Below, in pieces: positions 1-63,477 of a stretch of DNA of 63,477 nt. Numbering within the stretch: position 1 is the first letter of the stretch; every line of letters starts with the position of its first letter. The position numbers and the translations under genes are program-made. Under the pieces are notes generated by a model. That model was not told where the DNA came from. It made no database searches and saw only the letters and a list, made by a program, of their open reading frames with translations. Source of the DNA: Muribaculaceae bacterium (GTDB lineage: Bacteria > Bacteroidota > Bacteroidia > Bacteroidales > Muribaculaceae); the NCBI GenBank assembly GCA_017409345.1, contig JAFQSX010000028.1:1-63477 (forward strand), written 5' to 3'.

Positions 1-165
1 CATAATGCACAATGCATAATTTCCACGCGCCAGCCTTTATGTTCTTCTGTCCTTCTGTCAAAACTCTCAATTCCGCACTCCACACTCCGCATTAAACAAT
101 GTTTTGTCTAAAAAACTCGATGCAGGGGGAGCAAAAGACATTGTCAGTACCTGAAAAAATCCTAA
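1..165. other. Unassigned left-edge sequence
   Basis: No gene is recognised. Part is low in complexity, with repeated TCCGCACTCC-like words and short ATGCATAAT-type words. A short plus-strand reading frame ending at a TGA near 162-164 could be the tail of an upstream gene, because a strong terminator follows, but its residues are not recognisable. Confidence 0.3.
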
Positions 166-170
166 TTACA

Positions 171-205
171 AACGAGCAACCCCGCTCAGGGTTGCTCGTT
201 TTTTT
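171..205 (+). terminator. Intrinsic terminator of an upstream gene
   Basis: A perfect 12-bp stem (171-182 with 189-200) with a 6-base loop is followed by a run of T to 205. It faces the plus strand, so a plus-strand transcript enters the window from the left. Confidence 0.85.
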
Positions 206-270
206 GTGTGTTTTTAAGGTGTTTAACTTAATTATGCACTATAAATTATGTAGTATGAATTAAAATTGAT

Positions 271-278
271 TACCTTTG
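271..278 (+). promoter_or_regulatory. -7 promoter box for the FKBP cluster
   Basis: TACCTTTG fits the Bacteroidota TAnnTTTG -7 element and lies 41 bases before the first FKBP start codon. No other -7 box of this quality was seen before the three FKBP genes, so one transcript is likely. Confidence 0.6.
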
Positions 279-319
279 CACGTTGAAAATATTAATAACA
301 TCTCATTAATAAGATAATT

Positions 320-940
320 ATGACAGAATTAGAACGTTTAAGCTATGCCCTCGGCTTGAGTATGGGTAACAACTTTAAAAGTTCGGGTATAGAAGAAATG
401 AATATCAAAGAATTTGCTGAAGGGGTGGCTGCTGTATTTGAAGGCACTAAACCTAAAATGAGTTACGATGAAGCTAAAAATGTGATTCGCGAATTCTTTA
501 CCGCTCTTGAAGAAAAACAAAATGCTGCTGCCGCTAAAATGGGCGAAGTAAACAAGGCTGCCGGTGAAGCATTCCTTGCCGAAAATGCTAAACGCCCCGA
601 AGTGAAAACAACCGAAAGCGGTCTTCAATATGAAGTAATCAACGAAGGTAATGGCGACAAACCTGCAGCAAGCGACACTGTGGTTGTTCACTATACCGGT
701 ACGCTCATCGACGGAACTGTATTTGACAGTTCGGTAGAACGTGGCACTCCCGCTACTTTTGGTGTGACACAAGTGATTCCCGGCTGGGTAGAAGCACTTC
801 AATTGATGCAAGTAGGTGCAAAATGGCGTCTTTATATCCCATCAGACTTGGCTTATGGTCCTCGTGGTGCCGGTGGTGCTATCGGTCCTAACTCTACCTT
901 GATTTTTGACGTTGAATTGCTTCAAATCGCAGGTAAATAA
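320..940 (+). CDS. FKBP-type peptidyl-prolyl isomerase, cytosolic
   Basis: This is a 206-residue peptidyl-prolyl cis-trans isomerase that should speed proline isomerisation during protein folding. Residues 1-100 form a helical FKBP_N-type dimerisation region. Residues about 115-203 form the FKBP catalytic domain, with the VHYTGTLIDGTVFDSS strand-turn, the VIPGW motif and the LAYGPRGAGG...IGPNSTLIFDVEL block. There is no signal peptide, so it should act in the cytoplasm, unlike the two paralogues that follow. The next gene starts 3 bases after its stop, which points to co-transcription and coupling. Confidence 0.93.
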   Translation: MTELERLSYALGLSMGNNFKSSGIEEMNIKEFAEGVAAVFEGTKPKMSYDEAKNVIREFFTALEEKQNAAAAKMGEVNKAAGEAFLAENAKRPEVKTTESGLQYEVINEGNGDKPAASDTVVVHYTGTLIDGTVFDSSVERGTPATFGVTQVIPGWVEALQLMQVGAKWRLYIPSDLAYGPRGAGGAIGPNSTLIFDVELLQIAGK

Positions 941-943
941 TTT

Positions 944-1756
944 ATGAAACTCAAAGCATTAATCGTTTCATTGCTTCTTTCGGCAGTGTCATTCTCTTCA
1001 ATGGCACAAGACAAAGGTGTGGAATCGGGTATCGATTCTCTCAACATCGCCCTTGGGGTGTTGTGGAATGAACAATATGCTGAAATGTACCAAAATGATT
1101 CTCTAAAAGCCGATTCACTTTTTGCCGGCATGAGAGAGGGAATCAGATTGGTTAATTCCACCTCAATCTATGATGCCGGAGTGTTTCAAGGTGTTTTAAT
1201 GATGATGCGTGCAAATGAAATGCTCAGAGAAGGCATTTTTATCAAGCCTGAACAAATTATCAACACTTTCAGCGATATAGCACATGGGAAATCTGTGGGA
1301 ATGGATAAAGCCGGAGCCGAAAAATATATCCACGACTTTTTCTCTCCCCAAAACAATACTCCCGATAGTGTAAGCGTCGAATCACAAGAAGCTTTCTTGA
1401 ATGAACAAATGCAACGCCCGGGTGTTACTAAAACCGAATCGGGACTTCTTTTTGAAGTTATCAAAGAAGGTTACGGAGCATCACCTGTTTCAGGCAATAA
1501 AGTGATAGTTAAATATACCGGACGCCTTGCCGATGGCACAGTTTTTGACCAAACAGGTGAAGGAACTGCCACTTTTGATGTTGACAATCTCGTTCCCGGT
1601 TTTACCGAAGGGTTGAAGATGATGAAGGCGGGTGGAAAATATCGCTTATTTATCCCTGCTCATTTAGGCTACGGTAAAGAAAATATTCAAGGTGTAATTC
1701 CGGGCAACTCGGCATTGGATTTCACTGTGGAATTGATTAATGTTATAATAGAATAA
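944..1756 (+). CDS. FKBP-type peptidyl-prolyl isomerase, exported
   Basis: This is a 270-residue FKBP paralogue. A signal peptide of about 21 residues with an AQ end (SSMAQ) predicts export to the periplasm. A helical N-terminal dimerisation region is followed by the FKBP domain at about 180-268 (VKYTGRLADGTVFDQT, LVPGFTEGL, LGYGKENIQGVIPGNS). It has a shorter and more divergent loop before the IPGNS segment than its neighbours. It sits 3 bases after the cytosolic copy and 37 bases before the lipoprotein copy. Its role is probably folding of exported proteins; the substrate is unknown. Confidence 0.92.
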   Translation: MKLKALIVSLLLSAVSFSSMAQDKGVESGIDSLNIALGVLWNEQYAEMYQNDSLKADSLFAGMREGIRLVNSTSIYDAGVFQGVLMMMRANEMLREGIFIKPEQIINTFSDIAHGKSVGMDKAGAEKYIHDFFSPQNNTPDSVSVESQEAFLNEQMQRPGVTKTESGLLFEVIKEGYGASPVSGNKVIVKYTGRLADGTVFDQTGEGTATFDVDNLVPGFTEGLKMMKAGGKYRLFIPAHLGYGKENIQGVIPGNSALDFTVELINVIIE

Positions 1757-1793
1757 TATACAATTAAATAATAAAATTAAACAGTAATTAATT

Positions 1794-2735
1794 ATGAAAA
1801 AATTCATTTTAGGAATGGGTGCTTTGGCACTTTTATTCACTACAAGTTGTGGCAACGGCGCAAAAACCGCAGAAAACAATAACGACTCTTGTGTTGTTGA
1901 TTGTGATTCTTTGTCAATAGCAATGGGTGCCGGTCTTGGTGGAGGTATTGCAAACCAAATCAATTCTATCCCCGATAGCGCTTACAAAGCAAAACTTTCA
2001 AAAGAACAAATCATTGCAGGAATTGAATATATACTTTCAATTGATACTGCCAATGTAGGAAAAACTGCCGGTATCTCAATCGGTATGCAACTTGCAGGTC
2101 AAATCATGCAATTTGAAAAAATGGGCGCAAAAGTAGATCGCGCAAAAGTTCTTGAAGAATTCAAAAAAGCCCTTTTGGCCGATTCTGCTTCAATGGATAA
2201 ACTTAACGAATACAACACTTTCTTACAAATTTCAAATGGCAAACTTCAAGAAGCAGCCCACCTAAAACGTCTTGCTGAACTTGAAAACTCACCCGAAGCC
2301 ATCCAAGGAACTAAAAGTGGTGAAGCATTCATCAATAACCTAAAACAAAAAGATGCCGAAATCAAAACTACCGCATCAGGTCTTTCTTACAAAATCATTA
2401 ATGAAGGTGTTGGCGAAAAAGCAACTGATGATGACTTTGTAAAAGTAAAATATGTAGGTAAACTTATTAACGATACTGTATTTGATGATTCAAAAGGCGA
2501 AGCACGCGAATTCCCTGTAAAAGGTGTTGTTCCTGGTTTTGCTGAAGGTCTAAAATTACTCGGTAAAGGTGGTAAAGCAACTCTTTACATCCCCGGTAAA
2601 CTCGGATATGGTGTACAAGGTCAACCTGCAGCAGGTATCGGTCCTAACCAAATGCTTGTTTTTGAAGTTGAAATAACTGAAATCAACAACGAAAGCAAAC
2701 CTAAAGGTATCCCCGGCAAGCCTGTCAAAAAATAA
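1794..2735 (+). CDS. FKBP-type peptidyl-prolyl isomerase, lipoprotein
   Basis: This is a 313-residue FKBP paralogue with a type II signal peptide. The lipobox TTSC at about residues 16-19 predicts lipid anchoring in an envelope membrane. A long helical N-terminal region (about 40-190) precedes the FKBP domain at about 205-297 (VKVKYVGKLINDTVFDDS, VVPGFAEGLKLL, LGYGVQGQPAAGIGPNQ). A basic, proline-rich tail (KPKGIPGKPVKK) follows the domain. It is the last gene of the FKBP cluster, and a strong hairpin terminator comes 28 bases after its stop. The three genes together place the same enzyme in three compartments. Confidence 0.93.
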   Translation: MKKFILGMGALALLFTTSCGNGAKTAENNNDSCVVDCDSLSIAMGAGLGGGIANQINSIPDSAYKAKLSKEQIIAGIEYILSIDTANVGKTAGISIGMQLAGQIMQFEKMGAKVDRAKVLEEFKKALLADSASMDKLNEYNTFLQISNGKLQEAAHLKRLAELENSPEAIQGTKSGEAFINNLKQKDAEIKTTASGLSYKIINEGVGEKATDDDFVKVKYVGKLINDTVFDDSKGEAREFPVKGVVPGFAEGLKLLGKGGKATLYIPGKLGYGVQGQPAAGIGPNQMLVFEVEITEINNESKPKGIPGKPVKK

Positions 2736-2762
2736 ATTTTTTATTCCTATAGTAAGAAAAAT

Positions 2763-2797
2763 ATAACAAAAGCCCCTTTCAGAGGGGCTTTTGTTAT
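2763..2797. terminator. Terminator of the FKBP cluster
   Basis: A perfect stem of at least 13 bp (2765-2777 with 2783-2795) has a TTCAG loop, and the 3' arm contributes T residues. It is symmetrical enough to work in both directions. Confidence 0.85.
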
Positions 2798-2858
2798 CAT
2801 AAAATTAGAAAAAATTGCATTTTTAATAGCAAAATGTTTCTTTTTCTAATTTTTTTTA

Positions 2859-2866
2859 TAATTTTG
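2859..2866 (+). promoter_or_regulatory. -7 promoter box for the Lrp-type regulator
   Basis: TAATTTTG matches TAnnTTTG and lies 27 bases before the ATG at 2894. Confidence 0.5.
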
Positions 2867-2893
2867 TCATGAAATTCTATACATAGATTACCC

Positions 2894-3355
2894 ATGGAAA
2901 AAATAGACAATCTTGACAGAAAAATACTTGAAATAGTAATGCGTAATGCTCGTATAGCCTCTAAAGATGTGGCTACCGAATGTGGTGTGTCGCGCGCAGC
3001 CATTCACCAACGCATCCAACGAATGATAGACCTTAATGTTATAACCGGTTCAGGATACCATGTAAACCCCAAAATACTCGGATATCGCACTTGCACATAT
3101 ATTGGTGTTAATCTTGAACGTGGAGCAATGTATCGTAATGTTGTTCCCGAATTAGAAAAAATACCCGAAATTGTAGAGTGTCATTTCACAACCGGTCCTT
3201 ATACAATGCTTATTAAACTTTTTGCTCGCGATAATGAACACTTGATGGATCTATTAAATAATAAAATACAAATGATTCATGGTGTTACCGGTACTGAAAC
3301 TCTCATTTCGCTTGACCATAGTATCGATCGCGAAATCCCTATTCACTATAAATGA
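2894..3355 (+). CDS. Lrp/AsnC family transcriptional regulator
   Basis: This is a 153-residue regulator of the usual family length. Residues 1-60 hold the winged helix-turn-helix (LDRKILEIVMRNARIASKDVATECGVSRAAIHQRIQRM). Residues about 65-150 form the RAM/AsnC effector-binding and oligomerisation domain, with the GPYTMLIKLFARDNEHL segment. The family binds DNA as dimers to octamers and often senses amino acids; the ligand here cannot be read. The gene has its own promoter and terminator, so it is monocistronic, and no neighbour is an obvious target. Confidence 0.93.
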   Translation: MEKIDNLDRKILEIVMRNARIASKDVATECGVSRAAIHQRIQRMIDLNVITGSGYHVNPKILGYRTCTYIGVNLERGAMYRNVVPELEKIPEIVECHFTTGPYTMLIKLFARDNEHLMDLLNNKIQMIHGVTGTETLISLDHSIDREIPIHYK

Positions 3356-3381
3356 TTTAATTAGTTTTTTTACCAATATTA

Positions 3382-3407
3382 AAGCCGATGTCAAAAAACA
3401 TCGGCTT
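3382..3407. terminator. Terminator between convergent genes
   Basis: A 10-bp stem (3382-3391 with 3398-3407) with an A-rich loop is followed by TCTCGTTTTT. It lies between the ends of the Lrp gene and the convergent minus-strand gene and may serve both. Confidence 0.75.
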
Positions 3408-3451
3408 CTCGTTTTTATATATAATAAATCTAATACCTAATTATCAATCTC

Positions 3452-3979
3452 TTATAACATGTTTAACGCTTGCAATGCTTCAATTATTTCAGATTGAGAT
3501 AGAGTGCGACAATCCGATAGTTTGTTGGCAAAATCGTGCGCAATTTTTTGCACCTCGGGATGCGAAAATATACGACTGAGATAATCGTAGTTTTTATTAA
3601 ATATATCTTCTACCTCATCGCGTTCAAGTGAACATTCATTATTTCCTTCCTTAACAAAGTATTCTAGTATATTTTGCTTCGTTTTATGATTGATAAATTT
3701 TGCATCCAACACATAAGTACGACATAATATATTAGACAAGATCATACCCATTGTTAAGCGATATTTTTCAACATTGATTTCTAACACTTTTCTAGGCGAT
3801 ATTTCGGGGTTTCCATCCACCAATAATTGTGGAGTATATTTTATAGATTGAAATGCGTCAGAATCAAGACAAATGGCCGATATAAGGTTTTCCACATCCC
3901 ATATCACTGCACTCATTGCCACTCCGGTCAATCCGTAGCATTTATCTTGTTCATCTTTATACTTAAAATCAATATTCAT
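3452..3979 (-). CDS. Conserved-looking protein of unknown function
   Basis: This 175-residue acidic, mainly helical protein has no signal peptide or membrane segment, and I do not recognise its family. The start is taken as the ATG at 3979; an in-frame TTG at 3997 would add six residues but lies inside a hairpin arm. The C-terminal half (FSHPEVQKIAHDFANKL, LSQSEIIEALQAL) looks like packed amphipathic helices. It lies downstream of the leuS - rdgB - propeller operon, separated by a hairpin, so it may be a weakly expressed last gene of that unit. Confidence 0.6.
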   Translation of the reverse strand: MNIDFKYKDEQDKCYGLTGVAMSAVIWDVENLISAICLDSDAFQSIKYTPQLLVDGNPEISPRKVLEINVEKYRLTMGMILSNILCRTYVLDAKFINHKTKQNILEYFVKEGNNECSLERDEVEDIFNKNYDYLSRIFSHPEVQKIAHDFANKLSDCRTLSQSEIIEALQALNML

Positions 3980-3994
3980 TTCCTTATTATTGTT

Positions 3995-4033
3995 CAAAGG
4001 AGATTCCTCATTATATTGAGAGAATCTCCTTTG
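3995..4033. terminator. Hairpin between propeller gene and last gene
   Basis: A 12-bp stem (3995-4006 with 4022-4033) lies 22 bases past the stop of the minus-strand propeller gene. The T-rich side is on the plus strand, so on the minus strand it may be only a partial terminator or an RNA-stabilising hairpin. Confidence 0.5.
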
Positions 4034-4054
4034 TTTATTATTTGTCTTATATTA

Positions 4055-6448
4055 TTACTTTACAACCATAATTTTAGTTAGAGGTGTTGTTTCAGTATTA
4101 ACATTACCTTGAGAAGCATAAACCAAATATACACCTGCTTTTACTCGATTTCCGTTTAAGTCACAACCATCCCATGTAACCTTTCCTCCTTGTGATACGC
4201 TTGAGTAACATGTATTACCATTGGTATCTACAATTTTTATATTAGAATTCTGCATTAATCCATTTATAGTAATCCAACCTGTATAATCGGGTTTTACAGG
4301 ATTAGGGTAAACATATACATCAGAATAATTTTCTTTAGCAGGTGATGAAGATGGATTATATTCAACTAATCCGTTTGCTGTGCCCATAAACACCGATTTA
4401 GTCATAGGATGAACATATACACTATAGGCAAAGTTACTAGGAAGCATGCTGTTATCTATTGTAAAGTGGTTATATATTTTCTCACCATTTTCATCAACAT
4501 GATAAACACCATTGCTAGTAGTGGCAAGCCATTTATTGTTGTTTTCATCTACACTAATGCTTAATATAGTGAGAGCATCAAGAAGATAACCAGAGTATCC
4601 TGTTCCTGATTCATTTTTCAATTTCAATCTTTTCACAGTCATTGATGGGTCGATGGCTTTTGAAGGATCAGTGATTTCAAATACTCCATTAGTAGTACCT
4701 ACCCACACATGGCCATTTTCATCTTCTACTAAAGCAGAAAATTGATAAGGGTCAAATCGATTTCCGTCTTGATCAACAAAATAATCCCATAAATAATAGG
4801 TATCATCAGAAGTATCGGCATACGTTCCTTTGGTATCATAAGCAACTACATAACCACTCCATTTACCATCACATATAAAAATCATGTTTGATTTTTTACA
4901 AATCAATAATCTTATATCGCGTTCACTTTTGAATTCTCCCAGACTGATAGGAATCCAATCTTCGGCTGTTGTAGTTTCTTTTTTGCGTGCTTCGGCTGGT
5001 AATATATGCAAACATGGATCACCTGCTTTAAGTACTTCATTGGCACACCATAGATTATTCTCTTTATCAAAAGCAATACCAAACACACGACAACCATAAA
5101 TTGCTATCAACGAACTATTATTTTCGTGATAATGGGCCATTTGCTTACCGTCTTTAATTTTATATATACCATCCCAATATGTTGATAAATAATAAATTTC
5201 GGGATCTTCAGGATCAAAAACTATATTATAAGAAGTATAAGGTTTACCATCTTTTCGCTGATAGTTAAGACTTGCAGCATTCACAGATTCCAATCCCGAA
5301 GGAGTAATATCTTCTACTTTATCACCTTCTATAGAATTGACATAAGAATACACCCAAGCTTTATCTGATCCGAATCCACTAATATATTTCGATTCTCCAT
5401 GGTTTGATACAACCACTTTTCCATTAACATTACTTGTGATATAGAATGGATAATCTACTGTAAAAGAAGTGGGTTTTGTTTTATCTTTCAATACATCGGC
5501 ATTGCCCGATTCTATATTATAATTAGCAATACCTTTATTATCTCCTGCCCAAATATCATTAGGATTATCCCAAATTGATAATGTTTGAGGTTTTAAAGAT
5601 CCGGGAAGTTTAGAATGAGTATTTTTTATACCATTGGAAGTTATTGAATAAATCACACTATCGGATGAAACAAAATAATAATCCTCTTTACCTTGAATTA
5701 GTTGAGTTACTGATTGTGTGGCATCTAAAGACGTAGTATTAATTTTATTTGTTTCAAAATTAATAGTAAACAAATTTATATTTTTATTAGATGCATAAAC
5801 AAGCATTTTATTTTCGCTGATACCTTGTAAATCATTGAAATAATTTCCTGATGCTATATTAGTGAAATTATCAAATGAATCAAATTTAGCATCTTTATGT
5901 ATATAATACAATGCATGATTTTGATCAATCACCACATAATCACCTACACATGTAATAAAAGATATTTCCTTGTTATATATTCCGGTTGTTTTTACTTGAT
6001 GCTTGCTTTCATCATAAACAACTATTCCAAATTTAGTGGCCAAATAAATATATTTATCATTAAATGCAACATCAATAATATCAGGAGAAAAAGTCAATAC
6101 AGCATCTTTTAAAACCGATACATTTACTACTTCTCCATTATCATATAATAAATCAATATTACCTGTTGAATAGGTTATAACAAGATATTTTCCTTTATTA
6201 TTATAATAAATCTTATTTATATTATTTTCTGTCAATTTATTAAGTGAAGAGTAGGTGTAATTTTCTTGAGTATTCTTGTCATAAGAATACAAACAATTAC
6301 CCGACACAAAATAGATTTTATCGGGAGTTTGTTCCATTTGCGAAATGTTAGTATATCGCGAATAATTTTTCCACTCACCTGTTTCTTTCTGTGCAAAAGC
6401 AAAAAATGGTATTAAGGCTATTAAGATTAATAATACTCTTCTAATCAT
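4055..6448 (-). CDS. Secreted beta-propeller protein with T9SS sorting domain
   Basis: This is a 797-residue exported protein. It has a signal peptide (residues 1-19, ending AFAQ) and many propeller-like repeats, for example VWVGTTNGVFEI, KWLATTSNGVYHV and VFMGTANGLVEY, of the two-component-regulator propeller type. A C-terminal domain of about 80 residues (YPNPVKP...GGKVTWDGCDLNGNRVKAGVYLV...KIMVVK) has the form of a type A T9SS sorting domain with FlgD-Ig-like fold. It should be secreted and surface-attached or released. It is a close tandem paralogue of the gene just upstream (6465-8834), with 16 bases between them. The ligand is unknown; no kinase or DNA-binding part is present. Confidence 0.85.
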   Translation of the reverse strand: MIRRVLLILIALIPFFAFAQKETGEWKNYSRYTNISQMEQTPDKIYFVSGNCLYSYDKNTQENYTYSSLNKLTENNINKIYYNNKGKYLVITYSTGNIDLLYDNGEVVNVSVLKDAVLTFSPDIIDVAFNDKYIYLATKFGIVVYDESKHQVKTTGIYNKEISFITCVGDYVVIDQNHALYYIHKDAKFDSFDNFTNIASGNYFNDLQGISENKMLVYASNKNINLFTINFETNKINTTSLDATQSVTQLIQGKEDYYFVSSDSVIYSITSNGIKNTHSKLPGSLKPQTLSIWDNPNDIWAGDNKGIANYNIESGNADVLKDKTKPTSFTVDYPFYITSNVNGKVVVSNHGESKYISGFGSDKAWVYSYVNSIEGDKVEDITPSGLESVNAASLNYQRKDGKPYTSYNIVFDPEDPEIYYLSTYWDGIYKIKDGKQMAHYHENNSSLIAIYGCRVFGIAFDKENNLWCANEVLKAGDPCLHILPAEARKKETTTAEDWIPISLGEFKSERDIRLLICKKSNMIFICDGKWSGYVVAYDTKGTYADTSDDTYYLWDYFVDQDGNRFDPYQFSALVEDENGHVWVGTTNGVFEITDPSKAIDPSMTVKRLKLKNESGTGYSGYLLDALTILSISVDENNNKWLATTSNGVYHVDENGEKIYNHFTIDNSMLPSNFAYSVYVHPMTKSVFMGTANGLVEYNPSSSPAKENYSDVYVYPNPVKPDYTGWITINGLMQNSNIKIVDTNGNTCYSSVSQGGKVTWDGCDLNGNRVKAGVYLVYASQGNVNTETTPLTKIMVVK

Positions 6449-6464
6449 AATTATATATTTTTTA

Positions 6465-8834
6465 TCAATTTATTATCATAATTTTTGTCACAGCACCCGA
6501 TGATTGTTCATTTTCATTTTGTGAAACAAATACAAAATAAACACCCGATTTTACTCGCTCACCTACCGAATTACATCCATCCCATGTAGCCATACCACCT
6601 TCTGAACGTGTTGTATGGAATACATTACCGGCCGAATCGGCTATTTTTACAAGTGAATTATCCATCAAACCGGTTATTGTGATTAATCCTGTATATTCTG
6701 GTTTTACGGGATTAGGATAAGCATATATTTCTGAATAATCTTCTTTGGCTGGCGATGAATCACTACTATATTCAGCCAATCCATATTGAGTGCCTATATA
6801 TACTATATTATTTAAAGGATGAGCATATACACTATAAGTATTTCCCCCGGGGAAATAACTGTTTTCAGCAGTAAAATGCTCTATTATTTGGGTTCCTGTT
6901 TCATTTACAAGATATACCCCATCATCCATCGTTCCTATCCATTTACGATTGGAATTATCTACCGAAATACTTGTTACATGAATAGCATCAAGCAAATAGT
7001 CGGCATAATTGGTACCATCATTACGAGGCACTTTCAATCGATTTATGGTCATATCTTTATTGGTAGCATTACGAGGATTGGAAATTTCAATAACACCATC
7101 GGTAGTTCCTACCCACACTCGTCCGTTTTTATCTTCAACTAAAGAACATACATATACCGGATCATAAGACTTTCCATCTTGATCTATAAAACTATCCCAC
7201 AACATGAAGACATCATCACTAGTATCAGTATAAGTTCCTTTAGTATCATAAGCTACTACATTACCACTCCATTTTCCATCACATAAAAAGATCATATTTG
7301 ACTTTTTACATATAAGAATTTTAACATCTTTCTCAGCTTTAAAATTACCGAGTTTTATAGGTATCCAATCTTGAATTGTAGTAGTTTCTTTTTTACGTGC
7401 TTCAGCAGGTAATATATGTAAACTTGGCGAACCTTCATTAATAATTTCATTTGTACACCACATATTATTTTCTTTATCAAAAGCAATAGCATTGACACGA
7501 CATCCCCATGATTCAGTTAGTGTACTATTTTCAGGATTATATCTCGCAATTGTTTTACCATCTTTTACTTTATATAATCCTTCCCAATAACTACCTACAT
7601 AAAAGATATCAGTATCTTCAGGATCTACAGCCAATTGATATATATCATATAATACTTCTTTATTAGGATTAGATCTATGTGATGCTATTATTTCAGTAGG
7701 TGTAACATCTTCCAATGTTGAATTATCAATGGTACTTATATGTGCTTTTCTTTTATAGGAAAAAAGAAAATAAACCGATTCACTCTTATTTGACACATAT
7801 ACTTTCCCATTTTTATCACTTGTAATATAGAAAGGACAATCTACACTCAATGCTTGAGGTTTTAGTTTATCATATAATACAGTTATTGATTCACCCGATA
7901 GATCATAATTAGCAATACCTTTACCATCTCCTACCCACACTTTATCAGGATTATCCCATATTGATATTATTTGAGAGGCTAATTCAGATGGTAATGTTGA
8001 ATGTATATTTTTTTCACCTGTTGATGATACAGAATATATAATTCCTTTAGTTATATAATAATTATTTTCTTTACCATATATTATACCTAAAGAAGATTGT
8101 GAAGTATCTAATGATGAAGTATTTACTTTATTATTATTAAAATCTAAAGTATATAAATTTATATTTTTATTTAATGCATAGACAAGCATTTTATTTTCAC
8201 TTATACCCTCTATATCATTTATATAATTTCCTTTTGCTATATTAGTATAACTATCAAATGTTTCGAAGCGACCATCTTTATGTAGATAATATAAAGCATG
8301 ATTTTGATCTACTACTATATAATCGCCTACTACTGTTACTAATGATATTTCCTTATCATATACTCCGGAATATTTAACTTCGCGACGTTGTTCATCAAAT
8401 ACTATTAGACCAAATTTTGTTGCAACATATATACATTCATCTAAAAATGCCACATCATTTATTTCCAGTGAATAATTTAATGTTGCATTTTTTATATCTG
8501 GTAGATTTACTACACTTCCATCGGCATATAATAAATCTATATTACCTGAAGCATATGTTATTACTAAATAATCTTTATCTTTATTGTAATATATTTCGTC
8601 TACAACATTATCATATAACTTATTTTGAAATGTATAATTATATAATTCTTCAGTCTCTTTATCAAATGAAAAAAGATAATTTCCTGATACAAAATATACT
8701 TTTTCAGGCGTTTGCACCATTTTTCTTATATCAGAAAACATAGAATATACATTCCAATTACCCACAGTCGATTGCGACATTGCAGTGACATAAGTAATAA
8801 AAGCAATTATTAAAAATAAAAGTTTTTTTATCAT
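6465..8834 (-). CDS. Secreted beta-propeller protein with T9SS sorting domain, paralogue
   Basis: This is a 789-residue paralogue of the following gene, alignable from signal peptide (about 20 residues, ending AMSQ) to tail. Shared landmarks include YFVSGNYLFSFDKET, CKKSNMIFLCDGKWSGNVVAYDTKGTY (given here in part), VWVGTTDGVIEI and the T9SS tail YPNPVKPEYTG...TWDGC...VKSGVYFV...KIMIIN. The start codon lies 5 bases after the rdgB stop, so it is part of the leuS - rdgB operon. The two copies have diverged most in the middle blades, which suggests different ligands or antigenic drift; this is inference. Confidence 0.85.
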   Translation of the reverse strand: MIKKLLFLIIAFITYVTAMSQSTVGNWNVYSMFSDIRKMVQTPEKVYFVSGNYLFSFDKETEELYNYTFQNKLYDNVVDEIYYNKDKDYLVITYASGNIDLLYADGSVVNLPDIKNATLNYSLEINDVAFLDECIYVATKFGLIVFDEQRREVKYSGVYDKEISLVTVVGDYIVVDQNHALYYLHKDGRFETFDSYTNIAKGNYINDIEGISENKMLVYALNKNINLYTLDFNNNKVNTSSLDTSQSSLGIIYGKENNYYITKGIIYSVSSTGEKNIHSTLPSELASQIISIWDNPDKVWVGDGKGIANYDLSGESITVLYDKLKPQALSVDCPFYITSDKNGKVYVSNKSESVYFLFSYKRKAHISTIDNSTLEDVTPTEIIASHRSNPNKEVLYDIYQLAVDPEDTDIFYVGSYWEGLYKVKDGKTIARYNPENSTLTESWGCRVNAIAFDKENNMWCTNEIINEGSPSLHILPAEARKKETTTIQDWIPIKLGNFKAEKDVKILICKKSNMIFLCDGKWSGNVVAYDTKGTYTDTSDDVFMLWDSFIDQDGKSYDPVYVCSLVEDKNGRVWVGTTDGVIEISNPRNATNKDMTINRLKVPRNDGTNYADYLLDAIHVTSISVDNSNRKWIGTMDDGVYLVNETGTQIIEHFTAENSYFPGGNTYSVYAHPLNNIVYIGTQYGLAEYSSDSSPAKEDYSEIYAYPNPVKPEYTGLITITGLMDNSLVKIADSAGNVFHTTRSEGGMATWDGCNSVGERVKSGVYFVFVSQNENEQSSGAVTKIMIIN

Positions 8835-8839
8835 AAATA

Positions 8840-9430
8840 TTACTTTATATTATCAAGTTTTTCAATCAATTTTGCTGTAGCACGTCCACGATGACTTATT
8901 TTATTTTTTTCATCGCTACCCATTTGAGCAAATGTCAATTCACTCTCAATAGGTTTAAATATAGGATCATATCCAAAACCACTATTGCCGGCTTTATCAA
9001 GAGTTATTTCACCCTCTACAATACCATCCATTAATGATAATTCATCTCCAATAATCAAAGAAATTACTGTTCTAAATCGTGCTTTGCGATTTGATTTTCC
9101 TTGCATATTTTTTAACAATAATTCCATATTGGCTTGTGAATCATGATTATTACCGGCATATCTAGCCGATTTTACACCCGGTTCACCTCCAAGCACTTCT
9201 ACTTCAAGCCCGGTATCATCGGCAAAACAATCATAACCATAATGATCTTTTATATAACGGGCTTTAATTTCGGCATTACCTTCAAGTGTATCGGCTGTTT
9301 CGGGTATATCTTCGTTACAATTAATATCTTTCAAACTCAAAATATTGAATTTGTCGCCTATTATCTGTCTAATCTCCTCCAATTTGTGAAGATTATTAGT
9401 AGCAAATACTATTTCTTTTTTATTCGACAT
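8840..9430 (-). CDS. rdgB: XTP/dITP diphosphatase (RdgB/HAM1 family)
   Basis: This 196-residue house-cleaning enzyme hydrolyses non-canonical purine triphosphates (XTP, ITP, dITP) to the monophosphate and pyrophosphate, keeping them out of DNA and RNA. The family signatures are present in order: [12 protein letters not shown] near the N-terminus, [25 protein letters not shown] (in part) around 70-95, SGFGYDPIF near 150 and the C-terminal SHRGRA. Length is typical. It is cytoplasmic. It lies 46 bases after leuS and 5 bases before the first propeller gene, so the operon mixes housekeeping and secreted products. Confidence 0.95.
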
Positions 9431-9476
9431 AAAATACCTTTAAAGTATTAATTATAACGAAAATACACTTTATTTA

Positions 9477-12248
9477 TTATCCTACAACAATATTGACAAT
9501 CTTACCTGGTACAACTATAATCTTACGAATAGTTTTACTATCAAGCCACTTGGCTGCACCTTCATGAGCCAATGCTATTTTTTCTACTTCTTCACGAGCA
9601 GTATCGGCTGCTACTTCTATATTGAAACGTGCTTTACCATTAAATGATACTGCATAAGTCACTTTATCTTCTTTGAGATATTCTTCGTTGTAAGAAGGCC
9701 ATTGAGCATCACAAATAGAGGTAGTGTTACCTATTTCATGCCACAATTCTTCTGTAATGTGAGGGGCAAATGGAGCCAATACAATGAGAACTTGACTCAA
9801 TACTTCTTTATTAGTAGATTTAAATGAATTGAGTTCGTTTACACAAATCATAAATGCACTGATTGAAGTGTTGTATGAGAAATGTTCAATATCGAAAGTT
9901 ACTTTCTTGATAAGTTTGTGTACGGCTTTTAATTCTTCGCGTGATGGCTCACCTTCAGTAACGGCAAGTTTGTCACCTTTATAGAACAATCCCCAAAGTT
10001 TTTTCAAGAAACGGTTCACACCATCAATACCATTAGTATCCCATGGTTTGCTTTGTTCGAGTGGACCAAGGAACATTTCATAAAGACGAAGAGTATCAGC
10101 ACCATAACGTTCTACAATGTCATCGGGATTAACCACATTAAACATTGATTTCGACATTTTTTCTACGGCATAACCACACACATATTTATCATCTTCAAGC
10201 ACAAATTGTGCATCATTGAATTCGGGACGCCAGTTGCGGAATTTTTCTATATCAAGTATATCATTGCTCACAATGTTTACATCTACGTGAATAGGTGTAA
10301 CATCGTAATCTTTTTTCAAATTATAAGATACAAATGTATTAGTATCTTTTATACGATACACAAAGTTACTGCGACCTTGAATCATACCTTGATTTATGAG
10401 TTTCTTGAATGGTTCTTGTTCACACACTTCGCCCATATCATAAAGGAATTTATTCCAGAAACGGCTATAAATCAAGTGACCTGTAGCATGCTCAGTACCA
10501 CCAATATAAAGGTCAACATTACGCCAATATTCATTAGCCTCTTTTGATACCAACGCATCATTATTGCGTGGATCCATATAACGAAGGTAATATGCACTTG
10601 AACCTGCAAAACCGGGCATAGTGCAAAGTTCGATAGGATAACCTTCTTCGGTAACCCAGTTTTTAGCACGTCCCAATGGAGGTTCACCTGTTTCGGTAGG
10701 AAGATATTTATCCACTTCAGGAAGCAACAATGGAAGCTTGTTTTCATCCATCATTTGAGGCACACCATCTTTATAATATACAGGGAATGGCTCACCCCAA
10801 TAGCGTTGACGGCTGAAGATAGCGTCGCGAAGACGATAATTTACTTTGATTTTACCAAGACCTTTTTCGCTGATAAATTTCTTAGTTGCCGCAATAGCAT
10901 CTTTCACTTCAAGACCATTAAGATCTAATTCGGCACCTTTTGAATTTATCATTTTACCGGCTTTGGCATCAAAACTTTCTTCGCTCACATCACAACCTTC
11001 AATCAATGGAATGATAGGAAGATTAAAATGACGAGCAAAAGCATAGTCACGACTATCATGAGCAGGCACAGCCATGATAGCACCTGTACCATATCCGGCA
11101 AGTACATAATCACTCACCCACACAGGAATTTTTTCACCTGTCAATGGATTGATAGCATAAGAACCTGTAAACACACCCGAAATTTTCTTTTCAATCATGC
11201 GTTCACGTTCTGTTTTATGTTTAATGCTATTAATATATTCTTCTACTTCGGCTTTCTTATCTTCGGTTACAACCATATCAACATAGGCACTTTCAGGAGC
11301 AAGTACCATAAATGTTACACCAAAGATAGTATCGGCACGAGTGGTGAAGATTTCAAGCACTACATCGCTATCGGCTATATTAAATTTCATTTCAGCACCT
11401 TCCGAGCGACCTATCCAGTTGCGTTGAGTTTCTTTCAACGAATCGGTCCAATCAATAGTGTCAAGACCATCGAGCAAACGTTGTGAATAAGCCGACACAC
11501 GAAGACACCATTGATACATCAATTTTTGTTCTACCGGATAACCTCCACGAATAGATACACCTTCACTCACTTCATCATTTGCAAGCACAGTACCTAATTT
11601 AGGACACCAGTTAACCATAGTATTTCCAAGATAAGCAATGCGATAGTTCATCAACACATCGCTCTTTTCTTTTTCGCTATATCCAGCCCAATCTTGAGCC
11701 GTAAATTCTATTTCTTTACTACATGCAGCATTGATACCTTCGGTTCCTTGTTTTTCAAAATTTGCAATCAATTTTGAAATATCACAAGCTTTTTGAGCAT
11801 CATTGTCATAGTAGCTGTTAAACATTTTTATAAATGCCCATTGTGTCCATTTGTAATACTCAGGGTCACATGTTTTTATTTCACGATCCCAGTCATAGCA
11901 GAAACCTATTTTATCGAGCTGACTGCGATAACGAGCAATATTTTGACGAGTAGTTACCTCGGGATGTTGACCTGTTTGGATAGCATATTGTTCAGCAGGC
12001 AAACCATAAGCATCGTAACCCATTGGGTGTAACACGTTGAAACCTTGAAGGCGTTTGAAACGTGAATAAATATCCGATGCTATATATCCAAGTGGGTGAC
12101 CCACATGAAGTCCGGCTCCCGAAGGATAAGGAAACATGTCAAGAACATAAAATTTAGGACGATTGCTATCTATTTCTGTTTTATAAGTGTTGTTATCTTT
12201 CCAATATTGTTGCCAACGGCTTTCAATATCTTTGTGATTATATTCCAT
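9477..12248 (-). CDS. leuS: Leucyl-tRNA synthetase
   Basis: This 923-residue class I synthetase charges tRNA-Leu. The HIGH motif appears as HVGH at residues 48-51 and KMSKS as KMSKSMFN near residue 696. Between them lies the CP1 editing domain, with [19 protein letters not shown]-like residues around 400-420, which deacylates misacylated tRNA. The anticodon-binding and C-terminal domains follow. The length is near that of other Bacteroidota LeuS enzymes, which are longer than E. coli LeuS. The ATG at 12248 follows a clear promoter by about 50 bases. It heads the operon with rdgB and the two propeller genes. Confidence 0.97.
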
Positions 12249-12297
12249 AATGAATGATATATTTGATTGATTTATTATTATTCAGTTTATCTCTTTG

Positions 12298-12305
12298 CAA
12301 AATTA
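12298..12305 (-). promoter_or_regulatory. -7 promoter box for leuS
   Basis: On the minus strand this reads TAATTTTG, matching TAnnTTTG, 49 bases before the leuS ATG. Confidence 0.6.
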
Positions 12306-12374
12306 ATTATATGGCTTCTATTTCTAAAATAAAGTTGTTTACGTTGAGTTAATCAATGATGTAAATAAAAATGT

Positions 12375-13355
12375 TTATAAACCTAATTTTTCAGAAATAT
12401 CAAGCATTCGTTGAATAGGAATACGAGCCTTTTCTGCAATTTCACTATCTACTTCTATAACCGGTTGCTCATATTTGAGACAGTTATAAAGTTTTTCAAG
12501 TGTATTGAGTTTCATATAGTTACAATCATTGCAAGCACAAGTGCTATCTTCGGGTGGTGCAGGAATAAATACTTTATCGCTGCATTTCTTCTTCATTTCA
12601 TGAAGAATGCCACTCTCGGTTGCCACTATAAATTCTTTGGCTTCGCTATTGATAGCATAATTTAATAAAGCGGCAGTTGATCCCACTTTATCGGCTAATA
12701 TTACAATTGAATTTTTACATTCGGGATGAACAAGTAATTTTGCTTGAGGATATTGCTTTTTCAACTCCACTATTTTTTCAACCGAGAATTGTTCATGAAC
12801 ATGACATGCCCCATTCCACAATAACATATTACGACCTGTAATACTATTGATATAATTACCCAAATTACGATCCGGACCAAATATTATTTTTTCATTCTCT
12901 GGAAAAGACTCTACTATTTGACGAGCATTAGATGAAGTCACTAGCACATCAGTCAATGCTTTTACTCCTGCCGATGTGTTGACATAACTTATTACTGTAT
13001 GTCCGGGATGATCTTTAATGAATTTTTCAAATTCATTAGAAGGACAACTATCGGCAAGTGAACATCCGGCCTTTGTATCAGGAACCAAAACTTTTTTATT
13101 GGGGCAAAGTATTTTGGCTGTTTCTCCCATAAAATGAACACCACAAAGCACTATGATAGGAGCCTCTATGCGAGCCGCAATTTGAGCCAAAGCAAGACTA
13201 TCACCTATATAATCAGCCAAATCTTGAATCTCACCTTTTTGATAATAGTGAGCCAATATAACAGCATTTTTCTCTTTTTTGAGTTTTATTATTTCTTCTT
13301 TGAGATTGAGTGTGCTGTCAATGGGCGCATCTACATAACCTTTATCGACATTCAT
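12375..13355 (-). CDS. nadA: Quinolinate synthase
   Basis: This 326-residue [4Fe-4S] enzyme condenses iminoaspartate with dihydroxyacetone phosphate to give quinolinate, for de novo NAD synthesis. The family motifs AHYYQKGEIQDLADYIGDS (residues 35-53), GVHFMGETAKIL, FGPDRNLGNYI and NGACHVHEQF are present. The likely cluster cysteines are C98, C184 and one of C273/C275/C278. No nadB or nadC lies beside it in the window. It stands alone on the minus strand, next to the long AT-rich intergenic region. Confidence 0.96.
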   Translation of the reverse strand: MNVDKGYVDAPIDSTLNLKEEIIKLKKEKNAVILAHYYQKGEIQDLADYIGDSLALAQIAARIEAPIIVLCGVHFMGETAKILCPNKKVLVPDTKAGCSLADSCPSNEFEKFIKDHPGHTVISYVNTSAGVKALTDVLVTSSNARQIVESFPENEKIIFGPDRNLGNYINSITGRNMLLWNGACHVHEQFSVEKIVELKKQYPQAKLLVHPECKNSIVILADKVGSTAALLNYAINSEAKEFIVATESGILHEMKKKCSDKVFIPAPPEDSTCACNDCNYMKLNTLEKLYNCLKYEQPVIEVDSEIAEKARIPIQRMLDISEKLGL

Positions 13356-13399
13356 CTTTTTTATTTTTATATAAGTTTTTTAAAAAAATCTTTTTTAAA

Positions 13400-13975
13400 G
13401 AATAAGAATATTGCATGTTGATAGTAGCGATAACTTTTAGTTGAAATATTTGCTTTTTAATTTATCAATATTTCAAATGAGGTTATATTTAAATCATCAA
13501 CATCTATAAAGAGTGATATATAATGATTTAGCACTGTTATCAACATTATGTTTATAAATTGCAAAGTTAATAACTTTTCTTCGCTTTACCCACTAATAAA
13601 CATCAAAAATAGTGTAGAAAAAGGCTTAATATATAATTGTTAACTTATTTGTATTATAAAGATAGGTACTAGTATAATCTACTGATTGATAAAAGCAAAT
13701 TTATTTATAAATTTTTTACATGATATTTATTTAATAAAATCTACATGTTATCAACACTCATTGTTAACAGTGAATGTTGATAAACTTTTGAAGCAAATAA
13801 TATATGTTTTTATAGATAATATAAATTACTAAATAATTAGTATTTAATAAATAAACACATGAATAATCAAGATAGTTCATTATATATTATAAACACACTT
13901 ATCAATAGTTTATCTACATATTAAAATATTGATATATAAATAGATAATTATATTATAAACATTATGTAGATAAAA
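13400..13975. other. Candidate replication origin (oriC)
   Basis: This gene-free, very AT-rich stretch between nadA and the MATE gene has several 9-mers one base away from the DnaA box TTATCCACA. TTATCAACA is at 13537-13545 and 13748-13756 on the plus strand and at 13775-13783 on the minus strand. TTATCTACA is at 13910-13918 (plus) and 13965-13973 (minus), and CTATCAACA is at 13416-13424 (minus). TTATCAATA occurs at 13462-13470 and 13899-13907. The 13748 and 13775 boxes form a 36-bp imperfect palindrome centred on GTTAAC. Calling it oriC is inference; dnaA itself is not in the window. Confidence 0.55.
13562..13569 (-). promoter_or_regulatory. Possible -7 promoter box for nadA
   Basis: On the minus strand this reads TAACTTTG, a good TAnnTTTG match, but it lies about 206 bases before the nadA ATG. 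If used, the leader would be long. It falls inside the proposed origin region. Confidence 0.4.
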
Positions 13976-14004
13976 AATAAACTGCACTTAGTGCAGTTTA
14001 TTTT
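13974..14004. terminator. Terminator of the MATE gene
   Basis: A perfect 14-bp stem (13974-13987 with 13991-14004) with a TTA loop has T-rich flanks on both sides. It ends the minus-strand MATE transcript about 150 bases after the stop and also isolates the AT-rich region. Confidence 0.8.
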
Positions 14005-14157
14005 ATTGAGTAATTAAGTATAAATTTTTTATTTATTTTCTTCTATTTTTATATCATTACTTTTTAATTTAAAAGTAAAAATATTGTTTTTATATATTTT
14101 TTATTATCTATTGATTGTAGTGGGTATTTACACCCGATAAGATATAAAATATAATTA

Positions 14158-15492
14158 TTATTTTGTTGTTTTCAAAAAGAAGTAAAGGAATAGGGCTCCG
14201 GCGAGGAAGAGGGGAATTGAGAAACTTAAAATGATGCCGAAGATGCCTAATGATGCGGGAATGGCGAGGAGATAGGTGGCCGGTACACCAACTATCACAT
14301 AGCACACAAGGGCTATCCATAGCATAGGCATCACGTTTGAGGTGCCACGAAGGGCATTTGAGAAGTTGATTTGTGTGGCATCTCCCAATTGATATAGCAC
14401 AAGTGGGAAAATCAATGTTGAGGCGGTGGCAATCACCACGGTATCGTCGGTAAATATGGTCATCAAGTCGCGACCAAAAAAGATGAAGATAAAAGATGAA
14501 ATGGTAGCGAGAGTAAGCATAATATGATATCCGGCAAATGCCACTTGTCGCATACCTTTTTTGTCGTTGCGACCGGCTGCGTTGGCCACCAAAACCGACA
14601 CGCTCGACCCCATGCTATAATAGATGCAAAAACCGAGAGTGCCTACTATAACAATGATTTGATAGGCTGCTAATTCGATAGCGCCAAGCCAACCTGCCAC
14701 TACGGCAGCGAAGGTGAACGACCCCGATTCGAGTGATAGCTGTAACGCAATAGGGAGTGATGTGAGGATGATATGTTTTTGTTTTTTATAGCTCACACTG
14801 CTATTTAAAAATCCTTGACTATATTCGTGATATTTCTTTAGTCCAAAGAATATAGCAATGATGGCTATTGGGCAAATAATACGGGAAATGAGTGTGCTTA
14901 TTCCGGCTCCGTTGAGTCCCAATTCGGGAAATTCGAGGTTGCCATAGATTAGCAACCAGTTGCCTATGATATTTGTAATATTTGAAATGAGAATAATCCA
15001 CATGGGCATTCGTGAATTACCTATAGCATAGGACCATTGGGCAAACACGTTGAATAGTGATGTAGGAATCAACCCAACAAGGAATAAAAGGAAGTATGGA
15101 CGAATGAGTGGAAGGAGTTCATAAGGTTGTCCCATTTTATCAACATTGATGTAGAAAAGAAACATCACACAAGTGATGAGTAGTGAAAAAATGAGGTTTA
15201 ACACTACCCCATTGCGAAGAATCTCTCCTATGGCATTTTTGCGTCCTTGTGAAAACATTGCGCCAATCAAGGGAGTAAGTCCATAGGTGAAACCCATACA
15301 GGCGAAATTAGCCGTATAAAATAGGTTATTGACAAATGAAGCCGAAGCGAGAGCCTCAGTGGAATAACGCCCTACCATAATAGTATCGGCAAATCCCACA
15401 ACGATAGTGCCTAATTGCCCTATCAAAATGGGAATACCGAGGCTAATAATCGCCGAGTAGTTTTCTTTATATTTATTCCATGTTTGACTCAT
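14158..15492 (-). CDS. MATE family efflux transporter
   Basis: This 444-residue inner-membrane protein has about twelve hydrophobic segments in two related halves, as in MATE/NorM Na+ or H+ drug antiporters. The N-terminal GIPILIGQLGTIVVGFADTIMVG block and the repeat in the second half (LPIALQLSLESGSFTFAAVVAGWLG, in part) are typical. The substrate cannot be read. The ATG at 15492 lies only 9 bases past a terminator hairpin, so expression may depend on read-through from the Bax-inhibitor gene or on an unrecognised promoter. Confidence 0.93.
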   Translation of the reverse strand: MSQTWNKYKENYSAIISLGIPILIGQLGTIVVGFADTIMVGRYSTEALASASFVNNLFYTANFACMGFTYGLTPLIGAMFSQGRKNAIGEILRNGVVLNLIFSLLITCVMFLFYINVDKMGQPYELLPLIRPYFLLFLVGLIPTSLFNVFAQWSYAIGNSRMPMWIILISNITNIIGNWLLIYGNLEFPELGLNGAGISTLISRIICPIAIIAIFFGLKKYHEYSQGFLNSSVSYKKQKHIILTSLPIALQLSLESGSFTFAAVVAGWLGAIELAAYQIIVIVGTLGFCIYYSMGSSVSVLVANAAGRNDKKGMRQVAFAGYHIMLTLATISSFIFIFFGRDLMTIFTDDTVVIATASTLIFPLVLYQLGDATQINFSNALRGTSNVMPMLWIALVCYVIVGVPATYLLAIPASLGIFGIILSFSIPLFLAGALFLYFFLKTTK

Positions 15493-15500
15493 ATTTCATT

Positions 15501-15533
15501 AAAAACCCGGCAAGAGAATCAAGCCGGGTTTTT
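15501..15533. terminator. Terminator after the Bax-inhibitor-1 gene
   Basis: An 11-bp stem (15501-15511 with 15523-15533) has A-run and T-run flanks. It lies 18 bases past the minus-strand stop at 15552 and directly before the MATE start codon. Confidence 0.8.
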
Positions 15534-15551
15534 ATTATTTCAGATTAGTTA

Positions 15552-16262
15552 TTATCGGCGATCGCCAAGAAATCTCAATAAGTAGATAAATAGGTTGATA
15601 AAGTCAAGATATAGACTCAAAGCACCGATTGTAGCAAGACGACCATCGGTGGCATTAGGCATTGAGAGTGCCATATTTTTGATTTTTTGAGTGTCCCATG
15701 CAGTGAGACCAATAAAAATCAATACACCTGCACCCGATATAATCCAATCGAGAGTAGAACTTGCAACAAAGATGTTGACAACAGCACAAATGATAAGACC
15801 TATAAGAGCCATTACCAAAATCGAACCAAATTTAGAAAGGTCGGTTGAAGTGAAATATCCATATATGCTCATTGCTCCAAAAGTACCTGCTGTAATAAAG
15901 AATGTGCTTGCAATAGATTCTCCGGTATAAACTAAGAATATTGGTGCAAGGCTCAAGCCGTTAACAATAGCAAAGAGGAAAAATAGGGTTGTTGCCATGG
16001 CTGAACTTATCTTGTTGATTGCTCCCGAAATAGCAATCACAAGTAACACTTCAACACCCAATAATACCCATATTCCCCATGAATTGGCAAAAACCATTGA
16101 GAGGAATGTTTCACTACCGGCAGCCCACATTGATACAAATCCGGTAACGAGTAGAGCAAGGAACATTTTCATATATACTTGCTTCATAACAGCGCTCACT
16201 GTTTGAGCAATAGATTGTTCCGAATGATACATTTGTTGTGGTTGATAATAATTTTGTTCCAT
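15552..16262 (-). CDS. Bax inhibitor-1/YccA family membrane protein
   Basis: This 236-residue polytopic inner-membrane protein has about seven transmembrane segments. The BI-1 features are the conserved GLSLAPIF segment, GTFGAMSIYGYFTSTDLSKFG (in part) in the middle, and the C-terminal DTQKIKNM...LYLDFINLFIYLLRFLG block. Bacterial relatives act as pH-sensitive calcium leak channels or as modulators of FtsH proteolysis; which applies here is unknown. It lies 36 bases downstream of argS and ends at a strong terminator, so argS and this gene probably share a transcript. Confidence 0.93.
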   Translation of the reverse strand: MEQNYYQPQQMYHSEQSIAQTVSAVMKQVYMKMFLALLVTGFVSMWAAGSETFLSMVFANSWGIWVLLGVEVLLVIAISGAINKISSAMATTLFFLFAIVNGLSLAPIFLVYTGESIASTFFITAGTFGAMSIYGYFTSTDLSKFGSILVMALIGLIICAVVNIFVASSTLDWIISGAGVLIFIGLTAWDTQKIKNMALSMPNATDGRLATIGALSLYLDFINLFIYLLRFLGDRR

Positions 16263-16298
16263 AATTAAGATAAATATTAGATTATTATTAAAAGGATT

Positions 16299-18089
16299 TT
16301 ACATTCTTTCGGGCACATTGATACCGAGGAGGCTCATGCCGGTTTTGATTACTTTAGAAGTACAATCCGAGAGAGTGAGACGCAATGAGCGTACAGCCTC
16401 GTTTTCTTCTCGAAGTATTGAGTAGTCGTGGTAGAATTGGTTATATTCTTTCACGAGTTCATACACATAGTTGGCAATAAGAGCAGGGCTATAGTTGCGA
16501 CCGGCCTCGTTAACCACAGCAGGGAAATCAGCGAGACGTTGGATAAGCGCGATTTCCTTTTCGTTAGGCTCAACAGCCGAGTAGTCACCAATAACAAATC
16601 CTGCATCAGCAGCCTTTCGCATCACTGAGCGAATACGTGCATGAGTGTATTGAATAAATGGTCCGGTATTACCATTGAAATCGATTGACTCTTTAGGATT
16701 GAATGTCATATTCTTGCGAGGATCAACCTTCAAGAGGAAGTATTTCAATGCGCCAAGACCCACCATTTCGGTGATTGCTTCGGCTTCTTCGGCTGTGCAG
16801 TCGTCGAGTTTACCGAGTTCGCGTGACACTTCGCGAGCGGTGTTGACCATTTCGTCCATAAGATCGTCGGCATCAACCACTGTTCCTTCACGGCTCTTCA
16901 TCTTACCTTCGGGAAGTTCAACCATACCATAAGAGAAGTGAACGAGGTCTTTACCCCATTTGAAACCGAGTTTGTCAAGAAGCAATGACAATACTTGGAA
17001 ATGGTAGTTTTGTTCATTACCCACCACATAAATCATCTTATCGATAGGATAATCTTGGTAACGAAGTTTGGCTGTACCGATATCTTGAGTCATATACACC
17101 GAAGTGCCATCGCTACGTAGGAGTAGTTTGTGGTCGAGACCATCGTTGGTCAAGTCGGCCCACACCGAGTTGTCCTCTTTGCGATACATAATACCTTTTT
17201 CAAGACCTTCGAGCACTTTGTCTTTACCTTCGAGGTAAGTGTCGCTTTCATAATAAATCTTGTCGAAGTCAACTCCCATGCGCTTATAGGTTTCGTCAAA
17301 TCCGGCATATACCCATGAGTTCATCATTTCCCACAATGAACGAATTTCGGGGTCTTTTTGTTCCCAGCGACGGAGCATTTCGCGAGCCTCTTGCATCAAT
17401 GGCGATGCTTTTTCGGCATCTTCTTGTGAAAGGTTTTGTGATTCCATCAACTCTTTCACTTCGGCTTTATAATGCTTGTCAAACAATACATAGAAATCAC
17501 CGATGAGGTGGTCGCCCTTCTTACCTGCTTTTTCGGGAGTGAGACCTTCGCCCCACTTTTGCCAAGCGAGCATTGATTTGCAAATGTGGATACCGCGGTC
17601 GTTCACGATATTTGTTTTCACCACTTTGTTACCACATGCCTTGAGAATTTCAGAGAGACTGAATCCGAGAAGGTTGTTGCGCACATGACCTAGGTGAAGA
17701 GGTTTGTTGGTGTTGGGCGAAGAATATTCCACCATCACCAATTGGCTCTCGTTGGTTACAGGAGTGATACCATAGTTTTCGGTAGCCACGATACCTGCAA
17801 TAACCGAGTTCCAGAAAGTAGGCTCGATTACGATGTTGAGGAAGCCTTTAATCACATTGAAGCGATTTACGGCTGGCTCATTTTTTTCCAACCACTCCCC
17901 TATCTCGGTTCCCACTGCTTCGGGTGCTTTGCGAGCAGCCTTTACCCAAGGGAATACAACGATTGTGAGGTTACCTTCAAACTCTTTTTTAGTTGTTTGA
18001 GGCACTATTGATGCTGCCTCTACGTCAACGCCGTAAAGTTCTTTCACGGCTTTAGCAACGGCTTGCGATATAATATTATCAATCGACAT
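16299..18089 (-). CDS. argS: Arginyl-tRNA synthetase
   Basis: This 596-residue class I synthetase charges tRNA-Arg. The N-terminal Arg_tRNA_synt_N domain covers residues 1-100. The HIGH motif appears as HLGH at 132-135 inside VEYSSPNTNKPLHLGHVRNN. The KMSKS loop is represented by GKMKSREGTVV near residue 390. The C-terminal DALR anticodon-binding domain (YVYELVKEYNQFYHDYSIL) ends the protein. Promoter and start codon are close together (28 bases). It is the last conserved gene before the RHS toxin island. Confidence 0.97.
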   Translation of the reverse strand: MSIDNIISQAVAKAVKELYGVDVEAASIVPQTTKKEFEGNLTIVVFPWVKAARKAPEAVGTEIGEWLEKNEPAVNRFNVIKGFLNIVIEPTFWNSVIAGIVATENYGITPVTNESQLVMVEYSSPNTNKPLHLGHVRNNLLGFSLSEILKACGNKVVKTNIVNDRGIHICKSMLAWQKWGEGLTPEKAGKKGDHLIGDFYVLFDKHYKAEVKELMESQNLSQEDAEKASPLMQEAREMLRRWEQKDPEIRSLWEMMNSWVYAGFDETYKRMGVDFDKIYYESDTYLEGKDKVLEGLEKGIMYRKEDNSVWADLTNDGLDHKLLLRSDGTSVYMTQDIGTAKLRYQDYPIDKMIYVVGNEQNYHFQVLSLLLDKLGFKWGKDLVHFSYGMVELPEGKMKSREGTVVDADDLMDEMVNTAREVSRELGKLDDCTAEEAEAITEMVGLGALKYFLLKVDPRKNMTFNPKESIDFNGNTGPFIQYTHARIRSVMRKAADAGFVIGDYSAVEPNEKEIALIQRLADFPAVVNEAGRNYSPALIANYVYELVKEYNQFYHDYSILREENEAVRSLRLTLSDCTSKVIKTGMSLLGINVPERM

Positions 18090-18117
18090 AATTATCCTAA
18101 TTTAGTTATTAATGCCA

Positions 18118-18125
18118 CAAAGTTA
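18118..18125 (-). promoter_or_regulatory. -7 promoter box for argS
   Basis: On the minus strand this reads TAACTTTG, 28 bases before the argS ATG. The sequence directly beyond it (18122-18142) is repeated at the far end of the RHS island. Confidence 0.65.
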
Positions 18126-18142
18126 CGAAAAATGATAGAATA
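18122..18142. repeat. Left copy of the island-flanking direct repeat
   Basis: This 21-base stretch, beginning GTTACGAAAAAT and ending ATAGAATA, matches 24066-24086 at 20 of 21 positions in the same orientation. The two copies bracket all the RHS-related genes. Confidence 0.5.
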
Positions 18143-18297
18143 TTATCACATCTATTGCTTTTAATATTTTGATATTGCATAAATAGCAAGATTTATTGTT
18201 AAAAAGAATGAAAAGCAACCAAAATTGATAGGAAAATTCATCTAATTTAGGGAAATTTGTAATTAAAGATAAAACAATCTTTTCTATAAAAGTAATT

Positions 18298-18924
18298 ATG
18301 AGTAAGATTCGATATATGCGTTTCTGGAAATGGCAATGTTTGATAGTAATACTATTATTGGGTATATATCTGTATTATGATTCAATAGAAATGCAGAGCC
18401 CATTATTGCTGAAATTTCTAATCGTTTGTTGTTATGTAGCGTGTGTATTGATTTCATGTATTTTGATAAAACATAAGCAATATGTGCGATTAGGCGTTTT
18501 GTTGGCAATAAATATTTTGTCGAGTTGTATATGCTATATTGCTTGTGGATTGTTGCCATTTAGGTCAAGTTATTCTCAATATTTAGGTAGTTATACCATG
18601 GCACAATCAAAACAAAATAATTCCTTCTTGTGGGAATATGAGATATTATCAAATGATAATAATATGATTGCCCCGTTTTTTAATTATTGTTTTGTTGAAA
18701 ATGAGTATATTAAAAAGGATAATGACTCTATTGAGATTAATCAAAATCGGTTTAATATAATTTTGAATTTATCATATTTTGATTACGACAAATGGGAACT
18801 TCATGCCGATGATTTTGGTAGAATTGCAAAAGATTTATATGACAATTTTTATTCAGCATCAATACCCCGAAAACCTAATGACACAATAAAGGTATATATC
18901 AAATCAAAACAGTTACCATATTAA
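18298..18924 (+). CDS. Small membrane protein of unknown function in RHS island
   Basis: This 208-residue protein has three hydrophobic segments in the first 90 residues (around 14-30, 38-58 and 65-87). A polar C-terminal half with FDYDKWELHADDFG and IPRKPNDTIKVYIKSK follows. I do not recognise the family. Its position before a SUKH immunity gene suggests a membrane-located immunity protein or the remains of one. A 35-base stretch of its 3' end (18862-18896) reappears as a relic at 21029-21063. Base composition is AT-richer than in the neighbouring argS. Confidence 0.7.
   Translation: MSKIRYMRFWKWQCLIVILLLGIYLYYDSIEMQSPLLLKFLIVCCYVACVLISCILIKHKQYVRLGVLLAINILSSCICYIACGLLPFRSSYSQYLGSYTMAQSKQNNSFLWEYEILSNDNNMIAPFFNYCFVENEYIKKDNDSIEINQNRFNIILNLSYFDYDKWELHADDFGRIAKDLYDNFYSASIPRKPNDTIKVYIKSKQLPY
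18862..18896 (+). repeat. 35-base repeat, intact copy in a gene
   Basis: The stretch encoding IPRKPNDTIKVY recurs at 21029-21063 with one mismatch. It marks past duplication within the island. Confidence 0.75.
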
Positions 18925-18977
18925 CACATTGAGGATATGGTAATATTTGTCCGAAAATAAATTTAATAATAAACAAT

Positions 18978-19565
18978 ATGGAAGATTATGAAAAGATTAG
19001 AAAACTACTTATGAAATATTCTCATAAGGGTGTACTAAAAGTAGAAAGTACAGGGGTAACGCTAATAGGTCAAGCTCCTCATATTGCACCAAAAGCGTGG
19101 CTGAATTATATTTTTGCAGTATTAAATAAGCAACAATTGAAAGAGTTGGAAGCTTCTTTGGGGAGGCAACTGCCAACTGCATATGCTGATTTTTTGCAAA
19201 ATTTCTCAAATGGTTTATTTGTTTTATGTAATGAATTTAGTTTAGAAGGTTTGCGAGCAAATTATAAAAGGATTGGAGGATATGAATTGCTTCAGCCGTA
19301 TGACTTGTGTTTCTCAAATGTTTATCAACGAATTAAAAACGCGACAGAAGAGATGTTATTTATAGGGAGTTATACCTGGGATGGCTCAAATTTATATATG
19401 ATGAATGATGGAACAGTTTATTATTGTACCAAATATGATGCTACTCCATTAAAAAAGTGGGGTTCGTTAACAGAAATGCTATTAGAGGAGATTCCACGAT
19501 TATATAGTTTATATGACGAAGATGGGGTGAGATTAGACCCGGAGCAATCACCTTTGCCGATATAA
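18978..19565 (+). CDS. SMI1/KNR4 (SUKH) family immunity protein
   Basis: This 195-residue protein has the SUKH-type core: LNKQQLKELEASLGRQLPTAYADFLQNFSNG (residues about 49-79, cited in part), then strands leading to MLFIGSYTWDGSNLYMMNDGTVYYC. SUKH proteins neutralise secreted polymorphic toxins by direct binding, and the family covers many unrelated toxins. No toxin lies directly upstream, so it is an orphan immunity gene or protects against siblings. Its stop codon is followed after 6 bases by a truncated RHS core in the same frame, which marks a recombination junction. Confidence 0.8.
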   Translation: MEDYEKIRKLLMKYSHKGVLKVESTGVTLIGQAPHIAPKAWLNYIFAVLNKQQLKELEASLGRQLPTAYADFLQNFSNGLFVLCNEFSLEGLRANYKRIGGYELLQPYDLCFSNVYQRIKNATEEMLFIGSYTWDGSNLYMMNDGTVYYCTKYDATPLKKWGSLTEMLLEEIPRLYSLYDEDGVRLDPEQSPLPI

Positions 19566-19571
19566 AAATAC

Positions 19572-20081
19572 CTGAATCAAAACGGCGTTGTTCAACAGAT
19601 TAATCATTATTACCCCTACGGCTCCTTGATGGGAGAGGGATTCAATGCCTCATCGCAACCTTATCGTTATGGAGGGAAGGAATTGGTAACATTAGGAGGC
19701 TTGAACCTTAGCGATTTCGGAGCCCGTTGGCTCGACTCCCCTAATAGCACATTTACAACCATGGACCCACTATGTGAAGACTTCCAACATCTCTCCCCCT
19801 ACCTTTACTGTGCAGGTAATTCAATTAAATATATTGACCCAAGTGGAATGGTAGCAGAGTCTGTTTGGGATTTGGTAATTTTGGGGTATGATTTATATTC
19901 TGCAGTAGACAATCATATTAAGGGAGACCATAAAGCAGCGATAAATAATTGGGTCGATGTGACGGCCGATATTGTTGCATTATTAATCCCTGGGGTTCCT
20001 GCTGGTGTTACAAAAATTGATGATGGAATTAATGCTGTAAAATCAGCAAAAAAAGGTGTTAAACAAACTCAAAAAAAGTAA
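19572..20081 (+). pseudogene. Orphan RHS core fragment 1 with start of toxin region
   Basis: The reading frame opens inside an RHS-repeat-associated core (LNQNGVVQQINHYYPYGS, then YRYGGKELVTL, GARWLDSP, FTTMDPLCEDF and YIDPSGMV). It lacks every upstream RHS repeat and any secretion part. After the core, about 75 residues of a variable tip follow (AESVWDLVILGYDLY...). The frame ends at TAA 20079-20081, directly after the slippery sequence A AAA AAG (20072-20078). A -1 shift there continues into the E3-like toxin domain. Without its 5' part it is a silent cassette that could be recombined onto a complete rhs gene. Confidence 0.75.
20072..20078 (+). promoter_or_regulatory. Possible -1 ribosomal frameshift site
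   Basis: The heptamer A AAA AAG sits in frame as CAA AAA AAG TAA, the same phasing as the E. coli dnaX slip site. The zero frame stops at the next codon and the -1 frame opens for 84 codons into a recognisable toxin domain. A plain indel in the 7-A run would give the same picture. Confidence 0.4.
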
Positions 20082-20326
20082 CAAATCCACAACGGAAGAA
20101 GAATCCTTCAAAATCAGAAAGTATTATTTGGAAAAGTTTGGAAAATGATAAAAATAACAGAAAGTCTATAGGGAAAGGAAAGAAGAAACAATATTATGAA
20201 TGGGATAATACTCATAACGACATAGAAGTTTATGAGTATAAAGGAGAACATAAGGGTTCGATGGATCCAACTACTGGAGAGATATATAAAGGACCTGTTA
20301 AAGGTAGAAAAATAAAAGTAAATTGA
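20072..20326 (+). CDS. Colicin E3-like cytotoxic RNase domain (toxin tip)
   Basis: Read in the -1 frame from the slippery site, this gives an 84-residue basic domain. Its end (YYEWDNTHNDIEVYEYKG, EHKGSMDPTTGEIYKG, VKGRKIKV) matches the cytotoxic domain of colicin E3 and cloacin DF13, which cut 16S rRNA in the decoding site. The E3 catalytic triad spacing D-x2-H-x3-E is kept, with D at 20204-20206, H at 20213-20215 and E at 20225-20227. The zero-frame RHS core runs into it only if the ribosome shifts or an A is added. The next gene begins 7 bases after the stop and is the likely immunity gene. Confidence 0.75.
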   Translation, partial: KKVTNPQRKKNPSKSESIIWKSLENDKNNRKSIGKGKKKQYYEWDNTHNDIEVYEYKGEHKGSMDPTTGEIYKGPVKGRKIKVN

Positions 20327-20333
20327 TAACGAT

Positions 20334-21029
20334 ATGGATGTGCTAAAAGCATTATATTATAATGAAATTTCGGAGATTCAAGCCATTGATTATATAGATA
20401 TAATAATGGATAATCAAGAAGATGGGCAAGAATATGATTTGGCAACTGCAATATGCATGAATAAATTTGAATATAATGCATATTGTTTTGGTGTGCCACT
20501 TATGGTTTTAGCACAGTGGCGTTATGAAGGTTGGCCACAAGTATGTTGTGAGACTGGTGAAAAATTCAATTATAAAGATTATTTTTGGATGGCATCAGAA
20601 TATGAACCCAATAAATGGGGCTTAGTAAAATTAATGGTTAGATATAATAAATCAGAGGAGCCCAAAAATAAAGATTATTCAAAACAACCTTTTGATATAT
20701 TAAATTTATTATATTATCACAAAATAGAAAAAAATGAGGTTGAAAGTTTGTACAATAAATTATTTGAAGATATAAAAGAAGGATATTATGAACAATATTA
20801 TCTTGATAATGGAAAATATGATATTGCAGCGATAATAGCACTAGACAAGTATGAGTATACTGCATTTTTGCAGGGTGTCCCATTTGAAACTCTTGCAAAA
20901 TGGAGATACGAGGGTTGGCCACAAAAATGTTGTAAGACGGGAGCTACTTTTGATTATAAAAAGTATTATTGGATTGCAACAGAGCTTAAAGGTAGTAAAT
21001 GGGGATTAATAAAAACAGACAAAAGATGA
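20334..21029 (+). CDS. Probable immunity protein with two tandem repeats
   Basis: This 231-residue acidic, aromatic-rich protein consists of two related units. Each contains an EYDLA/KYDIA helix, a WRYEGWPQ motif (residues 62-69 and 190-197), a CC-x-TG turn, and a YKxYxWxA...KWGL strand end. I do not recognise the family by name. The position 7 bases after the E3-like toxin suggests it is the antidote, although it differs from the roughly 85-residue colicin E3 immunity protein. The internal duplication may give two binding surfaces or protect against two toxin variants. Confidence 0.65.
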   Translation: MDVLKALYYNEISEIQAIDYIDIIMDNQEDGQEYDLATAICMNKFEYNAYCFGVPLMVLAQWRYEGWPQVCCETGEKFNYKDYFWMASEYEPNKWGLVKLMVRYNKSEEPKNKDYSKQPFDILNLLYYHKIEKNEVESLYNKLFEDIKEGYYEQYYLDNGKYDIAAIIALDKYEYTAFLQGVPFETLAKWRYEGWPQKCCKTGATFDYKKYYWIATELKGSKWGLIKTDKR

Positions 21030-21063
21030 TACCCCGAAAACCTAATGGCACAATAAAGGTATA
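21029..21063 (+). repeat. 35-base repeat, relic copy
   Basis: It matches 18862-18896 at 34 of 35 positions and begins at the stop codon of the preceding gene. It is a leftover of the 3' end of the 18298 gene family and shows that a cassette was lost here. Confidence 0.75.
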
Positions 21064-21109
21064 AATTAAAATCAGGAGAGGAATTTTTTGAAGTGATAAT
21101 TGCTATAGG

Positions 21110-21364
21110 ATGAAAAATAGAAGTGAAATTGTAAAATATTCACCATGGAATTATGTAAATGGGAGTTATGCAAAAGATTTATATGATAATGACAAAAGTA
21201 TAAGTGGCTCTCCTTCGTAGCCGGGAGGGGGTAAGATAAACTTTGTGCCAACAAAGTTATAGTCCCCTTATAAAATTGATTTAAGACCAGGTAGTTCAGA
21301 TGGAAGGCCAACTTTGGAGTTACAAAGAGGTAAAAATAAAATAAAAATAAGATATGGAGAATAA
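21110..21364 (+). pseudogene. Degenerate toxin tip with two in-frame TAG codons
   Basis: One continuous frame of 84 codons from the ATG at 21110 is broken by TAG at 21218-21220 and 21260-21262 and ends at TAA 21362-21364. The readable parts (YSPWNYVNGSYAKDLYDND, GGGKINFVPTKL, SPYKIDLRPGSSDGRPTLEL, GKNKIKIRY) look like the C-terminal end of an RHS-type toxin. The last 11 bases overlap the following gene, the usual toxin-immunity arrangement. No RHS core precedes it. TAG ends other genes in this window, so the codons are real stops and the toxin is dead. Confidence 0.6.
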
Positions 21365-21776
21365 TTTAATTGAAACATGGAAAAACTTAAATTTTATTGA
21401 TGGCAGTTTTTCGATATTTAACATCATTTTTGATGCAAGAGATTTAACGGTGAAGATTCAACCAATTTTTACTGATGAAGATGAAATAATTACATTGGAT
21501 TTTTTTGATATAATAGCTTATAGAGTAACCGATGAACAATTCTACATGACAGGATTAGATGACACTGAAGTGGAAACGGGCGTTTTCTATAAGGTGGAGA
21601 AGTCAAAATATGTTGAATGGTATATGAATAAGGGTATTCAAACGATAAGAAGAGGAGAGCCAGAGCCATTGCATTATGTAATCTATACAGAAGAAGTAGT
21701 CATTGATATTATAACTGATAATGATTTTATTATACGACAAGGGAATAAATTGTTGTATGGACTTAAAAATCAATAA
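21354..21776 (+). CDS. Probable immunity protein, unknown family
   Basis: This 140-residue acidic protein has no signal peptide or membrane segment and a beta-rich profile (FNIIFDARDLTVKIQPIF, EVVIDIITDNDFIIRQGNKLLYGL, cited in part). I do not recognise the family. Its start overlaps the end of the decayed toxin frame, so it was probably the matching immunity gene. Keeping an intact immunity gene after loss of the toxin is common in orphan arrays, because it still protects against related cells. Confidence 0.6.
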   Translation: MENNLIETWKNLNFIDGSFSIFNIIFDARDLTVKIQPIFTDEDEIITLDFFDIIAYRVTDEQFYMTGLDDTEVETGVFYKVEKSKYVEWYMNKGIQTIRRGEPEPLHYVIYTEEVVIDIITDNDFIIRQGNKLLYGLKNQ

Positions 21777-21809
21777 GAGTTGTAGTTGTTAACTGTGTGT
21801 TGATTGGAT

Positions 21810-22715
21810 ATGCAAGTTCGATATTCTTATCTGAAGAATTATCAGGGAAATAATAGTGTGGTGTTGAATCAAAACGGGGTAGTGCAACAGATAAATCATT
21901 ATTATCCTTACGGCTCATTGATGGGCGAGGGATACAACGTGTCATCGCAACCCTATCGTTATGGTGGCAAGGAATTGGTAACATTAGAAAACTTAAATCT
22001 TAGCGACTTCGGAGCCCGTTGGCTCGACTCCCCCAGTGGCACATTTACCACAATGGATCCACTTTGCGAAGACTTCCAACATCTCTCTCCATACCTCTAC
22101 TGTGCCGGCAATCCAATAAAATACATTGATCCGAGTGGAATGGTATTTACTGATGTGACTCAACAATATGCAAATAGATTAAAAAAGGAAGCTATACTAA
22201 GATTAGTTGGGGCTATTACTGCACAAAAAGTTGACTGGAATGTTATAAGTGAAGCATCAAGTACCATAAAAGAAATAATAATATTAGAGAAATCAAGCCA
22301 AGTGTATGATGTAGTTGAAGATGTCGGTTTAGGCGCTAATTATGCAACTACTAGGGCGAACTATAGAAATAAAAGAATTGAAATTGCATTAGGAGATAAG
22401 GATGTCTCAATAGATTTAATCGCACACGAATTTAAACACCTATATCAATTTGAGACAAGCGATTATAGTATTGGGCCAAAGTTGTCTTCTGAACCCTGTA
22501 ATTTTTTCTATGACCAATATGACGAAATAGAGGCTTATGGTAGAGGGGCGATATTTGGAGGCCCCGAATTTCCAACAATACAATCACTTCCTGCTAAATA
22601 TAGTAATTACCATAATAAAAAGATGAATGCGACGCGTCATCCTAACATAAAAAAAATAATCAGAGGCCCTATAAAAAAAAAAATAATAGTCTTCAGAATA
22701 TTTCAAAATCAATAA
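21810..22715 (+). CDS. Orphan RHS core fragment 2 fused to zincin-type toxin
   Basis: This 301-residue product starts inside the RHS core (YSYLKNYQGNNSVVLNQNG at the N-terminus, YIDPSGMV at 105-112) and has no secretion part or RHS repeats. The core is nearly identical in DNA to fragment 1. The variable tip (113-301) carries the metallopeptidase motif HEFKH (206-210) and an acidic DEIEAYGRGAIFG segment (238-250) that could supply the third zinc ligand. A zinc-protease toxin is therefore likely. The start at ATG 21810 is the first in frame; an in-frame TTG lies 6 bases upstream. It may be silent until recombined onto a full rhs gene. Confidence 0.7.
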   Translation: MQVRYSYLKNYQGNNSVVLNQNGVVQQINHYYPYGSLMGEGYNVSSQPYRYGGKELVTLENLNLSDFGARWLDSPSGTFTTMDPLCEDFQHLSPYLYCAGNPIKYIDPSGMVFTDVTQQYANRLKKEAILRLVGAITAQKVDWNVISEASSTIKEIIILEKSSQVYDVVEDVGLGANYATTRANYRNKRIEIALGDKDVSIDLIAHEFKHLYQFETSDYSIGPKLSSEPCNFFYDQYDEIEAYGRGAIFGGPEFPTIQSLPAKYSNYHNKKMNATRHPNIKKIIRGPIKKKIIVFRIFQNQ

Positions 22716-22733
22716 AACATGTATTTAGAATCC

Positions 22734-23594
22734 ATGGGAAAACATATTGGCCTAATTAGTGCATCTCTACTATTAACTGTATTTAGTGTATATGCCTCGA
22801 TTGATGGATTGTATCTGTCGGAGTCGTTTTTGTATGGTAGAAGAGAATTTATATTGGAATTAAGTCAAGATGGGACTTTTTATTCAATGAAAACTCCAAT
22901 GAAAACTCTTGGAGGCGAATGGACTTTGCATAATGATACGATAGTGTTATTTTATGATGAAGTTCCACCAGAAGATGCCATATGGACATATTCATTTAAT
23001 GGGTTATATGATAACGATACATTACTATATAAAAATGATACATTGTATTCGATAAATAATATTAATCATGCGTATAATAATATTTTAACCAAAGGGGAGT
23101 TGAAAAATAAAAGTTATCTCTGGTTAAGAGGGCGGGCTGTTGCAGATCTTGCAAGTCTTGATGTCGTTTTAAATGTGGCAAGCAACCAGTTTCCATTTCT
23201 GTTTTTGGGATTGATAAAGGACTCAAATGTGAATTGGCTCATTATTCAAGAAGAAATGGATTGCTATAAAGTGTATTCTGGATGTTATGAGAAACATCAA
23301 GGTAGATCTAATGGTAAATTAAATGAAGTGGATAAGGTAGGTGGTAAGAATAAAATAATACAATGGGGATTGGAAAATCTTCCTGCTGAAGTAACCTTTT
23401 TAGAAGTGGATAGTGTGAAAAATACAGACGACACCGTTTTAAGGATTTTTTTAGAGGTATATGATGCCAATTGCCATAATTTATATGAAAATAATAATGC
23501 GACCAATATTTCTTATAAAGGTGAATGTGGAAAAAACTTTATGGAAAATTTAAGAAATTTAATAAATCTGATGCTAAGTTATTTTGAAAACTAA
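22734..23594 (+). CDS. Exported protein after zincin toxin, possible immunity
   Basis: This 286-residue protein has a signal peptide when read from the ATG at 22734 (GKHIGLISASLLLTVFSVYA); an ATG at 22719 would add five residues. The mature part starts with a short beta-sandwich-like block (FILELSQDGTFYSM, GGEWTLHNDTIVL), as in proteins that report small-molecule or lipid binding. The C-terminal half is unrecognised. It lies just after the toxin stop, so a periplasmic immunity role is plausible but unproved. Confidence 0.55.
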   Translation: MGKHIGLISASLLLTVFSVYASIDGLYLSESFLYGRREFILELSQDGTFYSMKTPMKTLGGEWTLHNDTIVLFYDEVPPEDAIWTYSFNGLYDNDTLLYKNDTLYSINNINHAYNNILTKGELKNKSYLWLRGRAVADLASLDVVLNVASNQFPFLFLGLIKDSNVNWLIIQEEMDCYKVYSGCYEKHQGRSNGKLNEVDKVGGKNKIIQWGLENLPAEVTFLEVDSVKNTDDTVLRIFLEVYDANCHNLYENNNATNISYKGECGKNFMENLRNLINLMLSYFEN

Positions 23595-23640
23595 AGAACT
23601 CATGAGACGTATGAAAAATTAAAAAGAAGAATATATAGTT

Positions 23641-23913
23641 ATGAATTATTTTGAAGATAAAAACATGGCTGTAATAACGACATCGTTTGTGCTTTCTGGG
23701 TCTCAAATAATTTTAGCTTTTCATTATGAGAACGATGGATTATGGGAATTCGTTAGTGCCGAAGATGTTAAAGAGGGAGACTATAAAGTCGTTTCATTAG
23801 ATGAGATTTTATTAATAGATTCATCTATTAATGAATTATCTGCAATGGCTCCCGGCTTTTATGCAAAAAGAGATTGTTATCAAGAAGATTGGCAAATCTC
23901 CAAAATCTTATAG
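23641..23913 (+). CDS. Small immunity-like protein
   Basis: This 90-residue acidic protein has no export signal. The segment VVSLDEILLIDSSINELSAMAPGFYAKR (residues about 50-77, quoted in part: DEILLIDSSINEL) resembles small proteins often found beside SUKH and RHS toxin genes; no family name is claimed. It lies 46 bases after the exported protein and 38 bases before the next RHS core stub. It may be a second immunity gene of the zincin cassette or an orphan. Confidence 0.55.
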   Translation: MNYFEDKNMAVITTSFVLSGSQIILAFHYENDGLWEFVSAEDVKEGDYKVVSLDEILLIDSSINELSAMAPGFYAKRDCYQEDWQISKIL

Positions 23914-23951
23914 TGTAGAGTGTGTAATTATTATTCTCTAAAATTGTGGCT

Positions 23952-24104
23952 ATGCGATATTATTACCTGAAAGATTATCAGGGGAATAATAGTGTAGTAT
24001 TGAATCAAAACGGTGTTGTTCAGCAGATTAACCATTATTACCCTTATGGTTCAATGATGGGCGAGGTTACGAAAAATCATAGAATAACATATTTTTTAGA
24101 GTGA
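23952..24104 (+). pseudogene. Orphan RHS core stub 3
   Basis: A 50-codon frame repeats the same core section as the other two fragments (YYLKDYQGNNSVV, QNGVVQQINHYYPYGSMMGE). It then diverges at GE into unrelated codons and a TGA. The break falls where the two longer fragments continue with the GYN/GFN stretch. It is the last trace of a third toxin cassette, cut off by a recombination that brought in the 21-base flank repeat. Confidence 0.75.
24066..24086. repeat. Right copy of the island-flanking direct repeat
   Basis: It matches 18122-18142 at 20 of 21 positions and begins exactly where the RHS stub stops matching the core. Confidence 0.5.
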
Positions 24105-24173
24105 TTTTAATGTTAAAAGAGTGTATTTATCTTCAAATGCATGGGATTGTATTATGAATTTTAAAAAGTTTAT

Positions 24174-24181
24174 TATATTTG
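24174..24181 (+). promoter_or_regulatory. -7 promoter box for the lipoprotein/DUF5723 pair
   Basis: TATATTTG matches TAnnTTTG, 45 bases before the ATG at 24227. Confidence 0.55.
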
Positions 24182-24226
24182 CAAAAAAATATAAACTAAT
24201 ACCCAATTATAACCCTAATAAATTAA

Positions 24227-25978
24227 ATGAGAACCAAAGCATTATTACGTTCTGCCATGGCTATGCTTATGGGCGGAATTGTTGTGACCGGGTGTATTGA
24301 CGATAATTATGATTTATCGGATATTGATACAACGACCGAACTTCAAGTAAAAGATCTTGTATTGCCATTGGATATCGACGAGATTGCAATGGAAAATATT
24401 GTTCAAATCGAGGATACCGGAATGGTAAAGGTGATTAATGGCGAGTATGTGGTGCTCGATTCGGGCACATATAAGTCTGATGAGATTATTATCCCCTCGT
24501 TGCTGATTCCCGCTCCAACAGTGGCTCCTATTAAATCACACATTACGTTGGTCGAGAATAATACACCAACGGCTGTGGCTATACCTCAATTCCCCATGCG
24601 ATTTGATATAGGCACTCAAATGAGTTCTTTTACATATACACAAAACAATGTAACCGAATACATTGTCGATATGGATATGATTGGAGCCGAATTTGATATA
24701 ATGATTGATTTGGTTGTTGAGGGATTGGAAAATAATATCAAGTCGTGGACATTGGAAGATTTCAAAATGCAATTCCCCAAGGGATTAACAGGAGAATCAA
24801 ATATTGGTACATATAACCCCGAAACCGGGCTTGTTGAAATAGGCTCTTTGAAAGTGGAAGGAAGTACTGTTCGCTTCAAAATGTCAATAACCGAAGTTGA
24901 TTTGAAGAAAGCCGGTGCGGTATTTAATCACGCTAACCATTCATTTACTTTCGGTGATGAAATCGGAATTAAATCGGGCTTTGTAACCGTGGGAGCAGAA
25001 GATGTAATTTCGGTGGCAAATATCCCTTCGGTAGCCGATTTCAATATCATATTCACAATGGGTGAAATAAATGTAAACGTGTTTGGTGGCACTGTTCAAT
25101 ATTCGATTGAGGGTATCAATATCGCAGATATTCCTATTACCGGAATTCCTGATATCTTAAGCCAAAACATGACTGATATCTCACTTGTGAATCCTCAAGT
25201 TTATATCTGTTTCAGCAATCCATTAGGAACAAATTTCGGCCTTTATGCTCAAACCGGTTTGACACTTACCGCTAAGCGTCGCAATCAACCCGACCAATCT
25301 TATTCGATTGATAATGAGTATTTCAAATTGGCTTGTGAAGGGTGTCAAGGTTGTCAATTCTGCTTGTCACCAACCGACCCGGGGACAGGCAATTATTGGG
25401 GTAAATTTGTGAACGCGCAACATGTGCCGTTTACTTCGCTATCTAATGTGCTTTCGGGCAACGGACTACCCAATGCAATAGGTATTAAGCTTAATAACCC
25501 ATGTGTTCCTGCTCAAAAAATAGGACATTTCCCATTGGGCGCAAACTTAGGTCGAATGACCGGTTGTTACACTATTTTTGCTCCATTGCAACTTAAAGAT
25601 GGCTCAAAAATCATCTATTCTAGCACCGAAAAAGGATGGTGGGACGAAGAGGTGGCAAAGGTTACTATCAAAAAACTCCAAGTAAATGCATCGATAACCA
25701 ACGACCTCCCTGTTGATATTGAGATAACCGGATACCCTATCGATGTGAATGGTAACCAAATCAATGATGTAGTGATTGAAGGTTTGGCAGTAAAATCGGG
25801 TACGGTTGACGAGCCTCTCGAAATAAAAATCACAGGCGAAATAAAGGACCTTGATGGTATCACATTTGTAGCAAAGGCAAAGGCTACTCCTCAACAAGAG
25901 TCGCTTCGTCCTAACGAACATATTATCCTTAAGAACATAAAAGTGATGATTTCAGGCAACTATATAACCGAATTATAA
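24227..25978 (+). CDS. Large envelope lipoprotein of unknown function
   Basis: This 583-residue protein has a type II signal peptide (lipobox VTGC at about residues 20-23) and a beta-rich mature region. Repeated strands such as VPSVADFNIIFTMGEINVNV suggest stacked Ig- or lipid-binding-type domains. A cysteine cluster CEGCQGCQFC lies around residue 370, before a section naming no known motif. It probably sits on the outer membrane. It is paired with a DUF5723 barrel protein 22 bases downstream, so the two may form a lipoprotein-barrel complex; this is inference from position. Confidence 0.75.
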   Translation: MRTKALLRSAMAMLMGGIVVTGCIDDNYDLSDIDTTTELQVKDLVLPLDIDEIAMENIVQIEDTGMVKVINGEYVVLDSGTYKSDEIIIPSLLIPAPTVAPIKSHITLVENNTPTAVAIPQFPMRFDIGTQMSSFTYTQNNVTEYIVDMDMIGAEFDIMIDLVVEGLENNIKSWTLEDFKMQFPKGLTGESNIGTYNPETGLVEIGSLKVEGSTVRFKMSITEVDLKKAGAVFNHANHSFTFGDEIGIKSGFVTVGAEDVISVANIPSVADFNIIFTMGEINVNVFGGTVQYSIEGINIADIPITGIPDILSQNMTDISLVNPQVYICFSNPLGTNFGLYAQTGLTLTAKRRNQPDQSYSIDNEYFKLACEGCQGCQFCLSPTDPGTGNYWGKFVNAQHVPFTSLSNVLSGNGLPNAIGIKLNNPCVPAQKIGHFPLGANLGRMTGCYTIFAPLQLKDGSKIIYSSTEKGWWDEEVAKVTIKKLQVNASITNDLPVDIEITGYPIDVNGNQINDVVIEGLAVKSGTVDEPLEIKITGEIKDLDGITFVAKAKATPQQESLRPNEHIILKNIKVMISGNYITEL

Positions 25979-26000
25979 ACCGTAAAACTGACTATTAATC

Positions 26001-27365
26001 ATGAATAAATATATTAAAACAGCGATTATTTCGGCTACTGCGGTATTATCATTTGGTGCAGTGGCTCAAAATACCAATTCGGCCTATTTTACCGAGGGTT
26101 ATACTCATCGTTACCAATTAAATCCGGCTTTTGAGAATGAGAAAAATTTTATTGCAATACCGGTTATAGGTAATGCTAATATTGCCTTTAGAGGAACCAT
26201 AGGATTGGATAACATTTTTTACAATGTTAATGGCAAAACAACCACATTTATGAATCCGGCTGTTGATGCATCGTTTTTGAATGATATTAACGATGTGAGT
26301 CGATTGGTCAGTGATATAAATTTAAATATTTTAAGTGCCGGTTTTAAAGCATTTAATGGCTATAATACTGTGAGTATTAATGTGCGAGGAAATTTCAATA
26401 CTCATTTACCCAAAACACTCTTTTCGTTCATGAAAGAGGGTGTGGAAAACAAAACTTATGATATTTCAGACTTTGATGCACATACCGATTTGTATGGCGA
26501 AATAGCACTTGGACACTCTCATAAACTTGGAGATAAATGGCGCGTGGGTGGTGCTGTGAAATTCATTTTAGGTGGAGCAAACGTTGATGCCAAATTCAAT
26601 AAAGCAGAATTGACTCTTGGCGAAGATGAATGGAGTGCAATTACAAATGCAGAGGTGCAAGCAAGTGTGAAAGGTCTCACTTATGAGCAAGATATAAACA
26701 AGGACACAGGCCATAAATATGTCGATGATATGGACGTAGATGGAACAGGATTAAATGGTTTCGGTATGGCATTTGATTTAGGTGCAGAGTTTAAACCTAA
26801 TCAAGACTGGGCGTTTAGTGCTGCCCTACTCGACTTCGGTTTTATTAACTGGAATAACAATATGGTTGCATCAACAGGTGGAGATAAATCATTTACTACA
26901 TCAACCTATTCATTCAATGTTGATGAAAATGCACCAAATAATTTCAGTGATGAATTTGACAAGATGATGGACGATCTCTCGGCTCTTTATGAACTTGAAG
27001 ATGAAGGTGATGCAGGTTCTCGCACCACAATGCTCGGTGCAACACTCAATCTTGGTGCCGAATATACATTGCCTGTTTATCGCAATCTTAAATTCGGTTT
27101 GCTCAACTCTACTCGCATTCAAGGCGATTATTCTTGGACCGAATTCCGTTTGTCGGCCAATATCAACCCGGTGAAACCCTTCTCGGCAGGAGCAAACTTT
27201 GCAGTGGGTACTTATGGTTGCTCTTTTGGTTGGTTGATGAATCTGAATGTCACCGGCTTCAACATGTTTGTGGGTATGGACCACTTTATGGGTAAACTCG
27301 CAAAACAAGGTATTCCCCTATCGTCAAATGCTAGTGTAAACATGGGTATAAATATCCCATTCTAA
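26001..27365 (+). CDS. DUF5723-family outer-membrane beta-barrel protein
   Basis: This 454-residue protein has a signal peptide ending AVAQ (residue 22). The mature N-terminus (YFTEGYTHRYQLNPAFENEKNFIAIP, quoted in part: YQLNPAFENEKNFIAIPVIG) is typical of the DUF5723 family of Bacteroidales envelope proteins. Alternating hydrophobic strands follow, and the protein ends in aromatic PF, as barrel proteins do. One soluble loop (about 200-260) is acidic. The role of the family is unknown. The transcript probably begins before the preceding lipoprotein gene and ends in the hairpins downstream. Confidence 0.82.
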   Translation: MNKYIKTAIISATAVLSFGAVAQNTNSAYFTEGYTHRYQLNPAFENEKNFIAIPVIGNANIAFRGTIGLDNIFYNVNGKTTTFMNPAVDASFLNDINDVSRLVSDINLNILSAGFKAFNGYNTVSINVRGNFNTHLPKTLFSFMKEGVENKTYDISDFDAHTDLYGEIALGHSHKLGDKWRVGGAVKFILGGANVDAKFNKAELTLGEDEWSAITNAEVQASVKGLTYEQDINKDTGHKYVDDMDVDGTGLNGFGMAFDLGAEFKPNQDWAFSAALLDFGFINWNNNMVASTGGDKSFTTSTYSFNVDENAPNNFSDEFDKMMDDLSALYELEDEGDAGSRTTMLGATLNLGAEYTLPVYRNLKFGLLNSTRIQGDYSWTEFRLSANINPVKPFSAGANFAVGTYGCSFGWLMNLNVTGFNMFVGMDHFMGKLAKQGIPLSSNASVNMGINIPF

Positions 27366-27388
27366 AAGAAATATAATCAACAAAAAAA

Positions 27389-27421
27389 CAACCGGGAGCC
27401 TAGCAATGAGGCTCCCGGTTG
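27389..27421 (-). terminator. Hairpin terminator, minus-strand side
   Basis: A 12-bp stem (27389-27400 with 27410-27421) is followed on the minus strand by a run of T (plus-strand A run at 27382-27388). It can back up termination of the nucleoside kinase transcript. Confidence 0.7.
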
Positions 27422-27468
27422 TAGTTATATAAGAGAGATGATAATGTCACTTGCAAAGTGTATTAAAA

Positions 27469-27486
27469 TTTATCGGACACCAATAT
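27469..27486. repeat. 18-base dispersed repeat
   Basis: TTTATCGGACACCAATAT is identical to 52837-52854, where it forms the right end of a MITE-like element. Here it is single, between two terminators. Confidence 0.6.
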
Positions 27487-27488
27487 AA

Positions 27489-27528
27489 AATAATAAGAGC
27501 CACCCATAATTAAGTGGCTCTTATTATT
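27489..27528. terminator. Bidirectional terminator between convergent genes
   Basis: A 15-bp perfect stem (27489-27503 with 27514-27528) with a 10-base loop has T-rich ends on both strands. It separates the DUF5723 gene from the convergent nucleoside kinase gene. Confidence 0.85.
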
Positions 27529-27607
27529 TTTGCGATTTTAAAGGGAGGTTATCCCCTACCCTTTTGTGTTGTGACGGCTTCAGAAATAAATATTTCCATT
27601 TTCCGCT

Positions 27608-29266
27608 TTAGTAGTGGAACGAACTGCCACCGAGGAATTCGCGAAGGAGACTTGTGTGGGGTATCACTTGGTCGCTGATGGGAGAAAAATAACTTAGGAA
27701 TCGGCGCAAGCGATAGGCTTCGCCATATTCGGGAACATCGCGTGGCACATGTTTCAACACTTCTTCGCCATACTCTTTGATTACTCCAAGTTCAAATAGT
27801 AATGAGGAATTAAACATTGCATCGGCATTTTCTTGATAAGGGAAAATCCATTTTTCTTCGCCTCGACGCACACTTGGCCAGCGTTTAATAGTTGATTCGG
27901 CCGATACACCACGATATTTGGCATCACGAATGATGCGACGCAATAAACGATTATCAGTGGTTGGAACCCAGTTGTGATCATCGATAGATAGTGTTGTTAG
28001 AGCCGATACATATATTGAGAATTTCATTCGAGCCTCTATTTGTGAGGTCAATTCGGGATTTAGCCCATGGATGCCCTCGATAAGTAGTATTGAATTTTCG
28101 TCGAGGCGTATCTTGTTCCCTTTATATTGTCGGCAACCGAGTTCAAAATTATATGTGGGTTGTTCAATTTCTTTGCCGTCAAGCAGAGCATTGAGGTCCT
28201 TGTTAAATAAATCAAGATCTAGAGCATAGAGTGATTCAAAGTCATATTCTCCATTTTCATCAAGAGGAGTATCTACCCTATTGATAAAATAGTCGTCAAG
28301 TGAAATCAGTTTCGGTTCAAGGAGGTTGGTCATCAACTGAATTGCCAACCGTTTAGTAAATGTTGTCTTGCCTGATGACGATGGACCGGCAATTAAAACG
28401 ATGCGTGCCCCACCCTCTTGATATTGTCGTGTGATTTCGTCAGATATGCGTCCAATCTTCTTTTCATGTAGGGCTTCGGCCACATTGATTAATTGTGCTG
28501 TCTTTAATGAGTCATTAATATCGTTAAGTTCACCTACATTCTTAATCCCTATTGTGTGATTAAAATCGGTATATTCGGTAAACGCTTTAAACATTTTTTC
28601 TTGTACAATGGGCTGTGCGGGTTGTGATGGATTTTTAGGATCAAATCCCAATAGGAGCAATCCATCTTTATATGGGATAAGGTCAAAAACATTTATTTGA
28701 CCTGTTGAGGTTGCGAGGTTTCCGTAATAACTGTCGCAAATGTCTCCAAGTTCATAATATACGGTGTAAAGTTCACGAGTTGTCTTGAGGAGTTGTACTT
28801 TGTCGGTAAGGCCTTGTCTTTCAAAGATTTTAATGACATCTTCGGTTAATTGTTCTTTGCGTGTAAAATTTATGTTTTCGTCAACAATTTCACGCATGCG
28901 ATTACGTATTTGATTTACGATGTCGTCAGAGATTGTTTTTTTGCCCTCTAATCGGCAATAATGTCCTCGTGCAACCGAATGTTCAATTCGCAGTCTAACC
29001 CCCGGCAAAACGTCGCAAACGGCTTTATATAGAATCATACATAATGATCGTGTATATACCCGTTGCCCCGAACCGCTCTCTTTAGGGAGAAATTCAACTT
29101 GTTTCGGTCCGAAAACGGGGTAGTTGAGGTCCTCGGTTTTGTTGTTTACACGAGCACATATAGGATTTATATCTATTTGATCTTTTAATCGGTCGAAAAT
29201 GTTTGCAAGAGTTTCACCTCCTTTAAAAGACACATAGCGATTGATGTTTTTGCAGAAAATATTCAT
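27608..29266 (-). CDS. Nucleoside (uridine-type) kinase with ThrRS-like N-terminus
   Basis: This 552-residue protein is a two-part kinase found in Bacteroidota. Residues 1-65 resemble a TGS domain. Residues about 90-200 resemble the second additional domain of threonyl-tRNA synthetase, with HSVARGHYCRL at 96-106. The C-terminal half is a uridine kinase/phosphoribulokinase domain with Walker A GPSSSGKT at 294-301 and the SLDDYF and LLIEGIHGLNP motifs. It should phosphorylate uridine or cytidine for salvage. The synthetase-like part lacks a complete catalytic core, so aminoacylation is not expected. Confidence 0.88.
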   Translation of the reverse strand: MNIFCKNINRYVSFKGGETLANIFDRLKDQIDINPICARVNNKTEDLNYPVFGPKQVEFLPKESGSGQRVYTRSLCMILYKAVCDVLPGVRLRIEHSVARGHYCRLEGKKTISDDIVNQIRNRMREIVDENINFTRKEQLTEDVIKIFERQGLTDKVQLLKTTRELYTVYYELGDICDSYYGNLATSTGQINVFDLIPYKDGLLLLGFDPKNPSQPAQPIVQEKMFKAFTEYTDFNHTIGIKNVGELNDINDSLKTAQLINVAEALHEKKIGRISDEITRQYQEGGARIVLIAGPSSSGKTTFTKRLAIQLMTNLLEPKLISLDDYFINRVDTPLDENGEYDFESLYALDLDLFNKDLNALLDGKEIEQPTYNFELGCRQYKGNKIRLDENSILLIEGIHGLNPELTSQIEARMKFSIYVSALTTLSIDDHNWVPTTDNRLLRRIIRDAKYRGVSAESTIKRWPSVRRGEEKWIFPYQENADAMFNSSLLFELGVIKEYGEEVLKHVPRDVPEYGEAYRLRRFLSYFSPISDQVIPHTSLLREFLGGSSFHY

Positions 29267-29436
29267 GGTTAAGTTTGCTATAATTGAAGATTTATTTTCG
29301 GTTTTAAAGTTACAAAAACTTCCGATAAAATAACTGTTATAAAGTTATAAAAGTTGAAAGAGTAGGGTGCTTATGCATTTTTTTGCGTGTATAAGGGCGA
29401 TATAGGACTATTTTTTTAGGAAGTATAGTAAAAAAG

Positions 29437-29476
29437 TAGCACCTAAATGCTGTTGTGATGAAACATTTAGGTGCTA
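29437..29476 (-). terminator. Terminator of the OAH sulfhydrylase gene
   Basis: A 13-bp stem (29437-29449 with 29464-29476) is followed on the minus strand by five T residues, 49 bases past the stop of the gene. Confidence 0.8.
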
Positions 29477-29525
29477 TATGATTTAGAGTAGCCTTAAAGT
29501 ATAAAAATGGCTACAAGGTTATAAC

Positions 29526-30809
29526 TCATTTAGAATCAAGTGCTTGCTTGATGTCGTTGATAATATCATCAACGTTTTCAATACCTACTGATAGGCGAAT
29601 AAGGTCGGGGCGCACACCGGCTTCTTCCAATTGTTGGTCGCTTAATTGGCGATGAGTGTGGCTTGCAGGGTGGAGCACACATGTGCGAGCATCGGCAACG
29701 TGTGTCACGATAGCAATGAATTTGAGAGAATCCATAAATTTGATAGAGTCTTTGCGACCACCTTTTAGACCAAATGAAATTACACCACAAGAGCCGTTAG
29801 GCATATATTTTTTTGCCAAATCATAGTATTTATTGCCGGGAAGGTCGCAATAATTTACCCACGCTACACGAGGTTCATTTTCAAGGAATTGTGCAACTTT
29901 GAGCGCATTTTCGCAGTGACGAGGCATGCGCAAGTGAAGTGTTTCAAGTCCGAGGTTTAAGAGGAATGCATTTTGTGGTGATTGGATGCTTCCCAAGTCG
30001 CGCATGAGTTGTGCTGTAGCCTTTGTGATGAAAGCCATTTTACCAAATGCTTTGGTGTAAGTGAGGCCATGATATGATTCATCGGGAGTGCATAAACCGG
30101 GGTATTTTTCGGCATGTGCATCCCAATCAAAGTTACCACTATCAACGATTACACCTCCCACGCTTGTGGCATGGCCATCCATATATTTTGTGGTAGAGTG
30201 TATCACTATATCAGCACCCCATTCAAATGGACGGCAATTTATGGGGGTAGGGAAGGTGTTGTCAATAATCAATGGCATTCCATTGCGATGCGCAACGCGT
30301 GCAAACTTCTCAATATCAAGAACATCTAGCGAGGGATTTGACACAGTTTCTCCGAAAAGAGCCTTTGTGTTTGGGCGAATTGCTGCTTCAATTTCTTCTT
30401 CAGTGGCATCGGGATTGATGAAAGTAACATCTATGCCGAGTTTTTTAAGGGTAACGCTGAATAAGTTGAATGTCCCGCCATATATTGCCGAAGAACTGAT
30501 GAAGTGATCACCGGCCTCGCAAATATTGAAAATAGCGTAGAAATTAGCAGCCTGACCACTGGATGTTAACATAGCTGCTACACCACCTTCAAGGGCTGCA
30601 ATTTTGGCTGCAACAGCGTCGTTTGTGGGGTTTTGTAGGCGAGTATAGAAATAGCCGCTATCTTCGAGGTCGAAAAGGCGTGCCATTTGCTCGCTTGTAT
30701 CGTATTTGAATGTAGTACTTTGGTAGATTGGGAGCACACGAGGCTCTCCTTTTTTAGGGGTCCACCCGGCTTGAACGCAAAGGGTTTCGGGTTTGAATTT
30801 TTGTGACAT
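29526..30809 (-). CDS. metY: O-acetylhomoserine aminocarboxypropyltransferase (OAH sulfhydrylase)
   Basis: This 427-residue PLP enzyme of the Cys/Met metabolism family joins sulfide or methanethiol to O-acetylhomoserine, giving homocysteine or methionine. The PLP lysine is K208 in VIHSTTKYMDGH. The family blocks YTRLQNPTNDA, SSGQAANF, SSAIYGGTFNLF and DNTFPTP are present. Length and an insertion around 230-250 favour MetY over shorter MetB/MetC enzymes. It has its own promoter and terminator. Confidence 0.92.
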   Translation of the reverse strand: MSQKFKPETLCVQAGWTPKKGEPRVLPIYQSTTFKYDTSEQMARLFDLEDSGYFYTRLQNPTNDAVAAKIAALEGGVAAMLTSSGQAANFYAIFNICEAGDHFISSSAIYGGTFNLFSVTLKKLGIDVTFINPDATEEEIEAAIRPNTKALFGETVSNPSLDVLDIEKFARVAHRNGMPLIIDNTFPTPINCRPFEWGADIVIHSTTKYMDGHATSVGGVIVDSGNFDWDAHAEKYPGLCTPDESYHGLTYTKAFGKMAFITKATAQLMRDLGSIQSPQNAFLLNLGLETLHLRMPRHCENALKVAQFLENEPRVAWVNYCDLPGNKYYDLAKKYMPNGSCGVISFGLKGGRKDSIKFMDSLKFIAIVTHVADARTCVLHPASHTHRQLSDQQLEEAGVRPDLIRLSVGIENVDDIINDIKQALDSK

Positions 30810-30833
30810 CTTATATCGTTTTTAATTTGGGTG

Positions 30834-30841
30834 CAAATTTA
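30834..30841 (-). promoter_or_regulatory. -7 promoter box for metY
   Basis: On the minus strand this reads TAAATTTG, 24 bases before the ATG at 30809. Confidence 0.55.
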
Positions 30842-30887
30842 ATCAGTTTTTCTTAATAATAAAGGGAATTAATGGATTTTCTATCGA

Positions 30888-31592
30888 CTATTTTCTTTGC
30901 ATAAAATGTTGACGTAAATCGGGATTAAGTCGCTCAATGGCATAACGTAGAGCAGTGCGAGGCATTTTGGTTGAGAATTTTTCGAGAAAATCAAGCAAAA
31001 TTTGCTCATCTTTTTTGCCAATTTCGCGCAAAAGCCAACCGGTGGCCTTGTGGATTAAGGGGTGAGGGTGGGTTAAATATCGCTCAGAAAGCCGTAGGGT
31101 GTCCTCAAATCGATTTTTACGCACCAAAGTGAGGGTTGATACTATCGCAATGCGTTGAAGCCACAGATTGTCGCTAAAACTTAATTGGTCGAGTAGGGCG
31201 GGATTGGGATTTGAGAGTATAAATGTGCCTAAAATATATGGAGCAGATAGGTCAACAAGATCCCAATTATTGGCAAATGTTCCACGTGTAACATAGAAAT
31301 CAACGATGCTTTTTTGCTCTTCTGTGTCTTTGCTTTTTTTGAATCGTTCGACTAGTGCCAAAAATCCCGAAAGACGAAATTCATGAATTTCACTTTTGAG
31401 CATTTCATCGATCAGTGAAATTTCTACATCAAAATATTTTTTTGCCACTCGACGATTTTCGGGAACCGATAATCCTATAAATTTATCCCCTTCGCCATAT
31501 TCTCCTTTTCCGGTTTTGAAAAACGACATGAAAATTTTTATCTTTTCGGGGTTAGCTGCTTTGCGAAGTTCTTCTTGCCAATTTTTTATCAT
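30888..31592 (-). CDS. DNA alkylation repair protein (AlkD family)
   Basis: This 234-residue all-helical HEAT-repeat DNA glycosylase should excise N3- and N7-alkylated bases. The residues known to matter in Bacillus cereus AlkD are conserved: W110 and D114 in NWDLVD, and R147 in LWLQRIAIV. The N-terminal QEELRKAANPEKIKIFMSFFKTGKGEYGEGD-type start is also typical. A near-perfect parS site lies inside this gene at 31278-31293. The transcript starts close to the ATG. Confidence 0.92.
   Translation of the reverse strand: MIKNWQEELRKAANPEKIKIFMSFFKTGKGEYGEGDKFIGLSVPENRRVAKKYFDVEISLIDEMLKSEIHEFRLSGFLALVERFKKSKDTEEQKSIVDFYVTRGTFANNWDLVDLSAPYILGTFILSNPNPALLDQLSFSDNLWLQRIAIVSTLTLVRKNRFEDTLRLSERYLTHPHPLIHKATGWLLREIGKKDEQILLDFLEKFSTKMPRTALRYAIERLNPDLRQHFMQRK
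31278..31293. promoter_or_regulatory. parS-like ParB-binding site 1
   Basis: TGTTCCACGTGTAACA matches the conserved parS sequence TGTTCCACGTGAAACA at 15 of 16 positions. It lies in the alkD-like coding sequence, as many parS sites lie inside genes. Confidence 0.65.
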
Positions 31593-31606
31593 CTTGAATT
31601 TTTTGT

Positions 31607-31614
31607 CAAAGGTA
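31607..31614 (-). promoter_or_regulatory. -7 promoter box for the AlkD-like gene
   Basis: On the minus strand this reads TACCTTTG, 14 bases before the ATG, so the leader is very short. Confidence 0.55.
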
Positions 31615-31886
31615 GTGATTTTTTTTGCCGTTTTGAGTCAAAAATTCCGTCCCCGTCATCGGAATGGATTCAAATATTAAATTCTCGTGGCGTTAAAATG
31701 TGGGGTAAATTGGCGATTAATAGGGTGTTAAGGGCATTTTTGACCATTTGTAGAAAAATGTCAGAAAAATTCGAAAAAACGACAATTTTGCTAATTTTGG
31801 TAGAAATGTCGCATTAAAATTTCATTAGAATGTTTTTTTGAAAAATAGAGTTGAAAATTGCTATTGTGACAAAAAATAAAAATAGT

Positions 31887-31894
31887 TACATTTG
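31887..31894 (+). promoter_or_regulatory. -7 promoter box for the ybeY operon
   Basis: TACATTTG matches TAnnTTTG, 23 bases before the ybeY ATG. A TTG-containing -33 element lies about 23 bases upstream at 31864. Confidence 0.6.
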
Positions 31895-31917
31895 TAGGTT
31901 AAAAACTTTTTTGGAAA

Positions 31918-32352
31918 ATGACGACTGACAAAATTCAAATTGTATGTGAAGGGGTAGAACTGCCCTTAATCGATTTGTCTAAAATTGCAAATTGGATTGA
32001 GCAGGTGGCAAAATCGCACGACCGAATTGTGGGACCACTTACTTATATCTTTTGTGATGATGAAAAAATCATAGAGGTTAATCGTCAGTTTCTTCAACAC
32101 GATTACTATACCGATATTATTACCTTTGATTATTCTCGAGGCAAACGCATCAGTGGAGATATGTTTATTTCGTTAGATACCGTTGCTAGTAATGCAGAGA
32201 TGCTTGGCGTAAGTTATGAATCTGAATTACATAGAGTTATCATTCATGGTGTGCTACATCTTTGTGGTATTGATGATAAGGGTGAAGGTGAACGTGAGAT
32301 AATGGAAGGTTTTGAAAATAAGGCGCTTGACATGTTTCGAGCAATGAATTGA
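31918..32352 (+). CDS. ybeY: Endoribonuclease YbeY
   Basis: This 144-residue metal-dependent RNase matures the 3' end of 16S rRNA and takes part in ribosome quality control. The zinc motif is HGVLHLCGIDD, with H110 and H114. The third ligand of the usual HxxxHxxGxDH motif is replaced, reading D119-D120-K. That substitution is, to my knowledge, usual in Bacteroidota YbeY proteins, so it need not mean loss of function. It heads an operon with mnmG (19 bases apart). Confidence 0.93.
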   Translation: MTTDKIQIVCEGVELPLIDLSKIANWIEQVAKSHDRIVGPLTYIFCDDEKIIEVNRQFLQHDYYTDIITFDYSRGKRISGDMFISLDTVASNAEMLGVSYESELHRVIIHGVLHLCGIDDKGEGEREIMEGFENKALDMFRAMN

Positions 32353-32371
32353 ATTTAATTTCTATCGCAAT

Positions 32372-34249
32372 ATGAAGTTTGAATATGATGTAATTGTAGT
32401 GGGTGCAGGGCATGCGGGCTGTGAGGCTGCTTCAGCAGCGGCTAGATTGGGATCGCAGACACTTCTCATCACAATGGATATGAACAAGATTGCTCAGATG
32501 AGTTGTAATCCGGCTGTAGGTGGTATTGCAAAGGGGCAAATTGTTAGGGAAATTGATGCGTTGGGTGGCCAGATGGGTATTGTGACCGATCGCACGGCAA
32601 TACAATTCCGTATGCTCAATCGCTCAAAAGGGCCGGCTATGTGGAGTCCTCGTGCGCAAAGCGACCGCATGAAATTTAGTGCCGAATGGCGTCGTATCCT
32701 TGAAAATACACCAAATCTTTCAATGTGGCAAGATTCGGTAACAGGATTATTGATTGAAAACAATGAAATACGTGGTGTTCACACTGCCTTGGGCGTTGAT
32801 TTCAACGCGAAATCGGTGGTGTTGACAGCCGGTACTTTCCTTAATGGATTAATGCATATAGGACGAGTTCAACTTCAGGGTGGGCGTGTGTCAGAGCCTG
32901 CGTCGCATGGTATAACCGAACAATTGCGCGATATGGGATTTACTACCGAGCGAATGAAAACAGGAACACCTGTTCGCATTGATGGTCGTAGTGTGAAATG
33001 GGAATTGACTACGCCACAAGAGGGCGAAGATGATTTTCATCAATTTTCATATCTTCCGGGCGTGTCGCGTGAATTAAAACAGAGAAAATGTTATACTGTA
33101 TATACAAATCCCACAACTCACGACATATTGCGAGACGGATTGCCCGATTCTCCATTATATAATGGGCAAATTCAAAGTATAGGGCCTCGTTATTGTCCAA
33201 GTATCGAAACTAAGATTGTAACCTTTGCCGATAAACAAGAACATCAATTGTTCTTAGAGCCCGAAGGAGAGGATACTCAAGAATTTTATCTCAATGGTTT
33301 CTCTTCATCATTACCATTGAATATTCAAATAAATGCGCTAAAAACAGTACCTGCGCTTGCCGATGTGCAGATATATCGTCCCGGTTATGCTATAGAATAT
33401 GACTTTTTTGACCCAACACAACTTCACCACACCCTCGAAACAAAGTTGGTGAAAGGGCTTTATTTTGCCGGTCAAGTAAATGGTACTACCGGATATGAAG
33501 AGGCTGCAGGGCAGGGGTTGGTTGCAGGTATAAATGCCGATGCTTCGGCTCATGGCAAACCTTCGTTTGTGTTGGCTCGTGATGAAGCATATATCGGAGT
33601 GCTAATTGACGATCTTGTAACTAAAGGCGTAGATGAGCCTTATCGCATGTTTACTTCGCGTGCCGAGTATCGCATTTTGCTACGCCAGGATGATGCTGAT
33701 ATGCGTCTCACTTCTCGCGGATATGAGATTGGATTGGCCACTCAAGAAAGATATGATCTAATGCAAGCCAAAAGAGAGCAGCGCGATGCATTGATTAATT
33801 TTGCGCGTGAGTTTTCTATTAAGCCTGCGTTGATAAATCCTGCTCTTGAGGAGTTGGGAACAACACCTTTAAAGCAAGGTGTAAAATTATATGATTTGAT
33901 ATTGCGTCCGCAACTCTCTATTCTCATGCTTGCACCTCATATCAAAGCATTGCAAGAACACTTAAACTCTATTGAGGAGGCACGTCGTGAGGAGATAATC
34001 GAGGCTGCTGAGATATTAATAAAATATCAAGGATATATCGACCGCGAGCAATTGATCGCCGACAAGATTCGCCGACTCGAAGGTGTAAAATTGGCCGGTA
34101 AAATTAATTATTCGGAGATAAAATCGCTCTCAACCGAAGCGCGTCAAAAACTCGAAAAAATCAATCCCGAGACAGTGGCTCAAGCGTCACGCATTCCGGG
34201 AATTTCCCCAAGTGATATTAATATTTTGCTGCTTCTTTTGGGTAGATAA
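32372..34249 (+). CDS. mnmG: tRNA uridine-5-carboxymethylaminomethyl synthesis enzyme MnmG (GidA)
   Basis: This 625-residue FAD protein works with MnmE to modify U34 in the wobble position of certain tRNAs. The FAD-binding motif GAGHAGCEAA is at residues 11-20, followed by NPAVGGIAKGQIVREIDALGG (quoted in part: PAVGGIAKGQIVREI) and GPAMWSPRAQ. The C-terminal helical GidA-associated domain (YEIGLATQERYD, LEKINPETVAQASRIPGISP) binds tRNA and MnmE. Length is typical. It lies between ybeY and a parS site; mnmG close to oriC is a frequent arrangement in bacteria. Confidence 0.97.
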   Translation: MKFEYDVIVVGAGHAGCEAASAAARLGSQTLLITMDMNKIAQMSCNPAVGGIAKGQIVREIDALGGQMGIVTDRTAIQFRMLNRSKGPAMWSPRAQSDRMKFSAEWRRILENTPNLSMWQDSVTGLLIENNEIRGVHTALGVDFNAKSVVLTAGTFLNGLMHIGRVQLQGGRVSEPASHGITEQLRDMGFTTERMKTGTPVRIDGRSVKWELTTPQEGEDDFHQFSYLPGVSRELKQRKCYTVYTNPTTHDILRDGLPDSPLYNGQIQSIGPRYCPSIETKIVTFADKQEHQLFLEPEGEDTQEFYLNGFSSSLPLNIQINALKTVPALADVQIYRPGYAIEYDFFDPTQLHHTLETKLVKGLYFAGQVNGTTGYEEAAGQGLVAGINADASAHGKPSFVLARDEAYIGVLIDDLVTKGVDEPYRMFTSRAEYRILLRQDDADMRLTSRGYEIGLATQERYDLMQAKREQRDALINFAREFSIKPALINPALEELGTTPLKQGVKLYDLILRPQLSILMLAPHIKALQEHLNSIEEARREEIIEAAEILIKYQGYIDREQLIADKIRRLEGVKLAGKINYSEIKSLSTEARQKLEKINPETVAQASRIPGISPSDINILLLLLGR

Positions 34250-34259
34250 TCGCGTGAAA

Positions 34260-34275
34260 TGTTTCACGTGGAACA
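34260..34275. promoter_or_regulatory. parS site 2, perfect match
   Basis: TGTTTCACGTGGAACA is the exact reverse complement of the conserved parS sequence TGTTCCACGTGAAACA. It lies in the 67-base gap between mnmG and apt. ParB loads at such sites to organise origin segregation. Confidence 0.85.
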
Positions 34276-34316
34276 TTTGTAATAATTGAAAAATCAACAA
34301 CTTAAAACGACATACG

Positions 34317-34835
34317 ATGGAATACGTAAAATCTAAAGTTCGTGACATTATCGACTTTCCTCAAAAGGGAATTGTGTTTAAAGATTTAACTACAGTGTTT
34401 AAAGATCCTCGCGCTCTTCACCTGATCAGTTGGGACCTTGCAAAGCTTTACAAAGATAAAGGAATTACCAAAGTGGTAGGTATTGAATCACGTGGATTTA
34501 TTGCCGGTTCAATTTTGGCTTTCAAATTAGATGCCGGATTTGTTCCTGTACGCAAGCCCGGAAAATTGCCTGCCGATACTATCAAGGCTTCTTATGAAAA
34601 AGAGTACGGAACAGACACTATCGAAATTCATAGCGATGCTATCACCGAAGATGATGTTGTGGTAATTCACGACGACGTACTTGCTACCGGTGGCACAATG
34701 GCGGCCGCTATCGAACTCATCAAAAGCATGAAGCCTAAGAAAATTTATGTGAACTTTATTATCGAATTGAGCATGCTTAATGGTCGTGCGGCTCTTCCTC
34801 AAGATATAGAAGTTACCTCTTTGATTTCTTATTAA
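34317..34835 (+). CDS. apt: Adenine phosphoribosyltransferase
   Basis: This 172-residue purine salvage enzyme turns adenine and PRPP into AMP. The PRPP-binding motif is VVVIHDDVLATGGTMAAA, around residues 120-137. The N-terminal IVFKDLTTVFKD and GIESRGFIAGS segments are typical of APT. It is cytoplasmic. It follows mnmG by 67 bases, with the parS site in between, and precedes uvrC by 25 bases. Confidence 0.96.
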   Translation: MEYVKSKVRDIIDFPQKGIVFKDLTTVFKDPRALHLISWDLAKLYKDKGITKVVGIESRGFIAGSILAFKLDAGFVPVRKPGKLPADTIKASYEKEYGTDTIEIHSDAITEDDVVVIHDDVLATGGTMAAAIELIKSMKPKKIYVNFIIELSMLNGRAALPQDIEVTSLISY

Positions 34836-34860
34836 GGCTGGGTTTTGAAGCATATTTTAT

Positions 34861-36663
34861 ATGCTAAAAAGTAAATCACAACAATTGCAAGAGAAGATTT
34901 CTATTCTTCCCGATACTCCCGGTGTATATATCTATTATAATGCCGAGGGGGAAGTGATTTATGTAGGAAAAGCTAAAAATCTAAAGCGACGTGTTTCGTC
35001 CTATTTTAATCGGGAGCATGAGGTGGTGCGCACACGATTACTTGTGCGTGCCATTCACGATATGAGCTATATTGTGGTGCCCACCGAACAAGATGCTCTC
35101 AACCTCGAAAATTCGCTCATAAAAGAGCATCAACCTCGATATAATGTGTTGCTCAAAGATGATAAATCCTACCCTTGGATTTGTGTCACCGGCGAACATT
35201 ATCCGCGAGTTTTTCTCACTTATAACTACAAAAAAGATGGGTCGAAATATTACGGACCTTATACCAATCAGTCGGTGGCTCGTGCCGTGCTTCGGCTCAT
35301 TGACGACCTTTATCCCATTCGCACCTGTCGCCACATGATTACTCCCGAATTTATCGAGAAGGGGAAAGGGCGATTGTGTTTGGAATATCACATGAAACGA
35401 TGCAAGGGGTGCTGCACCGGTTTGATTTCGATTGATGAATATGCGTCGTATATCGCTCGCATTCGCCAAATTCTTCGTGGAGAAACACAAGAACTAATGT
35501 CGTATCTTCGCGACGAAATGGCGCGTCTTGCTATGGAGCTTCGTTTTGAAGAGGCACAGGCGTTAAAAGAAAAATATCAACTCATTGAGCGATATAATGC
35601 CAAGAGTGTGATTGTGAGTCAAACGGTGCAAGATATCGATGTATTTGGGCTTGAAGATGATGATAAAGATGTGTATATCAATTATATGCATGTGCGCCGT
35701 GGGGTGGTGGTGAGCAGTGTTACATTGCAATATAAACGTCGTCTTGAAGAGTCGCAGGCGCAACTGTTGGCTTATGCCATGAGTGAAATTTCAAAACAGT
35801 TTTCGGTTGATTATAAAGATGTTATCGTGCCGGTTGTGCCCGAAGTTGAAATGGAGGGGGTGAATTTTATCATTCCCCAACGTGGCGACAAGATGAAATT
35901 GCTTGATGTATCAACTCGTAACGCGCGTCAACGAAAAATTGACACTCTCAAGCAGATGGAGAAAAAGAATCCCGAACAGCGATTGGAACGCACGCTTGAG
36001 CGCATGAAAACCGATTTCCGTCTCTCTGAATTGCCTCGCCACATAGAGTGTTTTGATAACTCCAATATTCAAGGCACAAATCCGGTATCGGCTTGCGTGG
36101 TATTTCGTAATGCCAAGCCCTCAAAACGTGACTATCGTCACTTCTTAATCAAAACGGTGGAAGGCCCCAACGACTTCGCATCGATGAAAGAGGTGCTAAC
36201 ACGCCGTTATTCGCGACTTTTGCAAGAAGGACAGGGGTTGCCTCAACTCATAGTCGTCGATGGCGGTAAAGGGCAATTAAGTGCCGCTGTAGGGGTTCTT
36301 GATGAATTGGGCCTACGCGGCAAGATTGCGATCATCGGCATTGCCGAGCGATTAGAGGAGATATATTTTCCCGGAGATAGTGTGCCATTGTATATCGACA
36401 AAAACTCCGAATCATTAAAAGTAATCCAACATCTTCGCGACGAAGCACACCGATTTGGCATCACACATCACCGCAATCGCCGCAGCAAATCACAAGTAGT
36501 CTCAGCCCTCGACTCAATAAAAGGGGTGGGGGAGAAAACACGCACCACACTCCTTCAGCACTTCAAAAGCCTCAAACGCATTCGCGAAGCCTCCCTTGCC
36601 GACATCACAGCCGTCATCGGCCCCGCCAAAGCCCAAATAGTGTATGAGGCGCTGAAGAAATAG
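34861..36663 (+). CDS. uvrC: Excinuclease ABC subunit C
   Basis: This 600-residue nuclease makes both incisions in nucleotide excision repair, together with UvrA and UvrB. Residues 15-100 are the GIY-YIG nuclease (TPGVYIYYNAEGEVIYVGKA, NLKRRVSSYF). A UVR motif that contacts UvrB lies near 205-235 (ELRFEEAQALKEKYQLIE). The UvrC RNase H-like domain holds HIECFDNSNIQGTNPV and VVDGGKGQL. Two helix-hairpin-helix motifs end the protein. Its stop is TAG, which shows that TAG is an ordinary stop here. It is the last gene of the ybeY operon. Confidence 0.97.
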   Translation: MLKSKSQQLQEKISILPDTPGVYIYYNAEGEVIYVGKAKNLKRRVSSYFNREHEVVRTRLLVRAIHDMSYIVVPTEQDALNLENSLIKEHQPRYNVLLKDDKSYPWICVTGEHYPRVFLTYNYKKDGSKYYGPYTNQSVARAVLRLIDDLYPIRTCRHMITPEFIEKGKGRLCLEYHMKRCKGCCTGLISIDEYASYIARIRQILRGETQELMSYLRDEMARLAMELRFEEAQALKEKYQLIERYNAKSVIVSQTVQDIDVFGLEDDDKDVYINYMHVRRGVVVSSVTLQYKRRLEESQAQLLAYAMSEISKQFSVDYKDVIVPVVPEVEMEGVNFIIPQRGDKMKLLDVSTRNARQRKIDTLKQMEKKNPEQRLERTLERMKTDFRLSELPRHIECFDNSNIQGTNPVSACVVFRNAKPSKRDYRHFLIKTVEGPNDFASMKEVLTRRYSRLLQEGQGLPQLIVVDGGKGQLSAAVGVLDELGLRGKIAIIGIAERLEEIYFPGDSVPLYIDKNSESLKVIQHLRDEAHRFGITHHRNRRSKSQVVSALDSIKGVGEKTRTTLLQHFKSLKRIREASLADITAVIGPAKAQIVYEALKK

Positions 36664-36688
36664 GGCAGGGAGGATATATTACGTTGAA

Positions 36689-37117
36689 TTATAAATCATT
36701 ATTAATGATTGGTTGTTCCATTAGTTGCATGTCATAATATTCCAAATCTGTTTCGTAATATATTTTTTTATTATTTTGAATTTTCCCTCGAATCCCCAAG
36801 CAAACCATATATTTACCATCAAAATAATATATAACTTTAGTTGCGTTTTTATCGGATTTATTAACCTTTAATATCCTTCCATATTTAGTGGAAAGTTCCT
36901 TTTGTAGACTATTGAATCTATTTATTACATTTTGTTCCGTATATTTAAAGTTGTCGTGATAACGAAATCTTATTTCACATAATTTATCATTATGAAAATA
37001 AGTACAAATAGCATCCCACTTATATCCTGCAAAAGTTTCTTTAGAAATAGATAATGCCCCAAAATCTTCTCCAATATAGAGTGTATTAGTAGGTTCTTTC
37101 CCAAAATAATTCCACAT
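36689..37117 (-). CDS. Small protein of unknown function
   Basis: This 142-residue protein is rich in aromatic and charged residues and has no signal peptide. It starts MWNYFGKEPTN and contains a strand-helix-strand part (WDAICTYFHNDKLCEIRFRY, then ENVINRF-type helix, then KVIYYFDGKYMVCLGI). The abrupt N-terminus in the middle of a strand-like part suggests that the 5' end is missing or that the true start was lost. It converges with uvrC with 25 bases between. No family is claimed. Confidence 0.5.
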   Translation of the reverse strand: MWNYFGKEPTNTLYIGEDFGALSISKETFAGYKWDAICTYFHNDKLCEIRFRYHDNFKYTEQNVINRFNSLQKELSTKYGRILKVNKSDKNATKVIYYFDGKYMVCLGIRGKIQNNKKIYYETDLEYYDMQLMEQPIINNDL

Positions 37118-37228
37118 AGAATAATATGTGGAATTTATATCTGAAATTAAAATATTAGTAAAATCAAAAATATTTTATTAAAGGAGTATTAATCTATCTT
37201 CATTTTATGTAAAACTTCATATGTGTTT

Positions 37229-38587
37229 TTAGAAGAATACGTTTTCACTATCGTCGCTTGATGCATTGAAGAACATGACATAGTATATGGGCATATATGT
37301 GATATTGTTTACTTGTCGCACTTCTCTTGCATTAGAAAGGACAACTCCGGATTTAATATTATAGTCTTTTGTTGATAATAGGTTGTTTAGTGCACTATGG
37401 ATAGTGTAGTCTTTTCCTGATTTTACTTCAATGGGGAGTGGAGTTAGATTATAATAGTCATCAACTAAAAAATCAACTTCTCCTTTTTGTCTATTGTCGT
37501 AATAAAAGAGTCTATAGCCATGCGCATTTAGTTCTTGTGCTACGGCATTTTCGTAAACTCCTCCAAGGTTTATGCTCTTTTCGTCGTTGAGAATTGGTTG
37601 TAAATTATTATGATATAATTGAGCAGTGAGTAAACCCACATCATTGAGATATAGTTTTAATAAGTTTTTTTGAGCTGATTCAACAAGAGGATAATGTGGA
37701 TTTGATATAGCATTGATATTGATTGCGATACCTGATGATACAAGATATTCAAATTCGTCCTGATAACGATTAAATCGATCTCCTTTTTGACCTTGAATAT
37801 TTTTTGCCACAATTCTTTTCTTTTTATTCTCCATTTGTGAAGGCAACATATCATAAATTCGACGAATTAACAAATTTTTTCCATTGTCGTGTTCATATTT
37901 TGACGCATCGGTTGCATAGAGTGATTTTATTGAATTTTGCACCTCTCTTACTTTCACAATATTTCTCGATTTTAGATATTCATTAACGGCATCAGGCATG
38001 CCTCCTACTAACAAGTATCGTTTAAATAAATCCATTAAACGTTTATGTGACGCTTCATCTAACGACTCCTTCTTCTGAAATTTTTCTTTTATAGAAGATA
38101 TTGCAAATTCGCCAAAATCATTAGCAATGAGAAATTCTTCAAAATCAAGTTGAGTCATTTTTTTTCTTATTATGCTTCCAATGGGGATTGAGGTGGTTGT
38201 GCGCAATGTTATTCCTAACAAACTTCCACTGGCAATATAGCGATAGCGATGCTCTTGGCGGAGAAATTTAAGCATTGTAAGAAATTGCGGATAGTGCTGA
38301 ATTTCATCTATGAAAATTAATGTATTTTTCATATTATCAAGTTTGCTACCAGCAACCATGCTCAATGCAAGATAAAATTCCTCAGGCGATCTCACTTTTT
38401 TGAAAATTTGAGCGCCTTCATCATCTTCTACAAAATTAATTTCGATGAAGTTCTTGAACATTTTACGCCCAACAGTTCTAATGATAAATGATTTGCCAAC
38501 CTGTCGAGCTCCTTCAATGACTAATATTTTGTCGCTATCTGATTGAAGATGAGTCTCTATTTCCTTCCTTATTTTTCTATATAACAT
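37229..38587 (-). CDS. AAA_14 / DUF4143 family ATPase
   Basis: This 452-residue protein joins an AAA_14 P-loop domain to a DUF4143 domain. Walker A is GARQVGKS at 26-33, and Walker B is LIFIDEIQHY around 90-99. A sensor-like IASGSLLG follows. The C-terminal DUF4143 part carries a PD-(D/E)XK-like GEVDFLVDD...LPIEVKSGK motif (about 363-386), as in restriction-type nuclease folds. These genes are common, often multicopy and mobile in gut Bacteroidales; the biological role is unknown. It has its own promoter inside a set of three direct repeats. Confidence 0.88.
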   Translation of the reverse strand: MLYRKIRKEIETHLQSDSDKILVIEGARQVGKSFIIRTVGRKMFKNFIEINFVEDDEGAQIFKKVRSPEEFYLALSMVAGSKLDNMKNTLIFIDEIQHYPQFLTMLKFLRQEHRYRYIASGSLLGITLRTTTSIPIGSIIRKKMTQLDFEEFLIANDFGEFAISSIKEKFQKKESLDEASHKRLMDLFKRYLLVGGMPDAVNEYLKSRNIVKVREVQNSIKSLYATDASKYEHDNGKNLLIRRIYDMLPSQMENKKKRIVAKNIQGQKGDRFNRYQDEFEYLVSSGIAININAISNPHYPLVESAQKNLLKLYLNDVGLLTAQLYHNNLQPILNDEKSINLGGVYENAVAQELNAHGYRLFYYDNRQKGEVDFLVDDYYNLTPLPIEVKSGKDYTIHSALNNLLSTKDYNIKSGVVLSNAREVRQVNNITYMPIYYVMFFNASSDDSENVFF

Positions 38588-38592
38588 TGTTT

Positions 38593-38673
38593 TTTACACT
38601 TTTCAATATGATTTGATGGAGCAAATTTACACTTTTCAATATAAAAATGCAAATAAATTTACACTTTTCAAAT
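38593..38673 (-). promoter_or_regulatory. Promoter and triple-repeat operator of the DUF4143 ATPase
   Basis: Three direct copies of TTTACACTTTTCAA start at 38593, 38626 and 38658, that is 33 and 32 bases apart (about three helical turns). The middle copy overlaps the minus-strand -7 box TAAATTTG (38622-38629), and the first lies between promoter and start codon. The layout suits repression by a DNA-binding protein, perhaps the ATPase itself; that is inference. Confidence 0.6.
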
Positions 38674-38829
38674 TTTTTGTGGCATTTTTGTACCAGCCCC
38701 ACACTCTCTGTGTCTGTAAAGACGCGATTCGATTATATTTACTTCCCCAAAATTAGAAAAGAAACACCAGTATTCTTGAGGTAGAGGGATTCGTCTTGAA
38801 AAAGTTTCATTTTGTAGATTTTTGAGTTA

Positions 38830-38875
38830 ATGCACGATTTTGCATGGTCGAAGTGTTAAATGTTTTTTATTTTTG
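38830..38875 (+). promoter_or_regulatory. Regulon element A, upstream of TPR-AraC gene
   Basis: The palindrome ATGCACGATTTTGCAT (38830-38845) is identical to the one at 48073-48088. TATTTTTG starts 38 bases after the palindrome start, as in the other copies. A second, better box TACCTTTG (38896-38903) may use the TTTG at 38872-38875 as its -33 element, so the start of transcription is ambiguous. No upstream half-site is seen 21 bases before it. Confidence 0.6.
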
Positions 38876-38928
38876 TAAAAACTAATATTTTTTCATACCT
38901 TTGTGTGAAACCCTAATACGCTATCATT

Positions 38929-40566
38929 ATGAAATTTAAGTCGTTTATTTGTGTGGTATTATTTCTTTTGTTGGCATCTGTTCCAATTAGTGCCGTGACC
39001 ACTGATATAACTACTATAGAGAAACAAATTTCAGAATATGATGCCTCAAGTGGCAGTGAGTATATTTCCATTGCAAATAATGTGATGCGATTGTTTTATG
39101 CGGAAAAGATTACCGATGAGGCAATTGAGTTTGAGGCAAATGCTCCTCGCGATTCGGTAAACCAACAAGTGTGGTATTGGGCGAGTGAATATTTCTATGC
39201 CCATCAGGCCTATCCTCAAGCATTGAAATATGGTTTACAGGCACTCCCATTATGTAATAATGATGAAGACAGGGCCAATTATTTGAGTTTGATATCGTTG
39301 ATATATTTCCGACAATCCAATTATGAGCAGGCGGCAAATTATGCCAAGCAATGTTATAAACTTGACGAAAAATCGGGCGACCCCGATGTGATGAGCTCGT
39401 CGCTCAACACCCTCGCCGGCATATATATCGGAGCCAATCAGCCTAAAGAGGCAGAGCAATATATTCTCAAAGCTATCGAACTTGCCAAGCAAGCCAACAA
39501 CCCGGCGCGCATGGCCGTGCTTAATGGTATGGCATCGGAGGTGTATCATGCCCTTGGCAACGGCAAGGAAGCATTAAAGTATATCAACGAAGCATGTAAT
39601 ATTGAGCAAAAATTAGGTAATGAACGCAAATTGATGGTGCGGTTGTCGCAAAAAGCAGCGGTATTGATTGGGATGCATGATTATAAGGGTGCTGAAAAAC
39701 TACTCAATCAAGTAATTCCATATCTCGAAAAGGAGGGAAATAAGCAGTCGCTTGCTATTTCTTGCAACAAAATGGGAATGGCATTGGTGGGGCAAAACCG
39801 CGACAATGAAGCGGTGGGCTACTATCGCAAGGCTGCTGAGATTTTTGCCAACATCGGTGACCGAGGAAATGAAATGCACTCTCGCAAAGGACTTTATGAG
39901 AGTCTATGGAGTAGCAACCCTGATAGTGCCAAAATCGAATTAAATCGCTTTAACGATTTGAAAGATTCTCTATATAATATGGCTTCGGCCGAGAGTCTTG
40001 CTCGTTATAATGCCGAGTTTGGCTCTGATTGGCTACAGCATGAAAATGAATTACAAAAAGCCAAAACACAGAAGATTATCGTTTTTGGGGGTATTTTGCT
40101 GATTATTTTGGTAGGTGGAGTGTGGTTATTTATAAAACGAAAGATGCGCTTGCGCGAAGCAGCATTGCAAACTATTATCAAGGGGTTGCAGCCTCAGAAT
40201 AATATCGAGATTATTCCTGAACAAGAGGAATTAAGCACATCTGATCAAGAATTGTTGGATCGATTGGTTGACGAAGTGAGAAATAATATGACACATGGGG
40301 ATATTTCAATTGAAACTTTGGCCTCAAAATTATGTATCACTCGAGGGCAATTAAATCGTCGCATAAAGTCTATTACAGGGGTCACCACTCAACAATATGT
40401 GTTGCGAATACGCCTTGAGCATGCACGATTGTTACTCGTTGACAATAAAGAAACACCGATATCGGAAGTGGCGTTGGAATGTGGGTTTGAAGATGCCACT
40501 AGTTTCTCTAGAGCATTTCGTCGCACTTTTGAAAAATCACCATCTCAATATCGCAACGAGAGGTGA
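38929..40566 (+). CDS. Membrane-anchored TPR regulator with AraC-type DNA-binding domain
   Basis: This 545-residue protein has a signal peptide (1-22), a periplasmic array of tetratricopeptide repeats (about 80-330, for example AANYAKQCYKLDEKSGDPD and YGLQALPLCNNDEDRANYL), one transmembrane segment (383-403) and a cytoplasmic AraC/XylS helix-turn-helix domain (441-545, ending GFEDATSFSRAF...SPSQYRNE). It is therefore a one-protein sensor: the TPR part senses outside the membrane and the HTH part binds DNA inside. A palindrome-type operator lies in its own promoter region, so autoregulation is likely. Its end is followed by a palindrome/terminator shared with the next unit. Confidence 0.87.
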   Translation: MKFKSFICVVLFLLLASVPISAVTTDITTIEKQISEYDASSGSEYISIANNVMRLFYAEKITDEAIEFEANAPRDSVNQQVWYWASEYFYAHQAYPQALKYGLQALPLCNNDEDRANYLSLISLIYFRQSNYEQAANYAKQCYKLDEKSGDPDVMSSSLNTLAGIYIGANQPKEAEQYILKAIELAKQANNPARMAVLNGMASEVYHALGNGKEALKYINEACNIEQKLGNERKLMVRLSQKAAVLIGMHDYKGAEKLLNQVIPYLEKEGNKQSLAISCNKMGMALVGQNRDNEAVGYYRKAAEIFANIGDRGNEMHSRKGLYESLWSSNPDSAKIELNRFNDLKDSLYNMASAESLARYNAEFGSDWLQHENELQKAKTQKIIVFGGILLIILVGGVWLFIKRKMRLREAALQTIIKGLQPQNNIEIIPEQEELSTSDQELLDRLVDEVRNNMTHGDISIETLASKLCITRGQLNRRIKSITGVTTQQYVLRIRLEHARLLLVDNKETPISEVALECGFEDATSFSRAFRRTFEKSPSQYRNER

Positions 40567-40599
40567 AAAAGTTGCATAAAATAGTGTAATTTGGTTATT

Positions 40600-40666
40600 T
40601 TGCATCATAATGCCAAGACCTTGCACGATTGTGCAAGGTCTTTTTTTGTTGTTATATATACCTTTA
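40600..40666 (+). promoter_or_regulatory. Regulon element B: two half-sites and -7 box
   Basis: The half-site TTGCATCATAA (40600-40610) is followed exactly 21 bases later by the palindrome TTGCACGATTGTGCAA (40621-40636). The box TACCTTTA (40659-40666) begins exactly 38 bases after the palindrome start. There is no TTTG at the -33 position, which fits activator-dependent initiation. It precedes the stand-alone AraC domain gene by 31 bases. Confidence 0.7.
40615..40642 (+). terminator. Terminator of the TPR-AraC gene, overlapping operator B
   Basis: A 12-bp perfect stem (40615-40626 with 40631-40642) with a GATT loop runs into seven or more T residues. Its inner stem is the regulatory palindrome of element B. 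Confidence 0.8.
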
Positions 40667-40697
40667 CAACGCTAAATATTTATGGCAAAAAAGTTTT

Positions 40698-41066
40698 ATG
40701 GATAAAGGTAGGCGTAATAACAAAGTAAATCAATTTTTTCTTGAACGATTAACCTCAATAATAAAAAAAGAGATGGCTTCCGGGAGTGTCTCTTTAGAGG
40801 CGATTGCTTCACAGATGTATATCACTCGTGGACAATTAACTCGTCGAGTTAAAGCGATTAAAGGAATGACTACCCAGCAATATGCGATGAAAGTACGTCT
40901 CACTCATGCTAGTAATTTGTTAAAAAACAATATCGATATGGCAATATCTGAAGTTGCTTTCAGGTGTGGTTTTGAAGATGCTACAAGTTTTTCTCGTGCA
41001 TTCCGTCGCAAATATGGGATATCTCCCTCCGAATATCGTAATGATGATAATTTAATTGATATCTAA
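40698..41066 (+). CDS. Stand-alone AraC-type DNA-binding protein
   Basis: This 122-residue protein consists of little more than an AraC/XylS DNA-binding domain. From residue 29 on it closely matches the C-terminus of the TPR-AraC regulator (ITRGQLTRRVKAI, MTTQQYAMKVRLTHA, GFEDATSFSRAFRRKYG, SPSEYRND). It lacks signal peptide, TPRs and membrane segment, so it could bind the same operators without membrane control. The start is the ATG at 40698; an upstream TTG lies in the terminator hairpin and is unlikely. It begins after element B and is followed 10 bases later by the YARHG-domain gene. Confidence 0.82.
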   Translation: MDKGRRNNKVNQFFLERLTSIIKKEMASGSVSLEAIASQMYITRGQLTRRVKAIKGMTTQQYAMKVRLTHASNLLKNNIDMAISEVAFRCGFEDATSFSRAFRRKYGISPSEYRNDDNLIDI

Positions 41067-41076
41067 GATCTTGAAC

Positions 41077-41814
41077 ATGGGCTTGAATGTGAAAATATTA
41101 ATGGTATTTTTCGCTATTATGTTTTTGAATAGCGCATCAAGTCAGACGATAAAGGTTGGCAATAAGTTTTTTGATGGCGAATGTCTTTACACTTGCCAAG
41201 AGATTCGTATGGGCAAAATTGTTTACTTCACCGGGGTTGATTACAACGGCGATTGGCGTGAATTGACATTAAAGCACAAATCAAAAAATGAATATACACT
41301 TCAACCCAGTTATCAAGCCGAAGACGCTCCATTTAATGTAACATTTGGCTGCACTGTGAGATATATCCGTAAGGACGGAATGTATTTCCTTGAGGTATTG
41401 AATAAAAATAAAACGTTGGAATGGGTACTTTTGTTAACCCCCGATGATGTTGATTATTGCCTGTCGGCCTATCCGTCACTCGTGGGCAATCGTGTGTGTT
41501 CGGTTACTACAAGTTTGCTCAATCGCCCCTATTTGAGCCGATTTCCAAAGTCCGAATTAAGAATAATGCGTAATATGATATATGCCCGACATGGCCACCG
41601 TTTTGAGTCGGAAGATATGCAAGCATTGTTCTCGTCGATGGAATGGTATAAGCCTAATAACGATAATAAAAAGATAAAACTAAGCATTATCGAGAAAACT
41701 AATCTTGCACTTATCATGGCTGAGGAGGCTATGCCCGATGATTTGCGCAAGAACTTGGGTCAATATATGCCCGAATATTCAATCGAAGACTTTATGTTTG
41801 GTACTAACTATTAA
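41077..41814 (+). CDS. Exported YARHG-domain protein
   Basis: This 245-residue protein has a signal peptide (about 1-23, ending SASSQ). A beta-rich N-terminal half follows (FTGVDYNGDWRELTLKHK). The C-terminal YARHG domain reads SELRIMRNMIYARHGHRF with the ALFSSMEWYKP follow-up, around 163-195. The YARHG domain is usually extracellular and is linked with peptidoglycan or envelope proteins; its activity is unknown. The ATG at 41077 is preferred over an earlier TTG that overlaps the AraC gene. It is in one operon with the stand-alone AraC gene and the lipoprotein that follows. Confidence 0.82.
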   Translation: MGLNVKILMVFFAIMFLNSASSQTIKVGNKFFDGECLYTCQEIRMGKIVYFTGVDYNGDWRELTLKHKSKNEYTLQPSYQAEDAPFNVTFGCTVRYIRKDGMYFLEVLNKNKTLEWVLLLTPDDVDYCLSAYPSLVGNRVCSVTTSLLNRPYLSRFPKSELRIMRNMIYARHGHRFESEDMQALFSSMEWYKPNNDNKKIKLSIIEKTNLALIMAEEAMPDDLRKNLGQYMPEYSIEDFMFGTNY

Positions 41815-41829
41815 TAAATTTACAAAACA

Positions 41830-42354
41830 ATGAAAAAAACAATTTTGATGGCATTTGCTGCCGTAGCAATGATTTTTACTGCATGTGGTAATAGCAATAA
41901 GGCTCAAGGTGGTGCTGAAGAGTCTGCTGCAAATGAAATCCCTGCAGGTTTTGCTAAGTATGAAAACAATGGCATGTCGTTTATCTATCCCGACAAAATG
42001 CACGTTGGCTTTGAAATGTCAGAAGGTGTGAAAAATGTAAATATCGACAACGAAGATGGTAGCTGTAAATTGGCTGTTACTTTCAACGAAGATGGTCCCA
42101 CTGAAAGCCAATTGGAAGAATCTAAAACCAACTATGAAGCAATGTTGAGAGCGCTTCAAGAAACTGTTACATCTTCAGAAGTGAAAGACAATGTAGTAAT
42201 TGTTCGCTCTAACTGCGAAGGCGTTGAAAAAATCTGCTTCTTGGTTCATCAAGGTGGTACAAAATGCCTCAATGCTCAATTTACATTCCCTACTGATAGT
42301 GCATCGGTATATAATGCATACCTCGAACCTATCATCAAATCAATGAAGAAATAA
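41830..42354 (+). CDS. Lipoprotein of unknown function
   Basis: This 174-residue protein has a clear lipobox (FTAC, about residues 16-19). A mixed alpha/beta mature domain includes GMSFIYPDKMHVGFEMSEG (residues about 47-65) and ends FPTDSASVYNAYLEPIIKSMKK. The pattern (protein exposed as a short globular domain with a Ser/Gly-rich linker) resembles small stress-type envelope lipoproteins, but no family is recognised. It is the last gene before the terminator/operator of element C. Confidence 0.7.
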   Translation: MKKTILMAFAAVAMIFTACGNSNKAQGGAEESAANEIPAGFAKYENNGMSFIYPDKMHVGFEMSEGVKNVNIDNEDGSCKLAVTFNEDGPTESQLEESKTNYEAMLRALQETVTSSEVKDNVVIVRSNCEGVEKICFLVHQGGTKCLNAQFTFPTDSASVYNAYLEPIIKSMKK

Positions 42355-42393
42355 TAATATTTTTTGCTCCAAAAACGTCTCTTATTGTGCAAT

Positions 42394-42460
42394 TTGCACG
42401 ATAATGCAAAGGCCATGCACGATTGTGCATGGCCTTTTTGATTCCTAATATCTAATTTTA
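42394..42460 (+). promoter_or_regulatory. Regulon element C: two half-sites and -7 box
   Basis: The half-site TTGCACGATAA (42394-42404) is followed 21 bases later by the palindrome ATGCACGATTGTGCAT (42415-42430). TAATTTTA (42453-42460) begins exactly 38 bases after the palindrome start and 34 bases before the LRR gene ATG. Confidence 0.7.
42408..42437 (+). terminator. Terminator of the lipoprotein gene, overlapping operator C
   Basis: A 13-bp perfect stem (42408-42420 with 42425-42437) with a GATT loop, entering a T run. The central part is the regulatory palindrome. Confidence 0.8.
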
Positions 42461-42486
42461 CCAAATAATATTAAAAACAAATATTT

Positions 42487-44247
42487 ATGAAAAAACTTTA
42501 CTCATTTTTTGCAATTTTCACGTTGACTGCTGTCAGCGCGTTTGGTGCCACCGACTATGGTTTGACCGTGGGTGGTGTTGATGTTACTTCCGATAATTGC
42601 TCAAATATTACGGGCGAACATATTGAGAAACATTCAAGTGCTACCGACGATGAATACTATATAAAGTATGATCCGGCGACAAAAACTCTTACTTTCAAGA
42701 ATATCCTGATTGAACGCACCGGTAGTTACAACCGTGCCATCTTGAATGAAGATGTAGATGGATTGAAAATTGTGTTTCTTGGGAAAAATGAACTCTCAGC
42801 CGAAGATTCTTCACCCGTGAGATTAAATAATAATACCACAATCACTGTCCCCGAAGGTGGTGAACTTGATGTGCATGGTGGAGATGAAGATGGTATTACC
42901 GTTGGAAATGGCAAGACCTTGATTTTTGATAATGTATATGATTGTTCTGTTTCTACCAGCAATTCCAATGCCATTGAAGGTGCTACCGGAAAAGAGAACC
43001 TTATTGTTAGGAATAATTCTTGTGTAATAGCTTTTGCCCAAAGCGAAAACCACAATGGAGTATATGATTTTGCCTCTCTCACGGTCTCTGACTCTTATTT
43101 TAATGTAGTTGGTTATGCTTACGCTATTGAAAAACTTGGCTCATTTACCCATGAAGGTGCTTACCCGATAGTAATGGGAGCTGTTTATAATGCCGAGAAA
43201 AAAAGATTTGGTGCATTTCAAACGCAAATAGCGGTAGGTGTTTGTAGAACTGATGAAACAGTATTTCCTGACGCCAACTTCAGGCAGGCTCTTTATGAAT
43301 TTGCAAAAAATCCAAGTTCGGGCATTGTTGAAGGACTTCCATATAACTATTATACCTATCCGGTCGGAGCCTATACAGGCTATATTAAAGAATGGAGAAA
43401 AATGGATTTGGCAGGGAAATCAATTGCAAATCTAAAAGGAATTGAACATTTTTACAATCTGCAAACATTGATTTGCAACGACAATCAACTGACTAGTGTT
43501 GATTTAACTAAAAATGTAAACCTTTCGACATTAAATTTATCTAATAATTCTCTTTCAACAATTGATTTGTCTAAAAACAAGGAGTTAAATACTTTAGCTC
43601 TCCGAAATAATAAACTTGAGTCGTTAGATATTATAAACAATAGTAGTTTAGAATATCTTTATGTAAATAATAATTTATTGACAGGGATTAACCTAGGCGC
43701 AAATTGGATGTTGAAATACTTAGATATAAATGATAATAAACTTAATACCCTTGATCTTTCATACGCTGATTATATGAAAGAAGTTAATTGTCAAAATAAT
43801 AAACTCACTGAGATTAGTGTAGGTAACATAGCGAGATTGAATTGTTCAAATAACAATTTAACAGGTCTTAAATTCGACGCATATAGTGGTGCTAATTTTA
43901 AATATTTAAATTGTTCCGACAATGCAATAAATGGCGCGAATGTACAGCAGTTTGTGGATAAATTGCCCACACCATCAGCAAGTAATAATGCTGAACTTGT
44001 GTTCAAGTCATCGTCCGATACCGAGAAAAACTCAATGTCACAAGAGCAAGCCATTACTGTTATGGGTAAGAATTGGACATTGAAACACACCAACGGAAAT
44101 ATTTATCTTGGTGAAGCCGGTGTTGAAGGTGTTGAAGTTGACCCTATCGACGACAATGCTCCTCGCTACAACCTCAATGGTCAACCGGTCGATGATAATT
44201 ATCGCGGCATAGTGATTCAAAAAGGGAAGAAAATATTAGTAAAATAA
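42487..44247 (+). CDS. Secreted leucine-rich-repeat protein 1
   Basis: This 586-residue protein has a signal peptide ending AFGA (residue 20). A beta-helix-like N-terminal domain comes first (YGLTVGGVDVTSDNCSNI, NNTTITVPEGGELDVHGG). Bacterial-type leucine-rich repeats follow at about 330-470 (LQTLICNDNQLTSVDL, LSTLNLSNNSLSTIDL, LKYLDINDNKLNTLDL). A short tail (APRYNLNGQPVDDNYRGIVI, then QKGKKILVK) is almost identical in the paralogue at 46494 and may be a sorting signal. It is the first gene after element C. Confidence 0.85.
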   Translation: MKKLYSFFAIFTLTAVSAFGATDYGLTVGGVDVTSDNCSNITGEHIEKHSSATDDEYYIKYDPATKTLTFKNILIERTGSYNRAILNEDVDGLKIVFLGKNELSAEDSSPVRLNNNTTITVPEGGELDVHGGDEDGITVGNGKTLIFDNVYDCSVSTSNSNAIEGATGKENLIVRNNSCVIAFAQSENHNGVYDFASLTVSDSYFNVVGYAYAIEKLGSFTHEGAYPIVMGAVYNAEKKRFGAFQTQIAVGVCRTDETVFPDANFRQALYEFAKNPSSGIVEGLPYNYYTYPVGAYTGYIKEWRKMDLAGKSIANLKGIEHFYNLQTLICNDNQLTSVDLTKNVNLSTLNLSNNSLSTIDLSKNKELNTLALRNNKLESLDIINNSSLEYLYVNNNLLTGINLGANWMLKYLDINDNKLNTLDLSYADYMKEVNCQNNKLTEISVGNIARLNCSNNNLTGLKFDAYSGANFKYLNCSDNAINGANVQQFVDKLPTPSASNNAELVFKSSSDTEKNSMSQEQAITVMGKNWTLKHTNGNIYLGEAGVEGVEVDPIDDNAPRYNLNGQPVDDNYRGIVIQKGKKILVK

Positions 44248-44314
44248 TAAAAATGCTCCCTTCTCTATAATTAAAGGAGATTTTGAATTGAAAGGAATAT
44301 AAAAATAAAAGAAT

Positions 44315-45112
44315 ATGAGAAAAGTATTTTTAAATACATCTTACTTGTTGCTATGCATTGTTGGCATTTGCTTCATATCAAGTTGTGAAGATCACTTGAG
44401 TGACTCTAAAAAGGATAAATGGGCTTCTCTCGTCAATGAAACCCATTACGAACCGGTGATTGAAGGAAATGCAATCTCGTATGGCTCTCATTTTTATACT
44501 GTTAATGGTGAAATAACAGATGAAGTGGTGGCAGGACGTAGAGATACTCCCACTGCATGGGTTACTTTCACAAACATACCTTCGGGATATGCTGAGTTTA
44601 AGGATGTATATAACGGATTATTGGGTAAATCAATTCAAGGCACGGCTGCGATGATTCCCATGGCCATAGAAATATATGCGCGTGATGCCGCAACCGGCGA
44701 AGAATGTTTTAAACTATTATGTAATAGTCAATCAACCGTTGATGGTATATTGCGAATATTGAAAGACCGTATTACTCCTCGTGAAGAATCGGGTGCCGAT
44801 GATTCGTATGTCCAACGATATATGGCCGCTGCCCTACTCAAAGATGCTACCCCACAAAATGCATACACCCCTTATGAACCATATACTGTTGAGATGTGTG
44901 CTTCGGCAAATAAACCGCAAAAAGTGACAGGTGGAACCGACACTTTTGTATATATCCTTTGTAAAGGTTGGGATACCGATATTTATGAATATGCGCAACG
45001 ACAAGTTGAAATATTTCAAGCAAACGGCTCTAATCTTTACAAAGTTTATAATTGCCCGTCAACATATACTCATTGTCAGGATATTATAGGTGATTGGAAA
45101 GGATTAAAATAG
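44315..45112 (+). CDS. Lipoprotein, paralogue A of a duplicated family
   Basis: This 265-residue protein has a lipobox (ISSC, around residues 21-24). Its mature part is paralogous to the protein at 51583-52380: shared blocks are IPSGYAEFKDVYNGLLGKS, AAMIPMAIEIYARDAATGE, LLKDATPQNAYTPYEPYTVEMCASAN-type and YILCKGWDTDIYEYAQRQVEI (all quoted in part). The family name is uncertain to me. It lies between two unrelated secreted proteins in the same transcript. Confidence 0.75.
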   Translation: MRKVFLNTSYLLLCIVGICFISSCEDHLSDSKKDKWASLVNETHYEPVIEGNAISYGSHFYTVNGEITDEVVAGRRDTPTAWVTFTNIPSGYAEFKDVYNGLLGKSIQGTAAMIPMAIEIYARDAATGEECFKLLCNSQSTVDGILRILKDRITPREESGADDSYVQRYMAAALLKDATPQNAYTPYEPYTVEMCASANKPQKVTGGTDTFVYILCKGWDTDIYEYAQRQVEIFQANGSNLYKVYNCPSTYTHCQDIIGDWKGLK

Positions 45113-45134
45113 TAACATATAAAATATATTAACG

Positions 45135-46415
45135 ATGAAAAAGAACAGATTTATCACATGTTTGTTTTTGGCTATTGCCATGGTATTCGTTAACCCTATC
45201 TGCGCAAATGCTCAATTTAGCAAAATAGCTAAAGGGTTAGGAAAAAAAGCAAAAGAAAAAGTAGAAAAGGAGATTAAATCAAGTGCAAAAGAAACTGTAA
45301 ATAGCGTTGTTGAAGAATCCACAGGAGGAACTATTGAATCAACGACAAATGCAGCACATCCCAAAACTCTTGCCGATCTCAACCCCGAATTATTCCCATA
45401 TCAACCCTATGGAGAGGGTGATAACACATATTTTTATGACACAAAAGCTAATGTTGTAAAAAAAGGGTATTCTGATTTTTGCGGAGCATTAACTTGTGCC
45501 GATTATAGCTTTGTAACACGAAGAGACGGATATGCACTTCCTGAATTTGTGGGATATAAATCAAGTCGAGGAAATGTATATGTTCCCATTGTTGAATATC
45601 CTATGACAGCCTATCTATCGGCATTTATGCTTGACCCAAACAATCCTGCAACATATCGCTACTATGTGAGAGCCAATATCATCCATGAAGCATTTCGTTG
45701 GGGACGAGTAGTGGTAGTGCGTGGTGACCAAAACTCCCTTAAAACAAAGAATAGCAAAGGGGAAACCATCAACTTATATGAAACTGAATATAATCGTTTC
45801 CAACGTTGGTCAAAAGCCACCGGTGAAGCAAGCGAAATATATGACAAATGTACAGCATACGAAACCGTAGGCTCTGCAGCAGTAGGAACTATCAATCAAA
45901 TTCAAGAATTTATTGACAACGGCAATAAAAAAGGAGCAGTAACATGGATGCGTGAACTTGATATGATTATGGAACATATGGATAAACATCCAAAAAATCC
46001 ACACAACGCCGATTATACAGCCGTAGTTGATTTATATAAAGAACTTAAAGAGCAAACAAAAGAGTATGCCGATGATGTGGCAAGCGAAGATTTTCCGGTT
46101 GCCGATATGCCTACGGCAGTTAGTGTCGATGCAACAACAAAAGCCGGTGCCGAAAGAGCCGCTAAAGATAAATTTGGCGACAAATTCGTAAAAGTATTGA
46201 TTACAAGTGGATGGAAAGATTTCCAATCAAAAGAATGGCCCTACCCTATCACTCATCGAAGTTGTGACATTGCGGTGATTACCAAAGAAAAAGGAACTTA
46301 TTTTATTAATCGTTGGTGCTTATTACAAAACTATTCGGGAGGCAAGCCTGAAAACTCATATCGCATTCAAGCAGCAATGGGAGTAATCGTAAAGCAAAAA
46401 GTTAATTATAAATAA
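45135..46415 (+). CDS. Exported protein of unknown function
   Basis: This 426-residue protein has a signal peptide ending ANAQ (residue 27). A short lysine-rich amphipathic helix follows (KIAKGLGKKAKEKVEKEIKS, about 30-49), then a Ser/Thr linker, then a globular domain with strands such as YKSSRGNVYVPIVEYPMTAY and helices ENSYRIQAAMGVIV-type near the end. The domain holds a WGRVVVVRGDQNS strand. No family is recognised. It lies 22 bases after the preceding lipoprotein gene, so they are co-transcribed. Confidence 0.68.
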   Translation: MKKNRFITCLFLAIAMVFVNPICANAQFSKIAKGLGKKAKEKVEKEIKSSAKETVNSVVEESTGGTIESTTNAAHPKTLADLNPELFPYQPYGEGDNTYFYDTKANVVKKGYSDFCGALTCADYSFVTRRDGYALPEFVGYKSSRGNVYVPIVEYPMTAYLSAFMLDPNNPATYRYYVRANIIHEAFRWGRVVVVRGDQNSLKTKNSKGETINLYETEYNRFQRWSKATGEASEIYDKCTAYETVGSAAVGTINQIQEFIDNGNKKGAVTWMRELDMIMEHMDKHPKNPHNADYTAVVDLYKELKEQTKEYADDVASEDFPVADMPTAVSVDATTKAGAERAAKDKFGDKFVKVLITSGWKDFQSKEWPYPITHRSCDIAVITKEKGTYFINRWCLLQNYSGGKPENSYRIQAAMGVIVKQKVNYK

Positions 46416-46430
46416 TTAATTATTATTCAT

Positions 46431-46463
46431 GGAGATTAGCTCTAAAATTTGAGTCTAATCTCC
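46431..46463 (+). terminator. Possible terminator between 45135 and LRR gene 2
   Basis: A 9-bp stem (46431-46439 with 46455-46463) is followed by a weakly T-rich stretch. Termination may be partial. Confidence 0.5.
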
Positions 46464-46493
46464 TTGATTTTAACAACAATAAAATAGATATTT

Positions 46494-48035
46494 ATGAGAA
46501 AATTTTACACCTTATTAGCGACATTAGCTTTGGTTTCGACCACACTTTGGGGAGCGACAAACTATGGTTTGAAAGTTGGGGGCGTAAGTATTACCTCCGA
46601 CAATTGCTCAAATGTAACAGGTAGTAATATTGTAGCATACAATGCCGGTAGCGAACATTTTGTAAAATATGACCCTAACACCAAAACCCTCACTCTTAAA
46701 AATATTAAGATTGAGCGCTCCGGCAGCTACAATCGTGCAATCTTGAACGACGATGTTGACGGATTAACAATTGTATTTATAGGAGGAGCCTATTTGGCAG
46801 CAAAAGATGCTTCACCTGTGAGATTAAACAATAATACCACAATCACTGCACAAGATAGTGAAAGAGTTAGATTTTGGGGCGAAGAAGAGGATGCTCTTAC
46901 CATTGGGAATGGCAAAAAATTGATTATCGATAATATTTATTTGCAAGCAAATGCCTTAAATTCAACATGTATTATAGGCGACGAAGGATCAGAAACTGTT
47001 ATTATTAATGGTGGAGCAATGGTTGAAACTTACACATATGCGTCATCTTCATCTGAAGCATCTATAAGGGATCTCGGCTGGTTAAGAGTTGAAAACTCTT
47101 TCTTAAAATTGAATAACAATGGTGCCGGAGCCGTTCACTCTCGCAACATTAAAACATTCTCATATGGAGGAAATTATATGGGAGTGGTAAATGGCGAATA
47201 TTCATCGACCAACAAAGCTATCACTCACAATAAAGATTTATTTGGCGACGATAATGCATTATATATAACTAAACATGTTTTTTATAATGATACAGAATAT
47301 TTTAATGATGATTTTGGCACGCTATTGACCAAAATGGCAGCCACAAAAACAATCTATAACAAGGTGCTGCTGTTGCCTAATGGTTTATATGCCGGAAAAG
47401 TTGACCTATGGACTTCGCTCGATGTGTCAAACAAAAATCTCATTTCATTGCAAGGCATAGAATTTTTAACCGACCTTAAAGAATTGAATTGCAGTAACAA
47501 CAGTTTGAAATCTATTGATTTGTCAAAAAACACCGCATTAACAAATCTCAATGTCGCTAATAATCAATTAACTGCATTGAATGTGGAGAATAATTCAAAA
47601 TTGGTTAATATAGATTGCAGTAATAACTTAATTTCTCAATTAAATCTTTCAAAAAATATCAAATTGAGAACAATAGCATGCTATAAAAATCAAATTTTCA
47701 ATAGTACAAACACTAAAAATGGAACATATTTTGTCAACAATCTTCCCGATTTGAGCAAATATATTTCAGGTTCAGCAACAATTGTATTTAAGCATGCCAC
47801 CGAACCCGACAATAATTCTCTTTACACCGAGGAGATAGTGGTTGCTAACAACAAATTTTGGTCTTTAGAATATACCGATGGAAAGTTTTATAATGGTGAA
47901 GGTAGTGGCATAAAAGGCATAGAAGTTGATGATACTGAGGAAAACGCCCCACGCTATAACCTACAAGGTCAACCCGTCAATGATAACTATCGCGGCATCG
48001 TGATTCAAAAAGGCAAGAAAACGTTAATCAAATAA
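46494..48035 (+). CDS. Secreted leucine-rich-repeat protein 2
   Basis: This 513-residue paralogue of the protein at 42487 has a signal peptide ending LWGA (residue 21). The N-terminal domain (YGLKVGGVSITSDNCSNVTG, AILNDDVDGLTIVF) aligns well, but there are fewer leucine-rich repeats, about 320-420 (LKELNCSNNSLKSIDL, LTNLNVANNQLTALNV). The tail APRYNLQGQPVNDNYRGIVI is followed by QKGKKTLIK. The repeat number difference suggests contraction or expansion after duplication. No regulon element lies before it; a hairpin does. Confidence 0.83.
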   Translation: MRKFYTLLATLALVSTTLWGATNYGLKVGGVSITSDNCSNVTGSNIVAYNAGSEHFVKYDPNTKTLTLKNIKIERSGSYNRAILNDDVDGLTIVFIGGAYLAAKDASPVRLNNNTTITAQDSERVRFWGEEEDALTIGNGKKLIIDNIYLQANALNSTCIIGDEGSETVIINGGAMVETYTYASSSSEASIRDLGWLRVENSFLKLNNNGAGAVHSRNIKTFSYGGNYMGVVNGEYSSTNKAITHNKDLFGDDNALYITKHVFYNDTEYFNDDFGTLLTKMAATKTIYNKVLLLPNGLYAGKVDLWTSLDVSNKNLISLQGIEFLTDLKELNCSNNSLKSIDLSKNTALTNLNVANNQLTALNVENNSKLVNIDCSNNLISQLNLSKNIKLRTIACYKNQIFNSTNTKNGTYFVNNLPDLSKYISGSATIVFKHATEPDNNSLYTEEIVVANNKFWSLEYTDGKFYNGEGSGIKGIEVDDTEENAPRYNLQGQPVNDNYRGIVIQKGKKTLIK

Positions 48036-48051
48036 ACAGATAAACTCATTA

Positions 48052-48118
48052 TTGCATCATAAAGACAAAACTATGCACGATTTTGCATATAATCGTCTCG
48101 TTAGAATATTTAACTTTG
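48052..48118 (+). promoter_or_regulatory. Regulon element D: two half-sites and -7 box
   Basis: The half-site TTGCATCATAA (48052-48062) is followed 21 bases later by the palindrome ATGCACGATTTTGCAT (48073-48088). A good -7 box TAACTTTG (48111-48118) starts exactly 38 bases after the palindrome start. Here the stem lacks flanking pairs and a T run, so it is an operator only. It lies 50 bases before the lipoprotein gene at 48169. Confidence 0.75.
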
Positions 48119-48168
48119 TATAAATAACACAATCTTTAATACTAATTAAATAATAGGAGATTTAAATT

Positions 48169-48723
48169 ATGAGAAAAATGTTTTTTGCTGCATTGGCAGC
48201 AGTAGCGATGTTTGTAACATCATGTGGATCAAGTGTTGAGTATGAAACATTGAGTAAAGATTACAACAACAGTTGGAAAGTATCGGCAGTTGTGCCTAAA
48301 GGTGTTTATAAATTAAACGACACTCTCCCTGCTGCAATTCCTGCTGCAATTCAAGAAGCAGCAAGTATCTCAAAACCACTCTATCTCGCAGGTGATAAAA
48401 TTGCAATAGGTTTCACAAAGGGTGAAGTTTATGACCAAACTTTTGCCACTTGGGCAGCAAATTATAAAGATTCAGAAGGTTATAAAGATATTAATATTGC
48501 AGGTCGTAAAGGTTTCCGCAAAAACATTAGCGAAAGAATCAATGATCAACCTACACTTGTGGGTTATGAATATTATGTAGAGGCTCCTGAAGTTGGTGAA
48601 GGCGGATATTTCGTTGCCGAAATTTATCCTACAACCGAAAAATTTGATGATTTAGGCACTGTATTGGAATCTCCTGAAATCGTACAAGTGCTTGATTCTT
48701 TGAAACTTGAAGTTATTAAATAA
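48169..48723 (+). CDS. Lipoprotein of unknown function
   Basis: This 184-residue protein has a lipobox (VTSC, about residues 16-19). The mature part is mixed: VSAVVPKGVYKLNDTLPAAI near the start, a helix EAASISKPLYLAGDKIAIG-type in the middle, and a C-terminal helix ending SPEIVQVLDSLKLEVIK. No family is recognised. It has the best promoter of the regulon elements and stands alone. Confidence 0.72.
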   Translation: MRKMFFAALAAVAMFVTSCGSSVEYETLSKDYNNSWKVSAVVPKGVYKLNDTLPAAIPAAIQEAASISKPLYLAGDKIAIGFTKGEVYDQTFATWAANYKDSEGYKDINIAGRKGFRKNISERINDQPTLVGYEYYVEAPEVGEGGYFVAEIYPTTEKFDDLGTVLESPEIVQVLDSLKLEVIK

Positions 48724-48999
48724 GAAAGTCAGATACTTGTTGGCACTGCCGTTGGGATATTTAATTAATATTTACAACTTACCTCTCCGAACTGCATCCC
48801 AATTCTCGTCCCCTATATTATTAGGTGCAAACAAATGATAGTTTGGCTGACGATTGAATCCATGATATAAGGAACTCTCCTCTTGAAATTTTGTAAAAAT
48901 TTTAGGAGGAGTACCCCAACGGGGGGAGGTGGTAAAACTAATTATGTGCCAATATGGTTATGTTTCCCTAAAATAATTTATTGATAGTAAAAATAAATC
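48724..48999. repeat. Repeat-like relic region
   Basis: No intact gene. An imperfect inverted repeat (48874-48892 with 48896-48912) and a small CCCC/GGGG hairpin (48914-48925) suggest a REP- or MITE-like extragenic element. On the minus strand the part near 48781-48875 reads as a decayed frame (LYHGFNRQPNYHLFAP, then ENWDAVRRGKL) that looks like a coding remnant. No promoter box for the gene at 49000 was identified. Confidence 0.4.
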
Positions 49000-49404
49000 A
49001 TGAAAAAATTTTTATGTGCTGTAGCTGTTGCTACAATGATGATGAGTTGCGGTGGCGCAAGCGAAGCGGGCGATAAGGCTCAAGACACAACTGCGGCTGC
49101 TGCTGAAAAAGTGGAAACTCCTGCTGCTCCCGATGCACCTGCTGCTCCCGCTGTGGCTTTTGAAAAAACAGGCAATGAACTTCTTGATGCTCAATTAGAA
49201 ACTGTTAGCAAATTTGTTGCTGAAATCAAGGCGGCTAAAACTAAAGAAGAAAAAACCGCTATCATGACTAAAGCCGAAGCACAAATCGAGCAATGGCAAA
49301 AAGACAATGAAGAAGCAGGTAGTAAAATTGATCCCGCTCTTCTTGAAAAATTCCAAGCCGAATTTGAAAAATTGTCGCTCGAGATGGTGAAGGAAGTTAT
49401 GTAG
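49000..49404 (+). CDS. Small lipoprotein with Ala/Pro-rich linker
   Basis: This 134-residue protein has a lipobox (MMSC, about residues 13-16). A flexible linker rich in Ala, Pro and Glu (about 20-55) and a helical C-terminal part (LLDAQLETVSKFVAEIKAAK, KAEAQIEQWQKDNEE) follow. It is highly expressed-looking in its codon use (regular GCT/GAA). The form fits a coiled envelope lipoprotein. Function is unknown. Confidence 0.7.
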   Translation: MKKFLCAVAVATMMMSCGGASEAGDKAQDTTAAAAEKVETPAAPDAPAAPAVAFEKTGNELLDAQLETVSKFVAEIKAAKTKEEKTAIMTKAEAQIEQWQKDNEEAGSKIDPALLEKFQAEFEKLSLEMVKEVM

Positions 49405-49428
49405 TAATAGTTAGTTAATTATAGTTCG

Positions 49429-49469
49429 ATGGAGATGTGTCAATATTACTCATTTTGATGCATCTCCAT
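49429..49469 (+). terminator. Possible terminator after the small lipoprotein gene
   Basis: A 9-bp stem (49429-49437 with 49461-49469) with a long loop is followed by a T-rich stretch. Confidence 0.45.
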
Positions 49470-49510
49470 TATTGTTTTATTGGGGGTATTTTATGATTTA
49501 GTGACTTTTT

Positions 49511-50815
49511 ATGATGAAGAAATATATTTTGATATTCTTGTGTAGTGTTGTAGCCTATGGATGTGCGGCTTCAAACAAAGATTCCAATAACTCGTCGGTG
49601 AGAGGCTACATAGAGCGAAGTGATTATTCGTTTACAACATCACTTGTGAAAAATGAAAAAGGATTAGTCTCGGCTGTTAATGTTGAAGGGCTCATTTATA
49701 ATGGCACTAAGAGTCATTTTCAATGTCGATGCGAACTCATTCAAGAATATGAGGCGAGTGATCTTGCTGATGTGAATTGGATAGGGGAGGAGGATATTAA
49801 CTTTGATGGAATACCCGATCTTATGATTTATATCGGCACAAACGCCGTGGGGCGTGTGTCGGAATTTTTTGATGCTTATGTGTGGGATGATGAGAAACAC
49901 TGCTTTGAACAGGTTGTAGGTTTTACCGAAATTGCAAATCCTCAGGTTGATGCGGAGTTTAAGCGTATAACAAGCATGTATCGCAGTGACGCAAATGAAT
50001 TTACCATTTGCACATATCAATTTAATGGAAATAAATTGGTGCGGATAAGGGAAGAAATAGAGCCTATTGATGCAAATCGTGTCTCAAAGTTAGACCGATT
50101 TGGGGTGAAGGCCTGGATTGATAATGTCGGGAGGGTGATATACTCGGTCGATAAGTCAAAATGGGTCAAAGGGGGTAATATTGCCGACTTTTTCAGAATT
50201 AACGATGGAGAAGAATATATTGCCTATGGTAATTATAGTAACGACCCGGCTCAACATGTTCTTGTGGCTCAATATGGCGATTCAGATATGAATAATATCG
50301 GACTTGTGTTTATTACTCAATCCGAAGATGTATATGTAATGAGTCTGCAAGAGGTAGTGGCTTGTGTTGCGCCTGAAGGGCTTGACTTGGGATTGTCTCC
50401 TCGTGATGATAAGTCACCTTTTTCGCCTATAGGATTATCCTCAAGAAAAGAGAGGAATATCTATAAGATATTTTTAAATGGAGCATCGGGAGAGGAAGCC
50501 GAAGTTAAATTTGCAACGAATATACCCTTTCAATTCTCCTTGATGGTCAACGGCACCGAGCATTATATAGAAATGTCATCAACATGGAATATTTATATTG
50601 ATGGTTTTGCAGGTACATTCAAGGAAAGATATGTAGGCAAAAAGAGATTCTTTGATTTTATACTATCTGATTATCAAGGTGTAGGAAACACCATAAATGG
50701 ATCATTTTGCTATGGCGATGAAGGTAATCAATATATTGTTATAGGGGATAAAGACCCGCTAAAATGGGGTGTAGGAAAAAAATATGAAATTAATGTATAT
50801 CCATTATTTGATTGA
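49511..50815 (+). CDS. Lipoprotein with XAC2610-like domain
   Basis: This 434-residue protein has a lipobox (AYGC, about residues 15-18). The first half contains IGEEDINFDGIPDLMIYIG (about 93-111) and the FTICTYQFNGNKLVRIREE strand, as in XAC2610-type and FG-GAP-like beta domains. The second half is unrecognised and beta-rich. It is AT-poorer than the preceding gene but similar to its downstream neighbour. Its TGA is followed within 1 base by the next start codon. Confidence 0.72.
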   Translation: MMKKYILIFLCSVVAYGCAASNKDSNNSSVRGYIERSDYSFTTSLVKNEKGLVSAVNVEGLIYNGTKSHFQCRCELIQEYEASDLADVNWIGEEDINFDGIPDLMIYIGTNAVGRVSEFFDAYVWDDEKHCFEQVVGFTEIANPQVDAEFKRITSMYRSDANEFTICTYQFNGNKLVRIREEIEPIDANRVSKLDRFGVKAWIDNVGRVIYSVDKSKWVKGGNIADFFRINDGEEYIAYGNYSNDPAQHVLVAQYGDSDMNNIGLVFITQSEDVYVMSLQEVVACVAPEGLDLGLSPRDDKSPFSPIGLSSRKERNIYKIFLNGASGEEAEVKFATNIPFQFSLMVNGTEHYIEMSSTWNIYIDGFAGTFKERYVGKKRFFDFILSDYQGVGNTINGSFCYGDEGNQYIVIGDKDPLKWGVGKKYEINVYPLFD

Positions 50816-50816
50816 T

Positions 50817-51362
50817 ATGAAAGCGATAGGATTATTATTTGGTACAATATTATTTTTGACGAGTAGTGCTTATTCGGCTAATTTGTTGACAATGGATGAA
50901 AATTCATTGGTGGAACATAATTCAATAGAAGCGATAGTGGCTACCAATGCTCAAACTGATGAATGTTTACTTTCGGTAGCACATCTGGGAAAATATTCAT
51001 CAATGCAAGAACTTAAAGAATGCGACTCGTATGCTGCTTTGTGTGAAAACTATCCCATGCTTGCTTCTATTAATGAATTGTCGGTTGACACACAAGAAGG
51101 CGATTTGTGGTTATTTCAATGTTTGCCCGGCTCTACGATAGCAATTAATCAACTCACTGCCGATGGTGTGGGGCAAGTTTATTATCGTTCTGAAGATGCG
51201 GAACCATTAGTCGTTAGGTTTTCAGCCCTAGCACCAGGTTCTATTCATGTTAATGTCGTAGGGGCCAATGGTAATGTGCTTATATGGATTCCATTGATAA
51301 ATAACGCAACCAATAGACTTGAAGAATCAACCGGAGTGATTGATATGACAATCGTTGAGTAA
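50817..51362 (+). CDS. Small exported protein
   Basis: This 181-residue protein has a signal peptide (1-20, ending SAYSA) when read from the ATG at 50817, one base after the stop of the preceding gene; an in-frame ATG at 50784 overlaps that gene and would bury the signal peptide. The mature part is acidic and beta-rich (GDLWLFQCLPGSTIAINQLT, VGQVYYRSEDAEPLVVRFSA). The family is unknown. Translational coupling with the lipoprotein is likely. Confidence 0.72.
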   Translation: MKAIGLLFGTILFLTSSAYSANLLTMDENSLVEHNSIEAIVATNAQTDECLLSVAHLGKYSSMQELKECDSYAALCENYPMLASINELSVDTQEGDLWLFQCLPGSTIAINQLTADGVGQVYYRSEDAEPLVVRFSALAPGSIHVNVVGANGNVLIWIPLINNATNRLEESTGVIDMTIVE

Positions 51363-51485
51363 TAGATTCGGAGGGGAATAATGATACATTATACAAAAAT
51401 AATAAAATGCTAACCTATCCACATATTGATGATAGTTTAATAAATAATTATAAAAACCTATTATTGTGTTTTTCAGATAAATTCA

Positions 51486-51493
51486 TAACTTTG
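51486..51493 (+). promoter_or_regulatory. -7 promoter box for lipoprotein paralogue B
   Basis: TAACTTTG matches TAnnTTTG, 89 bases before the ATG at 51583. No regulon palindrome is seen here. Confidence 0.5.
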
Positions 51494-51582
51494 TGAAATC
51501 TAGAGAATATACTGTCATAATTTAGTCAACAACTATATTTTAACCCAAACAAATTATTAAATCATTTAAATTTACGTAAATT

Positions 51583-52380
51583 ATGAATGTTTTTAAAGGA
51601 ATAATGATTGCAACAATAACTGCATTTTCATTTATGTTTGCAGGATGTGATGAAGTGGAAGAATTGTTGGGAATAGAGAAGGATCAATGGAATCATTTAG
51701 TAAATGAAAAAGAGTATGAAACAATACTTGAGGGGAATACTCTCAAGTATGGCACTCATGAATATAGTGTAGAAGGAGTTATTGATAAAGAAATAATGGC
51801 AGGTCGTTTTGATGATCCTACTGCTTATGTCTCTTTTTCAAATATACCATCGGGATATAAAGAGTTTAGTGCTGTTTATAATGGATTGTTGGGTAAGTCA
51901 GCTCATGGTGTGGCTGCAATGATTCCTATGGCGATGGAAATATATGCACGTGATAATGCGACCGGAGAGCGTTGTTTACGATTATTGTGTCATGGAGAAA
52001 CATCGGCAAATGAGGTTATTAGTGTTTTAAAGGAGCGATTCAAAACCAATGAATATGGAGGAGAGAATGATTTTTATGTACAACGTTATATACCTGCAGC
52101 ATTGCTTCGTGGTGCAACTCCTCAAAATGCATATCGTCCAGAAGAACCTTATTCTGTTGACATGTGTGCGTCGGTAAATAGCCCTAAAGAATCTTCGTTA
52201 GGTGTGGTTTATTATATTTACATATTGTGTAAAGGATGGAGTACTGGTGGATTTGTTTATGCTCAACGTCAAGTAGAAATCCTAAAGCCTACTGGATCAG
52301 GTGTGTATAAGGTGTTTAGTTGTCCTTCTACATATGTACAATGTCAACAAATCGTAGGTACATGGCGAGGTCTTAAATAA
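51583..52380 (+). CDS. Lipoprotein, paralogue B of a duplicated family
   Basis: This 265-residue protein has a lipobox (FAGC, about residues 19-22) and aligns along its full length with the protein at 44315-45112 (IPSGYKEFSAVYNGLLGKS, AAMIPMAMEIYARDNATGE, YILCKGWSTGGFVYAQRQVE). Residue differences are scattered, so the duplication is old. It has its own promoter and terminator, and lies outside the run of regulon elements. Confidence 0.75.
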   Translation: MNVFKGIMIATITAFSFMFAGCDEVEELLGIEKDQWNHLVNEKEYETILEGNTLKYGTHEYSVEGVIDKEIMAGRFDDPTAYVSFSNIPSGYKEFSAVYNGLLGKSAHGVAAMIPMAMEIYARDNATGERCLRLLCHGETSANEVISVLKERFKTNEYGGENDFYVQRYIPAALLRGATPQNAYRPEEPYSVDMCASVNSPKESSLGVVYYIYILCKGWSTGGFVYAQRQVEILKPTGSGVYKVFSCPSTYVQCQQIVGTWRGLK

Positions 52381-52401
52381 CGAATGTATTTAATTGAAAT
52401 A

Positions 52402-52439
52402 AAAATGCGGTGTATTGACTAATGAATACACCGCATTTT
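52402..52439 (+). terminator. Terminator of lipoprotein paralogue B
   Basis: A 15-bp perfect stem (52402-52416 with 52425-52439) with A-run and T-run ends lies 21 bases after the stop. Confidence 0.85.
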
Positions 52440-52499
52440 CTATTTGAGATATGGGTTGAATGTTTACCCTATATTGGTTGCGAATTATTTAATTATTAC

Positions 52500-52847
52500 T
52501 GTCCGATAAAAATAGAAACGTACATGAAATAAGTCACAATCGCTGAAATTAAGCGGTTGTGATTTCTTTTTTCAATTTATAAGCCCCCATGTGAGTTTTT
52601 CGAGAGAGAATTGCCGAAGGTAATGTTTAGTACTTAGCCGGATATTGGCTCGTAGAGGCAATGCTCGGGCGAGAGTAGTATTGAAATTGTATCTGAATGA
52701 TACATTATTTGCTATGATTAAAGATTTCTTCAGAATCTATCTATATTAAATACGATACCGGTTTTAGCCACGTAGTGGATAAAACCGGCTACACACTAAG
52801 CAACCCCTTTGGGGTTACATTTGCTCTCGAAAAAGTTTTATCGGACA
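52500..52847. mobile_element. MITE-like element with 12-bp inverted ends
   Basis: This 348-base gene-free segment starts with TGTCCGATAAAA (52500-52511) and ends with its perfect reverse complement (52836-52847). Inside are several short hairpins, such as CACAATCGCT with its partner near 52548-52562 and CCCC/GGGG at 52804-52815. It encodes nothing of length. An 18-base stretch covering its right end occurs alone at 27469-27486. No target-site duplication could be made out. Confidence 0.45.
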
Positions 52848-52854
52848 CCAATAT
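52837..52854. repeat. 18-base dispersed repeat, second copy
   Basis: TTTATCGGACACCAATAT, identical to 27469-27486, spans the right end of the MITE-like element and the stop of the T9SS-tail relic. Confidence 0.6.
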
Positions 52855-53099
52855 TATTTAATCGTGATTTTAGCCATTTTAGTGGCTCCTGTCGCGTCGG
52901 TAGCCACTACTACGTAAATTCCCTTTTGGAGATTGCTTGCGTCGATTATAGGGGCTCCTGAGGCGATTTTTGCACCATTGAGATTGTATGCTTTAATAAC
53001 AACTGTTTCACAGGCGTTGTCAATCTCTGCAAGGCGTGATACTACATAGTTTTTATCAAGGTGTGAATATTTTGTCTGTGATAAATAATTCTTGCGGAT
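52854..53099 (-). pseudogene. Relic of a T9SS C-terminal sorting domain
   Basis: A minus-strand frame of about 81 codons has no start codon and an upstream stop. It reads KAYNLNGAKI, IIDASNLQKGIYVVVATDA and KMAKITIK before the TAA at 52854-52856. This is the end of a type A T9SS sorting domain whose cargo gene has been lost. It lies between yifB and the MITE-like element. Confidence 0.65.
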
Positions 53100-53201
53100 T
53101 TAGAATCACTAAAATTAGTGCAAGGATAGGTAAAAATCCCAAAACACGAAAAATAAAAGACTAATTCATTGATTTTCACTATAAATCAACTCCCAATCCC
53201 A

Positions 53202-54758
53202 TTACTTCTTCACCACAAACGCATTGCCCCACGATGAGCGGTCGAGGTTGCGATAGGATATGGCTTCGCGCATGTGGATTGGGGTGATGTTGGGCGATGC
53301 ATCGAGGTCGGCAATGGTGCGAGCCACTTTGAGGATTCGGTCGTAGGCGCGTGCCGACATATCAAAGCGTGTCATGGCATCGTGGAGAATCTTTTTAGTG
53401 TCATCGTCTAGTACACACCACTTTTCGAGTAGTCGTGAACTCATTTGGGCATTGCAATGAACCTCTTTTTCATCTTTGAAACGGAGTGTCTGTATGGCTC
53501 GAGCAGCAATCACGCGTTCACGGATTGTAGCACTGCTTTCCCCTTTTTGTAGCGATGATAATTTCTCAAACGGGACGGGTAAAATCTCAACTTGGAGATC
53601 AATTCTATCAAGAAGAGGCCCGGAGATGCGACCGAGATATTTGGTCACTTGTCCCGGCATACATGTGCAATCTTTAGTGGGGTGATTGTAATATCCACAC
53701 GGACATGGGTTCATCGAAGCCACCAACATGAATCCGGCAGGGTAGTCAATCGTGTATTTGGCACGAGCCACGGTGATGTGTCGGTCTTCAAGTGGTTGGC
53801 GCATCACTTCAAGTACGGTTCGTGAAAATTCCGGAAACTCGTCAAGGAATAAAATCCCGTTATGAGCAAGCGATATTTCGCCCGGCATAGGGTTGGCACC
53901 ACCACCCACAAGAGCCACCGGCGAAATGGTGTGGTGAGGTGAACGGAATGGACGTTGGGTCATCAACTTTGAGCCACCTTTGAGTTTCCCTGCAACGGAG
54001 TGTATTTTAGTTGTTTCGAGTGCTTCTTGGAGTGTGAGGGGTGGTAATATTGAGGGCAATCGTTTGGCCATCATAGATTTTCCCGATCCGGGAGGTCCCA
54101 CGAGTAAAATGTTATGTCCACCTGCCGAAGCAACTTCAAACGCTCGTTTCACGCTTTCTTGCCCCTTTACTTCGTCGAAGTCATAGTCAAACACATTGCT
54201 TGCTCGGCTAAATTCCTCGCGAGTGTTTACGACTGTGGGATCAATGAAATAAGTGCCATTGAGAAATCCTATCACTTGTGCGAGGTTATCCACTCCATAT
54301 ACTTCAAGGTTATTTACGACGGCTGCCTCGGTGGCGTTGGCTTGTGGAACAATCATTCCCTTAAATCCCAATTCGCGTGCTTTTATTGCCATAGGCAACA
54401 CACCACGAATGGGCAGTACAGAGCCATCGAGCGATAATTCGCCCATAATGAGATATTCTCCCAAATGACTTGCATCAAGTTTCTCGTCGGCGGCAAGGAT
54501 TCCTATGGCAATAGGGAGGTCATAGGCTGCTCCTTCCTTCTTTACATCGGCCGGCGACATATTTACCACCACCTTGCGTCGAGGGAAGTCTTGCGAAGAA
54601 TGTTTCACTGCCGAGAGGATGCGTTGATAACTCTCTTTTACTGCAGCATCAGGAAGTCCTACGATACAATATAAGATACCTTGCTCAACCGATACTTCGA
54701 TTGTGATAAGTATGGCATCAATGCCATTGACAGCGGCTCCGTAGGTTTTTACAAGCAT
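53202..54758 (-). CDS. YifB/ComM-family Mg-chelatase-like AAA ATPase
   Basis: This 518-residue protein has an N-terminal ChlI-type domain (1-175, GLPDAAVKESYQRILSA), an AAA domain with Walker A GPPGSGKS (221-228) and ISLAHNGILFLDEFPEF, the cysteine motif NPCPCGYYNHPTKDC, and a C-terminal Mg_chelatase_C domain. The best studied relative, ComM, is a hexameric helicase that promotes branch migration during natural transformation. The role in Bacteroidota is unknown. It lies 12 bases after the thioredoxin-fold gene. Confidence 0.93.
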   Translation of the reverse strand: MLVKTYGAAVNGIDAILITIEVSVEQGILYCIVGLPDAAVKESYQRILSAVKHSSQDFPRRKVVVNMSPADVKKEGAAYDLPIAIGILAADEKLDASHLGEYLIMGELSLDGSVLPIRGVLPMAIKARELGFKGMIVPQANATEAAVVNNLEVYGVDNLAQVIGFLNGTYFIDPTVVNTREEFSRASNVFDYDFDEVKGQESVKRAFEVASAGGHNILLVGPPGSGKSMMAKRLPSILPPLTLQEALETTKIHSVAGKLKGGSKLMTQRPFRSPHHTISPVALVGGGANPMPGEISLAHNGILFLDEFPEFSRTVLEVMRQPLEDRHITVARAKYTIDYPAGFMLVASMNPCPCGYYNHPTKDCTCMPGQVTKYLGRISGPLLDRIDLQVEILPVPFEKLSSLQKGESSATIRERVIAARAIQTLRFKDEKEVHCNAQMSSRLLEKWCVLDDDTKKILHDAMTRFDMSARAYDRILKVARTIADLDASPNITPIHMREAISYRNLDRSSWGNAFVVKK

Positions 54759-54770
54759 AGGTGGGTCGAT

Positions 54771-55814
54771 TTAATTTTTCTTCTCTTTGGCTTTGTGCGC
54801 CTTGAGCAATTCGTCAATTCTATGAGTTACGCTATCTACCGACGGTCCACGATAGAGTTGTTTGCCGGTAGAGTCGGCTATGATAAAGAAAGGAAGGCGA
54901 TTGATGCCTAGGCGTTCAATAGAGTGAGCCGATGCAGCACCGACAACCCATCCTTGGACCCATGTAGCGCTATCGTTTTCAATAGATTTTTTCCACACTG
55001 TGGTATCGGTATCAAAAGATATATCTACGAGTTGTAAGCGTTTTTTGTGGTAAGCCTTACGGAGCGAACGTAGGCTATCGGCAATTACACCATCGCTACG
55101 AGTGTCGTTGTTGCTGAACGCAACTATTGCATAGGACGACTCATGAGGCACAAACGTACTTAATGAGTCTTTGTTGCTATAGAATGAAGTCATTGAGATG
55201 CGTTCATTGGCTTTTATATTGGTTGATTTTTCAAGCAGTGATTCATAACTTTCAATGAGATATTGCGGACGTGCTTCGGGTGCGATTGTAGATAGCAAAG
55301 TCATCCCATCGGCTTCATGTTTAGGCGAAATATACTCTGTGAGTAATAGCAATGTAGATAGCAAGTCGGCTTTATTATTTTGGATATATTTTGTGACAAG
55401 ACTATTGATCTTTTCAGCATTTCCTCCGGCAATTGTTTCAATATTATCGTTGAGGAATTTAGACCATCTTTCTGACACATCGTTCCCTTTAATATTGGCT
55501 TTATAGGGCGAATTTTTATATAAAACACATTCCAATTTATCGCCTGGTTCGACAAATGCCCGACCAAGAAGCGACTTGTTTGCCGAGTAGAATTCAAGCA
55601 TCGTAGGTGCGGTGAGTTTTGCTTTAAATTCAAATGCTCCTTCTTTAACTTTTATTGTGAGCAGATTGATTGTTTCGTTATCATAGTATATTACTCGCAT
55701 ATTTTGAGTAATTCCGTCATCGATTGTTCCTTCGGCTTTAAAAGAAGAATTGTCGCCACATGATGAAAATAAAATCATCATGGTCAATGAAAAGATAAAT
55801 GCTAAATTTTTCAT
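54771..55814 (-). CDS. Thioredoxin-fold lipoprotein without CxxC (DUF4369-like N-terminus)
   Basis: This 347-residue protein has a lipobox (FSSC, about residues 16-19); the ATG at 55814 gives the signal peptide, an earlier ATG does not. An N-terminal DUF4369-like domain (FKAEGTIDDGITQNMRVIYY) and a helical linker come before a thioredoxin-like domain (YAIVAFSNNDTRSDGV, LQLVDISFDTDTTVWKKSIE, INRLPFFIIADSTGKQLYRG with the cis-Pro). The active-site CxxC is absent, so redox chemistry is not expected; it may bind proteins or haem-type ligands. It probably sits in the outer or inner membrane facing the periplasm. Confidence 0.82.
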   Translation of the reverse strand: MKNLAFIFSLTMMILFSSCGDNSSFKAEGTIDDGITQNMRVIYYDNETINLLTIKVKEGAFEFKAKLTAPTMLEFYSANKSLLGRAFVEPGDKLECVLYKNSPYKANIKGNDVSERWSKFLNDNIETIAGGNAEKINSLVTKYIQNNKADLLSTLLLLTEYISPKHEADGMTLLSTIAPEARPQYLIESYESLLEKSTNIKANERISMTSFYSNKDSLSTFVPHESSYAIVAFSNNDTRSDGVIADSLRSLRKAYHKKRLQLVDISFDTDTTVWKKSIENDSATWVQGWVVGAASAHSIERLGINRLPFFIIADSTGKQLYRGPSVDSVTHRIDELLKAHKAKEKKN

Positions 55815-55835
55815 TATTAAAAATGTTTGATTACA

Positions 55836-55843
55836 CAAAGTTA
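55836..55843 (-). promoter_or_regulatory. -7 promoter box for the thioredoxin-fold gene and yifB
   Basis: On the minus strand this reads TAACTTTG, 21 bases before the ATG at 55814. Confidence 0.55.
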
Positions 55844-55920
55844 AGCATATCCCATTAAAAAATGGCGAGAATGGACACAAAAAATGACATTTAACTAATC
55901 AATGAGTGATTTAAACTTTA

Positions 55921-55928
55921 TATCTTTG
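55921..55928 (+). promoter_or_regulatory. -7 promoter box for pldA
   Basis: TATCTTTG matches TAnnTTTG, 42 bases before the ATG at 55971. It rules out a start at 55902, which lies upstream of it. Confidence 0.55.
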
Positions 55929-55970
55929 CAAAATGTAAAAAGGAACAGATATAAATTCCTTAAATTTATA

Positions 55971-56813
55971 ATGATAAAATTTCGATTTTGCATATTTTTA
56001 GCGTTTGTGGCATTGCTATATGGTAATGCTATGGGGCAGATTGTAACAAATGAAACCCCTACAATAGACGTTGATAGTATGCGTCGAGCTTTTGATAACC
56101 GACCTTATTTCGGGCTGTATAAAGACAATTATTTTGTGTTTGGGACATCAATAGGACATGAACCTACTGTGCGAAACTCAAATGTTAAGTTTCAAATTTC
56201 ATTCTCACAACGCCTCACAAAAAGTACTCTGCCCGGGCACACCTATTTATATCTGTTTTATTCTCAAAAATGTTTTTGGAATGTTCTTGAGGAATCAATG
56301 CCAATGACCGACTTGAATTTTAATCCGGGTTTTGGGATTGCAAAACCTTTATTCGTTAAGGATCGATTTATTGGAGAATTGAAATTGATGGTAGAGCATG
56401 AGAGTAATGGGAGAGATGGAGATAACTCCCGGTCGTGGAATAAAATTTCATTGGCCTCAAATATCGTTGTTGACCCGCACCTGATTGTCCATGCAAAGGC
56501 TTGGATTCCGATTATTGACGGACAAAATAATAAAGATATACTTGATTATTGTGGGATATATCAAATGGGAATGACTCTAAATTCTACTAATAAGAAATTT
56601 GGTATGAGTACATTGCTCACCAAGCGTCGTGGATGGAATTTTAATTACAATGTGCAAGTTGAGTTGAGTTATCGTTTCAATAACAATCAAAATCAATACT
56701 TCTTCCTACAATATTATAACGGATATGGAGAAGGCTTGTTGGAATATAATAAACACCATTCTCAACTACGAGCCGGAATAGTTATCAAACCTCAATTGTT
56801 TAGCGACTTTTAA
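55971..56813 (+). CDS. pldA: Outer-membrane phospholipase A (OmpPLA/PldA family)
   Basis: This 280-residue beta-barrel enzyme hydrolyses acyl ester bonds of phospholipids that reach the outer leaflet. It has a signal peptide (1-22, ending AMGQ). The OmpPLA signature is complete: HESNGR with catalytic H143 and S145, followed by SRSWN with N157. Calcium-dependent dimerisation is known in the family. The ATG at 55971 is chosen because the promoter covers the upstream start and the signal peptide begins there. It converges with the DUF2752 gene. Confidence 0.9.
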   Translation: MIKFRFCIFLAFVALLYGNAMGQIVTNETPTIDVDSMRRAFDNRPYFGLYKDNYFVFGTSIGHEPTVRNSNVKFQISFSQRLTKSTLPGHTYLYLFYSQKCFWNVLEESMPMTDLNFNPGFGIAKPLFVKDRFIGELKLMVEHESNGRDGDNSRSWNKISLASNIVVDPHLIVHAKAWIPIIDGQNNKDILDYCGIYQMGMTLNSTNKKFGMSTLLTKRRGWNFNYNVQVELSYRFNNNQNQYFFLQYYNGYGEGLLEYNKHHSQLRAGIVIKPQLFSDF

Positions 56814-56825
56814 TCATTTTAGTGG

Positions 56826-57197
56826 CTATATAATATTGCGCAAAATCCACCACGCAATCATCCCTCCTACAACACTCCACACAATCCATGGCGAATAGAT
56901 AAAGTTGTAAAAACGAGGATACTTATTGCTAAAAAGATTAGCAAAAACCATTGCCAAAAGTATTGGAGAAACTATTAAAAGTGCTGCATTATAATGCCAA
57001 GCCATAGCCAAGTCCCCATGAAGAAGCGAATGTAGCATGCGTTGGCTACCACATCCGGCACATTCCCAGCCTGTCACTCTATAAAAAATGCATTGAGGGA
57101 AAAAATGGTTTTCGGGATTGAAATAGTAATAGATAGTAATCAAAATGCCGATAGCAATCACTACCGGCACAATATATCGTTTTAAAGAGTGTTTCAT
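56826..57197 (-). CDS. DUF2752 family membrane protein
   Basis: This 123-residue protein has three or four transmembrane segments and the DUF2752 motif CIFYRVTGWECAGCGSQRML with the LLHGDLAMAWHYN follow-up. Its function is unknown. The ATG at 57197 overlaps the TGA of the preceding gene (ATGA), so translation is coupled; an earlier start in the long frame would place 22 polar residues inside that gene and is not favoured. Confidence 0.85.
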   Translation of the reverse strand: MKHSLKRYIVPVVIAIGILITIYYYFNPENHFFPQCIFYRVTGWECAGCGSQRMLHSLLHGDLAMAWHYNAALLIVSPILLAMVFANLFSNKYPRFYNFIYSPWIVWSVVGGMIAWWILRNII

Positions 57198-57742
57198 AAT
57201 AGGCTCACAAGCATTTGAATTGGCAATGTCGCCAATCCTATTACGAAGCTCAAAATAACCCATAACGCAGCCCTCTCTGAATTTTTAACGGCTCCCTCAT
57301 AGTCTCCTCGATTGTATTTTGAGTTTACATTTGCTGCAAATATAATAGCAACGATTCCCAATGGTTGGCAGCAACATAGTGTTGATAAAATAGCCCACAC
57401 TAAATAGTTGGGAGGGCAAGGCTTTTGTTGCTCTTGTCTTGGCTCCATTGCTTGAGGTTGTGGATAATATTGAGGTGGTGCAACCTCTTTTTCTTGAGGT
57501 AAATAAATAGGAGGTATATTATTGCAATTGACATTGCTTTGATTGGACTTTGCTTCTTCCTCAAATGTGGGTGGTTGTTTGGGCGCAAACAATATTTCCA
57601 ACTCTTCAATCTCTTGTGCCTCAACCCACCGATTTAGACCATCTCTCCACACTAGCGTATCGGGAGACAATTCCACTTGCTGAAGGTCGGTTAAAGTATA
57701 AGGACCTTGCTTTTCGTTATTTAAGAATATCCAATACTCCAT
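57194..57742 (-). CDS. GYF-2 plus CD225/dispanin-type membrane protein
   Basis: This 182-residue protein has a GYF_2 domain at 1-50 (YWIFLNNEKQGPYTLTDLQQ, VWRDGLNRWVEA), a proline- and glutamine-rich linker (about 55-110) and a C-terminal membrane region of CD225/dispanin type with two hydrophobic segments (YLVWAILSTLCCCQPLGIVA, then LWVILSFVIGLATLPI). The CCC motif is typical of the family. It is in one operon with deoC (9 bases upstream) and the DUF2752 gene (overlapping). Confidence 0.88.
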   Translation of the reverse strand: MEYWIFLNNEKQGPYTLTDLQQVELSPDTLVWRDGLNRWVEAQEIEELEILFAPKQPPTFEEEAKSNQSNVNCNNIPPIYLPQEKEVAPPQYYPQPQAMEPRQEQQKPCPPNYLVWAILSTLCCCQPLGIVAIIFAANVNSKYNRGDYEGAVKNSERAALWVILSFVIGLATLPIQMLVSLL

Positions 57743-57751
57743 ATCTCTTAT

Positions 57752-58636
57752 TTAGAAGAATTTTACCTCTTTCCCAACAATATCACTTAATAAATTGTTT
57801 GCCAAACGGCTTGCTCCAATGCGGAAATATTCATTGGTTAGCCATTTTTCGCCAAGAACCTCTTTGATGATTGTGTAATAGGCTACGGCATCCTCAGTTG
57901 TTGCAACTCCTCCAGAGGCTTTAAAGCCCACCATATTGCCGGTCTTTTCATGGTATTCTTTGATGCATTGAGCCATTACATAGGCGGCTTCAAGAGTTGC
58001 GCCGGGATAACCTTTGCCGGTTGAGGTCTTTAAGAAATCGGCACCTGAATATAATGATAGAACCGATGCTGCTTTTATGTCAGCCGCTGTTTTTAATGCT
58101 CCTGTTTCAAGGATTACTTTTAAACGAGCATCGCGACACACTGATTTTAATTCGGCAATCTCGTCACAAACACTCTCATAATCACCGTCGTAGTAGTTGC
58201 CAAGATTAAACACAATGTCAATTTCGTCGGCACCTCCGGCGATAGCAAGTGCGGTTTCGGCTACTTTCACTTCAATAAATGATTGAGATGTTGGGAAGCA
58301 AGCCGACACGCAAGCAATTTCAACATCACTTACTTCTAGTACCGAGCGCACAACTTGTGCAAAACATGGATACACGCATATTGCTGCCACATTTTTCAAC
58401 TCGCCATATTCTTCCTCAAATGTATTGACTCGTTCCACAAACTTTGACACCGATTGAGTTGAATCGGTTGAGTTGAGAGTGGTTAAATCAATAGTGTTAA
58501 ATAAGAATTTATACACATCTTGATTTTTGTTTTCTTCCAAGTGGTCGGCAAGAATTTTAGCCACTGCTGCTTTTACTTTTTCATCATCAGCAACAACATT
58601 ACTTGCTGCAATGGTATCTCTATATTTATCACTCAT
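57752..58636 (-). CDS. deoC: Deoxyribose-phosphate aldolase
   Basis: This 294-residue class I aldolase splits 2-deoxyribose-5-phosphate into acetaldehyde and glyceraldehyde-3-phosphate in nucleoside catabolism. D138 in GADEIDIVFN, K173 in RLKVILE (Schiff-base lysine by comparison with E. coli DeoC) and K203/K208 in DFLKTSTGKGYPG are conserved. It is longer than the E. coli enzyme at the N-terminus. It heads an operon with two membrane-protein genes, which are unrelated in function. Confidence 0.95.
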   Translation of the reverse strand: MSDKYRDTIAASNVVADDEKVKAAVAKILADHLEENKNQDVYKFLFNTIDLTTLNSTDSTQSVSKFVERVNTFEEEYGELKNVAAICVYPCFAQVVRSVLEVSDVEIACVSACFPTSQSFIEVKVAETALAIAGGADEIDIVFNLGNYYDGDYESVCDEIAELKSVCRDARLKVILETGALKTAADIKAASVLSLYSGADFLKTSTGKGYPGATLEAAYVMAQCIKEYHEKTGNMVGFKASGGVATTEDAVAYYTIIKEVLGEKWLTNEYFRIGASRLANNLLSDIVGKEVKFF

Positions 58637-58671
58637 AATATTCGTTATGTTTTGATTTCTTTCCTACACTA

Positions 58672-58679
58672 CAAAGATA
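58672..58679 (-). promoter_or_regulatory. -7 promoter box for deoC
   Basis: On the minus strand this reads TATCTTTG, 35 bases before the deoC ATG. Confidence 0.55.
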
Positions 58680-58686
58680 TTAATTA

Positions 58687-59028
58687 TTATTTTAATTTAG
58701 GGTTATTTATGTGACGATTTTTGTCGCGTGAGGTTTTCTTATCGATATTTCGTTGTAGTGCCTCGGTGAGGTCTATCCCCTCTTGATTGGCAATAGCAAT
58801 CGTTACCCATAGCAAATCGGCCAATTCATCGGCCAAATTAGGGCTTTCTCCCTCTTTAAATGATTGGTCGCCATGCTTACGTGCCATTATTCGCGCCACC
58901 TCGCCTGTTTCTTCGGCCAGGATAGCCATATTCGTTAACGGTGAGAAATATCGCACGCCAATAGTTGTAATCCAATTATCAACCATCTCTTGGGCCTCAC
59001 GGATAGTTATATCGGTGTTATTTTTCAT
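58687..59028 (-). CDS. MazG-like nucleotide pyrophosphohydrolase
   Basis: This 113-residue all-alpha NTP pyrophosphohydrolase has the MazG/dUTPase-like metal motif EETGEVARI with the later ADELADLLW (E-x-x-E ... E-x-x-D). It should hydrolyse a nucleoside triphosphate to the monophosphate; the substrate is unknown. The start overlaps the stop of dtd by 4 bases, so the two are translated together. Confidence 0.9.
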   Translation of the reverse strand: MKNNTDITIREAQEMVDNWITTIGVRYFSPLTNMAILAEETGEVARIMARKHGDQSFKEGESPNLADELADLLWVTIAIANQEGIDLTEALQRNIDKKTSRDKNRHINNPKLK

Positions 59029-59477
59029 TCTTTAAGTTTTGAGTCTATAATAATTGTTACGGGACCGTCATTTATCAATTCAACCTTCATATCGGCACCA
59101 AAGACACCTCGCCCGGTCTCTTTTCCTATCACGGCGCTTATCTGCTCGCAATATGCCTCATAAAGAGGCACTGCCACATCATGGCCTGCGGCGCGAATGT
59201 ATGAAGGGCGATTACCCTTGCGAGTAGAGGCTGTGAGGGTAAATTGACTCACTGCCAACACTTCCCCTCCGGCATCTATAACCGAACGATTCATCACTCC
59301 GTTTTCATCATCAAAGATGCGCAGTGCCGTTGTCTTTCCCACAAGCCACTTCACATCATCGAGTGTATCACCATGTTCCACTCCCACAAGCACCATAAGT
59401 CCATGACCGATTGAAGATTTAACTTCGCCGTCAACTGTTACCGATGCACGACTCACTCGTTGTATTACAAGTCTCAT
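59025..59477 (-). CDS. dtd: D-aminoacyl-tRNA deacylase
   Basis: This 150-residue enzyme removes D-amino acids (and glycine from tRNA-Ala) attached to tRNA. The active-site motifs SQFTLTAST (about 77-85) and the C-terminal GPVTIIID, with the Gly-cisPro loop, are present. Length is typical. It shares an operon with the MazG-like gene. Confidence 0.95.
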   Translation of the reverse strand: MRLVIQRVSRASVTVDGEVKSSIGHGLMVLVGVEHGDTLDDVKWLVGKTTALRIFDDENGVMNRSVIDAGGEVLAVSQFTLTASTRKGNRPSYIRAAGHDVAVPLYEAYCEQISAVIGKETGRGVFGADMKVELINDGPVTIIIDSKLKE

Positions 59478-59513
59478 ATCAAACTATTATTCAGATTTTT
59501 GAGATATAAAATG

Positions 59514-59521
59514 CAAATTTA
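59514..59521 (-). promoter_or_regulatory. -7 promoter box for dtd
   Basis: On the minus strand this reads TAAATTTG, 37 bases before the dtd ATG. Confidence 0.5.
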
Positions 59522-59581
59522 GTGATTTGTAAATTACAAACCATTAAAATTCTCATATTTTCTTCTTATTAGAAACTCACT

Positions 59582-59615
59582 TAAAAAAAGCGAGCAACCC
59601 GATTGGATTGCCCGC
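59582..59615 (-). terminator. Terminator of the secreted amidase gene
   Basis: An imperfect stem (GCGAGCAACCC at about 59589-59599 with GGATTGCCCGC at about 59604-59614; two mismatches) is followed on the minus strand by a T run. It lies about 45 bases past the stop at 59657. Confidence 0.65.
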
Positions 59616-59656
59616 TCACTATAAAATTAAAAGTATTTTCAATTATGCATTATGCA

Positions 59657-62600
59657 TTACTTCACGTAAACTTTTGTTGATTTTTTGCCTTGAACCTTGA
59701 TGTAGATACCATTAGATGGGTTTTCAACTTTCACACCTTGGAGGTTGTAGTATTCAACAGGAGCATCTTCATCAACTTCTTCAATTGTTACATCTTCTAC
59801 ACCGGTCTTTTTACCTTTAAGCAACAATTCAGCCTTTGCAGGAGTTTCAACGTCGCGAGCTTCACAAGGAACAGCGTGTACGTAGTAACCATGTTTGCGG
59901 TTGATGCAATGGAGGTTTCCGGCATAGTCAAATGCCATTTGACACACTTCTTGATCTTTTGTTGGGATAGAAGTAGCGTGAGTGAATGTAGGCACATTGT
60001 CATCACTCCATTCAACATCGTAAACTTGAATAGCAGCGCTACCATCAACGATAGCAAACTTAGTTTCGTCGGCATTGAGTGCCATACCACCACCAAGACA
60101 GCCATTGAGACCATCAAGGTCGCCACCATTGAAGATAATGTCGCCGGCTTCGTTGATTACGATAAATGCAGGAACGCTTGTATTGTTTTGGTCGGCATTA
60201 CGGGTTTGTGAACAGAATACCACATTGTGCAATGCACTACCGAGCATACCGGTATTAGTGTTGATAAGTTTTGCTGATGCAGTAGCAAGTTGGGTTGGTT
60301 CTTTTGCACCCCAAGTGTCGTTAGCACCAATATCGTAACGATATAGTTTGTTACCGCCATTACTTGTTGGAAGGTCTTCTACATAAATAAACATCTTGCG
60401 ATCGTCGCCTGAGCCGGTGAATGCAACACCTGTAGAACCACCACCTACGGCAACACCATTGATAGTCAACTTACCCTTACCATCATTGGTTGCACCCGCA
60501 AAGATGTTGTTGATTTCAGTTGGGTTAGCAGGGTCGAAAATCCAGATACCGGGATATGCGTCGCTCCAGTCGGTCAAGTAGAACTTGTCATTGTAAAGAG
60601 TAGCACGGAAAGTAGAAGAAGCGTTACCGGTATTAAATTTACCTACCCAGTAAGGAGCACCTTCTTTAACTTGATACATTGGGTCGATCAAGAACACACC
60701 TTTAGAACGACCTACGCCAAGGTAAGTAGTAGCGAAGTTATCGCTTTCGGGGTTAGTTTCAATACCTATACCACCACGATAATAAGTAGAACCGGCACCC
60801 CAAGTGTTTATTGTAGCAAGAATGTCGCCGGTAGCAACAGTTTTGTTTGCAACAACTACACTCCAATTATAGTCACCGATTAATTCATTAAGGTCAATAT
60901 CATAAGTTGTTTCACCTGCTTCAAGAGCGCCAAGGTTGATAACTATATCTTCAGTAGCTTCGTCATTACCTTCAGCAGGAGTAAGAACGAGGTCAACATT
61001 TGATGATTTGTTGTTGAGTTTGAATGATACAGTTCCTTCTTCGGTTACATTGAGGTCGTAAGCATAAACACCGCTATAAGTAGGTTGTTTAACGCCTTTA
61101 TTTGTAAACTTAGACACTTTGCCATCAACAGTGAGGAACAATTCGATAGCAGCAGCAGTAGTGTAACCGCTTACAGGGTCGATTGTGAGAGCCAATTCAC
61201 CATTAGCAGCGATAGAACTATATTCTGCAGCATCAATTGATGTAGTGCCGTTAGTAGCAATAACAGCGGCATTGTCAAGACCATCGGTGATGTCGATAAG
61301 TTTCACACCGTCAACTTTACCATCGGTTACATTTGGAGCAACCATCAAGTCTTTACCGGCATATTTGAAGTAAGATTCACCTGTTGAAGCTTTGTCGAGC
61401 ACACCTTCGCCAAGTTGAGCGAGGATTGTAGGAATTCCGGTATCGCCTGTGGCAAGTTTTATTTCAAATGGTTGTACGGCAGCTGAATTGAAGATGATTT
61501 GGTCATCGGCACGAGGAGAAAGTGTCATTTGGTAATTTGCACCAAGGTAAGAAGTTGCCAAATAAGTACCATCTTGGTTGTTGCGCATATAACCGAGGTA
61601 GTTACCTTCAGAGATAGATGCGATAACAAGACGGGTATTACCACTTGATGCAGTAGTAGTACCGGTATAGATCATTTTACCATCTTCAAGAGTACCATTG
61701 TAGATTACAGATTCCCCGGCATAACCATTTGTCCAGTTTCCGGCAAAATTGTTGGTCCACCAAATAGCGAGTTCTCCTTCAGGGACTCCATTTTCGTCAT
61801 TAGCCCATTTATAAGCAGTCACATTACTTGCACCACCATATGCTTGGTTACATTTGTTAATACCTACGAGATAACCATCGGCAGTTATAGCGATATCAGA
61901 AAGTTTGTAGATATCACCTACAGCAGCTGTTGTGCCAAGTGTCTTTTTAAGTTCTTTAGTGTCGGTATCAAATACATATACGTATGGAGCATTGTCTGCA
62001 TCGAAAGCAAGGATATATTCGTTGTTGTCGCGAACGATTGTACGACGCACTGTTTTGCCTTCGAGAACTGCGTTATTTGTATATTCAGCAGCAAAATTGA
62101 TTTCATCAGCAAGAGCGAAACCACTCTTATCGGCCAATGAGTCGGGATAGTTTACATAAACAAATTCAGGAGCCACCCATGAAGTGTCAACAAGGAACGC
62201 TTCGGGATATTCAGTAGCAGCGGCTTTAACTGTTACAGCAAGAGGCGCCGGTTTTGTTGTAGCATTAGTATTGGCATAAATGTCAGAGAAATATCCGGGA
62301 TGCGCCATTTCTACAGTGTAATTGCCGGGTTGCAAACCTTGGAACACAAATGCACCATTGTAGTTTACATCGGTTGTATCAGTAGCTACCACTTCACCAT
62401 TGTTGTTCTTAAGAGTTACAACAACATCGTTAAGAGGCTTGTAGACATCGCTTGTAGCAGCATTTGGAGTATAAAGTGAATTAGCAAACTTGTTGTATTT
62501 ATCACGCACGATACCATAGATAGCACCATAAGATTCTTTTTCCCAACCATAGTAGTCGGCAACACCACGAGCGTAGTCGATACCTTCAATGCGACATACA

Positions 62601-63379
62601 TCGAAGTTCATTGCTTTGTGACGAGCTGGTTGATAAGTGTGGAAGTAACCTTCTACCAAGTAACCCGATACAGAGTGGTTCAATACTCCAAGACCTTGGT
62701 AACCGATTTTACCTTTTCCCGCAGCAACATCGGCAGCAGTCATTGTATAGTCATAGTGTGTCCATTTAGTGTGACGGTCGAGGATGCGGTGGTTCCAACC
62801 ACAACGGCTCATCTCGATTGACGCAGTTTTATCATTACCGGTATAGTCATCGTCATAAGCGAAATAAAGGTAGTTGGTAGTAGTCCCCTCGGTAGCGGCA
62901 TTTGAGTGAACCGAGATAAACATATCGAAGTTGTTTGCTTCAACTTCGGCAGCGATATCACTCAATGTGCGGTTAAAGTCGTTATAACGGTCGGGGTTAA
63001 CTCCATCTACCTCAACATAAGGATAAGGACCACATTTAACGTGACTCATCACGATGTTTTGGCTCAAGTCAAGAGCAGCACCAATACGATTGGGGTTCTC
63101 ATTTGTTTGGTTTTTAGTGCGATCGAAAGGTACACCATATTCTTCCAACTTGCCAAGCAAAGCGAGACATTTGCGAAGGTTAGTGTTTGACTCATAGAAG
63201 TCGGTAGTATCAGGATCTACTGAGCTGATTGGATCGTGACCAATAGTAGCCATGTGGCGGTTATTGGGACCCCATGAGCCGTGACCCGGGTTGATGTAGA
63301 TACGTACATCTTCGGGGTTTGCTGCCGACGCTCCTAAAGCGAGAAGCGCAGTTGCAGCTGATAATAATAATTTCTTCAT
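59657..63379 (-). CDS. Large secreted N-acetylmuramoyl-L-alanine amidase-like protein
   Basis: This 1240-residue protein has a signal peptide ending ASAA (residue 20). An Amidase_3-type catalytic domain covers about 25-280, with H33 in NPGHGS, H158 in FISVHSNA and an acidic Y-E-S-N segment near 62-65 as likely zinc ligands. A carboxypeptidase-regulatory-like domain follows at about 315-390 (YNGAFVFQGLQPGNYTVEMA). A long propeller-like and beta-rich region fills most of the rest. The tail (EYYNLQGVKVENPSNGIYIK) resembles those of the two LRR proteins. It should cut peptidoglycan or a related polymer outside the cell. Confidence 0.82.
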   Translation of the reverse strand: MKKLLLSAATALLALGASAANPEDVRIYINPGHGSWGPNNRHMATIGHDPISSVDPDTTDFYESNTNLRKCLALLGKLEEYGVPFDRTKNQTNENPNRIGAALDLSQNIVMSHVKCGPYPYVEVDGVNPDRYNDFNRTLSDIAAEVEANNFDMFISVHSNAATEGTTTNYLYFAYDDDYTGNDKTASIEMSRCGWNHRILDRHTKWTHYDYTMTAADVAAGKGKIGYQGLGVLNHSVSGYLVEGYFHTYQPARHKAMNFDVCRIEGIDYARGVADYYGWEKESYGAIYGIVRDKYNKFANSLYTPNAATSDVYKPLNDVVVTLKNNNGEVVATDTTDVNYNGAFVFQGLQPGNYTVEMAHPGYFSDIYANTNATTKPAPLAVTVKAAATEYPEAFLVDTSWVAPEFVYVNYPDSLADKSGFALADEINFAAEYTNNAVLEGKTVRRTIVRDNNEYILAFDADNAPYVYVFDTDTKELKKTLGTTAAVGDIYKLSDIAITADGYLVGINKCNQAYGGASNVTAYKWANDENGVPEGELAIWWTNNFAGNWTNGYAGESVIYNGTLEDGKMIYTGTTTASSGNTRLVIASISEGNYLGYMRNNQDGTYLATSYLGANYQMTLSPRADDQIIFNSAAVQPFEIKLATGDTGIPTILAQLGEGVLDKASTGESYFKYAGKDLMVAPNVTDGKVDGVKLIDITDGLDNAAVIATNGTTSIDAAEYSSIAANGELALTIDPVSGYTTAAAIELFLTVDGKVSKFTNKGVKQPTYSGVYAYDLNVTEEGTVSFKLNNKSSNVDLVLTPAEGNDEATEDIVINLGALEAGETTYDIDLNELIGDYNWSVVVANKTVATGDILATINTWGAGSTYYRGGIGIETNPESDNFATTYLGVGRSKGVFLIDPMYQVKEGAPYWVGKFNTGNASSTFRATLYNDKFYLTDWSDAYPGIWIFDPANPTEINNIFAGATNDGKGKLTINGVAVGGGSTGVAFTGSGDDRKMFIYVEDLPTSNGGNKLYRYDIGANDTWGAKEPTQLATASAKLINTNTGMLGSALHNVVFCSQTRNADQNNTSVPAFIVINEAGDIIFNGGDLDGLNGCLGGGMALNADETKFAIVDGSAAIQVYDVEWSDDNVPTFTHATSIPTKDQEVCQMAFDYAGNLHCINRKHGYYVHAVPCEARDVETPAKAELLLKGKKTGVEDVTIEEVDEDAPVEYYNLQGVKVENPSNGIYIKVQGKKSTKVYVK

Positions 63380-63387
63380 AGCGCTTC

Positions 63388-63477
63388 TTATTTGAGGTTA
63401 ATAATAAACAAATCACCCATTGGTGTAGAATAAGCGATTCTCTTACCATTTGTTGAAGGGAACATTGCCAAAGATTC
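63388..63477 (-). CDS. 3' end of a gene running off the window
   Basis: The last 29 codons and TAA of a minus-strand gene read SLAMFPSTNGKRIAYSTPMG then DLFIINLK. The FPSTNGKRIAYST part resembles the PD40/WD40-like repeats of TolB-type or propeller proteins, but too little is present to name it. Its stop lies 8 bases before the amidase start codon, so the two are probably co-transcribed. Confidence 0.6.
   Translation of the reverse strand, partial: ESLAMFPSTNGKRIAYSTPMGDLFIINLK

Follow-up and report, generated by a model that had tools for sequence, protein, structure and literature searches.

Four sites that lie upstream of genes between positions 38,830 and 48,118 of a 63,477-nucleotide stretch of Muribaculaceae DNA (contig JAFQSX010000028.1; hereafter the window) are very probably operators through which TPR-AraC, a membrane-anchored one-component regulator encoded in the same cluster, activates transcription. 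In a sequence-only reading of this region the shared element had been described as a palindrome. All coordinates and spacings of its four copies were confirmed in the sequence and by pattern search, but palindromy was not: the element is better read, on comparison with related sequences, as one half, the one nearer the promoter, of an AraC-type direct repeat in which TGCA-N6-TGCA recurs every 21 bp. The half-site looks palindromic because TGCA is self-complementary. An inverted-dimer operator was rejected, as the symmetry is not kept (TGCACCATTTTGCA in the related loci L105 and L107) whereas the 21-bp repeat is.

Table 1. Operators, promoter boxes, hairpins and genes of the cluster (window coordinates).
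Feature	Position	Strand	Remarks
Single proximal half-site ATGCACGATTTTGCAT	38830-38845	+	Upstream of the TPR-AraC gene; without distal half-site
-7 box TATTTTTG	38868-38875	+	TPR-AraC promoter, +38 from half-site
TPR-AraC regulator	38929-40566	+	Pfam HTH_18, E 1.1e-24; TPR_12, E 4.1e-21
Tandem operator	40600-40635	+	TPR-AraC/AraC2 intergenic; TGCA boxes at 0/10/21/31, the second being TGCC
Terminator hairpin on proximal half-site	40615-40642	+	Followed by T run 40643-40647; fold -19.7 kcal/mol
-7 box TACCTTTA	40659-40666	+	
AraC2, stand-alone AraC DNA-binding domain	40698-41066	+	Pfam HTH_18, 5.8e-23
YARHG-domain protein	41077-41814	+	Next after AraC2; Pfam YARHG, 5.1e-18; secretion judged by eye
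lipoA, small lipoprotein	41830-42354	+	Weak relatives in modules of L105, L111
Tandem operator	42394-42429	+	Upstream of LRR1
Terminator-like hairpin on proximal half-site	42408-42437	+	Followed by TTTGATT; fold -22.9 kcal/mol
-7 box TAATTTTA	42453-42460	+	
LRR1	42487-44247	+	Pfam LRR_4, 4.4e-13; C-terminus GIVIQKGKKILVK
DUF6935 protein	44315-45112	+	Further gene of LRR1 unit
AQFSKIAKGLGKKAKEK protein	45135-46415	+	Further gene of LRR1 unit
LRR2	46494-48035	+	Paralogue of LRR1 (41% identical)
Tandem operator	48052-48087	+	Upstream of lipoB; without terminator
-7 box TAACTTTG	48111-48118	+	
lipoB, small lipoprotein	48169-48723	+	

The exact core TGCACGATTNTGCA starts at 38831, 40622, 42416 and 48074, each time one base inside the enclosing 16-mer. 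A motif search of the organism's own genome (G000; 2.09 Mb in 38 contigs, 75% complete), which the sequence-only reading had proposed as a check, returned only one further exact copy, located within the unrelated coding sequence of a 505-aa GTPase on contig C1 that, read by eye, we take to be putatively HydF-like. The core by itself is not enriched in the window when up to three mismatches are permitted (28 observed versus 23.2 expected), and the signal therefore resides in the exact copies and their geometry. In the last three copies a distal half-site starts exactly 21 bases before the 16-mer, giving exact 36-bp composites, of which 100 shuffles yielded none even with up to three mismatches permitted. 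All four copies carry a box at +38. According to the available text of PMC7366714, the sigma-ABfr promoter consensus of Bacteroidetes combines a -7 TAnnTTTG with a -33 TTTG; the -7 box is present at each window site, the final base being A instead of the consensus G in two of the four (TACCTTTA and TAATTTTA), which counts against the preferred explanation. The three tandem copies lack a TTTG at the usual -33 spacing, as had been claimed, since the only TTTG in the interval 12-32 bp before the box lies at 14 bp in the first of them, at 16 bp in the second and at 29 bp in the third. Consequently, the tandem promoters look activator-dependent.

Beyond the cluster, the own genome offers few further sites. 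A looser composite (up to three mismatches) gave six matches, namely the three window sites and three with 2-3 mismatches each, against one for the control; a wide regulon in this genome was therefore rejected. The half-site-plus-box pattern (up to two mismatches) gave ten matches and one in the control, comprising the four window sites, one more exact match and five with two mismatches. The additional exact match (G000:C9:1810-1854, reverse strand) is located upstream of tandem SUMF1-like lipoprotein genes, named by eye, and may be considered one further candidate site outside the cluster. An orthologous copy exists in genome G103, but with almost identical flanks, so that its conservation says little. 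A plasmid copy of the AraC2 promoter was also sought, without a near match.

TPR-AraC (545 aa) consists of a putative signal peptide, a TPR region (residues 27-364), a long helix with a probable membrane span (367-420) and an AraC domain (437-545), the signal peptide and the span having been assigned by eye. Its AlphaFold2 model (pLDDT 83.5) depicts this architecture and the helices of the DNA-binding domain. Both TPR-AraC and AraC2 match HTH_18 above the Pfam cut-off with the two HTH motifs typical of the AraC/XylS family, and they have the recognition helices in common. Eleven AraC2 proteins form one clade, although the ultrafast bootstrap of 85 lies under the usual 95. LRR1 is predicted to comprise an N-terminal beta-rich, solenoid-like domain and an LRR domain (model pLDDT 80), and Foldseek matches it to InlJ (3.4e-10). 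For lipoB, searches of Pfam and NCBIfam gave no match.

Fifty regions 3′ of TPR-AraC genes, which are related and not independent, were compared. An operator of the window's type is present in all 16 regions whose TPR-AraC has matching helices (clade A) and in none of the 34 others; with a position weight matrix the former score at least 25 bits and the latter at most 5.4 bits. The matrix was derived from 11 seed sites, partly taken out of the regions tested here and of those behind the box count for tandem sites given below; L031, L107, L109, L114, L115 and the first L111 site are not among the seeds. In L037, L090 and L180 the sensors are 55-60% identical and the DNA-binding domains 34-41%, and the operator is absent; in L104, L109 and L112 the sensors are 48% and the DNA-binding domains 54-62% identical, and it is present. 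Judged by these identities, the operator tracks the DNA-binding domain rather than the sensor. Clade A is monophyletic in the sensor and DNA-binding-domain trees (FastTree support 0.997 and 0.999, respectively).

Loci with other helices frequently contain a different 21-bp repeat at the same place (17 of 34, versus 5 of 374 3′ regions of other genes, a control set that includes some regions without any box and in which one of the five, L108, contains the G109 operator). At the threshold applied, 11 of 15 at 21 bp, 27 of the 50 regions are counted, being 10 of the 16 in clade A and 17 of the remaining 34; the other six clade-A regions reach 10 of 15. Below the threshold are L090, L093, L094, L095, L097, L100, L102, L180 and L181 as well as L182, L183, L185, L188, L189, L192, L193 and L195, where L182, L183 and L185 reach 10, L100 has a spacing of 22 bp instead, and in L180 and L188 the maximum falls at 32 bp. 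L032 and L186 (interrupted) and L199 (938 aa, different architecture) were omitted from this count. An identical layout with different words thus appears to be in use at roughly half of the related TPR-AraC loci that were examined. These observations bear on the possibility that the sites are read by another regulator encoded elsewhere and that the association with TPR-AraC merely reflects genomic neighbourhood. Other AraC-type proteins do exist in these genomes and binding by TPR-AraC is a prediction; nevertheless, in the set of 50 loci the operator occurs in step with the helices of the adjacent DNA-binding domain, and a different repeat occupies the same place beside half of the TPR-AraCs whose helices differ, which renders this explanation very improbable.

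Comparison of the upstream regions across relatives, likewise proposed at the outset, showed that repeat and -7 box keep their fixed distance in four genera. A -7-like box lies 23-24 bp downstream in 20 of 22 tandem sites selected blind to the box (shuffle mean 0.16), many of them from close relatives with shared ancestry; L112 has a second tandem site without a box. An earlier count of 30/30 included the hand-added L115, the L035 TPR-AraC site and L176; owing to the hand-added sites, and to L176 stemming from a pattern that requires the box, 20/22 is the fair figure. A slightly widened composite (up to three mismatches) is found in 26 of 297 genomes of the family and its reversed control in none. 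It is present in 16 of the 18 genomes whose TPR-AraC is at least 48% identical, a cut set after the list had been seen. The ten motif-positive genomes beyond those 18 contain one match each with 2-3 mismatches, none of which lies beside TPR-AraC in the 3-kb loci seen. The L053 match adjoins an ORF whose AraC domain is of a different kind, and the L050 match a small AraC-like ORF. Throughout the order, 7 of 393 genomes gave matches, two of them from the window's own genus; this search scored three candidates per genome and may undercount.

The first copy is a single half-site, and the sequence-only reading had left open whether its +38 box might instead be the -33 part of a second promoter. This doubt is largely resolved, as nine of the 16 distinct regions of clade A, from three genera, have one half-site, unaltered or with 1-2 changes, and a box at exactly +38 ahead of TPR-AraC; the L035 site among these was included by eye. 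In five of these nine promoters there is a second TAnnTTTG-like box, 50-56 bp further down. The other seven distinct loci have no site upstream of TPR-AraC, L107 among them bordering an assembly gap. Half-site matches without a box include L105:1132, L107:1125, L107:6138, L111:7408 (reverse strand), L112:521 and L114:1656, and further comprise reverse-strand echoes and distal halves.

Two of the proximal half-sites are part of strong hairpins ahead of T-rich stretches (z scores -5.95 for the copy at 40621 and -5.36 for that at 42415). At 40615-40642 a stem, a T run and covariation occur together: compensatory changes are seen at two pairs in a small sample, in which two of five covariation measures are unremarkable against shuffles (both-side pair changes 30/500, further pair types 260/500). 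The hairpin at 42408-42437, assessed as terminator-like by its fold alone, includes part of the T run in its stem and is not listed in the terminator scan. Hence it could be supposed that the palindromes act solely as intrinsic terminators, or belong to a family of terminator-like repeats, and that their core is shared through terminator duplication and not through regulation. The fold of both hairpins and the compensatory changes in the 40615 stem speak for this; however, the copies at 38830 and 48073, when folded, do not look like terminators, and the distal half-site and the distance to the -7 box are conserved as well. Moreover, L105, L106 and L107 retain the repeat without that hairpin around the proximal half, L105 folding into a different hairpin over the distal half, and the covarying flanks sit outside the TGCA boxes. 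Terminators can thus hardly be the whole explanation. An RNA element was also rejected: Rfam at gathering thresholds gave no match between 38500 and 48900, and hairpins account for just two of the four copies.

Taking the sites as operators, TPR-AraC would sense through its TPR domain in the periplasm, cross the membrane once and carry its AraC-type DNA-binding domain in the cytoplasm, and two such DNA-binding domains would occupy the half-sites head-to-tail, 21 bp apart, each reading two TGCA-like boxes one helical turn apart with its two HTH motifs. Between the end of the proximal half-site and the -7 box there are 23-24 bp, so that this half-site would cover or abut the -33 region missing from the tandem promoters, where the regulator could recruit polymerase in a class II-like manner. 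Probable targets are AraC2 and the genes that follow it, the LRR proteins and the small lipoproteins, as well as TPR-AraC itself via a half-site only. AraC2 has neither sensor nor membrane span and goes back to an old duplication of the DNA-binding domain; it most likely recognises the same sites and passes the signal on by free diffusion. In two cases the proximal half-site would double as the stem of the upstream gene's terminator.

The same operators could also serve a repressor or competitor, either TPR-AraC or AraC2, the latter acting as a soluble competitor in negative feedback. AraC2 has no sensor, the same helices and a tandem operator at its own promoter, a half-site adjoining -33 could also block polymerase, and repression predicts equal conservation of the sites. 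Contrary to this, the tandem promoters of the window have no -33 TTTG at normal spacing, activating AraC-type sites are usually laid out as a 21-bp direct repeat beside the promoter, and L104, L109, L114 and L115 have the operator without an adjacent AraC2. Repression or competition is hence regarded as unlikely, and activation by TPR-AraC is preferred.

The local AraC-type regulon, suggested earlier as read by TPR-AraC and/or its paralogue, is thus supported by site conservation, tracking of the DNA-binding domain and shared helices, as one case of a wider family. On balance, it seems somewhat favoured that TPR-TM-AraC proteins are insulated surface-protein switches of Muribaculaceae and Prevotellaceae, typically encoded just upstream of their own 21-bp repeat and fixed-distance -7 box. 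Sensor fold and targets (LRR/BspA-like proteins, small lipoproteins, AQ[LF]...KKAK proteins) would be kept while helices and operator word co-change, and the window's clade would add the soluble relay copy and the merger of operator and terminator. In the literature as far as accessible, no earlier description of the TPR-AraC architecture was found. For this little-studied architecture the analysis supplies a target list together with an operator and the geometry of the promoters, and it indicates LRR proteins and lipoproteins of Muribaculaceae as regulator output. The several paralogous clades, with spacing kept and word and helices differing, provide a test set for the evolution of AraC-type recognition.

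Class II activators such as AraC and RhaS bind direct half-sites about 21 bp apart adjoining polymerase through a two-HTH domain. This repeat is found at the tandem sites, 38830 being a single half-site only, and the NCBIfam RhaS model matches the DNA-binding domain of TPR-AraC (E 1.1e-18, 67.7 bits, below the cut-off of 288). The cytoplasmic sugar-binding domain of AraC and RhaS is replaced by a predicted membrane-tethered periplasmic sensor, and the promoters here have the Bacteroidetes -7 box TAnnTTTG. AraC2 resembles MarA and SoxS, AraC proteins consisting of the DNA-binding domain only, but it duplicates its neighbour's domain and probably shares its neighbour's operators. The SusR equivalog model matches the sensor part only (26.1 bits versus a cut-off of 480), and TPR-AraC is not assigned to SusR.

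For the AraC-type hybrid two-component systems (HTCS) of Bacteroides, direct-repeat motifs with an average of 21 bp between sites and often local regulons have been predicted, according to the available part of Ravcheev et al. 2013 (PMC3878776). Like HTCS, TPR-AraC is probably membrane-spanning with a periplasmic sensor and a C-terminal AraC-type DNA-binding domain; unlike in HTCS, the sensor is of another family, TPR, no histidine kinase or receiver domain is found among its Pfam matches, and the putative targets are LRR proteins and lipoproteins instead of polysaccharide utilization loci. In the same part of that account neither a fixed -7 distance nor an overlap of operator and terminator is met with. 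FimS of Porphyromonas gingivalis possesses a periplasmic TPR sensor with membrane spans and controls surface structures, as described in the accessible text of PMC11053733, and the NCBIfam FimS model matches the TPR-AraC sensor (E 1.3e-11, 43.5 bits, below the cut-off of 600). FimS is, as far as that text goes, a histidine kinase with a separate response regulator, whereas TPR-AraC carries its own DNA-binding domain, with an AraC domain in place of the kinase after the TPR sensor. By this parallel, the control of surface structures in the phylum may commonly take its input from TPR sensors.

The core TGCACGATTNTGCA and the 36-bp composite TTGCAYSATAA-N10-WTGCACGATTNTGCA are found by pattern search at four and three positions of the window, respectively, without mismatch (see table); the composite does not occur in 100 shuffles. 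The four sites and the fixed geometry described in the sequence-only reading are thereby confirmed. The genome of origin (2.09 Mb, 75% complete) contains five exact copies of the core, namely the four window sites and one within the coding sequence of a GTPase, which we take to be HydF-like, and the exact core is thus not scattered genome-wide. As the short core at 3 mismatches is no more frequent in the window than expected by chance, it is exact matching together with geometry that carries the claim.

Positions of operators and associated features
Feature	Position	Remark
Exact core	38831, 40622, 42416, 48074	window
Exact composite	40600, 42394, 48052	window, before AraC2, LRR1 and lipoB
Opposed tandem operators	L112:500-535, L112:442-477	one without -7 box
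Half-site with -7 box at +38	G000:C9:1810-1854	genome of origin; L120, L176
Interrupted TPR-AraC frames	L032:4746-6380, L038:9983-11634	G053 and G005
Second stand-alone AraC domain	L197:2400-2879	adjoins TPR-AraC of another clade
39-48-aa ORF	L037:11742-11864, L039:10026-10145, L040:2814-2933, L041:6843-6959, L042:11650-11766, L043:11799-11942	Prevotella-type loci
LRR1 and LRR2 C-termini	44206-44244, 47994-48032	window
DUF6935 paralogues	44315-45112, 51583-52380	window; inside and outside the described units

Aligned at 21 bp, each operator half reads TGCA-N6-TGC(A), with boxes at 0, 10, 21 and 31, of which the second deviates to TGCC at 40600 and to AGAC at 48052. Such an arrangement would fit a head-to-tail pair of AraC-type domains, each with its two HTH motifs in consecutive major grooves. 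The self-complementarity of TGCA makes the half-site appear palindromic. Elsewhere, in other genera, the proximal half reads, for example, TGCACCATTTTGCA and the direct repeat is retained; the sites and positions reported as a palindrome stand, but the element is better read as the proximal half of a direct repeat at 21 bp.

Among 22 tandem sites selected on PWM score alone, 20 carry a [TG]AnnTTT[AG] box 23 or 24 bp past the operator (mean 0.16, maximum 3 in 2000 shuffles). PMC7366714 gives the consensus as TAnnTTTG at -7 and TTTG at -33. Of the two sites devoid of the box, one is an echo on the reverse strand in L033; the other, the second, opposite-facing operator in L112, is possibly a looping partner. 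Upstream of TPR-AraC itself just a single half-site, with a box at the same +38 distance, is present in 9/16 distinct regions of clade A (TPR-AraCs with window-type recognition helices), which favors the box at 38868 for the first copy. The alternative raised earlier, a second promoter, may exist there with its box at 38897, which is matched in just 4 of the 8 remaining sites of this kind (L031, L032, L033, L106). The same half-site and +38 box precede tandem SUMF1-like lipoprotein genes elsewhere in the genome of origin, a candidate distant regulon member.

Both TPR-AraC and AraC2 contain HTH_18 domains and have the helices ITRGQLNRR/ITRGQLTRR and FEDATSFSRAF in common. In 50 distinct TPR-AraC loci the operator is present in the 3' region of all 16 with the window helix type (25.2-55.5 bits) and absent from the 3' regions of the other 34, which reach at most 5.4 bits in the PWM scan; because the PWM seeds were drawn partly from the scored regions, the low scores of the 34 outweigh the high scores of the 16. 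Operator presence does not follow the similarity of the sensors, as seen from L037, L090 and L180, with sensors 60, 56 and 55% identical to that of the window, DNA-binding domains of 35, 34 and 41% identity and no site, versus L104, L109 and L112, with sensors of 48%, DNA-binding domains of 54-62% and a site. The proposed AraC-type regulon is thus supported, the operator following the helix type.

With slight widening and up to 3 mismatches, the composite is found in 26/297 genomes of the family, and a reversed control pattern in 0/297. Eighteen of these genomes encode a TPR-AraC with 48% identity or more, and in 16 of them the composite is present as well. In the remaining two, G146 shows a degenerate site (26.6 bits), whereas the DNA-binding domain of G017 differs and the 16 kb scanned there hold no site. 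The operator follows the TPR-AraC stop codon and precedes the next gene (AraC2, LRR protein or lipoprotein); operator and layout are conserved across genera. In G109 the best copy precedes a small lipoprotein gene apart from the clade-A TPR-AraC; the latter is found on a separate contig, where the site is weaker (25.2 bits). Names are available for 13 relatives, which are MAGs of Muribaculaceae, Bacteroidales and Prevotella/Prevotellaceae; a ruminant is mentioned in 8 of the 13 titles. In G053 and G005 the TPR-AraC frame is interrupted, by either real loss or assembly error, and operators and AraC2 persist.

AraC2 domains, eleven in number and drawn from four genera, group together (ultrafast bootstrap 85) within clade A (95), and the duplication therefore looks old and retained. 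As AraC2 has neither sensor nor membrane span and its own gene is preceded by a tandem operator, it would most simply be a soluble relay or amplifier, while it may also compete or damp instead. The stand-alone domain in L197 falls outside the AraC2 clade.

At two sites the operator also overlaps a putative terminator. At 40621 the proximal half-site makes up the upper part of a 12-pair hairpin with T5 behind it, and at 42415 it lies in a 13-pair hairpin whose stem extends into the T run; a terminator scan lists only the former. Over a small sample of 8 aligned related sequences, 96.9% of pair cells are retained, and two-sided changes outside the TGCA boxes (G-C to C-G once, A-U to G-C twice) occur in two genera. 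The observed pairing is reached by 0/500 shuffles, the covariation score by 2/500, the count of two-sided pair changes by 30/500 and the number of pair types by 260/500. The hairpin of G103 is longer and has no T run; L105 (G040) has a different hairpin over the distal half.

Scanning 50 TPR-AraC 3' regions without a PWM for direct repeats preceding a -7-like box yields a mean best match that peaks at shift 21 (9.4 of 15, versus 4.2-6.3 at other shifts from 8 to 40). At 21 bp, 27/50 regions score 11 of 15 or better (clade A 10/16, others 17/34), as do 5/50 at 22 bp and, again at 21 bp, 5/374 control 3' regions taken from other genes of these loci; one of the five control regions (L108) contains the G109 operator. 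Prevotella-type proteins (helices FRQRL or LRQRL / YNDTxNF or YSDTPNF) are accompanied by CGAAATGATAACG-like repeats, 21 bp apart in 7/7 loci with both halves matched and 31 bp from the box in 7/8 (30 in one). In a third clade, 4 listed loci carry GGTCAAAAATGTT-like repeats spaced 21-22 bp and the members L093, L094 and L095 show none; a fourth has, by eye, TTTGTAAGTTTTT-like repeats. In L180 and L188 the repeat peaks at 32 bp, about three helical turns, rather than 21. Downstream genes are often of the window kinds, namely LRR_4/LRR_5 proteins, small lipoproteins and, by eye, AQ[LF]GG..KKAK proteins. Between operator and target gene, Prevotella-type loci harbor a conserved 39-48-aa ORF in the place of AraC2 (likeness by eye); L191 and L188 hold longer ORFs that may be related.

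The TPR-AraC model (pLDDT 83.5) depicts a TPR superhelix, one long helix across the membrane region and the AraC domain. Among PDB folds it comes closest to TPR peptide binders, for example LGN and Rap, which would fit a peptide ligand. LRR1 is modeled as a β-rich N-terminal domain, whose strands we read as solenoid-like, plus an LRR part; the likeness to its closest PDB folds, LRR proteins such as internalin J, concerns the predicted fold of the LRR domains, not function. The C-termini of both LRR1 and LRR2 read GIVIQKGKK(I/T)L(V/I)K, a motif that varies little among 8 aligned relatives and is possibly a sorting signal.

Novelty lies in the architecture and the operator word, in the overlap with the terminator and in the rule for the family. 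The predicted kind of system, in which a membrane sensor activates through AraC-type direct repeats, is already known. For the 21-bp repeats a precedent is known from Bacteroides, where the motifs predicted for AraC-type HTCS are direct repeats spaced 21 bp on average (PMC3878776).
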